Below, in pieces: positions 1 to 64,000 of a stretch of 64,000 nucleotides of DNA; within the stretch, counting starts at the first letter, position 1; each line of letters opens with the position of its first letter. Below the pieces are notes generated by a model. It saw only the letters and a list, made by a program, of their open reading frames with translations, was not told the origin of the DNA and ran no database searches. Source of the DNA: SAR116 cluster bacterium AG-426-B08 (GTDB taxonomy: Bacteria; Pseudomonadota; Alphaproteobacteria; Puniceispirillales; Marisalimonadaceae); assembly GCA_003213175.1 (NCBI GenBank), contig QCNN01000003.1, forward strand, positions 20,336 to 84,335. The letters are read 5' to 3'. Made by a program: the position numbers and the translations under genes.

Positions 1-1
1 T

Positions 2-652
2 GAAAATGATGAAGATATAGAATATTCGAAGAATCACTTTGAAATGAGACCTGGGGAATACGCTGAAAGCCTTAATTGGCTAGGTGACGATGTATGGCAT
101 GCGCATTGTGTAAAACTAAATGACACTGAGGCAGATTTATTTGCTAAATCTAGAACAGGTATTGCACATTGTCCTACTTCAAACATGAGACTAGCTAGTG
201 GGATTGCACCCGTTAGGAATTGGATTGATAAAGATGTAAAAGTTGGATTAGGTGTAGATGGTTCAAGCTCTAATGATAGTGGCCATCTACTTAATGAAGC
301 AAGACAAACACTTCTTCTTCAAAGACTAAAATTTGGTGCAGATAAATTTAGTGGCAGAGAAGCTTTAAAACTAGCTACTAAGGGTGGAGCAAAAGTTTTA
401 AACAGAAATGATATTGGAGAAATTTCTGTTGGTAAGGCAGCTGATTTCGCAATTTATGATTTAAAGCAGATCGATTTTTCTGGTACTTCTTCTGATCCTG
501 TTGCAGCACTGGTTTTTTGTGGTCCAGTTAAAACCAAATATACAATATGTAACGGAAAGATTATTTCAGAGAATGGACATATGAAAAATTTTGATATTAA
601 TACGTCACTTGAAAAGCATGCTTTAGCATCTATCAGATTAATAAATAATTAG
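2..652 (+). CDS. 8-oxoguanine deaminase / amidohydrolase (5'-truncated by window edge)
   Basis: Frame is open from base 2 upstream of the listed ORF; motifs HAHCVKL, GVDGSSSNDSGHLLNEARQTLLLQR, GKAADFAIYDL typical of the AtzA/8-oxoguanine deaminase family. Confidence 0.8.
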   Translation, partial: ENDEDIEYSKNHFEMRPGEYAESLNWLGDDVWHAHCVKLNDTEADLFAKSRTGIAHCPTSNMRLASGIAPVRNWIDKDVKVGLGVDGSSSNDSGHLLNEARQTLLLQRLKFGADKFSGREALKLATKGGAKVLNRNDIGEISVGKAADFAIYDLKQIDFSGTSSDPVAALVFCGPVKTKYTICNGKIISENGHMKNFDINTSLEKHALASIRLINN

Positions 653-1158
653 TAAATACTAAAAATTTCATCATCTTTAAAATTATATTCAATTAAATTT
701 TTAAATTTATCTTCATCATTATTAACTCTATCAACAACCCAAAAATCTTGTTTTTTAAAAACTAATAAAGGATGGTGCCAAATATTTTTTTTGTATGTAA
801 TACCTGTATTTCCATTCAAAGAAAAACATCTTAATGACTCTAGGTCAGGTAGGCCATTAATTTCTGATGCAACTACAGTTAACCATTTATAGTCCTGAAC
901 AGGGAGGAATGTTTGAGATCCTAAAGGATGTTTTTCTAAGATTTTTATTATTATAGGTTTTGGTCTTGGCGAACCTTCAAAAATTGATATAAATGGTCTC
1001 CCTTTTTCTAGGTACAAATCTAATTCTGAAATTTCATGGAATCTTTTTGTAGTTCCTTGGTTAATTATAAATTCATCTTTTGAATTCTTTTTTTGAATTA
1101 AATGCCCAAAGGGTAAAAATTCATTATTATTTATTTCTTCAATTTTTAATTTGATCAT
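649..1158 (-). CDS. allA: ureidoglycolate lyase
   Basis: FxPFGxxI start, RPKPIIIKILEKHPLGSQTFLP, WHHPLL motif of the AllA family; adjacent to allantoicase. Confidence 0.88.
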   Translation of the reverse strand: MIKLKIEEINNNEFLPFGHLIQKKNSKDEFIINQGTTKRFHEISELDLYLEKGRPFISIFEGSPRPKPIIIKILEKHPLGSQTFLPVQDYKWLTVVASEINGLPDLESLRCFSLNGNTGITYKKNIWHHPLLVFKKQDFWVVDRVNNDEDKFKNLIEYNFKDDEIFSIY

Positions 1159-2136
1159 TTATTTTAATTTACCAAAAACCCTGAACCGAGAGACTCCACC
1201 ATCTGGAAAAATATTTAACTTTACATAATTTACTTCATCAGTTCTTATTATTTTTTTAAATCTATGAATTTTATCTGCCTTTAATTTTGTGGGAGGTAAA
1301 ATCTCTTTCCAATTTTTATTTTGTTTAATTATTGAAGATACTTTTTCTTTCTCATCGAAAAAAGCAGCACTGATTGATGCTTTATCAGGAAAGTTCCCTT
1401 TAAAATGTGCAGTATCAATTTCAATTTCCTCTATTATACCAGATTTAGCTAACTTAATTATTATCCAATCATTTCCTGGTTCTCTTCTTCTCCTTGTTTC
1501 CCATCCATCACCCATTGTTTTCCCACGACCAGATGTTAGTAAAGCTGATACATCACCATAGTGAGCATTGTTATAAGCAATGATTTTTCCACCAAGATTT
1601 AGCGAAGACAATTCTGTTTTTTTGTTTTTAAATTTTTCTAGATCAATTTCAACATGGCCCAAAAGCCTTAGTCTTGCGATACCACCATCTGGGAAGATTT
1701 GGAATCTGATATAATTAACTTTTGCTGACTTCACTTTAAAATTGTGTACCTTATCACCTTGAAGTTTTTGTTTTTTTAAAATTATTTTCCAATCATCATT
1801 ATGGTCAGGTTTTTTTTCAGAGTATAATCCTTGTATTGAAGCAAAGGGAGGATAATTTCCTGTAAAAAAACTTGTATCAATTTCAATTTCATAAACTTTA
1901 CCAGGACTACCTAGTTTTATTATTGCCCAATCATGCCCTCCATCTCGTCTCCTTTTACTTTCCCATCCATCCATCCACTTACCGTGGTTATCATATTTAT
2001 CTTCAATGAATTGAGGTGCTTTGTCATTTAGCATTCTTGAAACTTTACCAAAAAAGTCATCAGAAAACGACATGACTTTAGTACCTAATTTAGGTGATGC
2101 TAAGTTTACAAAATTATTAATATTATTTTTTTTCAA
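1159..2136 (-). CDS. alc: allantoicase
   Basis: Two tandem allantoicase repeats (GKWMDGWESKRRRDGGHDWAIIKLG and GKTMGDGWETRRRREPGNDWIIIKLA), each followed by FPDGGxxRxRxxG. Confidence 0.93.
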   Translation of the reverse strand: MKKNNINNFVNLASPKLGTKVMSFSDDFFGKVSRMLNDKAPQFIEDKYDNHGKWMDGWESKRRRDGGHDWAIIKLGSPGKVYEIEIDTSFFTGNYPPFASIQGLYSEKKPDHNDDWKIILKKQKLQGDKVHNFKVKSAKVNYIRFQIFPDGGIARLRLLGHVEIDLEKFKNKKTELSSLNLGGKIIAYNNAHYGDVSALLTSGRGKTMGDGWETRRRREPGNDWIIIKLAKSGIIEEIEIDTAHFKGNFPDKASISAAFFDEKEKVSSIIKQNKNWKEILPPTKLKADKIHRFKKIIRTDEVNYVKLNIFPDGGVSRFRVFGKLK

Positions 2137-2150
2137 TTTTATTTACTATT

Positions 2151-3557
2151 TTACAAAGAACAATAGTCCCTATTAATATATTCACCATTATTTTTAGTAG
2201 TTGAAAAGGTACCATTATTAAAAATACACTTTCCTCTTAACCAAGTTTGTAATGGCCATCCGGTAATATCCAGTCCCTCATAAGGAGTATAGTCTGAACC
2301 ATGATTTAAAAATTCTTGCTTTATCGTTTTTTTCAAATTTGGATCCCATATCGTTAAGTCTGCATCAGAACCAATTTTTATTACACCTTTTTTAGGATAC
2401 ATACCATACATTTTGGCAGGATTGGTTGAGGTTAATTCTACAAATCTCTCAATTGAAATTCTATTTTTGGATACACCTTCAGAAAATAAAATTGGAAGTC
2501 TTGTTTCTACGCCAGGTATACCGTTTGGAACCCATCTAAACGAGGTTCTAGCACCAGGTCTATCTTTTCCTTTCGAGTCTTTAAATCTAAAAGGTGAATG
2601 GTCAGAGGAAAACAACTCAAAGGTTCCATCAATAATGCCTGACCAAATTGCTTCTTGACTTTGTTTATCTCTTGGTGGAGGTGAACAAACATATTTTGCT
2701 CCCTCAAAATCCATATTTAGTCCCTTTAAATTATCTCTAGTCAAACAAATATATTGAGGACAGGTTTCAGCAAAAACCTTGAGACCTTTCTCTTTAGCCC
2801 ATCTAATTTGGTTCAGAGCTTCAGAACCAGAAACATGAACAATGACGATAGGAATATTTATGATTTGAGCATGACTTATGGCTCTATGGGTAGCCTCTCT
2901 TTCTACAATTTCAGGCCTAGATATTTCATGATAATAGGGAGCAGTTTTACCTTCATCTTCTAATTTTTTAGTTAAATATTTTATTGCATCATATCCTTCA
3001 GCATGAACCATAACTAGAGTTTTTTGTTGTTTTGCAACTTCAAAAACTTCTAATAGTTCTTTATCATTAAGAACAAGGTCATCATAAGTCATAAAAACTT
3101 TAAAAGATGTATATCCATCTTTTGAAAGTGCTGGAAGTTCTTGTCCTAACACTTGAGGGGTAGGGTCACTTATTATTAAATGGAATGAGGTATCAACATA
3201 CAAATTTCCATTAGCTTTTTTATGATAATCTTCAACACATTTTCTCAATGACTCTCCTTTGACTTGCATCGCAAAAGGTATGATTGTTGTATTTCCTCCA
3301 GCTGCAGCTGATTTAGTTGCTGACTGAAAATTATCAGCCATTTCAACATCCGGTCCTGATGGTTGGTCAACATGAACATGAGGATCAACACCCCCAGGCA
3401 GTACAAAAAGATTTTCTGCATTTATTTTAGTTTTTGCTTCTAAATTTTCATCACCTAAATAAGCTATTTCCTGTTCTTTTATTCCAATATTTAGTTTCTT
3501 TGTTTCGTTTTCTGAAACAACCAACCCATTCTCAATTATCGTGTCTAATTCTGCCAT
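2151..3557 (-). CDS. dihydropyrimidinase / hydantoinase-like cyclic amidohydrolase
   Basis: GGVDPHVHVDQPSG, TSFKVFMTYDD (carboxylated Lys), MVHAEG, IVHVSG, SSDHSPF metal-site motifs. Confidence 0.9.
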   Translation of the reverse strand: MAELDTIIENGLVVSENETKKLNIGIKEQEIAYLGDENLEAKTKINAENLFVLPGGVDPHVHVDQPSGPDVEMADNFQSATKSAAAGGNTTIIPFAMQVKGESLRKCVEDYHKKANGNLYVDTSFHLIISDPTPQVLGQELPALSKDGYTSFKVFMTYDDLVLNDKELLEVFEVAKQQKTLVMVHAEGYDAIKYLTKKLEDEGKTAPYYHEISRPEIVEREATHRAISHAQIINIPIVIVHVSGSEALNQIRWAKEKGLKVFAETCPQYICLTRDNLKGLNMDFEGAKYVCSPPPRDKQSQEAIWSGIIDGTFELFSSDHSPFRFKDSKGKDRPGARTSFRWVPNGIPGVETRLPILFSEGVSKNRISIERFVELTSTNPAKMYGMYPKKGVIKIGSDADLTIWDPNLKKTIKQEFLNHGSDYTPYEGLDITGWPLQTWLRGKCIFNNGTFSTTKNNGEYINRDYCSL

Positions 3558-3608
3558 TTTCTTTTCCTTAAAGTACTTTTAACAGTTTTATTAATAGAAA
3601 AACAAATA

Positions 3609-4595
3609 TTATTTTTCTAAAATGTGCGAAATACTTTTCTTCCAATCTAAGTTTATATCTTGCCCAATCTCAAATTTATTTTTAAAAAAAAGTTCATCCT
3701 CTACTAAAACAAAAATATCTATATTATTTTTATCAGAGCAACAAATTTTTACTTTTTCACCTTGAAATTCTATATCTTTAATTTTCATTAATTTCTTATT
3801 CTGCGTTTTTAAGATATTAATTTTTATTTGATCCATTCTAACAGCATACTTTTTTCCACCATCATTAATTACATTATGACTACCTACAAAATTAGCTATA
3901 AATTCATTTTTTGGCTTATTAAAAACATTATACGGTGTATCAGATTGCTCTATAGTACCTTTATTCATTACCACTACTAAATCTGCTAATGCTAGTGCTT
4001 CTTCTTGAGAATGTGTTACATGTATAAATGTTATACCTAATTTTTTTTGAAGATTTTTTAATTCTGTCCTCATTTGAATTCTGAGAAAAGGGTCAAGGGC
4101 TGATAAGGGTTCATCTAATAATAATATTGAAGGTTTTGTTATTAAAGATCTAGCTAAAGCTATTCTTTGCTGTTGTCCTCCCGATAATTGACTAGGGAAT
4201 CTATCAACAAAATTTTGCATTTGAACCATTGCTAAAATTTCGTTTGCCTCTTTATATCTCTCTTTTTTATTTATATTCTTAATTTTCAGAGCAAAAGCTA
4301 CATTATCAATACAATTTAAATGCGGAAAAAGTGCATAATTTTGAAACATCATTGAAGTTCCTCTTTTAGCAGGGGTAAGTTCGTTTATAATAGTATTTCC
4401 TAATAAAATATCACCATCAGTTATTTCTTCATGACCAGCTATCATTCTTAGTGTAGATGTTTTCCCACAACCTGAAGGACCTAACAAACAACAATATGTA
4501 CCTGATTGAATTTTCAGATTTATTTTATTTACTGCTGTAATGTCGTCATATTTTTTTAGCAGTGACATTAATTCTAAATTTTGAGGTACGGTCAT
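3609..4595 (-). CDS. ABC transporter ATP-binding protein, spermidine/putrescine (PotA) type
   Basis: Walker A GPSGCGKTS, signature LSGGQQQRIALARSL, Walker B ILLLDEP, C-terminal TOBE-like region. Confidence 0.93.
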   Translation of the reverse strand: MTVPQNLELMSLLKKYDDITAVNKINLKIQSGTYCCLLGPSGCGKTSTLRMIAGHEEITDGDILLGNTIINELTPAKRGTSMMFQNYALFPHLNCIDNVAFALKIKNINKKERYKEANEILAMVQMQNFVDRFPSQLSGGQQQRIALARSLITKPSILLLDEPLSALDPFLRIQMRTELKNLQKKLGITFIHVTHSQEEALALADLVVVMNKGTIEQSDTPYNVFNKPKNEFIANFVGSHNVINDGGKKYAVRMDQIKINILKTQNKKLMKIKDIEFQGEKVKICCSDKNNIDIFVLVEDELFFKNKFEIGQDINLDWKKSISHILEK

Positions 4596-4608
4596 AATCT
4601 CTCTTAAA

Positions 4609-4660
4609 AATGATTAAATTTAATACAACTTTAGTATGAAAGTTACAAAATTTAATCATT
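4609..4660. promoter_or_regulatory. Nested inverted repeat in the divergent ABC-transporter promoter region
   Basis: Outer AATGATTAAATTT (4609-4621)/AAATTTAATCATT (4648-4660), inner AACTTT/AAAGTT. Confidence 0.55.
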
Positions 4661-4757
4661 AAGTTATTTTTCGAAGTATTTTGTCCCTTTTTGATTAAAG
4701 TATTATCAAAAACTGAATAATTTTATTGATCATTTACTTAAATAAAAGGAGAGATTT

Positions 4758-6041
4758 ATGTCAAAGAAAATGTCTAAAAAGATTACTAGAAGAAATATGA
4801 TAAAATCATCTGTGGCAGCAGTGGGCGCTGTAGCCGGTTCCGGATTAATTACAGGTTTCCCTGCAATCCACGCCGCAGGAACGCCAACTCTAAGATATTT
4901 GGGGACTGCTGTTAACATGGGAAATGAGCCTGAAAAGAAACTTTTTGAGGATACTGGTATAAAAGTTAAATATATATCCAAGACTACAGATGATGTTGTA
5001 AAAACAATTTTAACTCAACCTAATAGTTTTGATATTGTAGACTCTGAATATTTCAGTATGCCTAAACTTGTTCCATCTGGAAGTTTGCTTGGTATGGATA
5101 CTAAAAAGATTAAAGAATGGGGAAATGTAGTTACTGCATTTACTGAGGGTAAAGTTGCCGGAAAAACTATAGGAGATCAAGGAACTGCTCCTAAAAAAGT
5201 TCTTTATCTAAAAGGTGCAAAGTCAAAAGAATTCTCAAAAGATCCAACACAATATGTCACACTTATCCCAACTGTATATAACGCAGACACTCTTGGAATC
5301 AGACCAGATTTAATAAAGAGACCGATAAGTACTTGGGCTGAATTACTTAACCCAGAATTTAAAGGAAAGGCTTCAATATTAAATATTCCTTCAATTGGTA
5401 TTATGGATGCTGCAATGGTTGTAGAGGCTATGGGTGAATACAAATATCCCGACAAAGGTAATATGACTAAAAAAGAAATTGATCTGACGATGAAAATTTT
5501 TACTGAAGCAAAGAAAGCAGGTCAATTTAGAGCTTTTTGGAGCGACTTTAATGAGAGTGTAAATTTAATGGCCTCAGGTGAAGTTGTAATACAATCAATG
5601 TGGTCACCGGCCATCACAGCAGTAAGGTCTCAAGGCATACCTTGTGTATATCAACCTTTAAAAGAAGGTTACAGAGCTTGGGCTGCAGGCTTTGCCTTAC
5701 CATCAACCGCGAAAGGTAGACAAGCTGATATTGCTTACGAATATATTAATTGGTTTTTATCTGGATGGATGGGTGCTTACCTAAATAGACAAGGTTATTA
5801 CTCTGCAGTTCTTACAACTGCTGAGAAAAATATGAAGTCTTACGAATGGGACTATTGGATGAAAGGAAAACCTGCATCACAAGATATTTTATCACCAACA
5901 GGAAAGAAACTGGCCTCTAAGGGAGAAATTAGAGATGGTGGATCTTATGAAGATAGAATGGGATCTGTGGCTTGTTGGAATGCTACCATGGATGAAAATA
6001 AATACATGGTTAGAAAATGGAATGAAATGATTGCTTCCTAA
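4758..6041 (+). CDS. ABC transporter substrate-binding protein (PotD-like), Tat-type signal
   Basis: N-terminal TRRNMIKSSVAAVGAVAGSGLITGFPAIHAA; periplasmic binding protein fold motifs; upstream of two permeases; SD aaaggag. Confidence 0.9.
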   Translation: MSKKMSKKITRRNMIKSSVAAVGAVAGSGLITGFPAIHAAGTPTLRYLGTAVNMGNEPEKKLFEDTGIKVKYISKTTDDVVKTILTQPNSFDIVDSEYFSMPKLVPSGSLLGMDTKKIKEWGNVVTAFTEGKVAGKTIGDQGTAPKKVLYLKGAKSKEFSKDPTQYVTLIPTVYNADTLGIRPDLIKRPISTWAELLNPEFKGKASILNIPSIGIMDAAMVVEAMGEYKYPDKGNMTKKEIDLTMKIFTEAKKAGQFRAFWSDFNESVNLMASGEVVIQSMWSPAITAVRSQGIPCVYQPLKEGYRAWAAGFALPSTAKGRQADIAYEYINWFLSGWMGAYLNRQGYYSAVLTTAEKNMKSYEWDYWMKGKPASQDILSPTGKKLASKGEIRDGGSYEDRMGSVACWNATMDENKYMVRKWNEMIAS

Positions 6042-6053
6042 ATATACATATAG

Positions 6054-6079
6054 TTAGGGCAATATTTATATTGCCCTAA
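6054..6079 (+). terminator. Intercistronic hairpin between SBP and permease genes (mRNA stabiliser / partial terminator)
   Basis: TTAGGGCAATAT-tt-ATATTGCCCTAA, perfect inverted repeat; no strong T-tract follows. Confidence 0.7.
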
Positions 6080-6105
6080 TTACAATTTCCATATAAAAAA
6101 ACATT

Positions 6106-6975
6106 ATGAATAATAGAAAAAGTTTTTTTCTTGCTGCTCCATTTTATTTAGTTTTTTTGTGTTTTTTTTTAATTCCACTAATTTTAACTGTTATAGTAAG
6201 TTTTTGGGATTATAATGAATATTCTATAATACCTGATTTTATTTTTGAAAATTATGCTTATATCTTCAACAACTGTTTTGATTATTCTAAAGATGTTTGC
6301 GTAACTTTTAAAACATACCTATCAACCTTCTATTTTTGTTTTCTGTCATGGCTATTTACCTTGTTAGCTGGATTTACAATTGCATATTTTTTAGCTTTTC
6401 ATGTCAAATCATTAGGTTTGCAAATCACATTATTTTTGATTTGTACAATTCCTTTTTGGACTTCAAATGTGATAAGAATGGTCTCTTGGATACCTCTTTT
6501 GGGGAGAAATGGCTTGTTTAATTCTTTTTTGTTATCTACTGGTATTATAGACGATCCTCAAGAGTGGTTTTTGTATTCTCACTTTTCTGTGGTTTTAGCA
6601 TTTATTCATTTATATACATTGTTTATGATAGTTCCAATATTCAACTCAATGTTGAGGATTGATAAATCTATCATCGAGGCTGCATACGATGCAGGTGCAA
6701 ATGGATTTCAAATATTAATTAATATTATTATACCTCTTTGTAAACCCGGCATTGTTATAGGGTCAATATTTGTTATTACAGTCGTTATGGGAGATTTTAT
6801 AACTATTGGAATTATGGGTGGTCAACAATTAGCATCTATAGGCAAGATTATTCAGGTTGAAATGAGTTATCTTCAATTACCCGCAGCAGCGGCAAATGCA
6901 GTTATTTTACTCATTATCACGATATTTATTATATGGATTATGACAAAATTTATTGATATTAGAAAAGAGTTATAA
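6106..6975 (+). CDS. ABC transporter permease (PotB-like)
   Basis: Hydrophobic; EAAYDAGANGFQILINIIIPLCKPG EAA loop. Confidence 0.9.
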   Translation: MNNRKSFFLAAPFYLVFLCFFLIPLILTVIVSFWDYNEYSIIPDFIFENYAYIFNNCFDYSKDVCVTFKTYLSTFYFCFLSWLFTLLAGFTIAYFLAFHVKSLGLQITLFLICTIPFWTSNVIRMVSWIPLLGRNGLFNSFLLSTGIIDDPQEWFLYSHFSVVLAFIHLYTLFMIVPIFNSMLRIDKSIIEAAYDAGANGFQILINIIIPLCKPGIVIGSIFVITVVMGDFITIGIMGGQQLASIGKIIQVEMSYLQLPAAAANAVILLIITIFIIWIMTKFIDIRKEL

Positions 6976-7848
6976 ATGATAAATAAAAAGGGAAAATCAT
7001 TTTATTTTTGTTGGTTTTTTTTTATAACCTTCGTAATTTTTCTTTATGGACCCACTTTTACTATTGTTTTGCTAAGCTTTCAGGGACCTGAAGGAGGTTT
7101 AACATTTCCAATGAATGGTTTTTCATTTCACTGGTTTGAAAAACTTTGGGAAGGCGGAGGTTATGTTGACATTGGTTCAGCATTTAGAAGATCCATTCTT
7201 TTAGGAATTATACTAATGATACTGACGGTAATTTTATCAGTAAGTGCTGGTATGGCTTTTCGAAAAAAATTTTTTGGTTCAAATTTTTTATTTTTTCTGA
7301 CAATTTCAAGCTTAATTGTACCATCTATCATTTTATCTCTTGGAGTCGCTTTAGAGTTCAGATTAATTGATGAAACAATTAAATTTATTGGTAATAAATA
7401 TAATATTGATTGGATAATTAATGATTTTCAAACAACTTTAAATATGTTTTCTAGTGGATTAGGTGCTCAACTTACCTGGACTTTACCATTTGGACTATTA
7501 ATTATGTTTGCAATTTTTAATAGATTCGATAAATCATTTGAGGAAGCATCAAGAGACTTAGGTGCTACCCCTTGGCAAACATTTAAATTTATTGTCTTAC
7601 CAATTATTGCTCCAAGTGTTGTTGGTATAGCTTTATTTGGATTTACATTATCTTATGACGAACTTGCTAGGTCTTCTCAAGTAATGGGGGCTACTAACAC
7701 TTTGCCTTTAGAGTTAAAAGGTCTAACCACAACTGTAACAACTCCAGTAATTTATGCCCTCGGAACATTAACCACTGGAATATCATTTCTAGTGATCTTT
7801 ATTGCAATTGGTTCTTTTTTTATTATTAAAAGGAAAAAAATAAAATGA
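6976..7848 (+). CDS. ABC transporter permease (PotC-like)
   Basis: Hydrophobic; EEASRDLGATPWQTFKFIVLPIIAPS EAA loop. Confidence 0.92.
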   Translation: MINKKGKSFYFCWFFFITFVIFLYGPTFTIVLLSFQGPEGGLTFPMNGFSFHWFEKLWEGGGYVDIGSAFRRSILLGIILMILTVILSVSAGMAFRKKFFGSNFLFFLTISSLIVPSIILSLGVALEFRLIDETIKFIGNKYNIDWIINDFQTTLNMFSSGLGAQLTWTLPFGLLIMFAIFNRFDKSFEEASRDLGATPWQTFKFIVLPIIAPSVVGIALFGFTLSYDELARSSQVMGATNTLPLELKGLTTTVTTPVIYALGTLTTGISFLVIFIAIGSFFIIKRKKIK

Positions 7849-8582
7849 AAACAAAGAAAACAATATGTATTATTAATCCTAACACTTCTTCAGAGATGAC
7901 TAACGGAATAGCAAAGGTTGCAAAAAAAATTATTTCTTCTAACTTTGATATAACCTCAACAAGCCCTGAATTTGGCCCCGAGAGTATTGAAGGTTATTAT
8001 GATGAGGTGTTTTGTATACCGGGAATAATTTCTGAAATAAAAAAAAATCCATATTCTGACGCATATATTATAGCTTGTTTTGATGATACTGGCTTAGATG
8101 CATGCAGATCTTTTACTGATAAACCCGTTTTGGGCATAGGCGAATGCTCATATCATGCTGCTAATCTTTTGGGAGGAAACTTTTCGGTGATTACAACGTT
8201 ATCTAGATCTATTCCAGCTTTAAAAGGAAATTTAAAAAAATACGGCATTTATGATAATTGTAACCTAGTTACTTCAGTTGAAATTCCAGTTTTAGACTTA
8301 GAAAAAAATCCTAAAATTACTGAAACAAAATTAGATAATAAAATTCATGAAATTTTATCTAGTACGAATAGCGAAATAATAGTTTTAGGTTGTGCTGGAA
8401 TGTCTGATTTTGCAAAAAATATGCAAGATAAATATAAAATACCAGTCATTGAAGGAATTTCAGTCTCGATAAAATTTGCTGAATCTTTAGTAGAATTAGG
8501 ACTTAAGACATCTAAAAAATTAGGTTATGCTAAACCAAGATCAAAAAAATATTCAGGAATTTTTAAACCATTTCAACCTTAG
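7845..8582 (+). CDS. Asp/Glu/hydantoin (allantoin?) racemase family, both catalytic Cys present
   Basis: INPNTSSEMT, IIACFDDTGLDACR, IVLGCAGM motifs. Confidence 0.85.
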   Translation: MKTKKTICIINPNTSSEMTNGIAKVAKKIISSNFDITSTSPEFGPESIEGYYDEVFCIPGIISEIKKNPYSDAYIIACFDDTGLDACRSFTDKPVLGIGECSYHAANLLGGNFSVITTLSRSIPALKGNLKKYGIYDNCNLVTSVEIPVLDLEKNPKITETKLDNKIHEILSSTNSEIIVLGCAGMSDFAKNMQDKYKIPVIEGISVSIKFAESLVELGLKTSKKLGYAKPRSKKYSGIFKPFQP

Positions 8583-8588
8583 AAAATT

Positions 8589-9215
8589 ATGTCTGTAAAA
8601 ATTTTAAATCATCCGCTTATTGATCATCATATGAATAAACTAAGATCAAAAGATACAAACAACTTTGATTTTCGAATTAGTGCCAAAATAGTTTCAAATT
8701 TAATGGGATATGAGATTTTTAAAAGTTTGAGTACTGAAAATGTACAAATTAATACTCCTCTTGAAAAATTTAAGGGTAGAGAAGTAAAAAAACCATTTCC
8801 ATGTTTGGTATCAATTTTAAGAGCAGGTTCAATAATTGTTGACGGATTACTTGAAGTATTTCCGAATTGTTCAGTTGGTCATATTGGCATTTATAGAGAT
8901 CATAAAACTTTATTACCAAAAGACTATTTAACAAAATTACCTAATAATATTCATAAAAAAAAAGTTTTTTTATGTGATCCAATGCTAGCTACTGGGGGCA
9001 GTGCAATAAGGGCTATTGAGGTTTTAAATGAAAATAATTGTTACGACATTAGTTTAATTTGTCTATTAGCTTGTGATGAAGGAATAAATTTAACTTTAAA
9101 AAAATATCCTAAAACCAATATTTTTGCCGCTCAAAAGGATCCTGTATTAAATAAAAAAGGGTATATTTTACCTGGTCTAGGAGATGCTGGAGATAGAATT
9201 TATGGTACAGAATAA
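8589..9215 (+). CDS. upp: uracil phosphoribosyltransferase
   Basis: SILRAGSIIVDG, HIGIYRD, VFLCDPMLATGGSA (PRPP loop), PGLGDAGDRIYGTE C-terminus. Confidence 0.95.
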   Translation: MSVKILNHPLIDHHMNKLRSKDTNNFDFRISAKIVSNLMGYEIFKSLSTENVQINTPLEKFKGREVKKPFPCLVSILRAGSIIVDGLLEVFPNCSVGHIGIYRDHKTLLPKDYLTKLPNNIHKKKVFLCDPMLATGGSAIRAIEVLNENNCYDISLICLLACDEGINLTLKKYPKTNIFAAQKDPVLNKKGYILPGLGDAGDRIYGTE

Positions 9216-9297
9216 TTTTCTTAATTTAAAAAATATTTTGTTAATTCTTTAAAACTGCATACAATTAAAATGTTTTAATCGTTTTAAAGGTAATTAA

Positions 9298-10248
9298 ATG
9301 CCAAACAATTTATCAAATGCACAAGGTGTTTATGCCATTGCAACAACACCCTTTTTAGATAATGGAGAAGTTGATTTTAACTCTGTAGATAAATTATCTG
9401 ATTATTACTTAGAATGTGGTTCAACAGGAATTACAATTTTAGGTGTAATGGGAGAAGCGCCAAAACTTAATTTAGATGAACAAAAAAAACTTGTTAAAAG
9501 ATATGTTAAAAATCTTCGCGACAAAATGCCAATTATTATAGGCGTAAGTAATCCAGGGCTCGATAACCTAAGAAATATTGCTATTGAAGGAATGGAAATG
9601 GGTGCAAATGGAGTAATGGTTGCAGGAATAAATGGTTTAAAAAACGATGAACAAATTGAAAATTACTTTGAACAAGTTGTTCAATATCTAGACAGTATTC
9701 CAATATGTGTACAGGATTATCCGCCCACAACAAACGTATATTTTTCTGTATCTACAATAGAAAAAGTTTTTTCAAAATATCCACAGTTTGAAATGTTTAA
9801 ACATGAAGATTGCCCAGGCCATAAAAAATTAACTCAATTGATAAATTCAAGAGAAAATTTAGGAAGAAAAAAATATAGCATATTAGTTGGTAATGGAGGT
9901 CTTTATGTACCACAAGAGCTCTATAGAGGGGCAGATGGTATAATGACGGGATTTGCATTTACTTCAATGTTAGTTGAAGTGTTTGATCTTTTCAAAAAAG
10001 GTTTAAAAGAAGAATCTGAAAATTTATTTGATTTATACTTACCTTTAATTAGACATGAACAGCAGTTTGGAATTGGTTTAGCAATTAGAAAAGAAGTGCT
10101 GAGAAAAATAGGCGTCATTTCATCATCTAAAACCAGGTCTCCAGGCCCAAAACTTGATGAGAATGATTTAGAAGAATTAGAACGTCTATTGTCAAGGTTG
10201 AAAAAAAACCTTGAAACGAAGAGTCTTTCTGTACCCAAAGGCATTTGA
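9298..10248 (+). CDS. dihydrodipicolinate synthase (DapA)/NAL family lyase
   Basis: GSTGITILGVMGEAPKLNLDE, QDYPPTT, MFKHEDCPG (Schiff-base Lys region). Confidence 0.88.
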   Translation: MPNNLSNAQGVYAIATTPFLDNGEVDFNSVDKLSDYYLECGSTGITILGVMGEAPKLNLDEQKKLVKRYVKNLRDKMPIIIGVSNPGLDNLRNIAIEGMEMGANGVMVAGINGLKNDEQIENYFEQVVQYLDSIPICVQDYPPTTNVYFSVSTIEKVFSKYPQFEMFKHEDCPGHKKLTQLINSRENLGRKKYSILVGNGGLYVPQELYRGADGIMTGFAFTSMLVEVFDLFKKGLKEESENLFDLYLPLIRHEQQFGIGLAIRKEVLRKIGVISSSKTRSPGPKLDENDLEELERLLSRLKKNLETKSLSVPKGI

Positions 10249-10258
10249 AGGATTCATT

Positions 10259-11008
10259 TTGAAAATCTTATTATATAATCCAAACACAACCCAATCAATT
10301 ACTGATAAATTGTATAATACTGCTAAATTAGTTACCTCATCTGGAACAGAGCTTGTTCCTATGACTGCAAAAAAAGGATTTCCTTATATTTCTAATGAAG
10401 CAGAAGCACAAATTTCTGGAACAACTGTTTTAGAAGTTATAGCAAAAGAGCATAGAAATTATAATGCTGCAATAATTGCTGCCTTTGGAGATCCTGGTCT
10501 AAAAGCAGCAAGATCACTATTTCATATACCAATTGTAGGTTTAGGTGAGGCAGCTATGTTGAGTGCTTGTTTGTTTGGCAAAAAATTTGGTATCATATCA
10601 TTTACTAATAATATGTCTGCATGGTATGAGGAAAGTGTTGAAACACTTGGTCTTAAAGATAGATATGCAGGATTTAGAGCAATTGATAGTGTTATTTTGT
10701 CTATAGACAAAATACAATCAGTCCAGAAAAAAAATTTGATAAAATCAGCAAAAGATTCTGTGGAAATTGATGGTGCGGATGTAATAATTTTTGCTGGAGC
10801 ACCTCTTTCAGGGTTTAAAAAAAAAGTAGAGGATAAAATCTCAGTTCCAATTATTGATTGTGCTGAAGCCGCTGTTAAGCAAGCTGAGTTATCTGTTGCA
10901 ATGACTAATAAATTTTCGAATAAGAAAAGTTATAAAACAAAATTACCTCCAAAAAAATCTATTGGTTTAAATAAAACGTTGTCAGATTATTTCTCACATG
11001 AAATTTAG
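10259..11008 (+). CDS. Asp/Glu/hydantoin-racemase superfamily protein lacking the usual catalytic Cys residues
   Basis: ORF given from 10211, but TTG at 10259 gives the canonical MKILLYNPNTT start; IIAAFGDPGL and IIFAGAPLSG replace the Cys motifs. Confidence 0.82.
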   Translation: MKILLYNPNTTQSITDKLYNTAKLVTSSGTELVPMTAKKGFPYISNEAEAQISGTTVLEVIAKEHRNYNAAIIAAFGDPGLKAARSLFHIPIVGLGEAAMLSACLFGKKFGIISFTNNMSAWYEESVETLGLKDRYAGFRAIDSVILSIDKIQSVQKKNLIKSAKDSVEIDGADVIIFAGAPLSGFKKKVEDKISVPIIDCAEAAVKQAELSVAMTNKFSNKKSYKTKLPPKKSIGLNKTLSDYFSHEI

Positions 11009-11020
11009 TTTCAGTCAGCA

Positions 11021-11932
11021 ATGCAAGATAAAGAATTAAATAAAAGAAATTTTTTTGGTTATGGAGATACAAAACTTAAGATTAATTGGCCAGGTAATAA
11101 AAAAATAGCTCTATCAATTGTTGTGAATATTGAAGAAGGTGCTGAACTATCTGTCAGTTCAGGTGATAGTATAAACGAATATATCTATGAAAATAATAAA
11201 ATAAAATTAGAAAATAACTTGCCTGATCTTTGTATGGAATCTCATTTTGAGTATGGCTTACGTTCAGGTTTTTGGAGAATCATTCATTTATTAGATGAAT
11301 ACAAATTGCCAGTCACATTTAGTTGCTGTTCCCAAGCATTAGAAAAATCACCTTGGCTAATAAAAGAAATATTGAATAGAGGGCATGAAATATCTGCACA
11401 TGGTGTAAAGTGGATTTCACATTTTAATTTAAGTGAAAACGAAGAAAGAAAAATTATAAACAAATGTTATAATGACATATTAAAATTAACTGGTAAACCA
11501 CCTTTGGGGTGGCATACGAAATCTGCAACTTCAATCAATACAAGAAAACTATTATTGGAACATGGAGGGTTTTTATATGACTCTAATGCATACAATGATG
11601 ATTTGCCTTACAAAGTAAATTTTAAAAATAAGTCTATTATTGTAATACCTTATGCATTTGATACCAATGATATGAGATATGAGTCTAATGGAGGATTTGT
11701 TCAATCAGATGATTTTTTTATTTACTGCAAGGGTGCATTTGACCAGCTTTTATTAGAAACTAGAGATGAAAAATTAAAAATGATGTCAATAGGATTACAT
11801 CCACGAATCATTGGCCGTCCAGGTAGAATCAATGGTCTAAAAAAGTTGTTGGACTACATAAGTATATCAGAAAAAACCTGGGTTGCAAAAAGAGAGGAAA
11901 TAGCAAAATTTTGGGCAGGAGTTAAATTGTAA
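11021..11932 (+). CDS. polysaccharide deacetylase family / PuuE-like allantoinase
   Basis: FGYGDTK..., LPVTFSCCSQALE, EILNRGHEISAHGVKWISH, GWHTKSATSINTRKLLLEHGGFLYDSNAYNDDLPY. Confidence 0.82.
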   Translation: MQDKELNKRNFFGYGDTKLKINWPGNKKIALSIVVNIEEGAELSVSSGDSINEYIYENNKIKLENNLPDLCMESHFEYGLRSGFWRIIHLLDEYKLPVTFSCCSQALEKSPWLIKEILNRGHEISAHGVKWISHFNLSENEERKIINKCYNDILKLTGKPPLGWHTKSATSINTRKLLLEHGGFLYDSNAYNDDLPYKVNFKNKSIIVIPYAFDTNDMRYESNGGFVQSDDFFIYCKGAFDQLLLETRDEKLKMMSIGLHPRIIGRPGRINGLKKLLDYISISEKTWVAKREEIAKFWAGVKL

Positions 11933-12099
11933 GCACTCGCCTTTAAAATTGCTAAAACAATTGTCAATTGAACTAACAAATTTAGATCATTGGTTTATTG
12001 ACTCGTGTAAAAAAAAAGATTGAAATAATAATAATTACTAACTCAAAAAATTATACTGGAAATTTTTCTAGTGATTAAAATTTTATAAGGAGATTAAAT

Positions 12100-13074
12100 A
12101 TGATACTTAGAAAATTTAGACTTTTGTTAGTTAGTTGTTTAATAGGTCTCTGGACTTTTAGTTCACAAGCAGCTGAGTGGACAATGGCATCTGGATATCC
12201 GAAAAGCAATTTTCATACACAAAACATAATTAAATTCATTGATGATGTAAAATCAGGTTCATCTGTCAAAATAAATTTAAATCCTAACGATACTCTTATC
12301 AAACTTGATGCAATTAAGACATCTTTGCAAAGAGGACAGATACCAATTGGAGAAATAAGATTTGGTATTTATGGAAATGAAGATCCAATGTACATTCTTG
12401 CAGGTTTACCATTTATTGCTCCAGACTATGCTAGTGCATGGTTGTTAAAGGAAGTAAAACATGCGTACCTTCAAGAGAAATTTAATAAGAAAGGACTACG
12501 AATTCTTTACACTTCCCCTTGGCCTGGACAAGGTTTTTATACTAAATTTCCTGTAAATAAAGTTTCAGATTTTAATGGAAAAAAACTTCGCATTTATTCT
12601 ACAGCTACTCAACAAATGGGATCTATGCTAGGTTTTAATGCAACGATTTTACCATTTGCTGAAATACCTCAAGCTTTTTCTACAGGCTTAATAGAAGCAT
12701 TGTTTACAAGTCCACAAACTGGTATTGATATACAAGCATGGGATAATACAAAACATTTTACTTATGCCGGAGCTATCTTTAGTAAAAATGCAGTTATCGT
12801 AACAAATAAAGCTTTTAACGCTTTATCGAAAGCAGATCAAAGTCATGTTTTGGCTGCTGCAGATAGAGCAGAGCTTAGAGGTTGGGAAATGAGTGCTGCA
12901 ACAACTCGAAAACAGATTGGAATACTAGAGAAAAATGGTATGAAATCAAAAAACGCTCCTGATGAAGTGATCTCAAAGATGAAAGAAATTGGTCAAGCCA
13001 TGATGAAAGATTGGAGAAAAAAGGCAAGCCCTGAGGCTAATGCTGTTTTAGATCGTTATCTTTCTATGAGATAA
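12100..13074 (+). CDS. TRAP transporter substrate-binding protein (DctP family)
   Basis: Signal peptide, AEWTMASGYPKSNFHTQN, GKKLRIYSTATQQMGSMLG, LIEALFTSPQTG; followed by DctQ/DctM-like genes. Confidence 0.9.
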   Translation: MILRKFRLLLVSCLIGLWTFSSQAAEWTMASGYPKSNFHTQNIIKFIDDVKSGSSVKINLNPNDTLIKLDAIKTSLQRGQIPIGEIRFGIYGNEDPMYILAGLPFIAPDYASAWLLKEVKHAYLQEKFNKKGLRILYTSPWPGQGFYTKFPVNKVSDFNGKKLRIYSTATQQMGSMLGFNATILPFAEIPQAFSTGLIEALFTSPQTGIDIQAWDNTKHFTYAGAIFSKNAVIVTNKAFNALSKADQSHVLAAADRAELRGWEMSAATTRKQIGILEKNGMKSKNAPDEVISKMKEIGQAMMKDWRKKASPEANAVLDRYLSMR

Positions 13075-13090
13075 AATTTAAGAGATAACC

Positions 13091-13606
13091 ATGAGAAAAA
13101 TATTAGATAAAATATACCTTTTAAGTGGTTATCTCTCAGCTATTTTTTTAGCACTTATAGCTTTAACAATTATTGCTCAAATATTAGGTAGATTTGTCAA
13201 TATTACTATAGACTCAACCGAGACTGCCGGTTTTAGTCTGGCTGCCCTAACATTTTTTGGTTTAGCATATACTTTTAGAGGTGGTGAACATATAAGAGTA
13301 ACTTTATTAACTCGGTTGTTAGAAAAAAAAGCTAAAAAATATCAAGAATTATTTGCTTTAACATTTTGTATTTTATTTACAGGATATCTAACATATTGGT
13401 CATGGGATTTCGTTTATTTTTCTTTTATTTTTGATGATATAAGCCCTGGTTTATTAGCTATACCTTTTTGGATACCACGTTTATCAATGTCATTAGGTGT
13501 TACGATATTTTTAATTGCACTTATCGACGACTTTATATTTGTTTTGAATGATCAAGAGGCTTCTTATGATAAGAACGCTTCCCCAATTTTTAAAGATGAT
13601 AAATAA
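13091..13606 (+). CDS. TRAP transporter small permease (DctQ)
   Basis: Four TM segments; FRGGEHIRVTLL motif; gene order. Confidence 0.88.
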   Translation: MRKILDKIYLLSGYLSAIFLALIALTIIAQILGRFVNITIDSTETAGFSLAALTFFGLAYTFRGGEHIRVTLLTRLLEKKAKKYQELFALTFCILFTGYLTYWSWDFVYFSFIFDDISPGLLAIPFWIPRLSMSLGVTIFLIALIDDFIFVLNDQEASYDKNASPIFKDDK

Positions 13607-13619
13607 GGATTAATTTTAG

Positions 13620-14921
13620 ATGGCAACGGGATTATCAATTGGTTTATTTTTTCTTCTACTTTTTTTACTTTCTTTAGGTATTTGGGTTGCGCCTGCTTTG
13701 ATTGCAATAGGCTATGTATTACTAGAGTTCTTTACACCAGCGCCAGTAGGTTCATTATTAGCCAGCACAATTTGGGACGCGAGTTGGAATTGGGCTCTGA
13801 CAGCTTTGCCTTTATTTATTTGGATGGGAGAAATTTTGTTTAGGACAAGATTATCTTCAGATATGTTTAAAGGACTTTCCCCGATGCTTTCCAGATTACC
13901 TGGAGGTTTATTGCATGTAAATGTCGTTGGTTGTGGTATTATGGCAGCCGTTGCCGGTTCAAGTGCAGTTACTTGTGCAACCATTGGGCGAATGAGTATA
14001 CCAGAATTAACTAAAAGAAAGTATGATGAAACGTTGAGCATAGGCTCCTTGGCCGGTTCAGGTACTTTGGGTCTCTTGATACCACCATCAATAATGTTAA
14101 TTGTTTATGGAGTATTAGCCCAACAGTCAATTTCACGTCTTTTTATAGCAGGAGTATTACCGGGAATAATGATAATTTTGATTTTTATGTCATATATTTC
14201 CTTAAGATCTATTTTAAATCCCTCATTAGCTCCAAAAGAAAAAAAACGTTATAGTTTTTATGAAAAAATTGTAGCTGGTAAACACTTATTTCCTGTCATA
14301 GGTCTCATTTTTTGTGTTTTAGGTTCTATTTATGGAGGTTATGCAACACCTACAGAAGCAGCTACAATTGGTGTTTGTGGAGCTTTGTTATTAGCTTGGG
14401 CTACTAAAACTTTAAGTTGGCAAAGCTTTAAAGAAAGTTTAATGGGTGCAGTAAAAACCTCATGTATGATTAATTTTATCATAGTTGGAGCAGCATTTTT
14501 GTCGGTTGCAATGGGGTATACAGGTATACCAAAGCAGTTGGGACAAATTGTTAATCAATACGAGTTGTCGCAAATTTCATTGTTAATTATTTTAACTATC
14601 TTATATATATTCCTAGGTTGTTTCTTAGAGGGAACTTCTATGATGGTTCTCACAGCTTCAGTTGTCCTTCCTATGGTTCAAACTGCTGGAATAGATTTAA
14701 TTTGGTTTGGTATTTATACCGTTATTGTAGTAGAGATGGCTCAAATTACACCTCCTGTTGGTTTTAATTTATTTGTTCTACAAGGTATGACAGGAAGAGA
14801 TATACTTAAAATTACTAAGGCAGCTATGCCATTTTTCTTCTTAATGATGTTAGGAATTGTTATTTTAGTGATATTTCCTGAAATCGTAACAGCGCCAGTC
14901 CAATTTATGATTCAAAGATGA
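13620..14921 (+). CDS. TRAP transporter large permease (DctM)
   Basis: GSSAVTCATIG, LIPPSIMLIVYGVLAQQSISRLFIAGVLPG, PTEAATIGV, TPPVGFNLFVLQG. Confidence 0.95.
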   Translation: MATGLSIGLFFLLLFLLSLGIWVAPALIAIGYVLLEFFTPAPVGSLLASTIWDASWNWALTALPLFIWMGEILFRTRLSSDMFKGLSPMLSRLPGGLLHVNVVGCGIMAAVAGSSAVTCATIGRMSIPELTKRKYDETLSIGSLAGSGTLGLLIPPSIMLIVYGVLAQQSISRLFIAGVLPGIMIILIFMSYISLRSILNPSLAPKEKKRYSFYEKIVAGKHLFPVIGLIFCVLGSIYGGYATPTEAATIGVCGALLLAWATKTLSWQSFKESLMGAVKTSCMINFIIVGAAFLSVAMGYTGIPKQLGQIVNQYELSQISLLIILTILYIFLGCFLEGTSMMVLTASVVLPMVQTAGIDLIWFGIYTVIVVEMAQITPPVGFNLFVLQGMTGRDILKITKAAMPFFFLMMLGIVILVIFPEIVTAPVQFMIQR

Positions 14922-14966
14922 TTTGCACTAAGTTATTATGAATAGAGAATTTTAAGAGGCAAACGA

Positions 14967-17036
14967 ATGAGATTAGCTATTGATATAGGTGGAACTTTTA
15001 CAGATTTAGTTTTAGAAAAAAATAAAACTTTATACACAAAAAAAGTACTTACATCTGTCGAAAAACCAGAAATAGCAGTTCTTGAAGGTGTTTTAGAGTT
15101 ATTGCATGAGAATAATGTTGAACCTAGTCAAATTGATATGATTATCCATGGTACAACCTTAGCGACAAATGCTGTTATAGAAAGAAAGGGTGCTCACAGT
15201 TGTTTTATTACAACCTCAGGTTTTAGAGATGTATTAGATATTGGATATGAAAGTAGGTTCGATCAATATGATTTGTTATTAGAGAAGACTTTGTCAATTG
15301 TACCAAGAAAGTATAGGTATGTTGTGGAAGAGAGAACTGATGTTGATGGAAAAATTTTAAAACCTCTAAATATTAAAAACTTAGACCCCATATTTAATAA
15401 AATTAGTAAAGAAAAATTTGAAAGTATTGGTATTGGATTTTTGCATTCATACGCAAATCCAAAAAATGAAATTGTTTTAAGAGAGTTATTAAGTAAAAAG
15501 TTTCCAGATATAAAAATAAGTATTTCTTCCGAAGTTTGTCCTGAGATAAGAGAATATGAAAGATTTACAACGACAGTTATAAATAGTTACATTAAACCAT
15601 TAATTTCACGATATCTTGATAATCTTAAAAAAAGTTTAGTTAATAAGGGCTTTAATTGTTCATTTTTGCTTATGACCTCGGGAGGTAGTTTGACTAATGT
15701 TGAAAATGCTACAGATCACCCGATAAGATTAGTTGAGTCTGGACCAGCTGGTGGTGTAATTTTAGCAACATCAATAGCCAAAGAGTTAGATTTAAAACAA
15801 GTAATATCATTTGATATGGGGGGAACAACGGCTAAAATAACTCTTATTGAGAATAAGTCTCCTAACAAAGCAAGAGAGTTTGAGGTTGATAGAAAATCTA
15901 GGTTTAAAAAAGGTAGTGGTCTTCCAATTAGGATACCAGTGATTGAGATGGTTGAAATTGGAGCTGGAGGTGGATCGATAGCAAGAGTTAATAAATTAGA
16001 TCAAATTACAATTGGTCCAGATAGTGCTGGAGCAGATCCTGGACCTGCATGCTATGGTCTAGGTGGACAGGAACCAACAATAACAGATGCAGACTTAATA
16101 ATAGGAAAAATAAATCCAGATAATTTTGCTTCTGGAAAAATTAAATTGTTTCGTAAAAAAAGTGAGTTGGCAATAAGGGAGAAAATTTCAAAACCATTAA
16201 AACTTAATCTTGAAATGTCAGCATTGGGCATAACAGAAATGGTAGATGAAACAATGGCAAATGCTGCTAGAGTTCATGCAGTTGAGCAAGGTCAAGATAC
16301 GGAAAATAAAACCTTAATAGCTTTTGGTGGGGCAGCTCCCTTGCATGTTTCAAGAATTGCAGAGAAGTTAAAAGTAAGAAAAATCATAATACCAACTAAC
16401 GCAAGTGTTGGTTCAGCAGTAGGTTTTTTATTAGCTCCCGTTGGTTATGAAGTTATTAAAAGCATGAGGTTTTTTCTTCGTGATTTTAAACCAAAAATAG
16501 TAAATGACTTATTAAGTAAAATGAATAGTGAAGCTGAAAAGGTTATAAATATAAAAAATACTTCTAAAAATTTTAACTTAGAAAGATTTGTCTATATGCG
16601 TTACTTTGGTCAAGGTCATGAAATTAAGGTTAAAATAGATAATAGAAACTTTAATTTAAAAGACACAAATTATCTTAAAAAGAACTTTGAAATTGAATAT
16701 AAAAAATTGTATGGCAGAATACTACCTCATGCTGAGATTGAAGTATTAACTTGGGCAGTTTCACTAATAAATAAAATTAAAAAAGAAAAGAAAATAAAGC
16801 CAATTAAATCTAAAATTTATAAAGGTAAATCACAAATTACTAAAATCATAAATGTGAAAAAATCAAAATTTATTAATACGAAGACATATACTAGAAAAGA
16901 CTTATTGCCTGGAAATATAATTAAAGGTGCATGCGTTTTAGTTGAGGATCAAACAACTATAATTGTTAGTGATAATTTTCAGACAAAAGTTTTATCCAAT
17001 AATTATTTGGAAATTGAAATGATTAAAGGAAAATAA
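14967..17036 (+). CDS. hydantoinase A / 5-oxoprolinase (ATP-dependent) alpha subunit
   Basis: MRLAIDIGGTFTDLVL, HGTTLATNAVIERKGA, DMGGTTAK, SAGADPGPACYGLGG. Confidence 0.95.
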   Translation: MRLAIDIGGTFTDLVLEKNKTLYTKKVLTSVEKPEIAVLEGVLELLHENNVEPSQIDMIIHGTTLATNAVIERKGAHSCFITTSGFRDVLDIGYESRFDQYDLLLEKTLSIVPRKYRYVVEERTDVDGKILKPLNIKNLDPIFNKISKEKFESIGIGFLHSYANPKNEIVLRELLSKKFPDIKISISSEVCPEIREYERFTTTVINSYIKPLISRYLDNLKKSLVNKGFNCSFLLMTSGGSLTNVENATDHPIRLVESGPAGGVILATSIAKELDLKQVISFDMGGTTAKITLIENKSPNKAREFEVDRKSRFKKGSGLPIRIPVIEMVEIGAGGGSIARVNKLDQITIGPDSAGADPGPACYGLGGQEPTITDADLIIGKINPDNFASGKIKLFRKKSELAIREKISKPLKLNLEMSALGITEMVDETMANAARVHAVEQGQDTENKTLIAFGGAAPLHVSRIAEKLKVRKIIIPTNASVGSAVGFLLAPVGYEVIKSMRFFLRDFKPKIVNDLLSKMNSEAEKVINIKNTSKNFNLERFVYMRYFGQGHEIKVKIDNRNFNLKDTNYLKKNFEIEYKKLYGRILPHAEIEVLTWAVSLINKIKKEKKIKPIKSKIYKGKSQITKIINVKKSKFINTKTYTRKDLLPGNIIKGACVLVEDQTTIIVSDNFQTKVLSNNYLEIEMIKGK

Positions 17037-17037
17037 A

Positions 17038-18639
17038 ATGAGTAAAATCAATGAAATTACTAATCAATTAATGTGGAATAGACTTCTTTCTGTAGTAGAA
17101 GAACAGGGACAGACCCTTGTAAGAACTGCATTTAGCCCAATTGTAAGAGAATGTGGAGATATTTCTGCTGGCATATTTGATTTAAAAGGAAGAATGATGG
17201 CACAAGCAGTTACTGGGACTCCAGGACATGTTAATTCTATGGCAGAGTCAGTAAAACATTTTATGCGTTTTTTTTCGATTCAGCATATGAATGAAGGAGA
17301 TATATATATTACAAATGATCCGTGGATGGGAACTGGTCATTTAAATGACTTTGTATTAACCACTCCATGTTTTAAGAATAATAAAATTGTTGGTTTGTTT
17401 TCGTGTACTTCACACCTTACTGATATAGGAGGTATAGGTACTGGTCCAGATGCAACTGATGTTCATATGGAAGGAATTTATATTCCTATGTTAAAATTAG
17501 CTGATAAAGGTAAAATGAATAAAACTCTTTTATCTATGATCAGACAAAATACTAGGCAGCCTGTTGAGACAGAAGGTGATGTTTATTCCTTAGCAGCATG
17601 TAACGACGTAGGATGTTTACGTCTTAATGACATGATGAAAGAATTTGAAATTAGTGACTTGAATCAACTTTCAAATTTTATTTATACAAAGTCTGTGAAT
17701 GCAGTTAAAAAAGAAATTAAAAAAATACCTAATGGTGTTTATAAAAATTCTATGAAAGTAGATGGTTTTGAAAAACCTGTTACGTTGAATGCAACTTTAA
17801 TAGTTAAAGAAGATAAAATTTTTATGGATTATAATGGAACCTCTCAAAAGTCTCTTTATGGAATAAACGTTCCATTATCTTATACAAGAGCATATACAGG
17901 GTTTGGATTAAGTTGTCTTATTTCACCAGAAGTACCTAATAATGCTGGTTCATTGTCACCTTACGATATTAATGCTCCTGAAGGTACAATATTAAATGCC
18001 AAATATCCAGCAAGTGTATGCGCAAGGCATATAATCGGTCAGATGCTACCTGACGTTGTTTTTGGTTGTCTTGAAAAAGCTATTCCAGATTTAGTACCCG
18101 CTGAAGGTGCCTCTTGTTTGTGGAATTTAACTTTTAGAGGTCAACAAAAAGATAATAAAAGTATATTTGCTATCACTGCAGTAACAAATGGTGGTACAGG
18201 TGCACGTCCAAGCAAAGATGGTTTGTCGGCAACAGCTTATCCTTCAGGAGTAAAAGGTACTCCAGTAGAAATTAATGAAGCAGTTGCACCATTATTATTT
18301 TTAAAGAAAGAATTCAAAACTGGTAGTGGGGGTAAAGGTAAATTTAGAGGAGGAGATGGTCAAATAATTGAAATTAAATCCTCTCTTGGAAAAGATATGG
18401 AGATATTAGCCGCGTATGACCGAATTAAATTTCCTCCAAGAGGAAGAAAAGGTGGAGAAAATGGTAAACCAGGTTTAATTAAAATTAAAAATGGACGAAA
18501 ATTAAATGGAAAGGGTACTCAACCTATAAAAGGGGATGAGATATTAGTAGTTGAAACTCCCGGTGGTGGAGGATATGGATTATTTAAAAAAAGAAGCAAA
18601 GATTTATTAAATCAAGATAAAGAAAATGAATTAATTTAA
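17038..18639 (+). CDS. hydantoinase B / 5-oxoprolinase beta subunit
   Basis: FSPIVRECGDISAGIFD, NDPWMGTGHLNDFVL, C-terminal ETPGGGGYG. Confidence 0.95.
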   Translation: MSKINEITNQLMWNRLLSVVEEQGQTLVRTAFSPIVRECGDISAGIFDLKGRMMAQAVTGTPGHVNSMAESVKHFMRFFSIQHMNEGDIYITNDPWMGTGHLNDFVLTTPCFKNNKIVGLFSCTSHLTDIGGIGTGPDATDVHMEGIYIPMLKLADKGKMNKTLLSMIRQNTRQPVETEGDVYSLAACNDVGCLRLNDMMKEFEISDLNQLSNFIYTKSVNAVKKEIKKIPNGVYKNSMKVDGFEKPVTLNATLIVKEDKIFMDYNGTSQKSLYGINVPLSYTRAYTGFGLSCLISPEVPNNAGSLSPYDINAPEGTILNAKYPASVCARHIIGQMLPDVVFGCLEKAIPDLVPAEGASCLWNLTFRGQQKDNKSIFAITAVTNGGTGARPSKDGLSATAYPSGVKGTPVEINEAVAPLLFLKKEFKTGSGGKGKFRGGDGQIIEIKSSLGKDMEILAAYDRIKFPPRGRKGGENGKPGLIKIKNGRKLNGKGTQPIKGDEILVVETPGGGGYGLFKKRSKDLLNQDKENELI

Positions 18640-19856
18640 TTAGAGTCTTTTAAGAAAATTGTACAAATCATATAAAGTTTTTCTTTCTGAGTTTTCTAAA
18701 AACGTTATATTCCCAGGTGGCATTGCGTATGACATAACTGCTTGGGAATAAATACTATCAATATTTTGAACAATATCTTTAATATTTTCTAAATTAATCT
18801 GCTTAGGAGAGTGTTTCATATTTTCCCAAAGAGGTTCTTTTGCATGACACATTGAACATTTTGAAATAATAATTTCTTCAGAAGCTACAACTAATGTTTT
18901 GGGAATTTTCTGAATAATTAATTCTGCGTTCTTTTTTGCACTTGATAAGTTGGGTTTACCAATATCACTTAGATAGACCGAAAATAAAACTATTATAGTT
19001 ATTGGTATCCAAATAAGATAAGGTGGTTTTTTACCAGAGTGTTTGATATTAAAAAATTGTCTAATTAAAGCACCCACAATTATAATCAATGAGATTATAA
19101 TCCAAGAATATTCAGTTGCATAAATTGTGGGATAGTGATTACTTATCATAATAAAAATTACTGGTAGAGTTAAATAATTATTGTGTAGCGATCTTTGTTT
19201 TGCTGTAATCCCATGTATAGCATCAGGTTTTTTGTTTTCAAGTAGACTTTTAACCACTTTTTTTTGCCCAGGGATAATGATCATTAAAACATTAGCTACC
19301 ATTATTGTTCCCAGCATTGAACCAATTTGCATGTATGCCCCTCGATATGAAAAAACTTGAAAATATAGCCAGCTAAAAATCGTAAAAATAAATAAAATAA
19401 AAATTGCTAGAACATTATTATTTTTATTAACAGTTTTTTTACATATAAAATTATACAATACCCATCCTAAAATTATACCAATCAAAGAAATAGATATTGC
19501 TTCAAATTTTGTAAGGTCAAACTTTTCGATTTCAATCATATAAAGGTCAGCACTGAGGTAATAAACAAGAATTAATAGTAAAAAACCAGATATCCATGTT
19601 CCATAAGCTTCCCATTTAAACCAAGTTAATTGTGAAGGCATTTTTTCAGGAGCAACAAGGTATTTTATTATTTGATAAAATCCTCCACCATGAACTTGCC
19701 ATGCTTCACCATGAGCTTGTTTAGGCATATCTTTTTTGTTTTGAAGACTTAAATCTAACGCAATAAAATAAAAGCTTGAGCCTATCCAGGCTATTCCTGC
19801 TATCACATGAAGCCATCGTACTAAAAATTCAATCCATTCAAAAAATATATAGAACA
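18640..19856 (-). CDS. puuD: membrane urate oxidase/hydroxylase PuuD with C-terminal cytochrome c domain
   Basis: RWLHVIAGIAWIGSSFYFIALD; C-terminal CSMCH haem site. ORF extends to 19932 but a TTG at 19856, just after the uraH stop with AGAGG upstream, is a plausible start. Confidence 0.88.
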
Positions 19857-19858
19857 AT

Positions 19859-20209
19859 TTAGCTGCCTCTATAGGTACTATAACCAAATGGAGATAATAA
19901 CAATGGGATATGATAATGACTATCTTCGTCAATGGAAAATTGTATGGCTATATTTTCATAAAAATTATAATCTGGAGTTACTAAATTATTTTTTAAAAAA
20001 TATTCCTTTACATGAAATACAATTTCGTATTTCCCTTTCACAAAATTTTCACTTGAAATAAGAGGGTTATCTAAACGACCATCTTTGTTTGTAAAACATT
20101 CTGAAATTTTTTTTTTGCAATTTTTATCAATTGAATATAATTCAATTAAAATTTTATAGGCTGGTTTACCTATGCTAGTATCAAGAACATGTGTAGTTAA
20201 TCCTGCCAT
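19859..20209 (-). CDS. uraH: 5-hydroxyisourate hydrolase
   Basis: MAGLTTHVLDTSIGKPA start, HYHIPLLLSPFGYSTYRGS C-terminal signature. Confidence 0.95.
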   Translation of the reverse strand: MAGLTTHVLDTSIGKPAYKILIELYSIDKNCKKKISECFTNKDGRLDNPLISSENFVKGKYEIVFHVKEYFLKNNLVTPDYNFYENIAIQFSIDEDSHYHIPLLLSPFGYSTYRGS

Positions 20210-20245
20210 TATGATACTTTATATCATATAAAAAATAGTAAAGAA

Positions 20246-20767
20246 ATGACAAATAAGATTATAAATTTTGAAAATAAAAGTTTTACAGAAAAAGAATTCA
20301 TTACTTTGTTTGACTCAATTTATGAACATTCTTCATGGGTTATTATAAATATCATTAAAAATAAAAGCTCCATACCTGAAAAATTAGAGGATTTGAAATT
20401 AAAAATGAAAGAGCAAGTAGAAAAAAGTTCAGATGAGTCAAAATTAAAATTATTACGGTCACATCCAGAGCTTGGAATAAAAAAAAATAAACTTTCAAGT
20501 CTTACAAAATCATCTCAAAAAGAACAAAAGTCTGCAGGTTTAGATCAATGCTCAGAAGAAGAGTACAAAAACATTAAATTATTAAATAAAAAGTATAGAG
20601 AAAAATTTGATTTCCCTTTCATAATTGCTGTTAAAGGTTTGACAAGAGTTGATGTTATAAATGCTATGAACACTAGAATAAATAATAATTATCAAGAAGA
20701 GTTTTTAACAGCATTAAAAGAGGTTCACAAAATAGCAAAAATTAGATTTGATACTTTAATTATTTAA
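20246..20767 (+). CDS. uraD: OHCU decarboxylase
   Basis: LLRSHPELG, SAGLDQCSEEEY, FPFIIAVKGLTR motifs; adjacent to uraH. Confidence 0.93.
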   Translation: MTNKIINFENKSFTEKEFITLFDSIYEHSSWVIINIIKNKSSIPEKLEDLKLKMKEQVEKSSDESKLKLLRSHPELGIKKNKLSSLTKSSQKEQKSAGLDQCSEEEYKNIKLLNKKYREKFDFPFIIAVKGLTRVDVINAMNTRINNNYQEEFLTALKEVHKIAKIRFDTLII

Positions 20768-23099
20768 TTTTTTTATTTATTACAGGTAGATTAAAAACAG
20801 ATATTTTTGGTAAATCTTTTTTCCATTTTTTAATTTCTACGAGAGTAGAATGAGCGGATGGTCCTTGGCTTAGAGATGAACAACCAATATCATCTGTCAG
20901 TACATTTGGATTTCCATGTATACAAAAATTCTCATTTTTATAAGGATTATACCATGCTCCTACAGGAAGATAAACAATGCCTTTCATTACTTCATCAGAA
21001 ATCTTTATTCCTGCAAGACAAGCCCCTCTATCATTAAAAACTTCAACAATATCTCTATTCTTTAAATTACGTTGTTTAGCATCTAATGGGTTTATCTTGA
21101 GCATTTCCCTTTGTTTTACTTTCATTTTTTGGCTATGTTTCCCATTATCAAGTTGACTATGTAAACGATTTTCGGGTTGTCCAGAAATAAGGTGTAAAGG
21201 ATATTTTTTTGCTATTTTTGCCCCCAACCATTCTTTTGGTTCTAACCATGAAGGGTGACCAGGGCAGTCTTTATAATTAAAACTATCAATTACTTTTGAA
21301 AAAATTTCTATTTTTTTTGACGGTGTAGATAGTGGAGAACTTTCTGGATTTTTTATATAATCCTCTAATAAAATTTGATCATGTGTTGGTTGTAAAACCT
21401 CAAAAAAGCTTCCTTCCCAAAACTCTCTAAAACTAGGAAGATAAAAATTATTTTTTTTGGCTAAATTTCTTGCTTCTATCCATAGAAATTCTAACCACTG
21501 CATTTCAGTTCTATTTTCTGTAAACTTTTTATTAAAACCTAATTTTTTAGAAATTAATGAAAATATTTCAAAATCATTTTTAGACTCTCCAATTGGGTTA
21601 ATGGCTCTATGCATGGGTGATACAGTTTGTTCCCAATGTCTAAATCCAATATCATTTCTTTCTAAATTAGTAGAGGTAGGAAAGATGAGATCAGAATAAC
21701 GAGCGAGGCTATTCCACCAAATTTCATTAGTTACTATGGTATCTGGTTTAAAACTAGCTTTAGTCAGTTTTGATAAGTCCATTTGATGATGAAAAGGGTT
21801 TCCACCTGCCCAGTAAACTAACTTTATATTAGGATATTTATAATCAGAACCATTAAAAGTAAATTTTTTACCTGGGTTTAAAAGCATATCTGAGTATCTT
21901 GCAACTGGGATAAAATCTGAAACATTATTTTTAAATTGATTTAAAGCTGGCCATTTAAAATTTTTAACAGGATTACCAATTCCATTTTCGGCACTATACC
22001 CTAAACCAAAACCCCCTCCAGGTAATCCAATTTGTCCCAACATTGCAGCAAGTACAACAACCATCCAATGAGGTTGTTCACCATATTGTTGTCTTTGAAG
22101 AGACCAAGAACCAGTTAATAAAGTTCTCTTATTATTAATAGAACTTACAATTTTATAAAAAGTTTTTTCTTCAATTCCTGTGATTTTTTTTGCCCATTTT
22201 GGATTTTTTTTAACCCCATCTTTATTTCCTAGTAAATAATCTTTAAAAATATCATAACCACTACAATATTTTTTTAAGAATGCATTATCACAAAGATTTT
22301 CCGTTTCTAAAATGTAAGCTAAAGCTAACATAAAGGCAGTGTCTGTGCCTGGTCTGATTTTAATCCAATCTGCTTTGACTAATTTATCAGCCTCCATATT
22401 GGTTGGACTAATATTAAAAAATTTAACCTTATTTTTTTTACATTTTTCTAGGTATAATCTAGTTGTATGAAAACCAACTCCACCTGAAGTAACTTGAGAG
22501 TTTTTTAGAGGTAGACTTCCGAACATGAGAATTACCTCTGTATTCCTAGCTATACTCTCCCAATCAGTGTGTTCATCTAGAAATTTTCTATAAGACATAC
22601 CAACTATATGTGGAATTATTGTTTCGCTTGCCGCGTATGAGTAAGTTGTTACAGATTTAACATACCCTCCATAACAATTAAAAAATCTGTGCAATTGACT
22701 CTGTGCATGATGAAATCTTCCTGAGGATGCCCATCCGTATGAACCAGCAAATATAGATTTGTTAGAAAAATTAGTTTTTACTCTCTCTAACTCATAAGAA
22801 ACAATTTCTATTGCTTCTTCCCAAGATATTTCCAGAAACTCATCATTTCCTCTTTTTTTTCTTTTTCTATCTAGAGCAAATTTTTCATTTTGTTTAAATT
22901 CTTTCAAATAATCTTTATACCAACCTAATCTGACATGAGGCTTTCTAATTCTTAAATCATCATCAATTGCATCAATCATACCTTCAGAAATTAATGAAGG
23001 ATCTAAATCTTTTTCATAAGGTTCTAAAGCTATTAATTTGCCATTTTTAACTTTCGCATAATAACTTCCCCAATGTGAGCTAGTAGTTTTTTTAAACAT
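20760..23099 (-). CDS. molybdopterin oxidoreductase, BisC/TorA-like (biotin sulfoxide / N- or S-oxide reductase)
   Basis: YGWASSGRFHHAQSQLHRFFNCYGGYV, TTYSYAASETIIPHIVG (Ser ligand region), PGTDTAFMLA; no evident Tat signal. Confidence 0.88.
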   Translation of the reverse strand: MFKKTTSSHWGSYYAKVKNGKLIALEPYEKDLDPSLISEGMIDAIDDDLRIRKPHVRLGWYKDYLKEFKQNEKFALDRKRKKRGNDEFLEISWEEAIEIVSYELERVKTNFSNKSIFAGSYGWASSGRFHHAQSQLHRFFNCYGGYVKSVTTYSYAASETIIPHIVGMSYRKFLDEHTDWESIARNTEVILMFGSLPLKNSQVTSGGVGFHTTRLYLEKCKKNKVKFFNISPTNMEADKLVKADWIKIRPGTDTAFMLALAYILETENLCDNAFLKKYCSGYDIFKDYLLGNKDGVKKNPKWAKKITGIEEKTFYKIVSSINNKRTLLTGSWSLQRQQYGEQPHWMVVVLAAMLGQIGLPGGGFGLGYSAENGIGNPVKNFKWPALNQFKNNVSDFIPVARYSDMLLNPGKKFTFNGSDYKYPNIKLVYWAGGNPFHHQMDLSKLTKASFKPDTIVTNEIWWNSLARYSDLIFPTSTNLERNDIGFRHWEQTVSPMHRAINPIGESKNDFEIFSLISKKLGFNKKFTENRTEMQWLEFLWIEARNLAKKNNFYLPSFREFWEGSFFEVLQPTHDQILLEDYIKNPESSPLSTPSKKIEIFSKVIDSFNYKDCPGHPSWLEPKEWLGAKIAKKYPLHLISGQPENRLHSQLDNGKHSQKMKVKQREMLKINPLDAKQRNLKNRDIVEVFNDRGACLAGIKISDEVMKGIVYLPVGAWYNPYKNENFCIHGNPNVLTDDIGCSSLSQGPSAHSTLVEIKKWKKDLPKISVFNLPVINKKIK

Positions 23100-23106
23100 A
23101 ATTTTC

Positions 23107-26061
23107 TCAACTTAATTTAATGAGTGGTTCTAAGAATTTAGCCAAATGCATTGCTTTATTATTTGCCTCATCTTTTATTTGAGCTCTACAAGAAGTTCCA
23201 TCTGCAATTACTATTGGGTTATCATGCTTAAGAATTGTAGGAATCAATTTTGCGTGTGCCATTTTAATCGAAACATCATATGTTTCTTTATTATAACCAA
23301 ATGAACCTGCCATACCACAACAACTAGTTTCAATTAATTCTATATTAATTTTAGGAATTTTTTTAAGAATTTGAATAATAGGGTTTACAACATCAAAGGC
23401 TTTTTGGTGACAATGGCCATGGAGTAAAACTTTTTTATTGAAAATTTTAAAATTAATTTTATCTATTTTTTTGATTAAAAGTTCTTCAAAAGTAAAACTA
23501 TTTTTTTTCATTAAAATAGAATCTTTGTTTTTAATCAAGGAAGGTAATTCGTCTTTGAAAGACAGGATACATGATGGTTCTAAACCAACTACAGGTATGC
23601 CTTTTTTGAGATAGGGTATAAACGTTTTTAAAATATTTTCATACTCTTTCTTTGTTTTATCTAAAAGACCATAAGTTAAATAAGTTCTTCCACAACACAA
23701 ATTATCATTATTAATTTTTGGTAAAAAAGGTTCAAATCCAAATGCTTTCAAAACTTTGATAGCAGCTCTTATATTTTCAGGTTCATGATACCTATTAAAA
23801 CTATCTGGAAAAAGTATTACAGGATTATTTTTTATATCCGAAAATTTATTTGGCAACTCACTATCTCTAAAGTAATTTAGTTTAGTAAGAGGAATGTCTC
23901 TTTTAGCCGAAATATCAAAAAACCTCTCATTCATTAAATTGAAAATTTTAGTTTTTTGCAAAAACTTTAAAAATGGGTAAGCATAACTTAGGTATTTACT
24001 ATATTTAGGAAAATAAGCTATTAATTTTTGTGAAAAAGACAAACCAAACCTTTCATATCTTAACTTTTCTATTTCAATTTTCATCTTCGAAATATCCACA
24101 CTTGTTGGGCATTCTTTTTTGCATGCTTTACAAGAAACACACAACTTCATTGTTTCATACATTTCCTTAGAAATAAGAGATTCTTCTCTTAACTGTCCAG
24201 TTAAGGCTAGACGAAGAGTATTTGCCCTACCTCTTGGTGAATCTCTCTCATCTTTTGTTACCCTATAAGATGGACACATAACTCCATTTTCTAATTTTCT
24301 ACAAGAACCATTGTTATTGCACATTTCAATTGCACCCTGAAAGCCTTCAGATTTTCCAGGCCATGATGACCAATCCATGACTGTTTTTATATCAATTGCT
24401 TTATAAGCAGGGGAGTATCTAAAATAATTTCTATCATCCATTTTTGGTGCATCTATAATTTTTTCGGGATTAAAAATGCGATTAGGATCAAATAAATCTT
24501 TTGTTTGCCTAAAAATATCATTAATTTTTTTATCAAACATTTTTTCTATGAACTCAGACCTAACTATACCGTCTCCATGTTCACCAGAAAACGAACCTCC
24601 AAATTTTTTAACAAGAGAACATGCTTCTTCAGCAATCATTCTCATTTTTCTTACATCTTTGTTTATTTTCATATTCAAAACAGGTCGAACATGCAGACAT
24701 CCAACCGAAGCATGAGCATACCAGGTTCCATTTACATCATATTTTTTAAAAATCTTTGTTAATCCATTAGTGTATTCTGCTAAATTTTCTAAGCTCACAG
24801 CACAGTCTTCTACAAAAGAAACAGGTTTACTGTCACTTTTCATAGACATCATTATATTCAATCCGGATTTTCTCATTTCGGTTAGTCTGGATTGATCTTT
24901 AGGGTTAAAAATTTTTATTACACCACCTGATTTTATTTTTTTATTCCAATCATAACCCAAGTTTTTCATTAATTTTTCTAATTGAATTAATTTTTTTTCA
25001 TTTTGACTTTCATTTTTTTCTGCAAATTCAACAACTAATAAAGCTTCTGGCTTTCCTTTAACAAAATCAGCGACTGTTTGTTTAAAAATTTGAATATCTC
25101 TAGCTAATTTGATCATGGTATTATCTATTAATTCTACAGATATAGGGTTAAGTTTTACAATATGTTGAGTTACATCCATTGACTGATAGAATGAAGGGAA
25201 ATGACAAATTGCCATTACTTTTTTGTTTGGAAGAGACGACAATTTTAACTTGATTTTTGTAAAATATCCAAGAGTACCCTCAGAACCAACAAGTAAATGT
25301 GATAAATTAATTCCATCACCTTTTCTTCCATTTGGTCTGTAAGACATTGCATCAGGAAGTAGGGCATCAATGTTATAACCTGCAACTCTTCGTAAAACTT
25401 TTGGAAAATTATTCAAAATGAGTTTTTTATTTTTCTTAACTTGCTCACACAATTTAAAGATATTTGTATTAAAAATATTTACGTTAGAATTTTTTTGGAA
25501 TTTACCAATATCTATATTACCAAATGTATATTCTCTACCATCATTTAATACAGCATTGACTGATAAAACATTATCTCTCATCATTCCGTATTTCAAAGAT
25601 CTTCCACCACAACTATTATTACCAGCCATACCTCCGATAGTTGCTCTGCTTGAAGTTGAGACATCAACGGGAAACCACAATCCATATTGTTTAAGGTATC
25701 TATTTAATTCATCTAAAACTATTCCTGGTTCAACAGAACAAGTTTTATTTTTCTCATCAAATTCTAAAATTTTATTGAAATATTTAGAATTATCTATAAC
25801 CAGTGATTTATTGACAGTCTGACCACATTGAGAAGTTCCTCCTCCTCTTGGTAAAATTGAAATATTATTTTCTAAACAAAAATTTACGGCTTTTAAAACA
25901 TCTTCTTTGTTTTTTGGTATAAAAACTCCTAAAGGTTCAATTTGATATATTGAAGCATCAGTAGAGTATCTTCCTTTTGAAAACTCATCATCATAAAATT
26001 CGCCGTTTGTTATATTTTTTAACTCAGAAAGAGGAATAGGTGGAATGTCTTTTGGCATCAA
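23107..26061 (-). CDS. FAD-linked oxidase/Fe-S fusion dehydrogenase (D-lactate/2-hydroxyacid dehydrogenase-like with CCG domains)
   Basis: LPRGGGTSQCGQT, VDVSTSSRATIGGMAGNNSCGGRS, 4Fe-4S CVSCKACKKECP, ETSCCGMAGSFGY. Confidence 0.88.
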   Translation of the reverse strand: MMPKDIPPIPLSELKNITNGEFYDDEFSKGRYSTDASIYQIEPLGVFIPKNKEDVLKAVNFCLENNISILPRGGGTSQCGQTVNKSLVIDNSKYFNKILEFDEKNKTCSVEPGIVLDELNRYLKQYGLWFPVDVSTSSRATIGGMAGNNSCGGRSLKYGMMRDNVLSVNAVLNDGREYTFGNIDIGKFQKNSNVNIFNTNIFKLCEQVKKNKKLILNNFPKVLRRVAGYNIDALLPDAMSYRPNGRKGDGINLSHLLVGSEGTLGYFTKIKLKLSSLPNKKVMAICHFPSFYQSMDVTQHIVKLNPISVELIDNTMIKLARDIQIFKQTVADFVKGKPEALLVVEFAEKNESQNEKKLIQLEKLMKNLGYDWNKKIKSGGVIKIFNPKDQSRLTEMRKSGLNIMMSMKSDSKPVSFVEDCAVSLENLAEYTNGLTKIFKKYDVNGTWYAHASVGCLHVRPVLNMKINKDVRKMRMIAEEACSLVKKFGGSFSGEHGDGIVRSEFIEKMFDKKINDIFRQTKDLFDPNRIFNPEKIIDAPKMDDRNYFRYSPAYKAIDIKTVMDWSSWPGKSEGFQGAIEMCNNNGSCRKLENGVMCPSYRVTKDERDSPRGRANTLRLALTGQLREESLISKEMYETMKLCVSCKACKKECPTSVDISKMKIEIEKLRYERFGLSFSQKLIAYFPKYSKYLSYAYPFLKFLQKTKIFNLMNERFFDISAKRDIPLTKLNYFRDSELPNKFSDIKNNPVILFPDSFNRYHEPENIRAAIKVLKAFGFEPFLPKINNDNLCCGRTYLTYGLLDKTKKEYENILKTFIPYLKKGIPVVGLEPSCILSFKDELPSLIKNKDSILMKKNSFTFEELLIKKIDKINFKIFNKKVLLHGHCHQKAFDVVNPIIQILKKIPKINIELIETSCCGMAGSFGYNKETYDVSIKMAHAKLIPTILKHDNPIVIADGTSCRAQIKDEANNKAMHLAKFLEPLIKLS

Positions 26062-26147
26062 ATAACTTATAATTTTTTAAATAGGTGCTATATATTTATT
26101 AATATATATATATTCTAACAATATTAAAGATTAAACAAGGATAATAA

Positions 26148-27326
26148 ATGGCTATTAAAAAGTTTCATTCTGGAAAGCATTTTTTGCAATTACCTGGACC
26201 TTCAAATGTGCCTGATAGAATCTTAAATGCCATGTCTTATCCAACCATTGATCATAGAGGGCCCGAATTCTCTGAATTAGCTATTCAATGTTTTAGTGGT
26301 ATAAAAACAATTTTTAAAACAAAAAACCCGGTAATTATATTTCCTGCTTCTGGAACAGGTGCATGGGAAGCTGCTTTGGTAAATACTCTAAATGAAGGTG
26401 ATCATGTGTTGATGGTAGAAACGGGACATTTTGCATCTTTATGGAATAAAATGGCGATAAAGTTGGGTTTAAATACTGAATTTATTGAAACAAATTGGAG
26501 AAATGGCCTAGATCATTTGCAAATAGAAAAAAGGTTGAAGCTTGATGTTAATCAAAAAATAAAAGCTGTTTGTATTGTTCATAACGAAACTTCAACAGGC
26601 TGTACGTCGGATGTTAGAGCAGTTAGACAAGTGCTTGACAATTTAAAACATGATGCTTTGTTAATGGTAGATACTATATCAGGTCTTGCATCTATAAATT
26701 ATGAACATGATAATTGGGGAGTAGATGTTACCATTTCTGGTTCACAAAAAGGTTTGATGTTACCCCCAGGATTATCATTTAATGCTATTTCCAATAAAGC
26801 ATTACTCGCATCAAAAAATTCTAAAATGAAAAGATCCTATTGGGATTGGAATGAATTTATAGAATTTAATAAGAGTGGATTTTTTCCTTATACACCTGCA
26901 ACAAATATGTTATTTGGGCTCAAAGAAGCAATTGCCATGCTTCATGAAGAAGGTCTAGAAAATGTTTTTAAAAGACATGCCAGATATTCTGAAGCTACAA
27001 GAATAGCTATACAATCATGGGGCTTAGAAGTTTTTTGTTCAAACAAAGATAGGTTTTCAGATGTTTTGACTGCTGTAATTGTACCTGATAATAAAGATGC
27101 TGATCAATTAAGAAAAGTAATACTGGAAAATTTTAATATGTCCTTAGGTAATGGTCTTTCAAAGTTAAAAGGTAAAGTATTTAGAATTGGACATCTCGGA
27201 GATTTAAGTGATTTAAGTCTTTTGGGTACACTAAATGGTGTTGAAATGGGTCTAGATTTAATGAATATACCCTTTCAAAGAGGTGGAGTAGAAAAGGCTA
27301 GAGAGTATCTAAAAGATAATTTATAA
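26148..27326 (+). CDS. class V aminotransferase, serine-glyoxylate / ureidoglycine-glyoxylate type
   Basis: LPGPSNVPDRILNAMSYPTIDHRGPEF, VHNETSTG, SGSQKGLMLPPGLSF (PLP Lys). Confidence 0.88.
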   Translation: MAIKKFHSGKHFLQLPGPSNVPDRILNAMSYPTIDHRGPEFSELAIQCFSGIKTIFKTKNPVIIFPASGTGAWEAALVNTLNEGDHVLMVETGHFASLWNKMAIKLGLNTEFIETNWRNGLDHLQIEKRLKLDVNQKIKAVCIVHNETSTGCTSDVRAVRQVLDNLKHDALLMVDTISGLASINYEHDNWGVDVTISGSQKGLMLPPGLSFNAISNKALLASKNSKMKRSYWDWNEFIEFNKSGFFPYTPATNMLFGLKEAIAMLHEEGLENVFKRHARYSEATRIAIQSWGLEVFCSNKDRFSDVLTAVIVPDNKDADQLRKVILENFNMSLGNGLSKLKGKVFRIGHLGDLSDLSLLGTLNGVEMGLDLMNIPFQRGGVEKAREYLKDNL

Positions 27327-27336
27327 AATTTGTGAA

Positions 27337-28617
27337 ATGAGCTTCTTTAATAATTTAATAAATTCTTTATTTGATAAAAAAAATAGGAAAAAGAATCTAC
27401 GATTTTTCTTTGAAAAAAAATCTAAGAAATCTGTGAGTGAATATATATATAACGTGAATGCAGCAAAAGGAGAAATATCTGCATTAATTCACTCTGAAGA
27501 ACTATTTAACTTTTTAGAAAATAGTGATGAAAAAGTTTTTATAGATTTTTTTGTAAATCTTGAAAAAGATTATGATTTAGATATCAATTCACTCGATGAA
27601 ACTTTAAAAAAATATACACAAAATAGAGATTATAATTCATACAGAGACATTAAAAAAATTTCAGAAACAAAAAGATCAGAAATATTTAGACGTTTGAATT
27701 CCTCAAGAAAAGGGACGATAAAGTTAGTTAGACTTAGAGAAAAATTATTAAATATTATTAATAAATATCCAAATTTTAAAAAAATTGATTTCGACTTATC
27801 AAATCTATTAAAAGATTGGTTTAATAAAGGATTTCTAATTTTAAAACCAATTGATTGGGAAACACCGGCAAACATTTTAGAAAAAATCATCCAATACGAA
27901 GCAGTGCATCAAATAAAATCTTGGGATGATTTAAGATCTAGATTAGAACCTGATGATAGAAAATGCTTTGCATTTTTTCATCCCGCAATGGAGGATGAGC
28001 CTCTGATTTTTATTGAAGTTGCTCTAACTAGAGAAATTCCAAAAAAAATTGATGAAATTTTTAACCGAAATAGAGTGCAAATAAAAGGCGATGAATCATC
28101 AGTAGCTGTTTTTTATTCTATTTCCAATTGTCAAAAAGGTCTTCAAGGTATTTCTTTTGGAAACTTTTTGATAAAGCAAGTCGCAAGAGATTTAGAGAAA
28201 AGTTTCAGTAAATTAAAGACATTTATTACATTATCTCCAGTTCCTGGTTTCATGGATTGGTTAGCGGTTAAAGAACCTAAATTACACAAGAAATACTCTA
28301 AAAAATTAAATATTCAAATCCTTGAAAAAAACAAAAAATTATTAATGCATATTATTTTTGATTATTTTTTTGTTTCAAACAGGAAAGACAGTTTACCAAA
28401 CGACCCTGTTGCTCGTTTTCATATAGGAAATGGTGCAATCCTTGAAAACGTAAATTTTCTAGGTGATATATCTGAAAAAGGATTTAATCAATCACTATGT
28501 TTTATGGTTAATTATTTATATGATTTAAACGATGTGGAAAAGAACCATGAAAAATATGTAGTTGATAAAAAAATAAATACATCTAAAAAGTTATTAAAAG
28601 AGTTTCAAAAATCTTAA
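27337..28617 (+). CDS. malonyl-CoA decarboxylase
   Basis: CFAFFHPAMEDEPLIFIEVALT, FYSISNCQKGLQGISFGNFLIKQV, FHIGNGAILENVNFLGDIS. Confidence 0.92.
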   Translation: MSFFNNLINSLFDKKNRKKNLRFFFEKKSKKSVSEYIYNVNAAKGEISALIHSEELFNFLENSDEKVFIDFFVNLEKDYDLDINSLDETLKKYTQNRDYNSYRDIKKISETKRSEIFRRLNSSRKGTIKLVRLREKLLNIINKYPNFKKIDFDLSNLLKDWFNKGFLILKPIDWETPANILEKIIQYEAVHQIKSWDDLRSRLEPDDRKCFAFFHPAMEDEPLIFIEVALTREIPKKIDEIFNRNRVQIKGDESSVAVFYSISNCQKGLQGISFGNFLIKQVARDLEKSFSKLKTFITLSPVPGFMDWLAVKEPKLHKKYSKKLNIQILEKNKKLLMHIIFDYFFVSNRKDSLPNDPVARFHIGNGAILENVNFLGDISEKGFNQSLCFMVNYLYDLNDVEKNHEKYVVDKKINTSKKLLKEFQKS

Positions 28618-28629
28618 GAGGAAAAGCAC

Positions 28630-29004
28630 ATGCGCAAATTTTTTTATACATTCATATCATTATTTGTATTCAATTTATTTTCATCTAATATAGCTTTTAG
28701 CACAGAAAAAAAAGATCATTACTCTTGTTTACCGAAACATGCTGCAGCTATTCGTTCTAATGGTATACAAGTTTTTAAAATGAAAGGTGATGAGAAACCA
28801 GTAAATGTATTGATTAGAGATGGTTTTCTAGAAACAAATGATATGAAATATAAATTATTTGAAGCTGGAGGAAGAGCTTTTGCTTTCAATGAAGAGAGAG
28901 CTTGGGTACATTTCCAAGATATTACAGTTTTGGATGACGGTACTTTATCATTTGTCATGGCTGTTAATAGTTCAATTTCTAGATATTTGTGCAAAAAAAA
29001 ATAA
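28630..29004 (+). CDS. small exported protein of unknown function
   Basis: Signal peptide; intact ORF with SD-like gagg upstream. Confidence 0.65.
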   Translation: MRKFFYTFISLFVFNLFSSNIAFSTEKKDHYSCLPKHAAAIRSNGIQVFKMKGDEKPVNVLIRDGFLETNDMKYKLFEAGGRAFAFNEERAWVHFQDITVLDDGTLSFVMAVNSSISRYLCKKK

Positions 29005-29113
29005 TCTTTGGAAATATTTAAAATATTTTAATTTATTTTGATATAATGAATTTTGAAAAAATAATGATTAATTAATTAAATAATGAAAAATTTTAAAATA
29101 ATGTTTTAGTAAA

Positions 29114-30010
29114 TTGATGCAATTTTTTCGCTCAAAAGATTTACTACCAATTTTTCTATTAATTTTGTTAATTTTAGTTTGGAGTTCTGTATGGCCATTG
29201 TTTAAGTTTGCAACAGAGTCAATTCCTCCATTCAGTTTCAGAGTAATAATTGGTTTGCCAGCCTGTTTATTGCTCTTCTTTCTTGCATTTAATAAATGTA
29301 AAACAGTTAAAATACCTCAAAAAAACTGGAAATCATTGTTTTTAATTAGTTTTTTTAATGTGACTTTATGGCAAGTACTGATGTTATATGGAATTGGTAT
29401 GCTTGGAGGAGGTAGGGCAGCTGTTTTAACTTATACTATGCCAGTTTGGGCAACCATCTTTGCCTATTGTTTTGGTTATGAAAAAATAAATTTTTCAATA
29501 ATTATTGCGTTATTACTAGGTGTATTAGGAATTTTATCTTTATCTATTGAGATAAATATTTTTGATAATTTTTTAGGTTTTTTTATAACATTAGCTGCTG
29601 GTTTAAGTTGGGGAATTGGTACTATGTTTGTTAAATACGGTGGTATCAAATCAGATGGATTGATTGTCGCTGGATGGCAACAATTTATTGGAATTTTACC
29701 TATTATACCATTTGCTATTTATTTTGACATAAATAATTTTAGCCCTATAAACTTTAATCATATACTAGTAATTTTGTTTGGAATATTTTTATCGAGTGGT
29801 TACACCTACTGGGCTTATTTTACGGTTTTACAAAAATTTTCGGTTAATGTAACATCAATATCTGTTATGGCAGTTCCAGTTTTGGCAATTTTAATTGATT
29901 ATTTTTTTCTAGACGTTGAGTTATCAATGTTAGATTTTCTTGCTTTGTTTTTAATAGTCACAAGTATTTTCGTTGCTGCTACAAAGCCATTTAATAAAAA
30001 TTATGGTTAG
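29114..30010 (+). CDS. EamA/DMT family transporter
   Basis: Ten-TM pattern with two EamA halves (VWSSVWPLFK, LSWGIGTMFVKYG). Confidence 0.88.
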   Translation: MMQFFRSKDLLPIFLLILLILVWSSVWPLFKFATESIPPFSFRVIIGLPACLLLFFLAFNKCKTVKIPQKNWKSLFLISFFNVTLWQVLMLYGIGMLGGGRAAVLTYTMPVWATIFAYCFGYEKINFSIIIALLLGVLGILSLSIEINIFDNFLGFFITLAAGLSWGIGTMFVKYGGIKSDGLIVAGWQQFIGILPIIPFAIYFDINNFSPINFNHILVILFGIFLSSGYTYWAYFTVLQKFSVNVTSISVMAVPVLAILIDYFFLDVELSMLDFLALFLIVTSIFVAATKPFNKNYG

Positions 30011-30016
30011 GCAATA

Positions 30017-31048
30017 ATGGTAAAAAAAGATAAGCTTTTTGATTTCTGTGCAAATGTTTTGCTCAAACTAAACATGGATGAAGAAAAAGCACGAAAAACT
30101 TCAGAAATATTGATTGAGGGAGATTTGATGGGGCACTCTACTCATGGAGTTCGACTTCTTCCAATGTACATAGCAGATATTGAAACTGGCAAAATGAAAG
30201 TCAATGGTGAAATAGGAATTATAAATGATAAGGGATCTTGTATTACGTGGAATGGAAATTTGCTACCAGGTATATGGCTAACAGACGAAGCTATAAAACA
30301 AGCTGCAAATAGATGTGAAAAGTATGGTGTAGTTACTGTTTTGATAGGAAACAGTCATCATAATGCTGCATTAGGTGCTTATATGCTTCCTTATGTTAAA
30401 AAAGGATTAATAACTATAATAAAAAGTTCTGTTCCCTCAAGCGCATCAGTTGCGCCATTTGGTGGAACTGAGCCTTTGTTGACGCCTGATCCAATGGCAA
30501 TAGCTTTCCCAACCAACGAGGATCCTGTGATAATAGATATAAGTGCATCGATAACGACTAATAATATGATAGGACAGAAAATTTCTAATAATGAGAAATT
30601 TGATTTTGATTGTTTGTTAACATCAGATGGCAATCCAACAAATGACCCGTTAGAAGTTAGAGAAAGGGGAGGTACGGTTTTACCGATAGGTGGCATGCAG
30701 TATGGTCATAAAGGATTTGGTTTGGCATTGGGAATTGAAGCCTTATCTCAAGGTTTATCTGGCTTTGGCAGGATAAATGAGCCAAAAACTATGAATTTAT
30801 CAACATTAGTTCAAGTAATTAATCCTGAATTTTTTTCTGGAATACAAAACTTTAAAGATCAAATGTCTTTTACAGTAAATAAAGCCAAAAAAAATAAACC
30901 TATTCCTGGAAAAAAAATATTTATTCCTGGAGAAAGGGCATTATTAAATAGAAAAAAATCTTTGGAAAATGGTATTTCTCTCTCAAATAGCACATTAGAA
31001 AGTTTAAAAATAATTTCCAAAAATTATGGAGTAAAATTTTTTAGTTGA
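30017..31048 (+). CDS. malate/L-lactate/ureidoglycolate dehydrogenase (Ldh2) family
   Basis: GDLMGHSTHGVRLLPMY, NSHHNAALGAYM, YGHKGFGLALGIEALSQGLSG. Confidence 0.9.
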   Translation: MVKKDKLFDFCANVLLKLNMDEEKARKTSEILIEGDLMGHSTHGVRLLPMYIADIETGKMKVNGEIGIINDKGSCITWNGNLLPGIWLTDEAIKQAANRCEKYGVVTVLIGNSHHNAALGAYMLPYVKKGLITIIKSSVPSSASVAPFGGTEPLLTPDPMAIAFPTNEDPVIIDISASITTNNMIGQKISNNEKFDFDCLLTSDGNPTNDPLEVRERGGTVLPIGGMQYGHKGFGLALGIEALSQGLSGFGRINEPKTMNLSTLVQVINPEFFSGIQNFKDQMSFTVNKAKKNKPIPGKKIFIPGERALLNRKKSLENGISLSNSTLESLKIISKNYGVKFFS

Positions 31049-31508
31049 TCTGTCTATTATTCAAAGAAGAAATGTCTGACAAAGTTTCTAATAATTTTGT
31101 CAATTTTTCTTCACCGTATCTTTTTTGAATATTGTTTAAAATAGCAACATACTCCGGTTTAATTTCTTCAAGACGTTTGTGACCAACATTAGAAATACGT
31201 AAAATAATTTTTCTTTTATCATGCTCATCCGTTTTTTTTTCAATAAATTCATTTTTACACAAAGTATTAATGATTCTAGACAAACTAGGAGATAATATAC
31301 ATGCTTCGTGAGCTAATTCACCTGCGTCGCAAGGTCCTTTCTCACCAAGCACTCTCAAAACTCTAAATTGTTGTTCTGTAAAATTATGCTTTGCTAACAT
31401 AGGCCTGAAAGATTGCATAAGTGACTCTCTAGCTTTCAACAAAGCTATAGTGAGAGATTTCTTTGTTTTAAACAAAGTTATTAAACTATCTTGTTTATTA
31501 TCATCCAT
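31041..31508 (-). CDS. MarR family regulator, HpaR-like
   Basis: NFTEQQFRVLRVLGEKGPCDAGELAHEACILSPSLSRIINTL, DEHDKRKIILRISNVG. Confidence 0.88.
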   Translation of the reverse strand: MDDNKQDSLITLFKTKKSLTIALLKARESLMQSFRPMLAKHNFTEQQFRVLRVLGEKGPCDAGELAHEACILSPSLSRIINTLCKNEFIEKKTDEHDKRKIILRISNVGHKRLEEIKPEYVAILNNIQKRYGEEKLTKLLETLSDISSLNNRQIN

Positions 31509-31553
31509 AATTCAAACTAAATTTTATTAAATTTCATTCATGTGCTCAAGTAA

Positions 31554-31599
31554 AAATTAAATCTTTGAAAACGACTCAATAAATCATAAGATTTAATTT
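31554..31599. promoter_or_regulatory. 12-bp perfect inverted repeat in the MarR/HpcH divergent region
   Basis: AAATTAAATCTT (31554-31565) and AAGATTTAATTT (31588-31599), 22-nt spacer. Confidence 0.45.
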
Positions 31600-31611
31600 A
31601 CGGAGACTATA

Positions 31612-32400
31612 ATGATTAAAATTGAAAATATTGCAAAAAATAAGTTAAAAAATAATGAATTATCTATAGGGGTTGGTTTAAGGCAATCTAGAACTGTTGA
31701 TATTGGTAAGATTATGAAAACATGTGGATACGATTGGTTGTTTATTGACATGGAGCATAACAGTATGGATGTTGATATTGTATCTCAAATTTCAGTGGCT
31801 GCACAAGATACAGGAATTACACCGATTGTAAGAGTTCCAGATTTTGCTCACCATCATGCAACCAGAGTTTTAGATTGTGGGGCACAGGGCATAGTTTTCC
31901 CTCATGTTGACGATGCAAAAACTGCAAAAAAATTAGTTTCGAATTGTTTATACCCGCCCGAAGGACATAGATCTATGACAGGAGTTCTTCCACAGTTAAA
32001 TTTTGAAAAATATTCTATAGCGGATGTTTCTGAAAAAATTAATCAAGATATAATAATTGTAGTAATGTTAGAATCACCTCAAGCTATACAGAATGTTGAT
32101 GAAATAGCATCTGTGAAGGGCATAGACGTTTTGTTAATTGGAACAAACGATTTATGTATGGAAATGGGAATTCCAGGTCAGTATGATCACGAAAAAGTAA
32201 AATCATCATATAAAAAAGTAATAGAAGCATGTATCAATAATAATATCACTCCTGGTATGGGAGGAGTTTATACTGAGGATTTAATGAAAGAATATATTAA
32301 AATGGGAATGCAATTTATTTTGTCAGGTTCAGACTTGGCTTTCATGATGTCAGGTGCTAAACAAAGAGCAGATTATTTAAAAAATTTAGACAGGTTTTAA
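31612..32400 (+). CDS. HpcH/HpaI aldolase
   Basis: WLFIDMEHNSMD, GAQGIVFPHVDDAKTAKKLV, LLIGTNDLCMEMGIPG. Confidence 0.92.
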   Translation: MIKIENIAKNKLKNNELSIGVGLRQSRTVDIGKIMKTCGYDWLFIDMEHNSMDVDIVSQISVAAQDTGITPIVRVPDFAHHHATRVLDCGAQGIVFPHVDDAKTAKKLVSNCLYPPEGHRSMTGVLPQLNFEKYSIADVSEKINQDIIIVVMLESPQAIQNVDEIASVKGIDVLLIGTNDLCMEMGIPGQYDHEKVKSSYKKVIEACINNNITPGMGGVYTEDLMKEYIKMGMQFILSGSDLAFMMSGAKQRADYLKNLDRF

Positions 32401-32403
32401 AAA

Positions 32404-33540
32404 ATGAATCAATCAAAATTATTCTCAGAATTTAAATTAAAAAACACAACTTTTAGAAACAGAATAGTATTATCACCAATGTGTCAATACAAAGCCGTTA
32501 ATGGGTATGTTGAAGATTGGCATTTTCAGCATTACTCAAGATTTGCTTTTTCGGGTCTTGGAGGTGCATTTATTGAAGCTACGGGCATTTCACCAGAAGG
32601 AAGAATTACACATGGTTGTACTGGAATATGGGAAGATGGTCAAATTGAAGGGCTAAAAAAAATAACCGAAGTTTTTAAAAAATATCGTTGTGTTAGTGGT
32701 ATTCAATTAGCTCATGCAGGGAGAAAAGCTAGTTTTTTAAGGCCTTGGGATGGAGCTAAGCCAATAGAAAAAAATGATGGATTTGAAAAAAAATGGCAAA
32801 CAATTGGCCCCAGTGCAATTCCAGTCAATGAAAACTCTCCAACTCCAATAGAAATGACAAATGACGATATTGAAAAAGTTAAAAATGACTTTAAGAATGC
32901 AGCCAGAAGGTCTTTAGAAGCTGGTTTTGACATATTAGAAATTCATGGTGCTCACGGATATTTACTACATTCTTTTTTTTCCCCAATTTCTAATAAACGA
33001 GAGGATAAATATGGTGGAAATTTAGAAAATAGAATGAGGTTTGGTTTAGAGATTGTTAGAAATATAAGAGAAGTATGGTCCTCAGAAAAACCACTTTTTT
33101 ATAGAATTTCTTCAGTTGATGGTGCAGAAAATGGTTCAAGTTTTGAAGAAAATATTGTTTATGCAAAAGAACTTAAAAAAGCTGGTGTCGATATTATTGA
33201 TTGCTCTTCAGGTGGAATAGGAGGTTCTCCAGTTCTGATGAAATCCAAAATCGTTCCTGGTTTTCAAGTGCCTTTTGCTGAGAGAATTAAAAAAGAAGCA
33301 AATATAGATACTATGGCTGTAGGGGCAATAATTGATTTTAATCAGGCGGAAGATATTATTGTTAAAGATAGGGCAAATCTTGTTGCTATTGGACGCGAGT
33401 TATTAGCTGACACTCAATGGGTTTACAAAGCAGCTTCATTTTTTGATTTACCAAACGCTAAGGACTTTCTTCCAGAAAGTTATTCATTTTATCTTTCTAG
33501 AAGAGACGAATATCTTGATAGACAGGCTAAGCCATATTGA
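32404..33540 (+). CDS. NADH:flavin oxidoreductase / Old Yellow Enzyme family (YqjM-like)
   Basis: RNRIVLSPMCQYKA, GIQLAHAGRKAS, LEIHGAHGYLLHSFFSPISNKREDKYGG. Confidence 0.93.
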   Translation: MNQSKLFSEFKLKNTTFRNRIVLSPMCQYKAVNGYVEDWHFQHYSRFAFSGLGGAFIEATGISPEGRITHGCTGIWEDGQIEGLKKITEVFKKYRCVSGIQLAHAGRKASFLRPWDGAKPIEKNDGFEKKWQTIGPSAIPVNENSPTPIEMTNDDIEKVKNDFKNAARRSLEAGFDILEIHGAHGYLLHSFFSPISNKREDKYGGNLENRMRFGLEIVRNIREVWSSEKPLFYRISSVDGAENGSSFEENIVYAKELKKAGVDIIDCSSGGIGGSPVLMKSKIVPGFQVPFAERIKKEANIDTMAVGAIIDFNQAEDIIVKDRANLVAIGRELLADTQWVYKAASFFDLPNAKDFLPESYSFYLSRRDEYLDRQAKPY

Positions 33541-33876
33541 TTAAGTGTTATTAGGATTGATAAAATTGTAAAAATCTACTGGAATAACCAGTTTATTTTT
33601 TTGTGATTCTAAGGCTCCTAATTCTGCGCTAGCCTTTCTATAAGCTATCCAGTCAGGATCTGCTTGCATAGCAGCTCTTTTTTTCTCTCTATCTCCAGCA
33701 TTTTCATAGACCCATATATGAGTATATTCATTTGGATCACCAGTTTCACAAATTGAAAATAATAAGGGTTGGCCAAGATTCCTAGATTGAGGATTTTTAC
33801 CTTTTTGCTCATAAAGCTCTAGATGCTTATTTATAGTTCCAGGTTTACACCTATATGTTCTTATATCTAATAACAT
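33541..33876 (-). CDS. NIPSNAP family protein
   Basis: MLLDIRTYRCKPGTINKHLELYE..., THIWVYENAGDREKKRAAMQADPDW. Confidence 0.85.
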   Translation of the reverse strand: MLLDIRTYRCKPGTINKHLELYEQKGKNPQSRNLGQPLLFSICETGDPNEYTHIWVYENAGDREKKRAAMQADPDWIAYRKASAELGALESQKNKLVIPVDFYNFINPNNT

Positions 33877-33937
33877 TTTAACCTCGCTTTTTTATTTTAA
33901 TGTTATATAAAAATATATATTTTGTCCCGTTGTTTTT

Positions 33938-34222
33938 ATGGAACCACAAGTTATTAATACAGTTAAAAAATTAACTATAGAATCATCTAAAACTACTAGG
34001 TACCTAGGTTATCCTAGAAAAGTGCCTTTGTGGAGACTAAAAATTTCTTTACCAAAAGTCTGTAAAATTTATAGATTTGAAGAAAATTCTGATATAAGTT
34101 TAGAAATTGAAAATGGCTTAGGTATTGCTTTCGTGCCAGCATTATCGTCAAAAGAAGCAATTTTAAGATTAAAAACTCTAATACATGATTTTAAGCTTAT
34201 AGAAGACGTTGTTAGATCTTAA
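33938..34222 (+). CDS. hypothetical protein
   Basis: Intact 94-aa ORF in an intergenic slot between known genes; no motif recognised. Confidence 0.5.
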   Translation: MEPQVINTVKKLTIESSKTTRYLGYPRKVPLWRLKISLPKVCKIYRFEENSDISLEIENGLGIAFVPALSSKEAILRLKTLIHDFKLIEDVVRS

Positions 34223-34395
34223 ATTATTACCATAATATAAATCATTTGCCTTAAATGAATAAATACAATATTTTATATCTAACTAAATTTTTGATTAGTC
34301 ATTTTTTAAATGTCTTTTTTTGACTTTGTTTTTCATTTTTTTGTTCAATATAAGTCTAAAAGTTTATGTTTTATAAATGCAACAGGGAGAAGAAG

Positions 34396-34605
34396 ATGCC
34401 AAATGGAACTGTAAAATGGTTTAATAAAAGAAAAGGATTTGGTTTTATTGAACCAGAAACAGAAAATGAAAAAGATGTTTTTGTTCATATATCAGCCGTA
34501 AAAACAGCTGGAATGCATGACTTAAACGAAGGTGACAAATTAAGTTTTGAACTTGAAACTGGAGATAACGGAAAAGTTTCAGCTGTAAATCTTAAAAAAA
34601 GTTAA
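34396..34605 (+). CDS. cold-shock protein (CspA family)
   Basis: MPNGTVKWFNKRKGFGFIEPE, DVFVHISAV; internal ATG at 34396 preceded by gggagaag is the canonical start. Confidence 0.95.
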   Translation: MPNGTVKWFNKRKGFGFIEPETENEKDVFVHISAVKTAGMHDLNEGDKLSFELETGDNGKVSAVNLKKS

Positions 34606-34614
34606 TGTTATTTT

Positions 34615-34917
34615 ATGAAAGCCTATTGGGTTGCAAGGTCAAAGATCATTGATCCAGAAAACTATAAAAAATACACTGATTTAGTTCCAGATATCATTCA
34701 AAAATATAGTGGGAAAATACTTGCAAGGGGAGGTGACCACGAAATTCTTGAGGGTACTAAAGAATTTCATAGGTTTGTTATTATAGAATTTCCAACCATA
34801 AAACATGGAAAAAAATGTTGGGAATCAGAAGACTATCAAAAAGCTTCATCTAATAGAAAAAATGGCTCGGGTAAAGTTGATTTAATTTTAGTAGAGGCGG
34901 GCGATAAAACTCATTAG
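34615..34917 (+). CDS. DUF1330 family protein
   Basis: AYWVARSKIIDPENYKKY, ILARGGDHEILEG, RFVIIEFP. Confidence 0.85.
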   Translation: MKAYWVARSKIIDPENYKKYTDLVPDIIQKYSGKILARGGDHEILEGTKEFHRFVIIEFPTIKHGKKCWESEDYQKASSNRKNGSGKVDLILVEAGDKTH

Positions 34918-34968
34918 AATTTATTTTTTTAGGGATAATATTTAATTAAGGATTAAAGGGTTATTCGA

Positions 34969-35544
34969 ATGAAAACAAAAAATATTTCAAAAAATGATAT
35001 GTTAAAAAGAATTTCTTTTTTTAAAAAATCTATGCCATTACCTATTCAAATGGATCAAACAATACCACAGGAAGGAAAAGATATAGTTTATGCTAGGGAA
35101 TTACTTTCTGTCATTGGTCTTGAAGAAAACTCTACACATAATACCCCAATAAATAAAAACGCTCCAATAAAAGGTGCGGCCGGCATTACTATGACAATTG
35201 CAAAGTGTCCTCCTGGACAAGGTCCTGGGTTACATAACCATCACCAGACATTCGAAACATTTACAGTTTTGACAGGCAAATTTTTAATTGAATGGAATGA
35301 TAATGGAACGGAAAGTGTAGAAATTGAACAGTTTGATACTATTTCTATACCTCCAGGCGTTTGCAGATCTTTTAAAAACATTTCAAATAAAGAAGGACTT
35401 CTTCAAGTTATAATTTCTGGTGGCGTTCATGATATGAATGATATTGCATTTACTAATGCAGCTAAAGTTAAAATGGAAAAGATACAAAAAAATCTTTCAA
35501 AAAAATTTGAGCAGGTAGGTTTCAAATTTAATGCGGGTCAATAA
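34969..35544 (+). CDS. cupin domain protein
   Basis: GPGLHNHHQTFETFTVLTGKFLIEW and downstream IPPGVCRSFKN cupin motifs. Confidence 0.85.
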   Translation: MKTKNISKNDMLKRISFFKKSMPLPIQMDQTIPQEGKDIVYARELLSVIGLEENSTHNTPINKNAPIKGAAGITMTIAKCPPGQGPGLHNHHQTFETFTVLTGKFLIEWNDNGTESVEIEQFDTISIPPGVCRSFKNISNKEGLLQVIISGGVHDMNDIAFTNAAKVKMEKIQKNLSKKFEQVGFKFNAGQ

Positions 35545-35548
35545 TTAA

Positions 35549-36460
35549 TCACAACGAGCTTGCTACTGGTATTGTAATGAGAGACAAAAAAGTTGTTATT
35601 AGAATAGCTCTTGAAATCATTTCTGGCCTTACACCATAGGTTGAAGAGTATGTTAATGCCATTAAACCGACAGGTGCTGCTGCTACCATTATCGTTGTTT
35701 TTGATAATTCAAAACTAAAATCAAAAAGTAATTTTATTACGAAAACTGCTATTAAGGGATGTAAAAAAATTTTTAAAAAAGAAATTAAAAAAGAAATACC
35801 AAGCATATTTTCTTCAATTTTAGTTGATAAAAATATACCGGTAGCAAATAATCCACATGGTATAGCACTATCAGAAACCATTGTAATAGTCCTTTGAAAA
35901 AAAATTGGCATTTCAAAATTTGTATTAACAAAAAACAAACCAATAATTAAACCAATTAAGGGTGGGTTTTTAAATTGACGAAAAAGAATTAATTTTAAAT
36001 TATTAGAAGTATTATTTAATGTATCTAGCAAAAAAATTGTAAAAACTAAAAATAATATGTCTACACCAATTACTCCAATTATTGGAAGAACTAGATTTTC
36101 TTGATATTCAAATTTTGCAATTGGGTACACAAAAAACAAATGATTTGCAAATGCACTAGCCATACCAATAATAATTGATTCAATTATATCTTTTTTAAAA
36201 AAGAAATGAGCTATTAATATAGCTAGAGTAAAAATTATTATCTCAGATACTAAATATCCAAAAATAATTAACCAAGGTAGATTTGAAACCTCAATTGAAG
36301 TTATGATATTTATGACAAGACAAGGTACACCTATTTTGCCAACAAATTGTGTTAATATTATTCCATTTTTATAATTAAAAAAATTTAATTTCGTTGAGAC
36401 AAAACCTAAAAGAACTATTGAAGCGACTGGAATTATTGAATTTAATAAAAGTTCAATCAC
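35549..36460 (-). CDS. AEC family (auxin efflux carrier-like) transporter
   Basis: Ten-TM hydrophobic pattern with C-terminal APVGLMALTYSSTYG. Confidence 0.85.
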   Translation of the reverse strand: MIELLLNSIIPVASIVLLGFVSTKLNFFNYKNGIILTQFVGKIGVPCLVINIITSIEVSNLPWLIIFGYLVSEIIIFTLAILIAHFFFKKDIIESIIIGMASAFANHLFFVYPIAKFEYQENLVLPIIGVIGVDILFLVFTIFLLDTLNNTSNNLKLILFRQFKNPPLIGLIIGLFFVNTNFEMPIFFQRTITMVSDSAIPCGLFATGIFLSTKIEENMLGISFLISFLKIFLHPLIAVFVIKLLFDFSFELSKTTIMVAAAPVGLMALTYSSTYGVRPEMISRAILITTFLSLITIPVASSL

Positions 36461-36469
36461 AATTAAAAT

Positions 36470-37345
36470 TTATTTATTTTTTAATCTTGTTAGGATAATA
36501 CCTGCAACAACAATTAATAAAGAACCTATGAAGGTGTTTTGAGTTGGAATTTCATCATATAGAAAATATCCCCACACTGCTGCTAAAATAAGAGTTAAGT
36601 TTACAAATGGTGCTGCAAAAGAGGCATTAATATAAGTTAAAGACTTTATAAAACAAAAATGACCTGCGGTTACAAAGATACCCATACTTAACATTAAGAG
36701 GATGTCAAACTTATTTGTGGGAATTTCCCAAAAAAAATATGCAAGTGGTAATGACAAAAAAGTTCCAGAAATGGCAGTATAAATTAAAGTTGTTGATGGA
36801 TTTTCTGTAATATTTAAATATTTTGTACTTACGGTAAAGAAGGAAAAACATAAGGCGGCCATAAAGGGCAAAATTATGTAATAGTTAAAAATCCCCTTTG
36901 TGGGATTTGCTATTATTAGAGCACCCATAAGACCCAAAACAATTAAAATAACTTGCCTTCCAGAAACTTTTTCTTTTAGAAAAAAAATTGCTAATAAAGT
37001 TGTTAAAACAGGTCCTATCATATAAACAGCAATATGTTCTGCAAAAGGGAGTGATGCTAACCCTGCAAACATAAAGCAAGTAGTCATCATAAGCAAAGCT
37101 CCTCGACCTATTTGTAATTTTGGCATATTTGTTTTGGATAAATTAATAAAATTTCTGTTGAAAAGTATGATCAAAAAAACTAATTGAGATACATATCTAA
37201 CAAACACTATAAAAAAAGAATCATACCTTTGGCCTAAATCTTTAGCGATTAATTCCATTATTGACCAAATTAAGTATGTTAATATTATTAATATGAAACC
37301 ATAAGTTGTTTTAGATATTTTGAGATTTTCAAAAAAAGAAACCAT
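36470..37345 (-). CDS. EamA/DMT family transporter
   Basis: Two EamA halves; LASLPFAEHIAVYMIGPVLTTLLAIFFLKEKVSGRQ. Confidence 0.88.
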   Translation of the reverse strand: MVSFFENLKISKTTYGFILIILTYLIWSIMELIAKDLGQRYDSFFIVFVRYVSQLVFLIILFNRNFINLSKTNMPKLQIGRGALLMMTTCFMFAGLASLPFAEHIAVYMIGPVLTTLLAIFFLKEKVSGRQVILIVLGLMGALIIANPTKGIFNYYIILPFMAALCFSFFTVSTKYLNITENPSTTLIYTAISGTFLSLPLAYFFWEIPTNKFDILLMLSMGIFVTAGHFCFIKSLTYINASFAAPFVNLTLILAAVWGYFLYDEIPTQNTFIGSLLIVVAGIILTRLKNK

Positions 37346-37384
37346 TTAGTTAACATATTAATTAAAGAATAAAAATACAATAAA

Positions 37385-37416
37385 AAAAGACGGTAGATGG
37401 GGTACTACCGTCTTTT
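37385..37416 (-). terminator. Rho-independent terminator (minus strand)
   Basis: Stem AAAAGACGGTAG / CTACCGTCTTTT, 8-nt loop; on the minus strand followed by a run of seven T. Confidence 0.88.
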
Positions 37417-37473
37417 ATAAAATCATTTATCTATTCATGAGGAGGAGGAATGATGTTAATAAAATAGATAAAT
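37385..37473 (-). ncRNA. Candidate CcsR/cuckoo-type anti-SD sRNA in the DUF1127 3' UTR
   Basis: Minus strand: ATTTATCTATT-[loop containing CCTCCTCC]-AATAGATAAAT (37425-37473), then terminator 37385-37416, directly downstream of a DUF1127 CDS. Confidence 0.72.
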
Positions 37474-37493
37474 AATTTATTCTTTATAAGTAC

Positions 37494-37736
37494 TTATGCA
37501 GCTTTATTTTTTTCTAATTCAATCATCTTATCGTTAACCGAATTTTTTGAAATAGGCAAATTTATAACTTCATTTGATTTATAAAAATTACCATTTGAAA
37601 GCTCATGTCTTGTTATTCCTAACTGAAATAATTCGTTATCTGACAAAAAAGATAAAGCTTGTCTTGTTCTAATAATAGCAACTTTTTCAAAGATATTGAT
37701 TATAGCAGTTGAGAGTTTTTTTAAATTAAAAATCAT
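37494..37736 (-). CDS. DUF1127 domain protein (CcaF1-like)
   Basis: RTRQALSFLSDNELFQLGITRHEL matches the DUF1127 core. Confidence 0.85.
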   Translation of the reverse strand: MIFNLKKLSTAIINIFEKVAIIRTRQALSFLSDNELFQLGITRHELSNGNFYKSNEVINLPISKNSVNDKMIELEKNKAA

Positions 37737-37780
37737 TTTATTGTTCCATTCTGTGTATTTAAAAGAATACTTAATACTAA

Positions 37781-37797
37781 ATTAACAATTTGTTAAT
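37781..37797. promoter_or_regulatory. Palindromic operator-like site
   Basis: ATTAACA-att-TGTTAAT. Confidence 0.4.
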
Positions 37798-37814
37798 ATA
37801 CAAATTAGGAAAAT

Positions 37815-37839
37815 AATTGTTTCCAAAATAGAAACAATT
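37815..37839. promoter_or_regulatory. Palindromic operator-like site
   Basis: AATTGTTTC-caaaata-GAAACAATT, perfect 9-bp arms. Confidence 0.45.
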
Positions 37840-37938
37840 AACTTATTTATTCTTAGTATTTAATAAATTAGAAATAATAAATTCTAGTAAATAAATTAAA
37901 GATTTGACAATAATAAATAAGCGTATATACACATATAT

Positions 37939-38349
37939 ATGTTTGATTATGAATATTGTAATTGTTATATTATTAGAAAAATATCTTCAAAAATTACTAA
38001 AATTTATGATAATGCTCTCAAAACGAGTGGTCTGAAAATAACCCAATATGCAATTCTTAAATATATAAGTATTTTAAAAAAAACTAACCTCAAAAACCTC
38101 TCTACCGCTATGGATTACAATAGGAGTACTTTGGGAAGAAATATAAGGATACTTGAAAGAAAAAAACTCATTCGCTTTGAAAAAGGTAAAGATAAAAGAG
38201 AAGTTGAAATTACTATGAGTAATGATGGAATCAAGATATTCAAGGTAGCCAGACAATCTTGGGAAAATATCAATAATCAAGTTTCTGAAAATTTTGGAAA
38301 AAATAAAATAAAAATTTTAGAACAAATTTTGAATGATAATATTTTATAA
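37939..38349 (+). CDS. MarR family transcriptional regulator
   Basis: LKITQYAILKYI, LSTAMDYNRSTLGRNIRILERKKLIRFEKGKDKREVEITMSNDG winged-helix pattern. Confidence 0.85.
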   Translation: MFDYEYCNCYIIRKISSKITKIYDNALKTSGLKITQYAILKYISILKKTNLKNLSTAMDYNRSTLGRNIRILERKKLIRFEKGKDKREVEITMSNDGIKIFKVARQSWENINNQVSENFGKNKIKILEQILNDNIL

Positions 38350-38364
38350 AAATTTGGAGTTTAT

Positions 38365-38826
38365 ATGAAGATTTCTAGGTCTTTTTTACTATGGTGGGTA
38401 CAAACAGTTGCGATTTGTTTTGCATCTTTTTTTATTTACACGTTTGAATGGTTTGACGCTCTTTATAATTCTGATCAAACAAAAATTAGTTTTTTGATAA
38501 TTACCATTTTTATAATTGCATCAGTTACAGTTGGTTATTTAAGTTATAGAAATTCAAAAAATTTTAATAAGCTTAGTAATTATGTTTGGTTTTCTTCTGA
38601 AACAATGGTTACGCTTGGCTTAATAGGGACAGTAGCTGGTTTTTTATTAATGTTGAGTTCTGCTTTTGATAATTTAGATGTAAAAAATGTTGAAAATGTT
38701 CAAGAAGTGATTACTGATATGTCTCTCGGAATGAGCACTGCACTATGTACTACTCTTGTAGGTCTTGTTTGTAGCGTTTTAACAAAAATTCAAATGGTAA
38801 TCTTGGAAAATAACCAAGATGTCTGA
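38365..38826 (+). CDS. MotA/TolQ/ExbB-like proton-channel family protein
   Basis: VTLGLIGTVAGFLLML and MSLGMSTALCTTLVGLVCSVLTKIQ TM motifs. Confidence 0.75.
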   Translation: MKISRSFLLWWVQTVAICFASFFIYTFEWFDALYNSDQTKISFLIITIFIIASVTVGYLSYRNSKNFNKLSNYVWFSSETMVTLGLIGTVAGFLLMLSSAFDNLDVKNVENVQEVITDMSLGMSTALCTTLVGLVCSVLTKIQMVILENNQDV

Positions 38827-39436
38827 CCCAAGGTATAGATCCTCATTCGGTTTTATAGACCTTTTATTTAATTTATTGGTAGGTTTTGTTTTTCTATTCA
38901 TGCTAGCATTTATGTTGATTAATCCGGTTGCAAAAAAGGAAACAATAAAACCAAAAGCAGAGTACTTTATCATTTTAGAGTGGGATGGCGAAAAGCCATA
39001 TGACCTAGACATATGGGTTAAAGATAATTTAGGACATGTTGTTAGTTTTAGAAGACCGGATGATGCTCTTATTCATCTAGAAAGAGATGATTTAGGTACA
39101 ATTAATGATACTTATTATGATGCCGATGGAAACCTTGTATACTTGAAGGAAAATAGAGAAACTGTCGCAATCAGAACAAATGAGCCAAGAAATTATTTAG
39201 TAACAATACATTTTTATAATGCAAGAAAAAATCCTGCCCCTTTAGTTCATGCCACTGTAAAATTGATTAAAATAAATCCATATAGAGAAGAATATCATAA
39301 AAAGCTTTTTTTTAGTCAAGAAGGTCAAGAATTACCTGCAATGGTTTTTAGAATAGATTATAATGGCAATGTCGATGTAGGTCCTACGGAGGAATTAATA
39401 ATAAGAGATGAAGTTGTAAGAAAAGAGGGTGCTTAA
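38819..39436 (+). CDS. TolR/ExbD-like membrane protein with a YfaP/DUF2135-like periplasmic domain
   Basis: Single N-terminal TM with Asp (FGFIDLLFNLLVGFVFLFMLAFM); YDLDIWVKDNLGHVVSFRRPD; overlaps the upstream gene by 8 nt. Confidence 0.65.
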   Translation: MSDPRYRSSFGFIDLLFNLLVGFVFLFMLAFMLINPVAKKETIKPKAEYFIILEWDGEKPYDLDIWVKDNLGHVVSFRRPDDALIHLERDDLGTINDTYYDADGNLVYLKENRETVAIRTNEPRNYLVTIHFYNARKNPAPLVHATVKLIKINPYREEYHKKLFFSQEGQELPAMVFRIDYNGNVDVGPTEELIIRDEVVRKEGA

Positions 39437-39912
39437 TGATTGACTTTTCAATAAGTAGTGGACAACTCATGTTAATTTGGTCTTTTGCTGGTGCAGTATG
39501 TTGTTTACCTTTTTTTACTAAGAACAGGTGGCAACATTTTGTAATTGTTCCGATTATTTTTTTAGCAATTTTTCTAAGTTTTGAAACAAATCATAATTTT
39601 ATTGGAAAGCCATTATATGACAGACCTCCTAAAAGATTCGTTTATCAATTTCATAGTGTGGTTTATGAAAAAGGTGAGAGATGGATAATTCTTTGGGCGA
39701 TAAAAAATAAGGAAAATAGATTATATAAATTTCCACATACAGAGGAAAATGAGGAAAGTTTAGATCAGGCTAGAAGAAATCAAGAGCAATTTGGTATACC
39801 TCAAATGGGTGAAATAGTTCCTGAAGAAAATAATAATGACAAACGCTCTAGAAACAATGAATTTACTCTAAAAACTTATAAGTTTCCATATCAACAATTA
39901 ATGCCCAAGTAG
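39436..39912 (+). CDS. hypothetical membrane protein, third gene of the MotA/TolR-like operon
   Basis: Two N-terminal TM segments plus soluble tail; start overlaps previous stop by 1 nt. Confidence 0.65.
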   Translation: MIDFSISSGQLMLIWSFAGAVCCLPFFTKNRWQHFVIVPIIFLAIFLSFETNHNFIGKPLYDRPPKRFVYQFHSVVYEKGERWIILWAIKNKENRLYKFPHTEENEESLDQARRNQEQFGIPQMGEIVPEENNNDKRSRNNEFTLKTYKFPYQQLMPK

Positions 39913-39914
39913 TT

Positions 39915-41027
39915 CTATTCTGCTGCTTTAGCAAGTTTAGTAGAAATATAGTCTGAAATTATTGGTTTAATGTTTTCAGACATTTTTTCAAAAGTATTTA
40001 TCCATAGTTTTTTATGAGCTGTCATATCATGCCCAGTTAATAAAAGCGTTCCAAATGGACCTACTATATCAATAAATGCAATTAGCTTATCCAAAACTGT
40101 TTTTTCATTTCCAATAATAATGAGTTCTTTAGCTTTATTAATAGATTCTGATCTTATTGTTGATAAAGTTAAATTTTCCTTTTTTTCACCGCTGGCAAGT
40201 TTACTTACAACGTTTAAATATAAAAAATATTCAGTAAAAATTCCATGCGAGTCATTTATAATATCATCAGCTTCTTCATTACTATCAGTAATTAAGATAC
40301 TTCTTCCAACTCTCCAGATTGATGGATTAGGAATTATATCTTTTTCTAATGAACCACTTTTATATGTGGGCCAATGAGTTGAAATATCTTTAGGAGGGAT
40401 AAAGTTTCCAGAAATAGGAATCCATGATTTTTGACCAGCAAATTTTGCTGTCATTGAATTTGCATTTTTAAGTGAAACAGCAATAGGTGGATATGGCTTT
40501 TGATAAGGCTTTATAAACTTACCTATCCCTAATTCTGGAACATAATTATTTATTACTTTAAAATTAATGTAATCACCTTCAAACTTAACAGGTTTTTCAG
40601 ATTCCCAAATTTTAATAATTGAATCTATTGTTTCAATCATTGTTAAAGCTCTAGTTTTACCATCAAGGTTATCGAATAATTCCCAATCACTAACAAGTCC
40701 ACCCGCCCCTATGCCAAAAATAAATCTTCCTTTTGATAAATGGTCGAAAAGAGCAGCGTGTCCTGCTATAACTCCGGGGTGTTGTTGTGGCAAAGAAATT
40801 ACACCAGTCCCAAACTTTATATTTTTTGTTTTGTTTATTAGACTTGAATTAAATATTAAAGGTGAGGGCACAGGTTCACCAGAGGAACTGTAATGTTCTC
40901 CCATCCAGGATTCGGAGAAATTAAGCTTATCAGCTAATAAAACTAATTCTTGATCTTCTCTTAAAGATTTACCTAAGTCTTTCCCCGCGGGATGAATAGG
41001 CATCATGAACAAGCCTAAATTAAGCAT
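39915..41027 (-). CDS. luciferase-like flavin-dependent monooxygenase
   Basis: FSESWMGEHYSSSGEPVPSPLIF, GTGVISLPQQHPGVIAGHAALFDHLSKGRFIFGIGAGG. Confidence 0.92.
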   Translation of the reverse strand: MLNLGLFMMPIHPAGKDLGKSLREDQELVLLADKLNFSESWMGEHYSSSGEPVPSPLIFNSSLINKTKNIKFGTGVISLPQQHPGVIAGHAALFDHLSKGRFIFGIGAGGLVSDWELFDNLDGKTRALTMIETIDSIIKIWESEKPVKFEGDYINFKVINNYVPELGIGKFIKPYQKPYPPIAVSLKNANSMTAKFAGQKSWIPISGNFIPPKDISTHWPTYKSGSLEKDIIPNPSIWRVGRSILITDSNEEADDIINDSHGIFTEYFLYLNVVSKLASGEKKENLTLSTIRSESINKAKELIIIGNEKTVLDKLIAFIDIVGPFGTLLLTGHDMTAHKKLWINTFEKMSENIKPIISDYISTKLAKAAE

Positions 41028-41060
41028 AGTCTTATTTACCTCTTTTTATAACAATCATTA

Positions 41061-42059
41061 TTAAATATTGAGAATAATTTTTCCAGTAGTTTTTCGGCTT
41101 TCTAATTGATGATGTGCTTTTTGTATTTCTTCAATTTTATATTCTTTATAAATAGATATTTTTAGTTTTTCTTGATTTATTAAATTAAATAGTTGATTAG
41201 CGTTATGCTGCATTTCTTTGGGATTACTGATGTAAGTTAGTAAACCTCCAGTTGCTATAGAACCAGAAATTGGTCTTAACTTATTAATATCAAAGGGTTC
41301 AATTTTTCCTGAAGAGATACCAAAACTTACTATTCTACCTTTCTTTTTAAGTATATTAATTCCTTTATGAAAAGTAGATTTTCCAACTGAGTCATATATT
41401 ACATCAACCCCATCGCCTTTGGTAAAATCAAGCGACAACTTTTCAAAATCGTTCTCATTATAATTTATTACAAAATCACAGCCTAAACTTTTTGCAACAT
41501 TTTCTTTCTCCGTAGACCCAACTGTACCAATTATATTTGCACCAATAAGCTTTGCCCATTGGCAAAGTAATTGACCAACACCACCTGATACAGCGTGAAC
41601 AAGTACTGTATGATTTTTTTTTATAGACCATGAGTGATGTAGTAAATATTGTGCTGTAAGACCTTGTAAGGTTGCAGATGCTGCAATTTTTAAATCTGTT
41701 TTATCATCAAGTTTGATAACTCTGTTTTTATTAACTACAAATTTTTTAGAAAATGAACCTATATTCATGCAATGACAAACTTTATCTCCAATCTCAAAAT
41801 TAGTTACATTTTTCCCAATTTCTATAACAACTCCTGAAGCTTCCATTCCAACTTCTGTGGGAAGTTTTTTTAGAGGATATAGACCATTTCTTTGATTTAT
41901 ATCTATATAATTTAATCCACAAAATTGATGTTCTATAATTATGTCATCTTCACCAATGTTTCTTAAAAAAGTCTCTTCAACCTTTAATTCTTCTACATTA
42001 CCTTGTTTATATATTTTTATTGCCTTTGTTTTCATCAGATTAACCCTATAAAACTTCAA
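41061..42059 (-). CDS. quinone oxidoreductase (zinc-independent MDR family)
   Basis: CGLNYIDINQRNGLYPLKKLPTEVGMEASGVV, VHAVSGGVGQLLCQWAKLIGANIIGTV. ORF includes a short N-terminal extension; MKTKAIKIYK at about 42035 is the likely start. Confidence 0.9.
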   Translation of the reverse strand: MKFYRVNLMKTKAIKIYKQGNVEELKVEETFLRNIGEDDIIIEHQFCGLNYIDINQRNGLYPLKKLPTEVGMEASGVVIEIGKNVTNFEIGDKVCHCMNIGSFSKKFVVNKNRVIKLDDKTDLKIAASATLQGLTAQYLLHHSWSIKKNHTVLVHAVSGGVGQLLCQWAKLIGANIIGTVGSTEKENVAKSLGCDFVINYNENDFEKLSLDFTKGDGVDVIYDSVGKSTFHKGINILKKKGRIVSFGISSGKIEPFDINKLRPISGSIATGGLLTYISNPKEMQHNANQLFNLINQEKLKISIYKEYKIEEIQKAHHQLESRKTTGKIILNI

Positions 42060-42082
42060 AAATTATCTTTTAAAAATGATAA

Positions 42083-42724
42083 TTAACTCAGAAGAAAATT
42101 AGAAATTATTTCCTTACCCCCTTCACTTGCAAATGACTCAGGATGATATTGTATACCAAAAAGTGGATATTCAACATGTTTTACTCCCATTATTTCATGC
42201 GTTTTATTAAAACTTTGGAAAGTTATAGTTGGTGTTTCATTTTCAGTACAAAATGCAGTGATTTCAAAACAATTTGGAAGACTATTTTGTTCTACAATTA
42301 AAGAATGATATCTCATAATCTCAATAGATTGTGGAATATTTTTGTGAATATTTTGATTATCATGAAAAAGAAATGAAGTTTTTCCATGCATAGGAATTTT
42401 GGCTTTAACGATTTTCCCTCCAAATGAACTAACAATACCCTGCATTCCAAGGCAAATGCCTAAAATTGGTGTTTTTACTCCTAGTTGTAAAATAGTTTCT
42501 TTGCAAACGCCAAAATATTCAGAATTTTCTGGAGAACCAGGCCCAGGCGAAATTATTATCTTATTAGGTTTAATTTTTTTAATATCTTTAATATCGACTT
42601 CATCATTTCTTTTTACCAAAATTTGATGTTTATATTTTGAATAATATTTACTTAAAATCTCACCACAATATTGGTAAAGATTAAAAGTAAATGAGTCATA
42701 ATTGTCTAAAATTAATATCTTCAC
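42083..42724 (-). CDS. anthranilate/aminodeoxychorismate synthase glutamine amidotransferase component
   Basis: DNYDSFTFNLYQY, ISPGPGSPE, LGICLGMQ, GIQYHPESFASEGG. Confidence 0.93.
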   Translation of the reverse strand: MKILILDNYDSFTFNLYQYCGEILSKYYSKYKHQILVKRNDEVDIKDIKKIKPNKIIISPGPGSPENSEYFGVCKETILQLGVKTPILGICLGMQGIVSSFGGKIVKAKIPMHGKTSFLFHDNQNIHKNIPQSIEIMRYHSLIVEQNSLPNCFEITAFCTENETPTITFQSFNKTHEIMGVKHVEYPLFGIQYHPESFASEGGKEIISNFLLS

Positions 42725-44103
42725 TTTTTTTTAAAACTTTCTAAGACTGATTTCATAGCTTGTAATTTTCTTTCTATTTCAATAAACTCATTGACTGGAT
42801 CTGAGTCATATACTATGCCACCACAAGTTTGAACATATCCAAAATCATCTTTTATAAAAATAGACCTTATTGGTATTGCAAAAGTACAATCACCATTGAA
42901 ACTAAATTGACCAACAGCTCCACCATAGGGGCCTCTTCCATCTTGCTCAATATTATCTATTATTTTAATAGCTTCAATTTTAGGTGCTCCTGTGAGTGTA
43001 CCTGCTGGAAAGTTAGAGGCTAATGCAGAAAACATGTCTTGGTCATCATCAATGATACCTACTATTTCAGAGGAGATATGTTGAACATGCGAATATCTCT
43101 TTATATCCATTAAGTTTCTAACTTTAACAGTTCCAAATTTTGCAACTCTTCCAATATCATTTCTATGTAAATCAACCAGCATATTATGTTCAGCAATTTC
43201 TTTAGGATCGTTTAATAATTCTCTGGCTAATTTTGTATCCTCTTGTCTATTTTTCCCTCTTTTTGTTGTTCCTGCCAATGGGTAAGTTTCCATTTCCCCA
43301 TTTCTTAATCTAAATAATAATTCGGGAGATGCACCAATAATTTTTTGATTATCAAATTTTAAAAAATACATGTGAGGAGAGGGATTTATACTTCTAAGCT
43401 TTTCATAAATCTTAGTCGTATTTCCATCAATTTTGTAAAAACTTTTATACCCTACCTCACATTGAAAAATTAGACCATCCACAATCATTTCTTTGACATT
43501 TTTAATTGCGTTTGAGTGTTCTTTTTTTTCCATAGAGTTACCAAGAAATTCACATGTTAATCTTTCATTAACTTTTATGACATCATTCATTATTTTTTTA
43601 ATTAGTTTGAACCTATCATCTTGATAAAAATAATAGAATATTTCACCAGTTACTTGATCATAAACAAGTCCATCTAGAAAAACACCGAACTTAAAAGGTT
43701 CAAATGAATTATTTGTCTTAACATTTATATTTTTTTCAAAAAAATTAATACAGTCATAACCTAAATATCCAATTAATCCACCAGCATATTTTTTGGAGAT
43801 AATGTTAGATGGAATATATTGTTTTAATAAATTATATGGATTATCAGTTTTAATTTTTTTAGAGTTATTTATTTCGTCTAAAATTATTAGATGATTTTTA
43901 TCACATGTAATTATGTATTTAGGATCAAACCCTAAAATATGATATCTGGATATATTACTTTCTTCGCCTAGTGATTCAAAAAGAAAACAGGTTTTATATT
44001 TTTTTTCAATTTTTTTGAAAAGTTGGAAAAAATCATAATCTTCACTTAATTTTTTGTATTTTGGTTTGCCTGTTAATTTTAATTTATTTAAATCGAAGTC
44101 CAT
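42721..44103 (-). CDS. anthranilate synthase component I / chorismate-binding
   Basis: GASPELLFRLRNGEMETYPLAGTTKRG, DLHRNDIGRVAKFGTVKV, FPAGTLTGAPKIEAI. Confidence 0.92.
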   Translation of the reverse strand: MDFDLNKLKLTGKPKYKKLSEDYDFFQLFKKIEKKYKTCFLFESLGEESNISRYHILGFDPKYIITCDKNHLIILDEINNSKKIKTDNPYNLLKQYIPSNIISKKYAGGLIGYLGYDCINFFEKNINVKTNNSFEPFKFGVFLDGLVYDQVTGEIFYYFYQDDRFKLIKKIMNDVIKVNERLTCEFLGNSMEKKEHSNAIKNVKEMIVDGLIFQCEVGYKSFYKIDGNTTKIYEKLRSINPSPHMYFLKFDNQKIIGASPELLFRLRNGEMETYPLAGTTKRGKNRQEDTKLARELLNDPKEIAEHNMLVDLHRNDIGRVAKFGTVKVRNLMDIKRYSHVQHISSEIVGIIDDDQDMFSALASNFPAGTLTGAPKIEAIKIIDNIEQDGRGPYGGAVGQFSFNGDCTFAIPIRSIFIKDDFGYVQTCGGIVYDSDPVNEFIEIERKLQAMKSVLESFKKK

Positions 44104-44120
44104 AAAAATTTACTTATATA

Positions 44121-45047
44121 TCATTTTAAATAATGCTTTTCTCTTGCACTAATGATACTTGTAACGACTGTATTGAAAGGGGTATCAATATCAAGCTCTT
44201 TTCCAAGAGTCACTACCATACCATTAATAGAACTCAGTTCACATTTTCTTTTTGCTTCAACGTCTTGCAACATTGATGGTTTTGAGAGGGGCATTTTATT
44301 TCCAAAATCTATCACATATTTTAGGGTATCTTCAAAAGAGAAATTTATGTTTTTGTAATCTCCAATTTTTCTAGCCTCTAAAGCACATCCCAAAGAAACT
44401 TTTTTCATATCATCGTCAGAGAGAATTTCACCTATTGGTTTTCCAAAAACTGAACATGGTCCACTATATGCCACATTACATACAAACTTTTCCCAAATCA
44501 ATTGTTGAATGTCCTCAAATCCTCTGGAAGTAAAACCTGCTTTTTCCCATGCATTAACAACTTTATTTAATCTTTCAGTTATTCCTCCATTTATTTCACC
44601 TATTCTAATCATACTCATACCATTATGATGTGCATGCCCTGGTTTTGGAATTGATGCTCCAAAACCTTGAGCAACTCCTAACAAAACATTTTCTGTTGGC
44701 ATATACTTTGATATTCTCTCTGCAGCTCCAAGACCATTTTGAATTGTTACAACTAGTGAATTTTTTAATTTAAAAGTTGAAAGTTTTAATGCAGCATCAC
44801 CAACTGAGTCACCTTTTGTAGCTAAAATATATAAATCGTGATCTTTTAAATCATTAAATTCACATGTAGCTTTTATTTCATAAACTATATGATTACCACT
44901 TACTCCAGATAATCTTAATCCGTTTTTATTAATTGCATTTATATGTTCTTCCCAAATGTCATAACATGTCACTTGAAATCCATTTCTAGCGAAAAAAGAA
45001 GCATATATTGAACCCATAGAACCTGTACCAATTATTCCAATTTTCAT
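44121..45047 (-). CDS. ketopantoate reductase (PanE/ApbA) family
   Basis: MKIGIIGTGSMGSIYASFFARNG, VVTIQNGLGAAERI, WEKFVCNVAYSG. Confidence 0.9.
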   Translation of the reverse strand: MKIGIIGTGSMGSIYASFFARNGFQVTCYDIWEEHINAINKNGLRLSGVSGNHIVYEIKATCEFNDLKDHDLYILATKGDSVGDAALKLSTFKLKNSLVVTIQNGLGAAERISKYMPTENVLLGVAQGFGASIPKPGHAHHNGMSMIRIGEINGGITERLNKVVNAWEKAGFTSRGFEDIQQLIWEKFVCNVAYSGPCSVFGKPIGEILSDDDMKKVSLGCALEARKIGDYKNINFSFEDTLKYVIDFGNKMPLSKPSMLQDVEAKRKCELSSINGMVVTLGKELDIDTPFNTVVTSIISAREKHYLK

Positions 45048-45062
45048 ACTTGCTACCTATTA

Positions 45063-45968
45063 TTATTTTTTAATAAATGTTCCATCGTTTAATTCCTTCA
45101 TTGCTAAGTTGATTTCATCAAAATTATTCATAACAATTGGGCCATGCCATGCTACTGGCTCTTGAATTGGCTTTCCAGATATAAGTAAAAACCTTATACC
45201 ATTTTCACCAGACATAAGTTTTATATTATCACCTTTGTCAAAATTAATTAAAGTTTTGTTTCCAGATAGATCTTGCATTTTAATTTCATTACCATTTATC
45301 GACCTTTCAATGTTAATTCCTCTTGGTGAAGAAGCATAATCAAATTTTGCAGAACCTTCAAAAATGTAAGCTAATGCATTCTTATCTACAGATACAGGGA
45401 TTGTTTTAAGAGTATTGGGAGGAACAAAAATATCTAAAAATTGTGGATCAATGAATATATCTGTTACCGGACCTTTGTAACCACGATAGTTACCAACAAT
45501 TATTCTAATTCTTGAACCGTCATCATCGTTAATTTCTTTGATTTCTTGAGAAGATATATCTTGATAACGTGGAGATGTCATTTTTAGTGATGAGGGTAAA
45601 TTTGCCCATAACTGGAAACCATGCATTTCCCCTTTTTCATTACCTTTTGGCATTTCTTGATGAAGGATACCTGATCCAGCTGTCATCCATTGTACATCAC
45701 CTGAATTTAGGTTACCAATATTTCCTAGACTATCTGAATGTTCAACAGTTCCTTTTAGTATATAAGTTATTGTTTCTATACCTCTGTGGGGGTGCCAAGG
45801 AAAACCCTTTTTATAGTCATCAGCAATATCATTCCTAAAATCATCAAGTAAAAGAAAAGGATCAGATAGTCCTGTATCTCCAAACCCAAAAGCTCTATTA
45901 AGTTTAACACCAGCGCCTTCTAATGTCGGTTGAGATAAAGATAAATTTTTGATAGGTCTAATGGTCAT
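45063..45968 (-). CDS. pirin family protein
   Basis: LLLDDFRNDIADDYKKGFPWHPHRGIETITYILKG, GDVQWMTAGSGILHQEMP. Confidence 0.95.
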   Translation of the reverse strand: MTIRPIKNLSLSQPTLEGAGVKLNRAFGFGDTGLSDPFLLLDDFRNDIADDYKKGFPWHPHRGIETITYILKGTVEHSDSLGNIGNLNSGDVQWMTAGSGILHQEMPKGNEKGEMHGFQLWANLPSSLKMTSPRYQDISSQEIKEINDDDGSRIRIIVGNYRGYKGPVTDIFIDPQFLDIFVPPNTLKTIPVSVDKNALAYIFEGSAKFDYASSPRGINIERSINGNEIKMQDLSGNKTLINFDKGDNIKLMSGENGIRFLLISGKPIQEPVAWHGPIVMNNFDEINLAMKELNDGTFIKK

Positions 45969-46042
45969 ATTTATAACGTCAAAAAAAATCGATTAAAAAT
46001 GAATTCTTTAAATTTAGAATAATATATGTAATTAAATCATTA

Positions 46043-46849
46043 ATGCAAAACTTTTTAAATGAACTGATAACTATATACTCTGATTTTCATTATTCTTCTT
46101 TTTTTTACTTTATTGCATTTTTATCAGTTTTAGTTGTTTCTATTTCTAAATCTGGATTTGGAGGGAGTTTAGGAGGTTTAGGTGTCCCAATTATGCTCTT
46201 TATAATGCCTGCTAAATTCGTGTTAGCTGTTTTTCTTCCTTTAATTATTCTTACAGATATTTGGGTAGTATATGTTTGGAGAAAATTTCCTGTCTATAAA
46301 ATATTATTTATCATGTGTATGGGTGGAATAATTGGTCAAATAGTTGGTTGGTTAGTTTTTGATTATTTTAATGACACAACAATAGTAATAATTATAGCAA
46401 CTTTGGCAATAATAACCTCATTTAGGTATTACAAAAATTTATTTTTACAAAACATGAAAAATTCAAAATCTATTAAGATAAAATTAGAAATTAAAAAAGG
46501 ATTGGGGTGGTGTTCTCTATCTGGTTTCTCAAGTTTTGTTGCATTAACAGGTGGAATACCAGCTCAGATTTTTTTATTGCCATTAAAATTAGATAGAGAA
46601 AAGTTTGTTGCAACAATGAGCTTTTATTTTTGTTTTATTAATTTCATGAAACTTCCATTATTTTTTAATTTAAATATATTATCTATTAAAACTATAGCGT
46701 TTAGCATTTTAATGTTACCTATAGTACCGATAGGAATATTTTTTGGAAAATGGCTTAACAAAAAAATGAGTGATAAGTTATTCTATCATTTTACACATGC
46801 AGCATTGTTTGTTTGTGGCATAAACTTAATTATTAAAGAACTTTATTAG
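46043..46849 (+). CDS. TauE/SafE sulfite exporter family permease
   Basis: SKSGFGGSLGGLGVPIMLFIMP, GFSSFVALTGGIPAQIFLLPLKLDREKFVATM. Confidence 0.9.
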   Translation: MQNFLNELITIYSDFHYSSFFYFIAFLSVLVVSISKSGFGGSLGGLGVPIMLFIMPAKFVLAVFLPLIILTDIWVVYVWRKFPVYKILFIMCMGGIIGQIVGWLVFDYFNDTTIVIIIATLAIITSFRYYKNLFLQNMKNSKSIKIKLEIKKGLGWCSLSGFSSFVALTGGIPAQIFLLPLKLDREKFVATMSFYFCFINFMKLPLFFNLNILSIKTIAFSILMLPIVPIGIFFGKWLNKKMSDKLFYHFTHAALFVCGINLIIKELY

Positions 46850-46853
46850 GAGA

Positions 46854-47243
46854 ATGATTATGTCAAGTGAGATGTTTGAAAGAGGAATTGCAAAAAGAAG
46901 AAAAGTATTAGGTGATGAATATGTGGATAAAGCGCTTAAAACAGCTGATGAGTTTGGTGCCGATTTACAAAAATTAATTACCGAATATGCTTGGGGAGAA
47001 GTTTGGAATAAAGAAAGTATAACTGATAAAGAAAGGTCAATGATTAACTTAGGGATGATAGCTGCATTAAATCGTCCTCACGAACTAAAATTACACATAA
47101 AAGGGGCTTTAAATAATGGGTTAACCAAAAATCAAATTAGAGATATTTTTTTGCAAGTTACAGTTTATTGTGGGGCTCCAGCAGGGATTGATTCCATGAG
47201 ATTGGCAAGAGAGGTTTTTGCTGAAATTGATAAAACAAGTTAA
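46854..47243 (+). CDS. carboxymuconolactone decarboxylase family protein
   Basis: GIAKRRKVLGDEYV, YAWGEVWNKESITDKERSMINLGMIAALNRPHELKLHIKGALNNG. Confidence 0.93.
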   Translation: MIMSSEMFERGIAKRRKVLGDEYVDKALKTADEFGADLQKLITEYAWGEVWNKESITDKERSMINLGMIAALNRPHELKLHIKGALNNGLTKNQIRDIFLQVTVYCGAPAGIDSMRLAREVFAEIDKTS

Positions 47244-47327
47244 TTGGACTTATTTAGGACAACTTTTTAGTACATATATTTTCAATAAATTTAATTAATT
47301 TATGATGCTTGAACTTTGGAGAGCTAA

Positions 47328-48740
47328 ATGTCTATTGAAAATGACTTAATTAATATTTCAAAAGATAAAGCCTTTGAAAAAGAAGGCTTTAAAAGTTTAT
47401 TTGGCTTAACTATCGAAGTTGAAAAAGAAATTATTCTTTCTATTGAGAAAGGCAAAAAAAAGAGACTAATATCATTGTTCCAACTTTTGCACCCTGCTGA
47501 TCAAGCAGATATGCTGGAAAGGTTATCGAAAAACAATTTGAACTTGTGTCTTAATTTATTAGGGAAAAAGTTAGAACTAGAAACTTTGGTTTTTCTGGAT
47601 GATGAAGTTAAAAATGAAGTTATAAAAATAATTGGAACCTCAGCACTTATAAGAGCTTTACCTGAATTAAAAACAGATGATGCGGTAGAAATTTTAGAAG
47701 AACTTAATGAAAGTGATAGAAGTATAGTCATCAAAAAGTTACCTAAAACAGAAAGAATGCTGGTTGAAGAAGCTTTCTCATTTCCAGAACATTCTGCTGG
47801 TAGGCTAATGCAAAGGGATTTTTTATCATTTCCAGAATATTGGACAGTTGGACAAACTATTGATCACATGAGAACAACTTTTTATGAAGAAGAAAAAAAC
47901 TTTTATTCAGTCTTTATTACTGACCCTGCTCAAAGGTTGCTTGGTGAACTTTCATTGGCTAAATTATTATCAAATAATCGTTCTACTAGATTAAAAGATA
48001 TTATGCAGTTTGAGTTTAAGTCTGTAAATGTTAATACAGATCAAGAGGAAGTTTCACTCCTTTTCCAACAATATGGTTTAGTAAATATACCAGTTGTAGA
48101 TGATGAAAAAAGAGTACTAGGTGTAATTATTGTGGATGATATAGTTGATGTTATTACTGAGGAAGCTGAAGAGGATATATTTGGTTTAGGTGGTGTTAGA
48201 CACGGTTCAATTCGTTCTTCTATTTTTGAGACTATGAAAGGAAGATTTTCTTGGCTAATTATAAATTTGATAACAGCAATAATCGCATCATCAGTAATTA
48301 GTTTATTTCAGAATGAAATTGAAAAAATAGTTGCACTGGCTGTTTTGATGCCAATTGTTGCTTCTATGGGAGGTAATGCTGGAACACAAACTGTTACAGT
48401 AGCAGTAAGAGCAATTGCAACAAAACAGTTAAATTATGTAAATTTACAAAAATTTGTTTTAAGGGAAACTTGGGTTGGGATGCTGAATGGAATTTTATTT
48501 GCATTTCTATCAAGTTTATTAGCATTTACCTGGTTTAACGATATTCAAATAGCATTAATAATGGGTGTGGCAATGATAACTAATTTATTAATTGCTGGAA
48601 TACTTGGAACTTTAATTCCTCTAACGCTTGAGAAATATAAAATTGATCCTGCTATTTCAAGTTCCGTTTTCTTAACAACTGTAACTGATGTAATTGGTTT
48701 TTTTACTTTTCTTGGCTTAGCCGCTTGGGTTATTTTATAA
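47328..48740 (+). CDS. mgtE: magnesium transporter
   Basis: LLHPADQADMLERL, CBS-like domains, MPIVASMGGNAGTQTVTVAVRAIA. Confidence 0.95.
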   Translation: MSIENDLINISKDKAFEKEGFKSLFGLTIEVEKEIILSIEKGKKKRLISLFQLLHPADQADMLERLSKNNLNLCLNLLGKKLELETLVFLDDEVKNEVIKIIGTSALIRALPELKTDDAVEILEELNESDRSIVIKKLPKTERMLVEEAFSFPEHSAGRLMQRDFLSFPEYWTVGQTIDHMRTTFYEEEKNFYSVFITDPAQRLLGELSLAKLLSNNRSTRLKDIMQFEFKSVNVNTDQEEVSLLFQQYGLVNIPVVDDEKRVLGVIIVDDIVDVITEEAEEDIFGLGGVRHGSIRSSIFETMKGRFSWLIINLITAIIASSVISLFQNEIEKIVALAVLMPIVASMGGNAGTQTVTVAVRAIATKQLNYVNLQKFVLRETWVGMLNGILFAFLSSLLAFTWFNDIQIALIMGVAMITNLLIAGILGTLIPLTLEKYKIDPAISSSVFLTTVTDVIGFFTFLGLAAWVIL

Positions 48741-48746
48741 TTAAGT

Positions 48747-49160
48747 ATGACAGTTCACTTAAAAAAATTAGCAGTAGGAATAAGTTCAATAGAAAATTTG
48801 AAAGACAGACAAAGTTTCATATTTGATACTTATGGAGAAATAATAAACTTTACGAGGAATAAACCTAAACGAGTTGATGAGTTAATTGAAGGTGGATCTT
48901 TGTATTGGATCATCAACAGAAAAGTTTTTGTCAGACAAAAAATTTTAGAAATCAAAAGTTTTGTTTTGGAAGATGGCAAAAAATCAGCTGGAATTGTTCT
49001 TCAAAATAAGTTAATTAGAGTTAGACCAGTGAGTATGAAACCATTTCAAGGTTGGAGATATTATCAAAAGTCAGACGTTCCTCCAGATATTGATGATGAT
49101 AATTTTTCAGATGAGAATAATGTAGAATTAAGTAAATTGGGTTTTATTAGTAAACAATGA
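48747..49160 (+). CDS. DUF1489 family protein
   Basis: HLKKLAVGISSIENL, GGSLYWIINRKVFVRQKI, GWRYYQKSDVPPDI. Confidence 0.85.
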   Translation: MTVHLKKLAVGISSIENLKDRQSFIFDTYGEIINFTRNKPKRVDELIEGGSLYWIINRKVFVRQKILEIKSFVLEDGKKSAGIVLQNKLIRVRPVSMKPFQGWRYYQKSDVPPDIDDDNFSDENNVELSKLGFISKQ

Positions 49161-50275
49161 TTAGATGGATAAAAAATAATTTTATAAAAATAATTCTTTT
49201 TTTCTTAATTTTATTTCTAAGTTTTTTTGTTTTTAATTTTTTGGTTTCTACAAAACCAATGCCTAAAGCAAAAAATCAGCAAGTGAATTATATTAATGTA
49301 AATGTTGTAAGGGCAGAAATACAAAATGTAACACCATTTTTGAATGCTTTTGGAAAAGTAAACTCACAAAGATCTGGAACATTAAGTTTTGGTGTCTCTG
49401 GAAAAATAGAATATTTATCAAATAAATTTTTGGATGGTACAATTGTTCAAAAAGGAGAAACCTTAGCAAAATTGGATAAAACTAAGTACTTGTTAGAAGT
49501 AAAAAGACTTTCATCAGATTATGTGGAATTAGAAAAACAATTATCGATTAGAAAAAAACAACTTAAAAGAAATAAGGTAATGTTAGATAAAAAAGTTATT
49601 AGTCCATCAAAATATGACGATGAATTAATAAAAATTTCACAAAATAAATTAGAATTGAATAGAACTAAAATTTATTTACAGCAAGCAAAAAAAGACCTTA
49701 TTGATACAGACTTAAAAGCTAAATTTGAAGGTTTAATAACTGATGTTAATGTAAGTTTAGGACAATTTGTATCCAGTTCTGAAATAATTTCTAAAATTCA
49801 GTCTGTAGAAAATTTAGAGGTAGAGTTTATTGTTCCATCATCAATATATAGTAAAGCAAAAACTTTGATAGGAAAGTTAGTAACAGTCTATTGGGAGAGT
49901 AATGGTAAGGAATTAGTAAAAATAAAAGCAAAAATAATAAGAGATGAGGGTATTACAAGAGAAAAAGATGGCGGCGGTAAAATTTATGCTGTCATAGAAA
50001 ATCAAAAATTTGTAAGTATTCCTCCTGGAAGTTTTGTAAAAGTCATTTATCCCATTGACACATTTGTATCTGTAATCAAAATACCTGACTCAGCTCTATT
50101 TCAAAATCAGTATATCTTTATAGAAAATAATGGTTTTTCTAAAAAAATAAAAGTTAACCTTTTATTTAAAGGACAAGATTACTTTCTTATTGACGATTTA
50201 ATGCTTAATCAAAAAAATGTAATAATTAATAGATTTTCTTCAGATATTGAAGGTAAAAAAATTAAAATTTTTTAA
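49157..50275 (+). CDS. RND efflux periplasmic adaptor (HlyD/MFP)
   Basis: N-terminal TM anchor, coiled-coil hairpin, AKFEGLITDVNVSLGQFVSSSEI lipoyl-like motif. Confidence 0.88.
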   Translation: MIRWIKNNFIKIILFFLILFLSFFVFNFLVSTKPMPKAKNQQVNYINVNVVRAEIQNVTPFLNAFGKVNSQRSGTLSFGVSGKIEYLSNKFLDGTIVQKGETLAKLDKTKYLLEVKRLSSDYVELEKQLSIRKKQLKRNKVMLDKKVISPSKYDDELIKISQNKLELNRTKIYLQQAKKDLIDTDLKAKFEGLITDVNVSLGQFVSSSEIISKIQSVENLEVEFIVPSSIYSKAKTLIGKLVTVYWESNGKELVKIKAKIIRDEGITREKDGGGKIYAVIENQKFVSIPPGSFVKVIYPIDTFVSVIKIPDSALFQNQYIFIENNGFSKKIKVNLLFKGQDYFLIDDLMLNQKNVIINRFSSDIEGKKIKIF

Positions 50276-50302
50276 AATTGTAACTAAATTGAGAGATATT
50301 CT

Positions 50303-53300
50303 TTGACCAAATTTCCCCAATCTAACTTTTTAGGCTTTTTTGTAAAGCATAAAACCGCCGCAAACATAATAATGATTTTGATGTGCATTTGTGGGTTATT
50401 ATCAATTGATAAATTAAATAGGCAATTTTTTCCTAACTTTGATATTGAAAATATTTCTGTTTCTGTAGAATGGCCTGGAGCAACGGCTGAAGAAATAGAC
50501 AGAAATATTATTTCAATATTAGAACCAGAATTAAGACCTATATCAGGAGTAAAAAAAGTATTCTCCAAATCTATAGAAGGGATTGGTTACTCTGTTGTTG
50601 AATTCAATTTTGGGAAAGATATGCAAAAATCTATGCAAGATGTTGAAACTGCTGTTTCCAGGTTGGATTTCCCACAAAATGCTAAAAAACCAAAAATTTC
50701 TCTCGCTGAGTTTTATGATACAATAACTAGAGTTGTTTTATCAGGAAATGTAAGTTTATCTGAATTAAGAAAAGTTTCAAAGGATCTTAAAGAAAAACTA
50801 CTAAAATCAGGAGTTGATAAAGTTGTTCTTATAGGGTTGCCTGATGAGGAAATATTAATTGAGGTTTCTCAAGGAGAAATTTCTAAATTAAATATGCCTA
50901 TAAACGAAATATCTAAATTAATAAAAGAACAATCAATAGATATACCAGGAGGAGCTTTTGCGAATGGTTCACTAAGAGTGAGAACTGAAGGTGAAAAAAG
51001 ATTAGTTAAAACATTTGATAATTTAGAAATCAAAAACTTTATAGACGGTGGACGAATTATTTTAAAAGATATTGCAAAAGTTACAGAGCAATTTGATGAT
51101 ACGAGTATATTAAAATTTGTTGATAGCAAACCAGCTGTTGAACTTCATGTGATGAGAAGTAAAACAAATGATGCATTAGAAACATCTAAAAGCGTAAAAA
51201 AAATACTTTCTCAATTTAAAGAAGGAATGTCTAAAAATTTAAAGATTGAGACATATAATTCAGCATCTGAATTAATTGAAGATAGAATTGGTCTATTAGT
51301 AAAAAATGGTGCTACAGGATTGATTTTAGTATTGGCTGTTCTTTTTTTGTTTTTAGCTTGGAGAACAGCTATTTGGGTGGCTTTAGGGATACCAATAGCT
51401 TTTTTAGCTACCTTTGGTGTGATGTTTTTATCAGGTCAGTCTATCAATATGATATCTTTATTTGGATTGATTATGGCATTAGGTATAGTGGTAGATGATG
51501 CTATTGTTGTTGGAGAGCATTCAGCTTATTTAAAAACTGTTAGAAAATTAAATAATGTTGATGCTCCGATTGTAGCGGCTACCAGGATGTCTTTACCTGT
51601 TATCTGTGCAATGTTAACTACTGTTGGTGCCTTTTTACCATTGTTCATGATAAAGGGAGTAATTGGTCAAATTATTTCCGCTATTCCTCTGGTAATATGT
51701 GCAGTTTTGGTAGCAAGTCTTATCGAATGCTTTTTAGTCTTGCCAGCTCATTTATCTCATTACGACAAAAAAAAATATTCTCCTGGAAGGTTTCGAAGTT
51801 GGTTTGATAAAAGTTTTGATTCCTTTAAAGAAGGTACGTTTAAATCTTTTATAACACTCTGCTATAAATTTCGATATGTTACAATGGTATTTGCTTTTGG
51901 ATTGTTCTTGATTTCTATTGGAATGATGAAAGGCAATAGAGTTCTTTTTAGTTTTTTTCCAACACCAGAGTCAGATCTAATTATTGCTAATTTTGAAATG
52001 TTGCCTGGTTCTAATAGAAATCAGACTTTTGAGATGATTAACAATTTAGAAGAAGGATTAAAAAAAACAAGAGAACACTTTTCAGAACATCCAAATCTAG
52101 TTAATTTTAGCATGTCAACATTTGCAGATAAAGGGTCATTTAGACCGGATAAAGATTCTAGTAAAAGAGGAAGTTATTTAATAGGTTCTATGGTAGTTGA
52201 ATTGATAACTGCTGATCAAAGAACTGTAAGAACAAAGCAATTTATTGAGGTTTGGAATAAGAATGTCAACAAAGCCTCTGGTCTTGATAAGCTTAATATA
52301 AGAGCACCAAGGGGTGGTCCTCCAGGAAGAGATTTAGATGTAAGGCTACGTGGTAATAATTTAGACAATCTAAAAAATGGGTCTGATGAATTAATAAATT
52401 TATCAAGAACTATCCCAGGAGTAAGTTCACTAGATGATAATTTTGAAATAGGTATAAAAGAAAAAGTTTTAAAAATTAATAATAAAGGTCAAGCACTAGG
52501 TTTTTCTGTAAATAATTTAGGTATGCAGGTCAGAGCAGCAATTAATGGAGAGGAGATTACAAGGTTTTCGAGAGGTGACGAAGAAGTATCAGTTAAAATT
52601 AAATTATTACAGGAAGAACTAAAAAATAATATGATTTATAATCTAAGAGTAGTGTCACCAGAAAACAAAAGTGTTGTTTTGGCTCAAGTTGCCTCAATTA
52701 TTGAGAAATCTCCTTATTCTTCAATATCAAGACAGAATGGGTTTAGGGAAGTTACTATAACGGGTGATTTGAATTCAGAAATAATGAATACTTCCCAAGC
52801 CAGAGAATTTCTTCAAAAACAAGGAATAGATAAGATTGCAAAGAAATTTAATTTATCTTATAGATTTGCTGGAAGAGACCTTGAGCAAAAAGAAACATTT
52901 GCAGACATGAAGATTGGAGCACTAATCGGTTTAATGATTATTTATATTGTTTTAGCGTGGATATTTAAATCTTGGTTGAGACCTGTAAGTATTATGATAA
53001 TGATTCCACTCTCATTCATTGGAGCTGTTTTTGGTCATTATTTTTTAAATTTAACCATGTCTATTTTGTCTATGTTTGCATTGTTAGCTTTGGCAGGCAT
53101 TGTTGTAAATAATTCAATCATCCTTGTTGCTACGATTGAAAGACGTTTTGAGGAATTACGTTCAGCAAATGATAATTATTCATCAGTTTTTCAAAATGCT
53201 GTAATTTCAGGTGTTACAAATAGACTGAGACCAGTAGTTTTAACATCACTGACCACGATGGGTGGTTTGACAACTTTAATGTTTGAAAAATCATTGCAAG

Positions 53301-53449
53301 CTCAGTTTTTAATACCTATGGCTGCGACAATTGTTTTTGGATTAGGTGTAACCGCTGTTTTAGTTCTTATAGTAGTACCTTCTATGATGGGTATTGGTCT
53401 AGATTTTTCAAATATTATAAAAAAAATAAAATTTATTAAAATAATTTAA
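50303..53449 (+). CDS. RND multidrug/solute efflux permease (AcrB-like)
   Basis: WPGATAEEIDRNI, GIVVDDAIVVGEHSAY, ALAGIVVNNSIILVATIERR, RLRPVVLTSLTTMGG. Confidence 0.95.
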   Translation: MTKFPQSNFLGFFVKHKTAANIIMILMCICGLLSIDKLNRQFFPNFDIENISVSVEWPGATAEEIDRNIISILEPELRPISGVKKVFSKSIEGIGYSVVEFNFGKDMQKSMQDVETAVSRLDFPQNAKKPKISLAEFYDTITRVVLSGNVSLSELRKVSKDLKEKLLKSGVDKVVLIGLPDEEILIEVSQGEISKLNMPINEISKLIKEQSIDIPGGAFANGSLRVRTEGEKRLVKTFDNLEIKNFIDGGRIILKDIAKVTEQFDDTSILKFVDSKPAVELHVMRSKTNDALETSKSVKKILSQFKEGMSKNLKIETYNSASELIEDRIGLLVKNGATGLILVLAVLFLFLAWRTAIWVALGIPIAFLATFGVMFLSGQSINMISLFGLIMALGIVVDDAIVVGEHSAYLKTVRKLNNVDAPIVAATRMSLPVICAMLTTVGAFLPLFMIKGVIGQIISAIPLVICAVLVASLIECFLVLPAHLSHYDKKKYSPGRFRSWFDKSFDSFKEGTFKSFITLCYKFRYVTMVFAFGLFLISIGMMKGNRVLFSFFPTPESDLIIANFEMLPGSNRNQTFEMINNLEEGLKKTREHFSEHPNLVNFSMSTFADKGSFRPDKDSSKRGSYLIGSMVVELITADQRTVRTKQFIEVWNKNVNKASGLDKLNIRAPRGGPPGRDLDVRLRGNNLDNLKNGSDELINLSRTIPGVSSLDDNFEIGIKEKVLKINNKGQALGFSVNNLGMQVRAAINGEEITRFSRGDEEVSVKIKLLQEELKNNMIYNLRVVSPENKSVVLAQVASIIEKSPYSSISRQNGFREVTITGDLNSEIMNTSQAREFLQKQGIDKIAKKFNLSYRFAGRDLEQKETFADMKIGALIGLMIIYIVLAWIFKSWLRPVSIMIMIPLSFIGAVFGHYFLNLTMSILSMFALLALAGIVVNNSIILVATIERRFEELRSANDNYSSVFQNAVISGVTNRLRPVVLTSLTTMGGLTTLMFEKSLQAQFLIPMAATIVFGLGVTAVLVLIVVPSMMGIGLDFSNIIKKIKFIKII

Positions 53450-53458
53450 TTTTCAGAG

Positions 53459-53803
53459 GTGAATGTAATGAAAGAAATTATGAAAATTAGTGAAATAGAA
53501 AATCTTCAATTTAACGAAAAAGGTCTTATACCTGTCATCACTCAATGTTTCAAAACTAAGGATGTTTTGATGATGGCATGGATGAATAAAATGGCAATCG
53601 AAAGAACAATTAGACTTCACAAAGTAACATATTTTTCAAGAAGTAGGAATGAACTTTGGGAAAAAGGAGAGATTAGTGGAAATTTTCAAAAACTTAAAAT
53701 GTTAATTCCTGACTGTGATAAAGATACCCTCCTAGCTGTTGTTGAACAAACAGGAGTTGCATGTCATAAGGGAACATGGAGTTGTTTCAACGAAACTGTT
53801 TAA
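53459..53803 (+). CDS. hisI: phosphoribosyl-AMP cyclohydrolase
   Basis: LIPVITQCFKTKDVLMMAWMNKMAIERT, DCDKDTLLAVVEQTGVACHKGTWSCF. Confidence 0.95.
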   Translation: MNVMKEIMKISEIENLQFNEKGLIPVITQCFKTKDVLMMAWMNKMAIERTIRLHKVTYFSRSRNELWEKGEISGNFQKLKMLIPDCDKDTLLAVVEQTGVACHKGTWSCFNETV

Positions 53804-53806
53804 TTT

Positions 53807-54502
53807 ATGCAAAAAAAACCTAATAATGAGTTAAATCCTTCTAACAAAGGAAAAAAGCAAAAATTAAAAAAAAATAAAAATAGAAAGCTTTCTAGTACTA
53901 ATTGGATTAAAAGACAAGTCAATGACCCTTACGTAATAGAAGCAAATAGACTTGGATATAAATCAAGGGCTGCATTTAAACTATTACAAATAGATAAAAA
54001 GTTTAATTTTTTAAAACCAGGAAAAATTGTAATTGACTTAGGTTGTGCTCCGGGTGGATGGTTACAGGTGGCAGCTAAAAAAGTTTACTCATCCGAAAAA
54101 AATATAAGTGTTGTTGGTGTTGACTTGTTAGCAGTATCAAATATCTACGGAACCAAAACAATAGTTGGTGATATTAATGAAGAAGATACTGAAAAAAAAA
54201 TATTAAATTTGATAGACAAAAAACCAGATATAATTTTGTCGGATATGGCCGCGAATACAACAGGTCATAAGCAGACTGATCACCTCAGAACAACTCAACT
54301 AACTGAAATAGCTCTCAGATTTGCTATAAATCATTTAAATAAAGGTGGGGTTTTTTTAGTAAAAACTTTCAGGGGTGGTTCGGAAAAAACTATTTTAGAA
54401 ACTATGAAAAAAAATTTTTCATATGTAAAAAATGTTAAACCTTTAGCCAGTAGACCTGAATCAGTTGAAAGTTATACAATTTGTATAGATTTAAAGCTTT
54501 AG
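53807..54502 (+). CDS. rlmE: 23S rRNA 2'-O-ribose U2552 methyltransferase
   Basis: YKSRAAFKLLQIDKKF, VIDLGCAPGGWLQVA, ILSDMAANTTGHKQTDHLR. Confidence 0.95.
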   Translation: MQKKPNNELNPSNKGKKQKLKKNKNRKLSSTNWIKRQVNDPYVIEANRLGYKSRAAFKLLQIDKKFNFLKPGKIVIDLGCAPGGWLQVAAKKVYSSEKNISVVGVDLLAVSNIYGTKTIVGDINEEDTEKKILNLIDKKPDIILSDMAANTTGHKQTDHLRTTQLTEIALRFAINHLNKGGVFLVKTFRGGSEKTILETMKKNFSYVKNVKPLASRPESVESYTICIDLKL

Positions 54503-54554
54503 ATCGGATATTAAGTTTATATAATAAAGATGTAAATTTAATTAGAAAGTTCTA

Positions 54555-56006
54555 ATGATAGAAGAAGCACTTACCTTTGATGATGTTTTATTACAACCAG
54601 CAAAAAGTTCTATTGGTCCAAATGAAGCAAATTTAGAAACTAAAATTGATGGCTCAATAAAATTAAATATACCTCTAATTTCTGCAGCTATGGACACTGT
54701 TACAGAACATAAATTAGCTATAGCAATGGCACAATTAGGTGGTCTAGGGGTAATTCACAAAAACTTCTCAATAAAGAGTCAAGTTGAACAAGTTAAAAAA
54801 GTAAAAAAATATGAGTCTGGAATGGTTATTGACCCAATAACCATAACCCCAGAAAAACTTATAGGTGAAGCATTTGAATTAATGAAAAAACATCAAATAA
54901 GCGGTATTCCAGTTGTTAACAATTTTAGCAGTAAAATAGAGGGAATCCTTACAAATAGAGACATAAGGTTTGCAGAGAACAAAAATGAAAAAGTAAAAAA
55001 TTTCATGACTAAAAAAGTAGTTACAGTAAAAAAAAATATTAAATCTGAAGAAGCAAAACGTCTTCTTCATTTGCATAGAATTGAAAAATTAGTTGTTGTC
55101 GATAATAATGAAAAATGTATTGGATTAATAACAGTCAAGGATATAGAAAAGTCTGAAAAATTTCCATTGTCGACTAAAGATAAACATGGACGTTTACTTG
55201 TAGGCGCAGCAACTGGAGTTGGTAAGGAGGGTTTGAAAAGATCTGAAGCATTAATAGAATCTGGTGTTGATTTGTTAGTAGTTGATACGGCTCATGGGCA
55301 TAATAGTAAAGTATTAGAAAGTATAAAATATATCTCAAAAAAATATAGTAATATAAGTATTTTAGCTGGAAATGTAGCGACTCCAGAAGCTGTAAAAGCT
55401 CTTATTGATGTAGGTGCCACTTCAATAAAAATAGGTATTGGGCCAGGATCAATTTGTACAACACGTATGATAGCTGGGGTAGGGTTACCACAATTATCAG
55501 CAATTATGGAGTGTGTTAAAGTAGCAAAAAAAAATAAAGTCAATTTGATTTCAGATGGTGGTATTAAATATTCTGGAGACATAGCAAAGGCTATAGCTGC
55601 CGGTGCAAGTGCTGTTATGATTGGTTCATTATTTGCTGGAACTGATGAATCCCCAGGTGAAGTTTTTTTATATCAAGGTAGATCTTATAAATCATATAGA
55701 GGAATGGGTTCACTTGGAGCAATGGCTAGAGGTTCAGCTGATCGATACTTTCAAGAAGAAATTGAGCATTTAAAATTAGTTCCAGAAGGGATAGAGGGTC
55801 AAGTTCCTTACAAAGGTCCGCTGGAAAATGTGTTTTATCAATTGGCTGGGGGATTAAAATCAGCTATGGGGTATACAGGGAATCGCAATATTGTAAACAT
55901 GCAAAAAAATTGTAAATTCAGAAAAATTACTAATTCAGGATTAAAAGAGAGTCATGTTCATGATGTTTTGATAACACGAGAAGCACCAAATTATAGACCT
56001 TCTTAA
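54555..56006 (+). CDS. guaB: IMP dehydrogenase
   Basis: ALTFDDVLLQPAKSSI, CBS pair, IGPGSICTTRMIAGVG catalytic loop. Confidence 0.98.
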   Translation: MIEEALTFDDVLLQPAKSSIGPNEANLETKIDGSIKLNIPLISAAMDTVTEHKLAIAMAQLGGLGVIHKNFSIKSQVEQVKKVKKYESGMVIDPITITPEKLIGEAFELMKKHQISGIPVVNNFSSKIEGILTNRDIRFAENKNEKVKNFMTKKVVTVKKNIKSEEAKRLLHLHRIEKLVVVDNNEKCIGLITVKDIEKSEKFPLSTKDKHGRLLVGAATGVGKEGLKRSEALIESGVDLLVVDTAHGHNSKVLESIKYISKKYSNISILAGNVATPEAVKALIDVGATSIKIGIGPGSICTTRMIAGVGLPQLSAIMECVKVAKKNKVNLISDGGIKYSGDIAKAIAAGASAVMIGSLFAGTDESPGEVFLYQGRSYKSYRGMGSLGAMARGSADRYFQEEIEHLKLVPEGIEGQVPYKGPLENVFYQLAGGLKSAMGYTGNRNIVNMQKNCKFRKITNSGLKESHVHDVLITREAPNYRPS

Positions 56007-56014
56007 CAATACCG

Positions 56015-57577
56015 ATGAAAAAAAGTAAACCAGAAAAATATATTTTGATCATTGATTTTGGAAGTCAAGTTACTCAACTAATTGCAAGAAGATTGAGAGA
56101 ATTAAAAGTGTATTGTGAAATTATGCCATTTCAAAAAATTACTAAAAAGGAATTTAAATCAAACAACCCTGCAGGTATAATATTATCGGGGGGACCATCA
56201 AGTGTAATATCTAATTATCACCCAAAATTATCATTTAATATTTTAAAAAGGGGAATTCCTGTTTTAGGAATTTGTTATGGACAACAGCTCATGACGTCTA
56301 TGATGGATGGAGAGGTATCTAGTAATAGTAATTCATCTGAATTTGGAAAAGCATTAATTTCTAAAACAAATGAATCTCCAATTATAAAAGGTTTCTTTAA
56401 AAATAAAAAAGAACAAGTTTGGATGTCCCACGGTGATATTGTCTCAAAATTACCAGAAGGATTTAAGATTATTGCAAGCTCTAAAATCTCTCCAAACGCA
56501 ATTATAGCTGATGATTTAAAATTACTCTATGGTGTACAATTTCATCCTGAAGTGTTTCACACAACAAATGGAAAAAAAATTTTTGAAAATTTTGTTAACA
56601 TTTCTGGTGCAGACAAAAATTGGACAATGAGTTCTTATGCAAGAAAATCAATAGATAGTATAAAGTCTGAAGTTAAAAATGAAAAAGTAATATGTGCACT
56701 ATCAGGTGGTGTTGATAGCGCTGTTACTGCTATTTTAATCCATAAAGCTATTAGTAAAAATTTAACGTGTATATACGTTGACCATGGTTTAATGCGAGAA
56801 AATGAGACGAATGAAATAAAAAAAATGTTCAAAGAATCATTTGATATAAAATTAGTAGTTGTAAATGCTTCAAAAATATTTTTTAAAAAATTAAAAGGTG
56901 TCAAAAACCCAGAAAGAAAAAGAAAAATTATTGGCAATTTATTTATTAAAATATTTGAAAGAGAAGCCAAAAAAATAGGAAATGTTAAATTTTTGGCACA
57001 AGGAACATTATATCCAGATGTAATAGAAAGTGTAAGTTTTTCTGGAGGTCCATCAGTAACTATTAAATCACATCATAATGTTGGAGGTTTGCCAAAAAAG
57101 ATGGATCTAAAACTTATAGAACCCCTTAGACAATTATTTAAAGATGAAGTTAGAAATTTAGGGAAAGAATTAGGAATTTCTAAAGATTTTATAAATCGAC
57201 ATCCATTTCCAGGACCAGGTCTTTCAATAAGATGCTTAGGTGTTGTATCAGAAAAGAAAATAAAAATTTTAAGAAAGGTTGATAATATTTTTGTTTCTCA
57301 AATTAAAAAATATAATCTTTATGATAAAATTTGGCAAGCTTTTGCAACTATATTGCCTGTCAAAACGGTGGGTGTAATGGGTGATAATAGAACGTATGAA
57401 AATGTTTGTTGCTTGAGAGCGGTAACCTCAATAGATGGAATGACAGCAGAGACTTATAAATTTGATCATGATTTTTTGATGGAGACAGCTACAAAGATTG
57501 TAAATGAGGTAAAAGGTATAAATAGAGTTACTTATGATCTTACAACAAAACCTCCTGGTACAATCGAGTGGGAGTAA
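56015..57577 (+). CDS. guaA: GMP synthase (glutamine-hydrolysing)
   Basis: ILIIDFGSQVTQLIARR, LGICYGQQ, ALSGGVDSAV, TTKPPGTIEWE. Confidence 0.98.
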   Translation: MKKSKPEKYILIIDFGSQVTQLIARRLRELKVYCEIMPFQKITKKEFKSNNPAGIILSGGPSSVISNYHPKLSFNILKRGIPVLGICYGQQLMTSMMDGEVSSNSNSSEFGKALISKTNESPIIKGFFKNKKEQVWMSHGDIVSKLPEGFKIIASSKISPNAIIADDLKLLYGVQFHPEVFHTTNGKKIFENFVNISGADKNWTMSSYARKSIDSIKSEVKNEKVICALSGGVDSAVTAILIHKAISKNLTCIYVDHGLMRENETNEIKKMFKESFDIKLVVVNASKIFFKKLKGVKNPERKRKIIGNLFIKIFEREAKKIGNVKFLAQGTLYPDVIESVSFSGGPSVTIKSHHNVGGLPKKMDLKLIEPLRQLFKDEVRNLGKELGISKDFINRHPFPGPGLSIRCLGVVSEKKIKILRKVDNIFVSQIKKYNLYDKIWQAFATILPVKTVGVMGDNRTYENVCCLRAVTSIDGMTAETYKFDHDFLMETATKIVNEVKGINRVTYDLTTKPPGTIEWE

Positions 57578-57610
57578 AAAAGTTTTTAAAAACAATAAGT
57601 AAGAAGTATT

Positions 57611-57847
57611 ATGAAGTTATTGTCTTTTAGTATTATTTTGGGTTCTTTATTATTTTCTTTTCACTATGTTTGGATAAACAGAATAGAGATAATAAAATTA
57701 AATGATAGGTCTACAATTATTTACAATAAATGGACCGGTAATCATTGTGTTTTTTCTCATTTAAAAAGAATGAGAAACGACAATAGATTTACAGATGAAA
57801 TCACCTCTTGTGAAGTAGATAAAAATGGGAAGATACGATTTCCTTAA
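57611..57847 (+). CDS. small membrane-anchored hypothetical protein
   Basis: 78-aa ORF with N-terminal TM segment, no overlap with other genes. Confidence 0.5.
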   Translation: MKLLSFSIILGSLLFSFHYVWINRIEIIKLNDRSTIIYNKWTGNHCVFSHLKRMRNDNRFTDEITSCEVDKNGKIRFP

Positions 57848-57975
57848 TAAGTTTCAAAGTTTTTAAAAAATAATTAATCAAAAAATCTAGACAAAGTTAA
57901 CCTTTAATGAGAAAACTTAAATAATAATTAAACTTTAATACTTCATATATTTAATTCATTAAATAGGTTTAAAAA

Positions 57976-58164
57976 ATGTCAAATCAAAAAGTAGATACAT
58001 TAATTGAGCTAAACTCAGATACGATTCCTTTAATTAAAGATATTGTCAAAAAATATAAATTAAAAAATCAGTCAAAAGCCTTTAGAGTAATTCTAGATTA
58101 TATTTCTGAAAATGAGAGTGAATGGGATATAATATTTAAAAAAAGACGTTGTAAGAGATGTTAA
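57976..58164 (+). CDS. small ribbon-helix-helix-like protein with C-terminal CxxC (RRCKRC)
   Basis: 62-aa intact ORF upstream of fhs; KNQSKAFRVILDYI. Confidence 0.6.
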   Translation: MSNQKVDTLIELNSDTIPLIKDIVKKYKLKNQSKAFRVILDYISENESEWDIIFKKRRCKRC

Positions 58165-58191
58165 ACTTATAGAACTTATATTATAATTTTT

Positions 58192-59865
58192 ATGTTCAAA
58201 TCAGACATTGAAATCGCAAGAAAAGCAAATACTATTTCTATTCAAAAAGTAGGAAGCAAACTTGGTTTACAGGAAGAGCATTTGCTTCCGTATGGAAATG
58301 ATAAAGCTAAAATTAGCGAAAAATTCATAAAATCTGTTCAGAAAAATAAAAATGGAAAATTAATTCTAGTAACAGCGATTAATCCTACTCCAGCAGGTGA
58401 AGGGAAAACTACAACTACAGTTGGGCTTGGAGATGGACTTAATGCACTGGGTAAAAAAACCTCGGTTTGTATTCGTGAAGCTTCTCTTGGACCATGTTTT
58501 GGTATGAAAGGTGGAGCTGCTGGAGGTGGTTTATCTCAAGTAATACCAATGGAAGACATGAATCTTCATTTTACAGGAGATTTTCACGCCATAACAAGTG
58601 CTCACAATTTGCTATCGGCTATGATTGATAATCATATATATTGGGGTAATAAAGAAAACATAGACTTAAGAAGAGTTGTTTGGAGAAGGGTTGTAGATAT
58701 GAATGATAGAGCTCTTCGTGATATAGTTACTAGTTTAGGAGGAGTTTCAAATGGGGTACCTAAACAAACAGGATACGATATTACTGTAGCCTCAGAAGTG
58801 ATGGCTATCTTATGTTTAGCAAATGATTTGCAAGACTTACAAAGAAGATTAGGAGATATAATAGTTGCTCATAGAAGCGATAAAAGTCCAGTCTACTGTA
58901 GAGATATTAAAGCTGATGGTGCAATGACAGTTTTGTTGAAAGATGCAATTCTTCCAAATCTAGTTCAAACGTTAGAAAACAACCCTGCTTTTGTACATGG
59001 AGGACCATTCGCTAATATTGCACATGGTTGCAACTCAATTATAGCAACAAATACTGCATTAAAAATTTCTGATTATGTAGTAACAGAGGCTGGTTTTGGG
59101 GCAGATCTTGGAGCCGAAAAATTTATGAATATAAAATGTAGAAAAGCTAATTTATATCCTTCTGTTGTAGTTCTGGTTACAACTGTAAGAGCAATGAAAA
59201 TGAATGGAGGTGTGACAAAAAATGACCTTGAGATTGAAAATATTAATGCAGTAAAAGCAGGTTGTAGTAATTTAGCTTGGCATATAGAGAATTTACAATC
59301 TTTTGGTGTGCCTGTAGTTGTAGCTCTAAATCATTTTATTAAAGATACTGAAGGTGAAATTAATGTTATTAAAAACTTTGTTTCAAATAAAGGTTCAGAA
59401 GTATTTGTATGCAAACATTGGGCACAAGGCTCAAAAGGTATTGTTCCTTTAGCTGAACGAGTTTCTCAGATTGCTGATGAAGGTAAAAATGATTTTCGTT
59501 ATCTTTATAATGACGAAAATTCATTATTTGAAAAAATAGAAACTATTGCAAAGACAATATATAGAGCTGATGAGGTTATTGCAAACACAACTATAAGAGA
59601 AAAACTAAAACAATGGGAAAAAGAAGGATATGGTTCCTTTCCAATATGTATGGCAAAGACACAATATAGCTTTACAACAGATCCTAATCGAAGGGGAGCG
59701 CCATCTGGACATTCAACACCAATAACAGAGGTAAAACTATGCGCCGGGGCAGGATTCATAGTTGTTTTTTGTGGTGAAATAATGACTATGCCTGGTCTGC
59801 CCAAGGTTCCAAGCGCTGAAAATATCACAATTAATAAGCATGGTGATGTAGAGGGTCTTTTCTAA
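58192..59865 (+). CDS. fhs: formate-tetrahydrofolate ligase
   Basis: [53 protein letters not shown]. Confidence 0.98.
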
Positions 59866-59866
59866 A

Positions 59867-60430
59867 ATGAATAATGAAAATGTTAATACAATTGAAGAAC
59901 TAAAAATTATTGAAAAAAAATTACCAACATCGCCTGATGAACTATACAAATTGCTTGATAATTTTAAATTAAAATATAAATGTTATTTTCATAAACCACT
60001 AAATACAGTTGAAGAATCTAAGATTGTTCAAAAAGAGTTATTAAGCTCAAATAAAGATTTTGTTCATATAAAAAACTTATATTTAAGAGATCATAAGAAG
60101 AAAAATTTTTTAATAGTTGCTGAACAAGATCAAAAAATTGACCTTAAAGTGTTGAAAGATGTTTTGTGTTCAGGAAGGCTGTCTTTCGGTTCATCTGAAA
60201 GACTTATGGAAAATCTTGGCGTCTTTCCAGGAGCAGTTACACCTTTTTCAATGATTAATGGATTAAAAAATAATGTAATGCTTTACCTAGATAAAAATAT
60301 AAATTCTTACTCAAAAATATATGCTCATCCTTTAGTAAATCATGCAACATTAGAAATTAGTGTAGTTGATTTAATTTATTTTCTAAATAAAATGAAAATA
60401 ACTTTTAACTGGATAAATTTTGAGAGTTAA
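59867..60430 (+). CDS. YbaK/ProX aminoacyl-tRNA deacylase family
   Basis: VCSGRLSFGSSERLMENLGVFPGAVTPFSMIN. Confidence 0.88.
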   Translation: MNNENVNTIEELKIIEKKLPTSPDELYKLLDNFKLKYKCYFHKPLNTVEESKIVQKELLSSNKDFVHIKNLYLRDHKKKNFLIVAEQDQKIDLKVLKDVLCSGRLSFGSSERLMENLGVFPGAVTPFSMINGLKNNVMLYLDKNINSYSKIYAHPLVNHATLEISVVDLIYFLNKMKITFNWINFES

Positions 60431-60435
60431 ATTTA

Positions 60436-60786
60436 ATGTTATATATTATTTGTAAAGTTCTTTTAACAGCAACATTTATTGTTTTAATTAGTGAGTTTGC
60501 TAAAGTAAATGATAGACTTGGTGGTTTAATAGCAGCAATGCCTTTTACAACATTTTTTGTATTGTTTTGGTTCTATTTTGATAATGTCTCTATAAATAAG
60601 ATTTCTAATCATATGACATATACCTTGATATATTTGTTACCTACAATTCCTATGTTCATTTTGTTTCCAATACTTATAAAAAAATTTGGTTTTCATATAA
60701 CTGTTCTCATATCATTTGTGTTAACTTTATTTCTAGTTTTTATTGTAGATTTTTTTTCAAAACAATTTCAGATAAAGTTTTACTAA
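60436..60786 (+). CDS. DUF3147 family membrane protein
   Basis: Four TM; SEFAKVNDRLGGLIAAMPFTT. Confidence 0.75.
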   Translation: MLYIICKVLLTATFIVLISEFAKVNDRLGGLIAAMPFTTFFVLFWFYFDNVSINKISNHMTYTLIYLLPTIPMFILFPILIKKFGFHITVLISFVLTLFLVFIVDFFSKQFQIKFY

Positions 60787-60797
60787 GATTAATAGAA

Positions 60798-61100
60798 ATG
60801 AAAATTAAAAATAAAATTGCAACTTCAAAAGTTCAAATTGACAATAAATCTGTTAAAGTAACAGAATACAGTTTTTCACCAGGTTCTGAAACCACATTTC
60901 ATAAACATGAAATGGATTATATAGTTGTACCGATCAATGATGGAGAATTACAACTGGTTGATAAATTTGGTAATAACGTTAAATCGAGGTTAAAAAAAGG
61001 TGTTTCATATTTCAAAAAAGTTGGAGTAGAACATAATGTAATTAATTCTGGTAATAAGACCTTAAAGTTTATTGAAATTGAGATAAAAACCCGTTCTTAA
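60798..61100 (+). CDS. small cupin protein
   Basis: FSPGSETTFHKHEMDYIVVPINDGELQLVD. Confidence 0.75.
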   Translation: MKIKNKIATSKVQIDNKSVKVTEYSFSPGSETTFHKHEMDYIVVPINDGELQLVDKFGNNVKSRLKKGVSYFKKVGVEHNVINSGNKTLKFIEIEIKTRS

Positions 61101-61120
61101 AAATTATTTATTTATTCGAT

Positions 61121-61987
61121 ATGTCACTAAATATTTTAAACGAAAAGAAAAAAGAAGAATTTTTTAATGCATTGAAAGTTGTTCATTCGTATTACGAACG
61201 ATTAAATTTGGGTAGACTAAATTTTGGAGATTTGACAATAGATAAAAAAGCTAAAATTAGTGAAGTTTTGAGTTTCATCACTTTATTTAAGTCTATGATT
61301 GTTTCTACAAAATTAATTAGAATTGGTAGTAAGGGTGATGGTGGTTATTTGATTCCAGATGATTTTAAAGAGGTTAAATTTTGTTTTTCACCTGGAATAA
61401 ATGAAATAGTTAATTTTGAAAATGATTTAGCAGAAAAATTTGGAATAAAGTCATTCATGATTGATGGAAGTATAAAAAAACCTCCATTAAGTAATAATTT
61501 ATTTAAATTTAAATGTTTAAATTTAGGTTCCAAGAATGATAAGTATACCACAACATTATCTAATTGGATTAAAAACTCAGTAGATAAAAAAGAAACAGAA
61601 ATGATACTCCAAATGGATATTGAAGGTTCAGAATATGAGGTATTAATTGAAACATCTATAGAAACTTTATCAAGATTTAGAGCAATAATAATTGAGTTCC
61701 ATGGTTTAAATAACTTATTTGAACAATTTTATTTAAAGGTTATTGCTTCAATTTTTAATAAGTTAGGAACGCATTTTTCAATCGCTCATTGTCATCCTAA
61801 CAATTGTTGTGGGGAAGTAAAAGTTGAAAATATTACAGTACCTCGAGTTTTAGAGATTACATTTATTAGAAATGATAGAATAAAATATGTTTCTGAAATG
61901 AATCCATTTACTCTCCCACATCATTTAGATGAAAAAAATGTTAAAAAAAATCCAGATTTGTTAATGCCCGAAATTTGGTGGAAATAA
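61121..61987 (+). CDS. FkbM-like methyltransferase domain protein
   Basis: RIGSKGDGGYLIPDDF, LQMDIEGSEYEVL, AIIIEFHG. Confidence 0.75.
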   Translation: MSLNILNEKKKEEFFNALKVVHSYYERLNLGRLNFGDLTIDKKAKISEVLSFITLFKSMIVSTKLIRIGSKGDGGYLIPDDFKEVKFCFSPGINEIVNFENDLAEKFGIKSFMIDGSIKKPPLSNNLFKFKCLNLGSKNDKYTTTLSNWIKNSVDKKETEMILQMDIEGSEYEVLIETSIETLSRFRAIIIEFHGLNNLFEQFYLKVIASIFNKLGTHFSIAHCHPNNCCGEVKVENITVPRVLEITFIRNDRIKYVSEMNPFTLPHHLDEKNVKKNPDLLMPEIWWK

Positions 61988-62018
61988 ATTAATATCTATA
62001 TTTTTTTTTTGATTTATA

Positions 62019-62372
62019 TTGAATGAAATGGAATTTTTTAAAAATGGCAAAAATATTGCAAAAGTAATTAAAGGAATTAAAGGCACCGACTTTCAAAAGA
62101 AAGTATGGTCTGAAATTTGTAAGATAGAGAGTGGAAAGGTTTTAACCTATCAAGATATCGCACGAAATATAGGACGGCCAAAAAGTTCTAGGGCTGTTGC
62201 AAATGCATGTGGTAAAAACCCATATATAGAAATTATACCTTGTCATAGAGTAATAAGATCTGACGGTAAATTGGGGGGGTATAGTGGTAAAGGTGGAATT
62301 GATAGGAAAAAAAAACTTTTAAAAAGTGAAGGCGTCAATTTTAATAATGAGACAAAATTAACACGAAATTAG
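62019..62372 (+). CDS. methylated-DNA-[protein]-cysteine S-methyltransferase, short form
   Basis: GTDFQKKVWSEICKIESGKVLTYQDIARNIGRPKSSRAVANACGKNP...IPCHRVI active-site PCHR. Confidence 0.93.
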   Translation: MNEMEFFKNGKNIAKVIKGIKGTDFQKKVWSEICKIESGKVLTYQDIARNIGRPKSSRAVANACGKNPYIEIIPCHRVIRSDGKLGGYSGKGGIDRKKKLLKSEGVNFNNETKLTRN

Positions 62373-62384
62373 TTTGGATATGAC

Positions 62385-62855
62385 ATGAGTGAAAGTAAAG
62401 ATTTAAAAGATAGAATATTACAAATGAGACAAGATAATAATATTGATACTGGCAAAGTTCATAATGAAGACATAAAGACAATTGAAGAAAAAGAAAAAAT
62501 TGCTCCAAAAACGGTAAATACTGACAACTCAAAAAAAGACTTAAATGTTAAGAAGTCAAAAGAAGAGGAAGCATTTAAGTTGCTAGCCTCAAAGTTTAAC
62601 CAATCTGTAGAAGTAATTTTAGAATTAACAAAAAGAGTTGAAAAGCTTGAAACATTAGTTCGTCTTCAATCAATGCAATCAGATAGCGTTAAAAGCAATA
62701 AAACTGAAAACCTAAAAGCAAAAAAAAGTAAAAATAAATTATTTTTTATAACAATGTTATTATTGGGTGGAATTTATCTAGTTTATTTTTTTAAAATTGA
62801 TTTAAAGATCATGCATGAGATAATTTCAGAATTTTCAAATATAATAAAAAAATAA
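62385..62855 (+). CDS. hypothetical protein, charged coiled-coil with C-terminal TM
   Basis: Intact 156-aa ORF; hydrophobic segment LFFITMLLLGGIYLVYFF. Confidence 0.6.
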   Translation: MSESKDLKDRILQMRQDNNIDTGKVHNEDIKTIEEKEKIAPKTVNTDNSKKDLNVKKSKEEEAFKLLASKFNQSVEVILELTKRVEKLETLVRLQSMQSDSVKSNKTENLKAKKSKNKLFFITMLLLGGIYLVYFFKIDLKIMHEIISEFSNIIKK

Positions 62856-62857
62856 AT

Positions 62858-63073
62858 TTATTTATTTTCTAAATCTATATCTAAAATTGTCATATTGAAA
62901 TGATAACAAGTTTCTCCATCATCTTTATCCTCAAAAATTACTCCGAGAAATTCATCATTTAATAAAACTTCTGCAGAATCAGTTTTGTTTTCCCGTCCTT
63001 GAACATTAATTTCTTTTGATTTAAATATAGATCTCAAGTAACTCTGAATTTTTGATATTGTTTGTCTTTGCAT
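62858..63073 (-). CDS. DUF3126 family protein
   Basis: IQSYLRSIFKSKEINVQGRENKTDSAEVLLNDEFLGVIFEDKDDGETCYHFNMTILDIDLE. Confidence 0.85.
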   Translation of the reverse strand: MQRQTISKIQSYLRSIFKSKEINVQGRENKTDSAEVLLNDEFLGVIFEDKDDGETCYHFNMTILDIDLENK

Positions 63074-63081
63074 ATAAAATC

Positions 63082-63447
63082 CTAACTTATATTTTTTAAC
63101 CTGTAACTTGCAAATTTTTTGTCTAATTTTTTAATCAACAAATTTAATGATGTACTATTTCCAAACACTTGATGATTATATTTTAAAACAAAATTAGGTA
63201 AATAATTATTTTTTTTTGGGAAAATTTTTTGAATTTGAAAAATTGGCTTATCAAACGAATGTTTATAAAATGAAAAGATTGCTATTTTACTGTTATAGTC
63301 AATGGCATAATCTTTTATTATTCCTTTTGCAACTTGCTTACTGTATAATTGTAAAATGGACTTAAGTTCCAAGTTAGAGAAAAAAGTAGGTGATTTAGAT
63401 TTCTGTTTTTTTTGCTTAGTAACTTTATTAAATTTTAAAAGTTGCAT
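63082..63447 (-). CDS. DUF2794 family protein
   Basis: FSNLELKSILQLYSKQVAKGIIKDYAIDYNSKIAIFSFYKH pattern. Confidence 0.75.
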   Translation of the reverse strand: MQLLKFNKVTKQKKQKSKSPTFFSNLELKSILQLYSKQVAKGIIKDYAIDYNSKIAIFSFYKHSFDKPIFQIQKIFPKKNNYLPNFVLKYNHQVFGNSTSLNLLIKKLDKKFASYRLKNIS

Positions 63448-63538
63448 AATGTTGTCCTTAAACTTATAAGTAACATTAATTAAGCTACAAATTTAAATTA
63501 TAATCAAGCTTGATAAAATAAAAATTTGGTGATTGGGT

Positions 63539-64000
63539 ATGGCAGATATTTTTGATGAAGTTACTGATGAACTTAGACAGGATCAACTAAAAGGTTTATG
63601 GAAAAAATATAACAAATTTATTTTCATTACTATAATTTTTGTTGGTTTGTTTATTGGTGCATTTAAATTTTATGAGTATCGTAACAACATAATCTCTGTG
63701 GAAAATGTAAATCTTTTTTTAAATTCTTTGGATGATGTTAAAAATAATAAATTAGAAGAAGCTGAGGAAAAACTATTAAAAATTAAAACCCAAGCGGATG
63801 CTGGATTGATTACACTCTCTTTATTTGCTCTAGCAGATATTAGCAAAAAAAGAAAAGATGAAGAAAGAATGCAAGAGTTTTACAATCTAATTATTAATAA
63901 TGAAGAAATAGATTCTTTTCACAAAAATTTAGCAATATTGTATTCTACAAAAAATTCAAATAAATTAAGTGCATCTGAAAAAATAAAAAGATTAGAGCCT
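63539..64000 (+). CDS. YfgM/TPR_21-like tetratricopeptide membrane protein (3'-truncated)
   Basis: ATG at 63539 (MADIFDEVTDELRQDQLKGLWKKYNKFIFITIIFVGLFIGAFKFYEY), open to the window end. Confidence 0.8.
   Translation, partial: MADIFDEVTDELRQDQLKGLWKKYNKFIFITIIFVGLFIGAFKFYEYRNNIISVENVNLFLNSLDDVKNNKLEEAEEKLLKIKTQADAGLITLSLFALADISKKRKDEERMQEFYNLIINNEEIDSFHKNLAILYSTKNSNKLSASEKIKRLEP

Follow-up and report, generated by a model that had tools for sequence, protein, structure and literature searches.

Does the 3' untranslated region (3'UTR) behind a small DUF1127-family gene in a SAR116-cluster bacterium encode a regulatory RNA that carries the anti-Shine-Dalgarno (aSD) core of 16S rRNA in its loop, and if so, what might such an RNA control? 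The locus lies on the minus strand of a 64,000-nucleotide stretch of DNA (the window) from a SAR116-cluster alphaproteobacterial assembly of 1.47 Mb that is 52% complete. An earlier note, made from the sequence of the window, had described it as a CcsR/cuckoo-type RNA, and the CcsR RNAs of Rhodobacter sphaeroides carry a CCUCC-type loop motif. We put at roughly 0.7 the probability that the locus pairs a DUF1127 gene with a trans-acting aSD RNA, processed from the 3'UTR, which lowers nutrient uptake. The observations on which this reading draws are gene order, fold, conservation, covariation, a dedicated upstream element, the identity of the aSD in a family member and matches to Shine-Dalgarno (SD) motifs (Table 1).

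In the mechanism that we propose, the DUF1127-family gene and the downstream hairpin would form one transcription unit, which has its own promoter-side element and ends at a Rho-independent terminator. The 3'UTR would probably be cut from the mRNA to yield a stable RNA of approximately 90–100 nt, its loop displaying CCUCCUCC, the same core as that of the 16S aSD. This loop is predicted to pair with a few mRNAs possessing an extended purine SD (GGAGGA, GAGGAG or AGGAGG) and to block the start of translation. In this genome the mRNAs with an extended SD come disproportionately from nutrient-uptake genes, so that the RNA would reduce uptake during stress or a change in nutrients, the role reported for its relative NfeR1. 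Processing may be aided by the small protein, as it is by CcaF1.

Table 1. Features of the DUF1127 locus, with positions counted from the first letter of the window.
Feature	Position	Strand	Basis
Rho-independent terminator, 12-bp hairpin then T run	37385..37416	minus	Fold; equivalents in relatives' 3'UTRs
17-bp 3'UTR hairpin with 25-nt loop	37420..37478	minus	RNAfold; kept in all relatives with the gene
CCUCCUCC anti-Shine-Dalgarno core in loop	37441..37448	minus	Unpaired probability about 1
DUF1127-family small-protein gene, 80 aa, CcaF1-like position	37494..37736	minus	ORF; homologues match PF06568
Conserved promoter-side element GGAAACAATTATTTTCC	37808..37824	minus	Conserved in four genera
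Downstream EamA-type transporter gene, a marker of synteny outside the RNA	36470..37345	minus	Pfam EamA 1.7e-30

The open reading frame named in the earlier note is present, and its DUF1127 label stands through its relatives: the window protein itself falls below Pfam detection, with no DUF1127 match even at E ≤ 10, but PF06568 is matched by six of the eight homologues aligned with it (best 3.4e-7). Identity to the aligned homologues ranges from 38 to 90%, and the gene of AG-426-I14 is 90% identical to that of the window. Judged by these homologues, the 80-aa protein is a divergent DUF1127 protein. Whether it binds RNA is uncertain because its divergence is so great that Pfam misses it, and RNA binding by DUF1127 itself is disputed (PMC12501420). 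The EamA gene is adjacent to the locus in the genus of the window (g1), in g3 and at several loci of g2.

The perfect 11-bp stem that had been described in the 3'UTR is exact and correctly placed, and RNAfold lengthens it to 17 bp, pairing 37462–37478 with 37420–37436 (one G-U pair) around a loop at 37437–37461. The minimum free energy of the 3'UTR is −29.8 kcal/mol, compared to −11.2 ± 2.7 for dinucleotide shuffles (z −6.8), and 0 of 200 shuffles folded as well. Exposure of the aSD core in the loop, also claimed, is borne out by the prediction, in which CCUCCUCC is essentially never paired: CCTCCTCC, at 37448–37441 on the minus strand, is unpaired at 99–100%, both in the UTR alone and in a longer mRNA segment. 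The terminator hairpin and its T run were likewise found where the earlier note had placed them. The octamer CCTCCTCC has three occurrences in the 64 kb. Two further ATTCCTCCTCC sites exist in the assembly, both antisense inside coding genes, and were rejected as additional copies; the element is therefore single-copy in this 52%-complete assembly. The description of the element as single-copy applies here and in g1 and g3, which have one CCUCC hairpin, but not in g2 and g4, where there are two hairpins, nor to those g2 genomes that have two copies of the gene.

Across SAR116, CCTCC lies shortly 3' of the stop codon in all 25 gene copies retrieved and at all 36 contig loci, two sets that overlap in the genomes represented, and for each of the 61 UTR entries (38 distinct sequences) RNAfold predicts that the motif sits in a hairpin loop. 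Of 199 control ORFs from the same contigs, 11 have CCTCC within 150 nt, as does 1 of 52 ORFs from the window; Fisher's test of DUF1127 loci against control ORFs gives 5e-33, a value that ignores the relatedness of the sequences. Loss of stem or loop in close relatives, against which the earlier note had asked its reading to be checked, was not seen, since every gene-bearing relative retains both hairpin and loop, and an equivalent terminator is present in relatives' 3'UTRs. Stem sequences vary by genus while the loop core CCUCC is kept. Within the g2/g4 alignment, 99.0% of 629 cells at 35 pairs are paired, and four pairs have changed on both sides; slid controls are 26–56% paired. This count describes g2/g4, the g1/g3 alignment being too gapped for one. 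The expectation of compensatory stem changes around an invariant loop thus holds in that the g2/g4 pairs compensate and the CCUCC core is kept, but the loop beyond the core varies between genera. A covariance model built on g2/g4 finds strong matches solely beside DUF1127 genes; g3 lies beyond its reach and g1 is matched weakly, and the model is therefore no test of g1 and g3.

Four near-complete assemblies (G003, G009, G011 and G015; loci L191–L194) break at the locus, so that surveys of presence and absence would wrongly score it as missing. True absence from these genomes is not supported: the contig with the neighbouring EamA gene ends there, and G009 still has the terminator together with a portion of hairpin 2 at the contig end. 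The module is present in two copies in some g2 genomes, and the two copies probably break g2 assemblies at this point. Beyond these genera, CCTCC also follows soon after the stop codon of DUF1127 genes in SAR116 family f4, often but not always within a hairpin loop in the cases folded, and the few genes examined in family f2 do not share this feature. Class-wide, 11 of the 22 DUF1127 genes examined have a sense CCTCC within 150 nt, compared to 6 of 81 control ORFs. Among these 11 is the DUF1127 gene at L137 (genome G150), behind which stand five or more hairpins with CUCCUCC-type loops, an arrangement reminiscent of a long cuckoo array. Another SAR116 family (L092 in G119; L095 and L108 in G059) has, in addition to CCTCC downstream of the DUF1127 gene, a CCTCC stem-loop-like sequence ahead of its start codon.

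Upstream of the DUF1127-family gene, a block GGAAAYAATTATTTTCC is kept with small variations in all four genera. A −10-like TATATT lies approximately 24 nt from the start of GGAAACAATTATTTTCC, and the −10-like block has equal spacing in g1 and g2/g4. The GGAAAYAATTATTTTCC pattern occurs seven times in six SAR116 genomes, always upstream of a DUF1127-family gene (two of the seven fall in the genome that has two copies), and this restriction speaks for a unit under separate control. By eye, the element and −10-like block present no clear RpoH consensus, and the VtlR-binding motif CAATGCAGCCATGCA of Brucella bears no resemblance to the element. A divergent MarR-family gene sits beside the unit (window 37939–38349, plus strand) in g1 only; control by its product is not supported because the element is found in all four genera.

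A DUF1127 gene associated with a CcsR-like RNA has been described before, as the CIN1 locus (PMC10253847), and three features of that class are found in the window: a predicted RNA directly behind a small DUF1127 gene, CCUCCUCC unpaired in a hairpin loop, and a Rho-independent terminator ending the unit. We class the form in the window as a single-hairpin variant of this CIN1/CcsR kind, which is already known. The CcsR1-4/ccaF1 unit of Rhodobacter sphaeroides has its own promoter (PMC10253847, PMC8625941) and shares with the window the position in the 3'UTR of a small DUF1127 gene, the CCUCC-type loop and the terminator. It has four RNAs, whereas the window has one motif hairpin, with an AT-rich stem and the 25-nt loop; the proteins differ, that of the window being too divergent for Pfam, as do the upstream elements. 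The R. sphaeroides type of CcsR is characterised by an RpoHI/RpoHII promoter, and by processing through RNase E with maturation helped by the DUF1127 protein. Cuckoo RNAs, as summarised in PMC4504443, comprise two to four hairpins in which the helices lack sequence conservation and a loop motif is conserved. On that summary, the window resembles the cuckoo family (Reinkensmeier and Giegerich 2015) in its variable, covarying helices and kept loop motif, but has one motif hairpin and a terminator in place of two to four; SAR116 g2 and g4 have two. The nine-letter cuckoo/alpha-r14 loop is CCUCCUCCC, which many g2 relatives carry, whereas the window has CCUCCUCCU, with U in place of C as its ninth letter. 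With alpha-r14/NfeR1 (Rfam RF02344) the window shares the CCUCCUCC aSD loop, variable stems and the presence of transporter genes among the best SD matches; in NfeR1 there are three motif hairpins and a sigma70 promoter belonging to the RNA itself (PMC10746234), compared to the single hairpin here. The comparison with CcsR/CcaF1 is sound for the DUF1127 family, the 3'UTR CCUCCUCC hairpin, the terminator, the conserved loop and the compensating stems; its limits lie in hairpin number, ninth letter and Rfam score. The covariance-model check that had been suggested went against membership of alpha-r14, Rfam ar14 (RF02344) scoring 26.7 bits where the gathering score is 58.8; no Rfam match in the window reached gathering level, and the low-scoring ar14 and unrelated matches were rejected.

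A 16S sequence was not found in G000 and was found in just one of six relatives; the 16S of a family member ends GGATCACCTCCTTT, so that its aSD core recurs in the loop. Of 57 window ORFs, 16 are preceded by an SD-like motif (none for the reverse complement) and none by GGAGG, and the median pairing of the loop with start sites in the window is no better than that of shuffled loops. Genome-wide, GGAGG near ATG is barely above a reversed-pattern control (224 against 201). A target scan of 1.13 Mb of the genome, with small overlaps counted, found at least 6 nt of loop complement at 18 of 907 genes starting with ATG. Eight of these 18 look secreted by a crude signal-peptide rule, compared to 12.6% of genes lacking a strong SD, and Pfam assigns nine to uptake: seven solute-binding proteins (OpuAC, two Peripla_BP_6, TctC, SBP_bac_5, DctP and SBP_bac_1/8), an ammonium transporter and a xanthine/uracil-type permease. 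Thirty random genes included two uptake genes (TctA and an ABC ATPase) and no solute-binding protein (Fisher 0.001 and 0.0004), p-values that are exploratory because the analysis was picked after several SD matches had proved to be solute-binding genes. Target choice is also weakly specified, since just the CCUCC core of the loop is kept between genera. Expression level is a confounder, because genes with a strong SD of the 16S type also include solute-binding proteins, at least six in 55 (ten of the eleven signal-peptide-like ones scanned); a strong SD may simply accompany high expression of solute-binding genes, with or without the RNA. The reported targets of NfeR1 are mostly transporter mRNAs (PMC10746234, PMC7143759), and the likeness of our candidate targets to these is suggestive, not proof. 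The strongest purine SDs of this AT-rich genome precede solute-binding or transporter genes (L237, L242, L243, L246, L247, L255, L257 and L271).

Could the same features arise without a trans-acting RNA? It is unlikely, although by no means negligible, that the hairpin is a cis-acting 3'UTR element, which merely stabilises the DUF1127 mRNA or guides the processing of its end while the loop binds a protein, perhaps DUF1127, in an autoregulation without target mRNAs. Such an element would suit a hairpin that always lies directly behind the gene and whose strong RNA-model matches occur solely beside DUF1127 genes, and CcaF1 does affect the maturation of its own 3'UTR RNAs (PMC10253847). A stabilising hairpin, however, needs no exposed CCUCC loop kept while its stems change, and those relatives that have been characterised regulate mRNAs in trans (PMC10746234, PMC7143759). 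The loop might instead act as a general decoy, imitating the 16S 3' end, occupying SDs broadly and slowing initiation globally. Its core equals the 16S aSD core, and the core alone is conserved between genera, but the rarity of extended matches (224 against 201 for GGAGG; 18 of 907 genes with at least 6 nt) makes global action improbable. That hairpin and terminator are a chance product of an AT-rich 3'UTR, functional in termination alone, is very hard to credit even though perfect inverted repeats of 11 bp are no great rarity in the AT-rich window (11, overlapping ones counted): it is contradicted by retention in every relative with the gene, by the compensatory changes and kept loop core, and by control ORFs, which mostly lack CCTCC. 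The trans-acting aSD RNA that lowers uptake is the reading we prefer.

A narrower form of that reading is tentative, and we think it rather doubtful: a minimal one-hairpin aSD RNA, made together with a DUF1127 protein that has perhaps lost its RNA binding, would serve as a dedicated brake on nutrient uptake, with strong purine SDs setting the sensitivity of each target. If this is true, the SD strengths of the genome partly encode the regulon. SAR116 may already be covered by the founding cuckoo, CcaF1 and CcsR papers. Our analyses extend an RNA-protein module studied in Rhodobacter and in rhizobia to SAR116, an abundant and largely uncultured clade with AT-rich genomes in which Rfam finds nothing, and the form with a single hairpin seems to represent its minimum: one stem, a CCUCC loop and a terminator.
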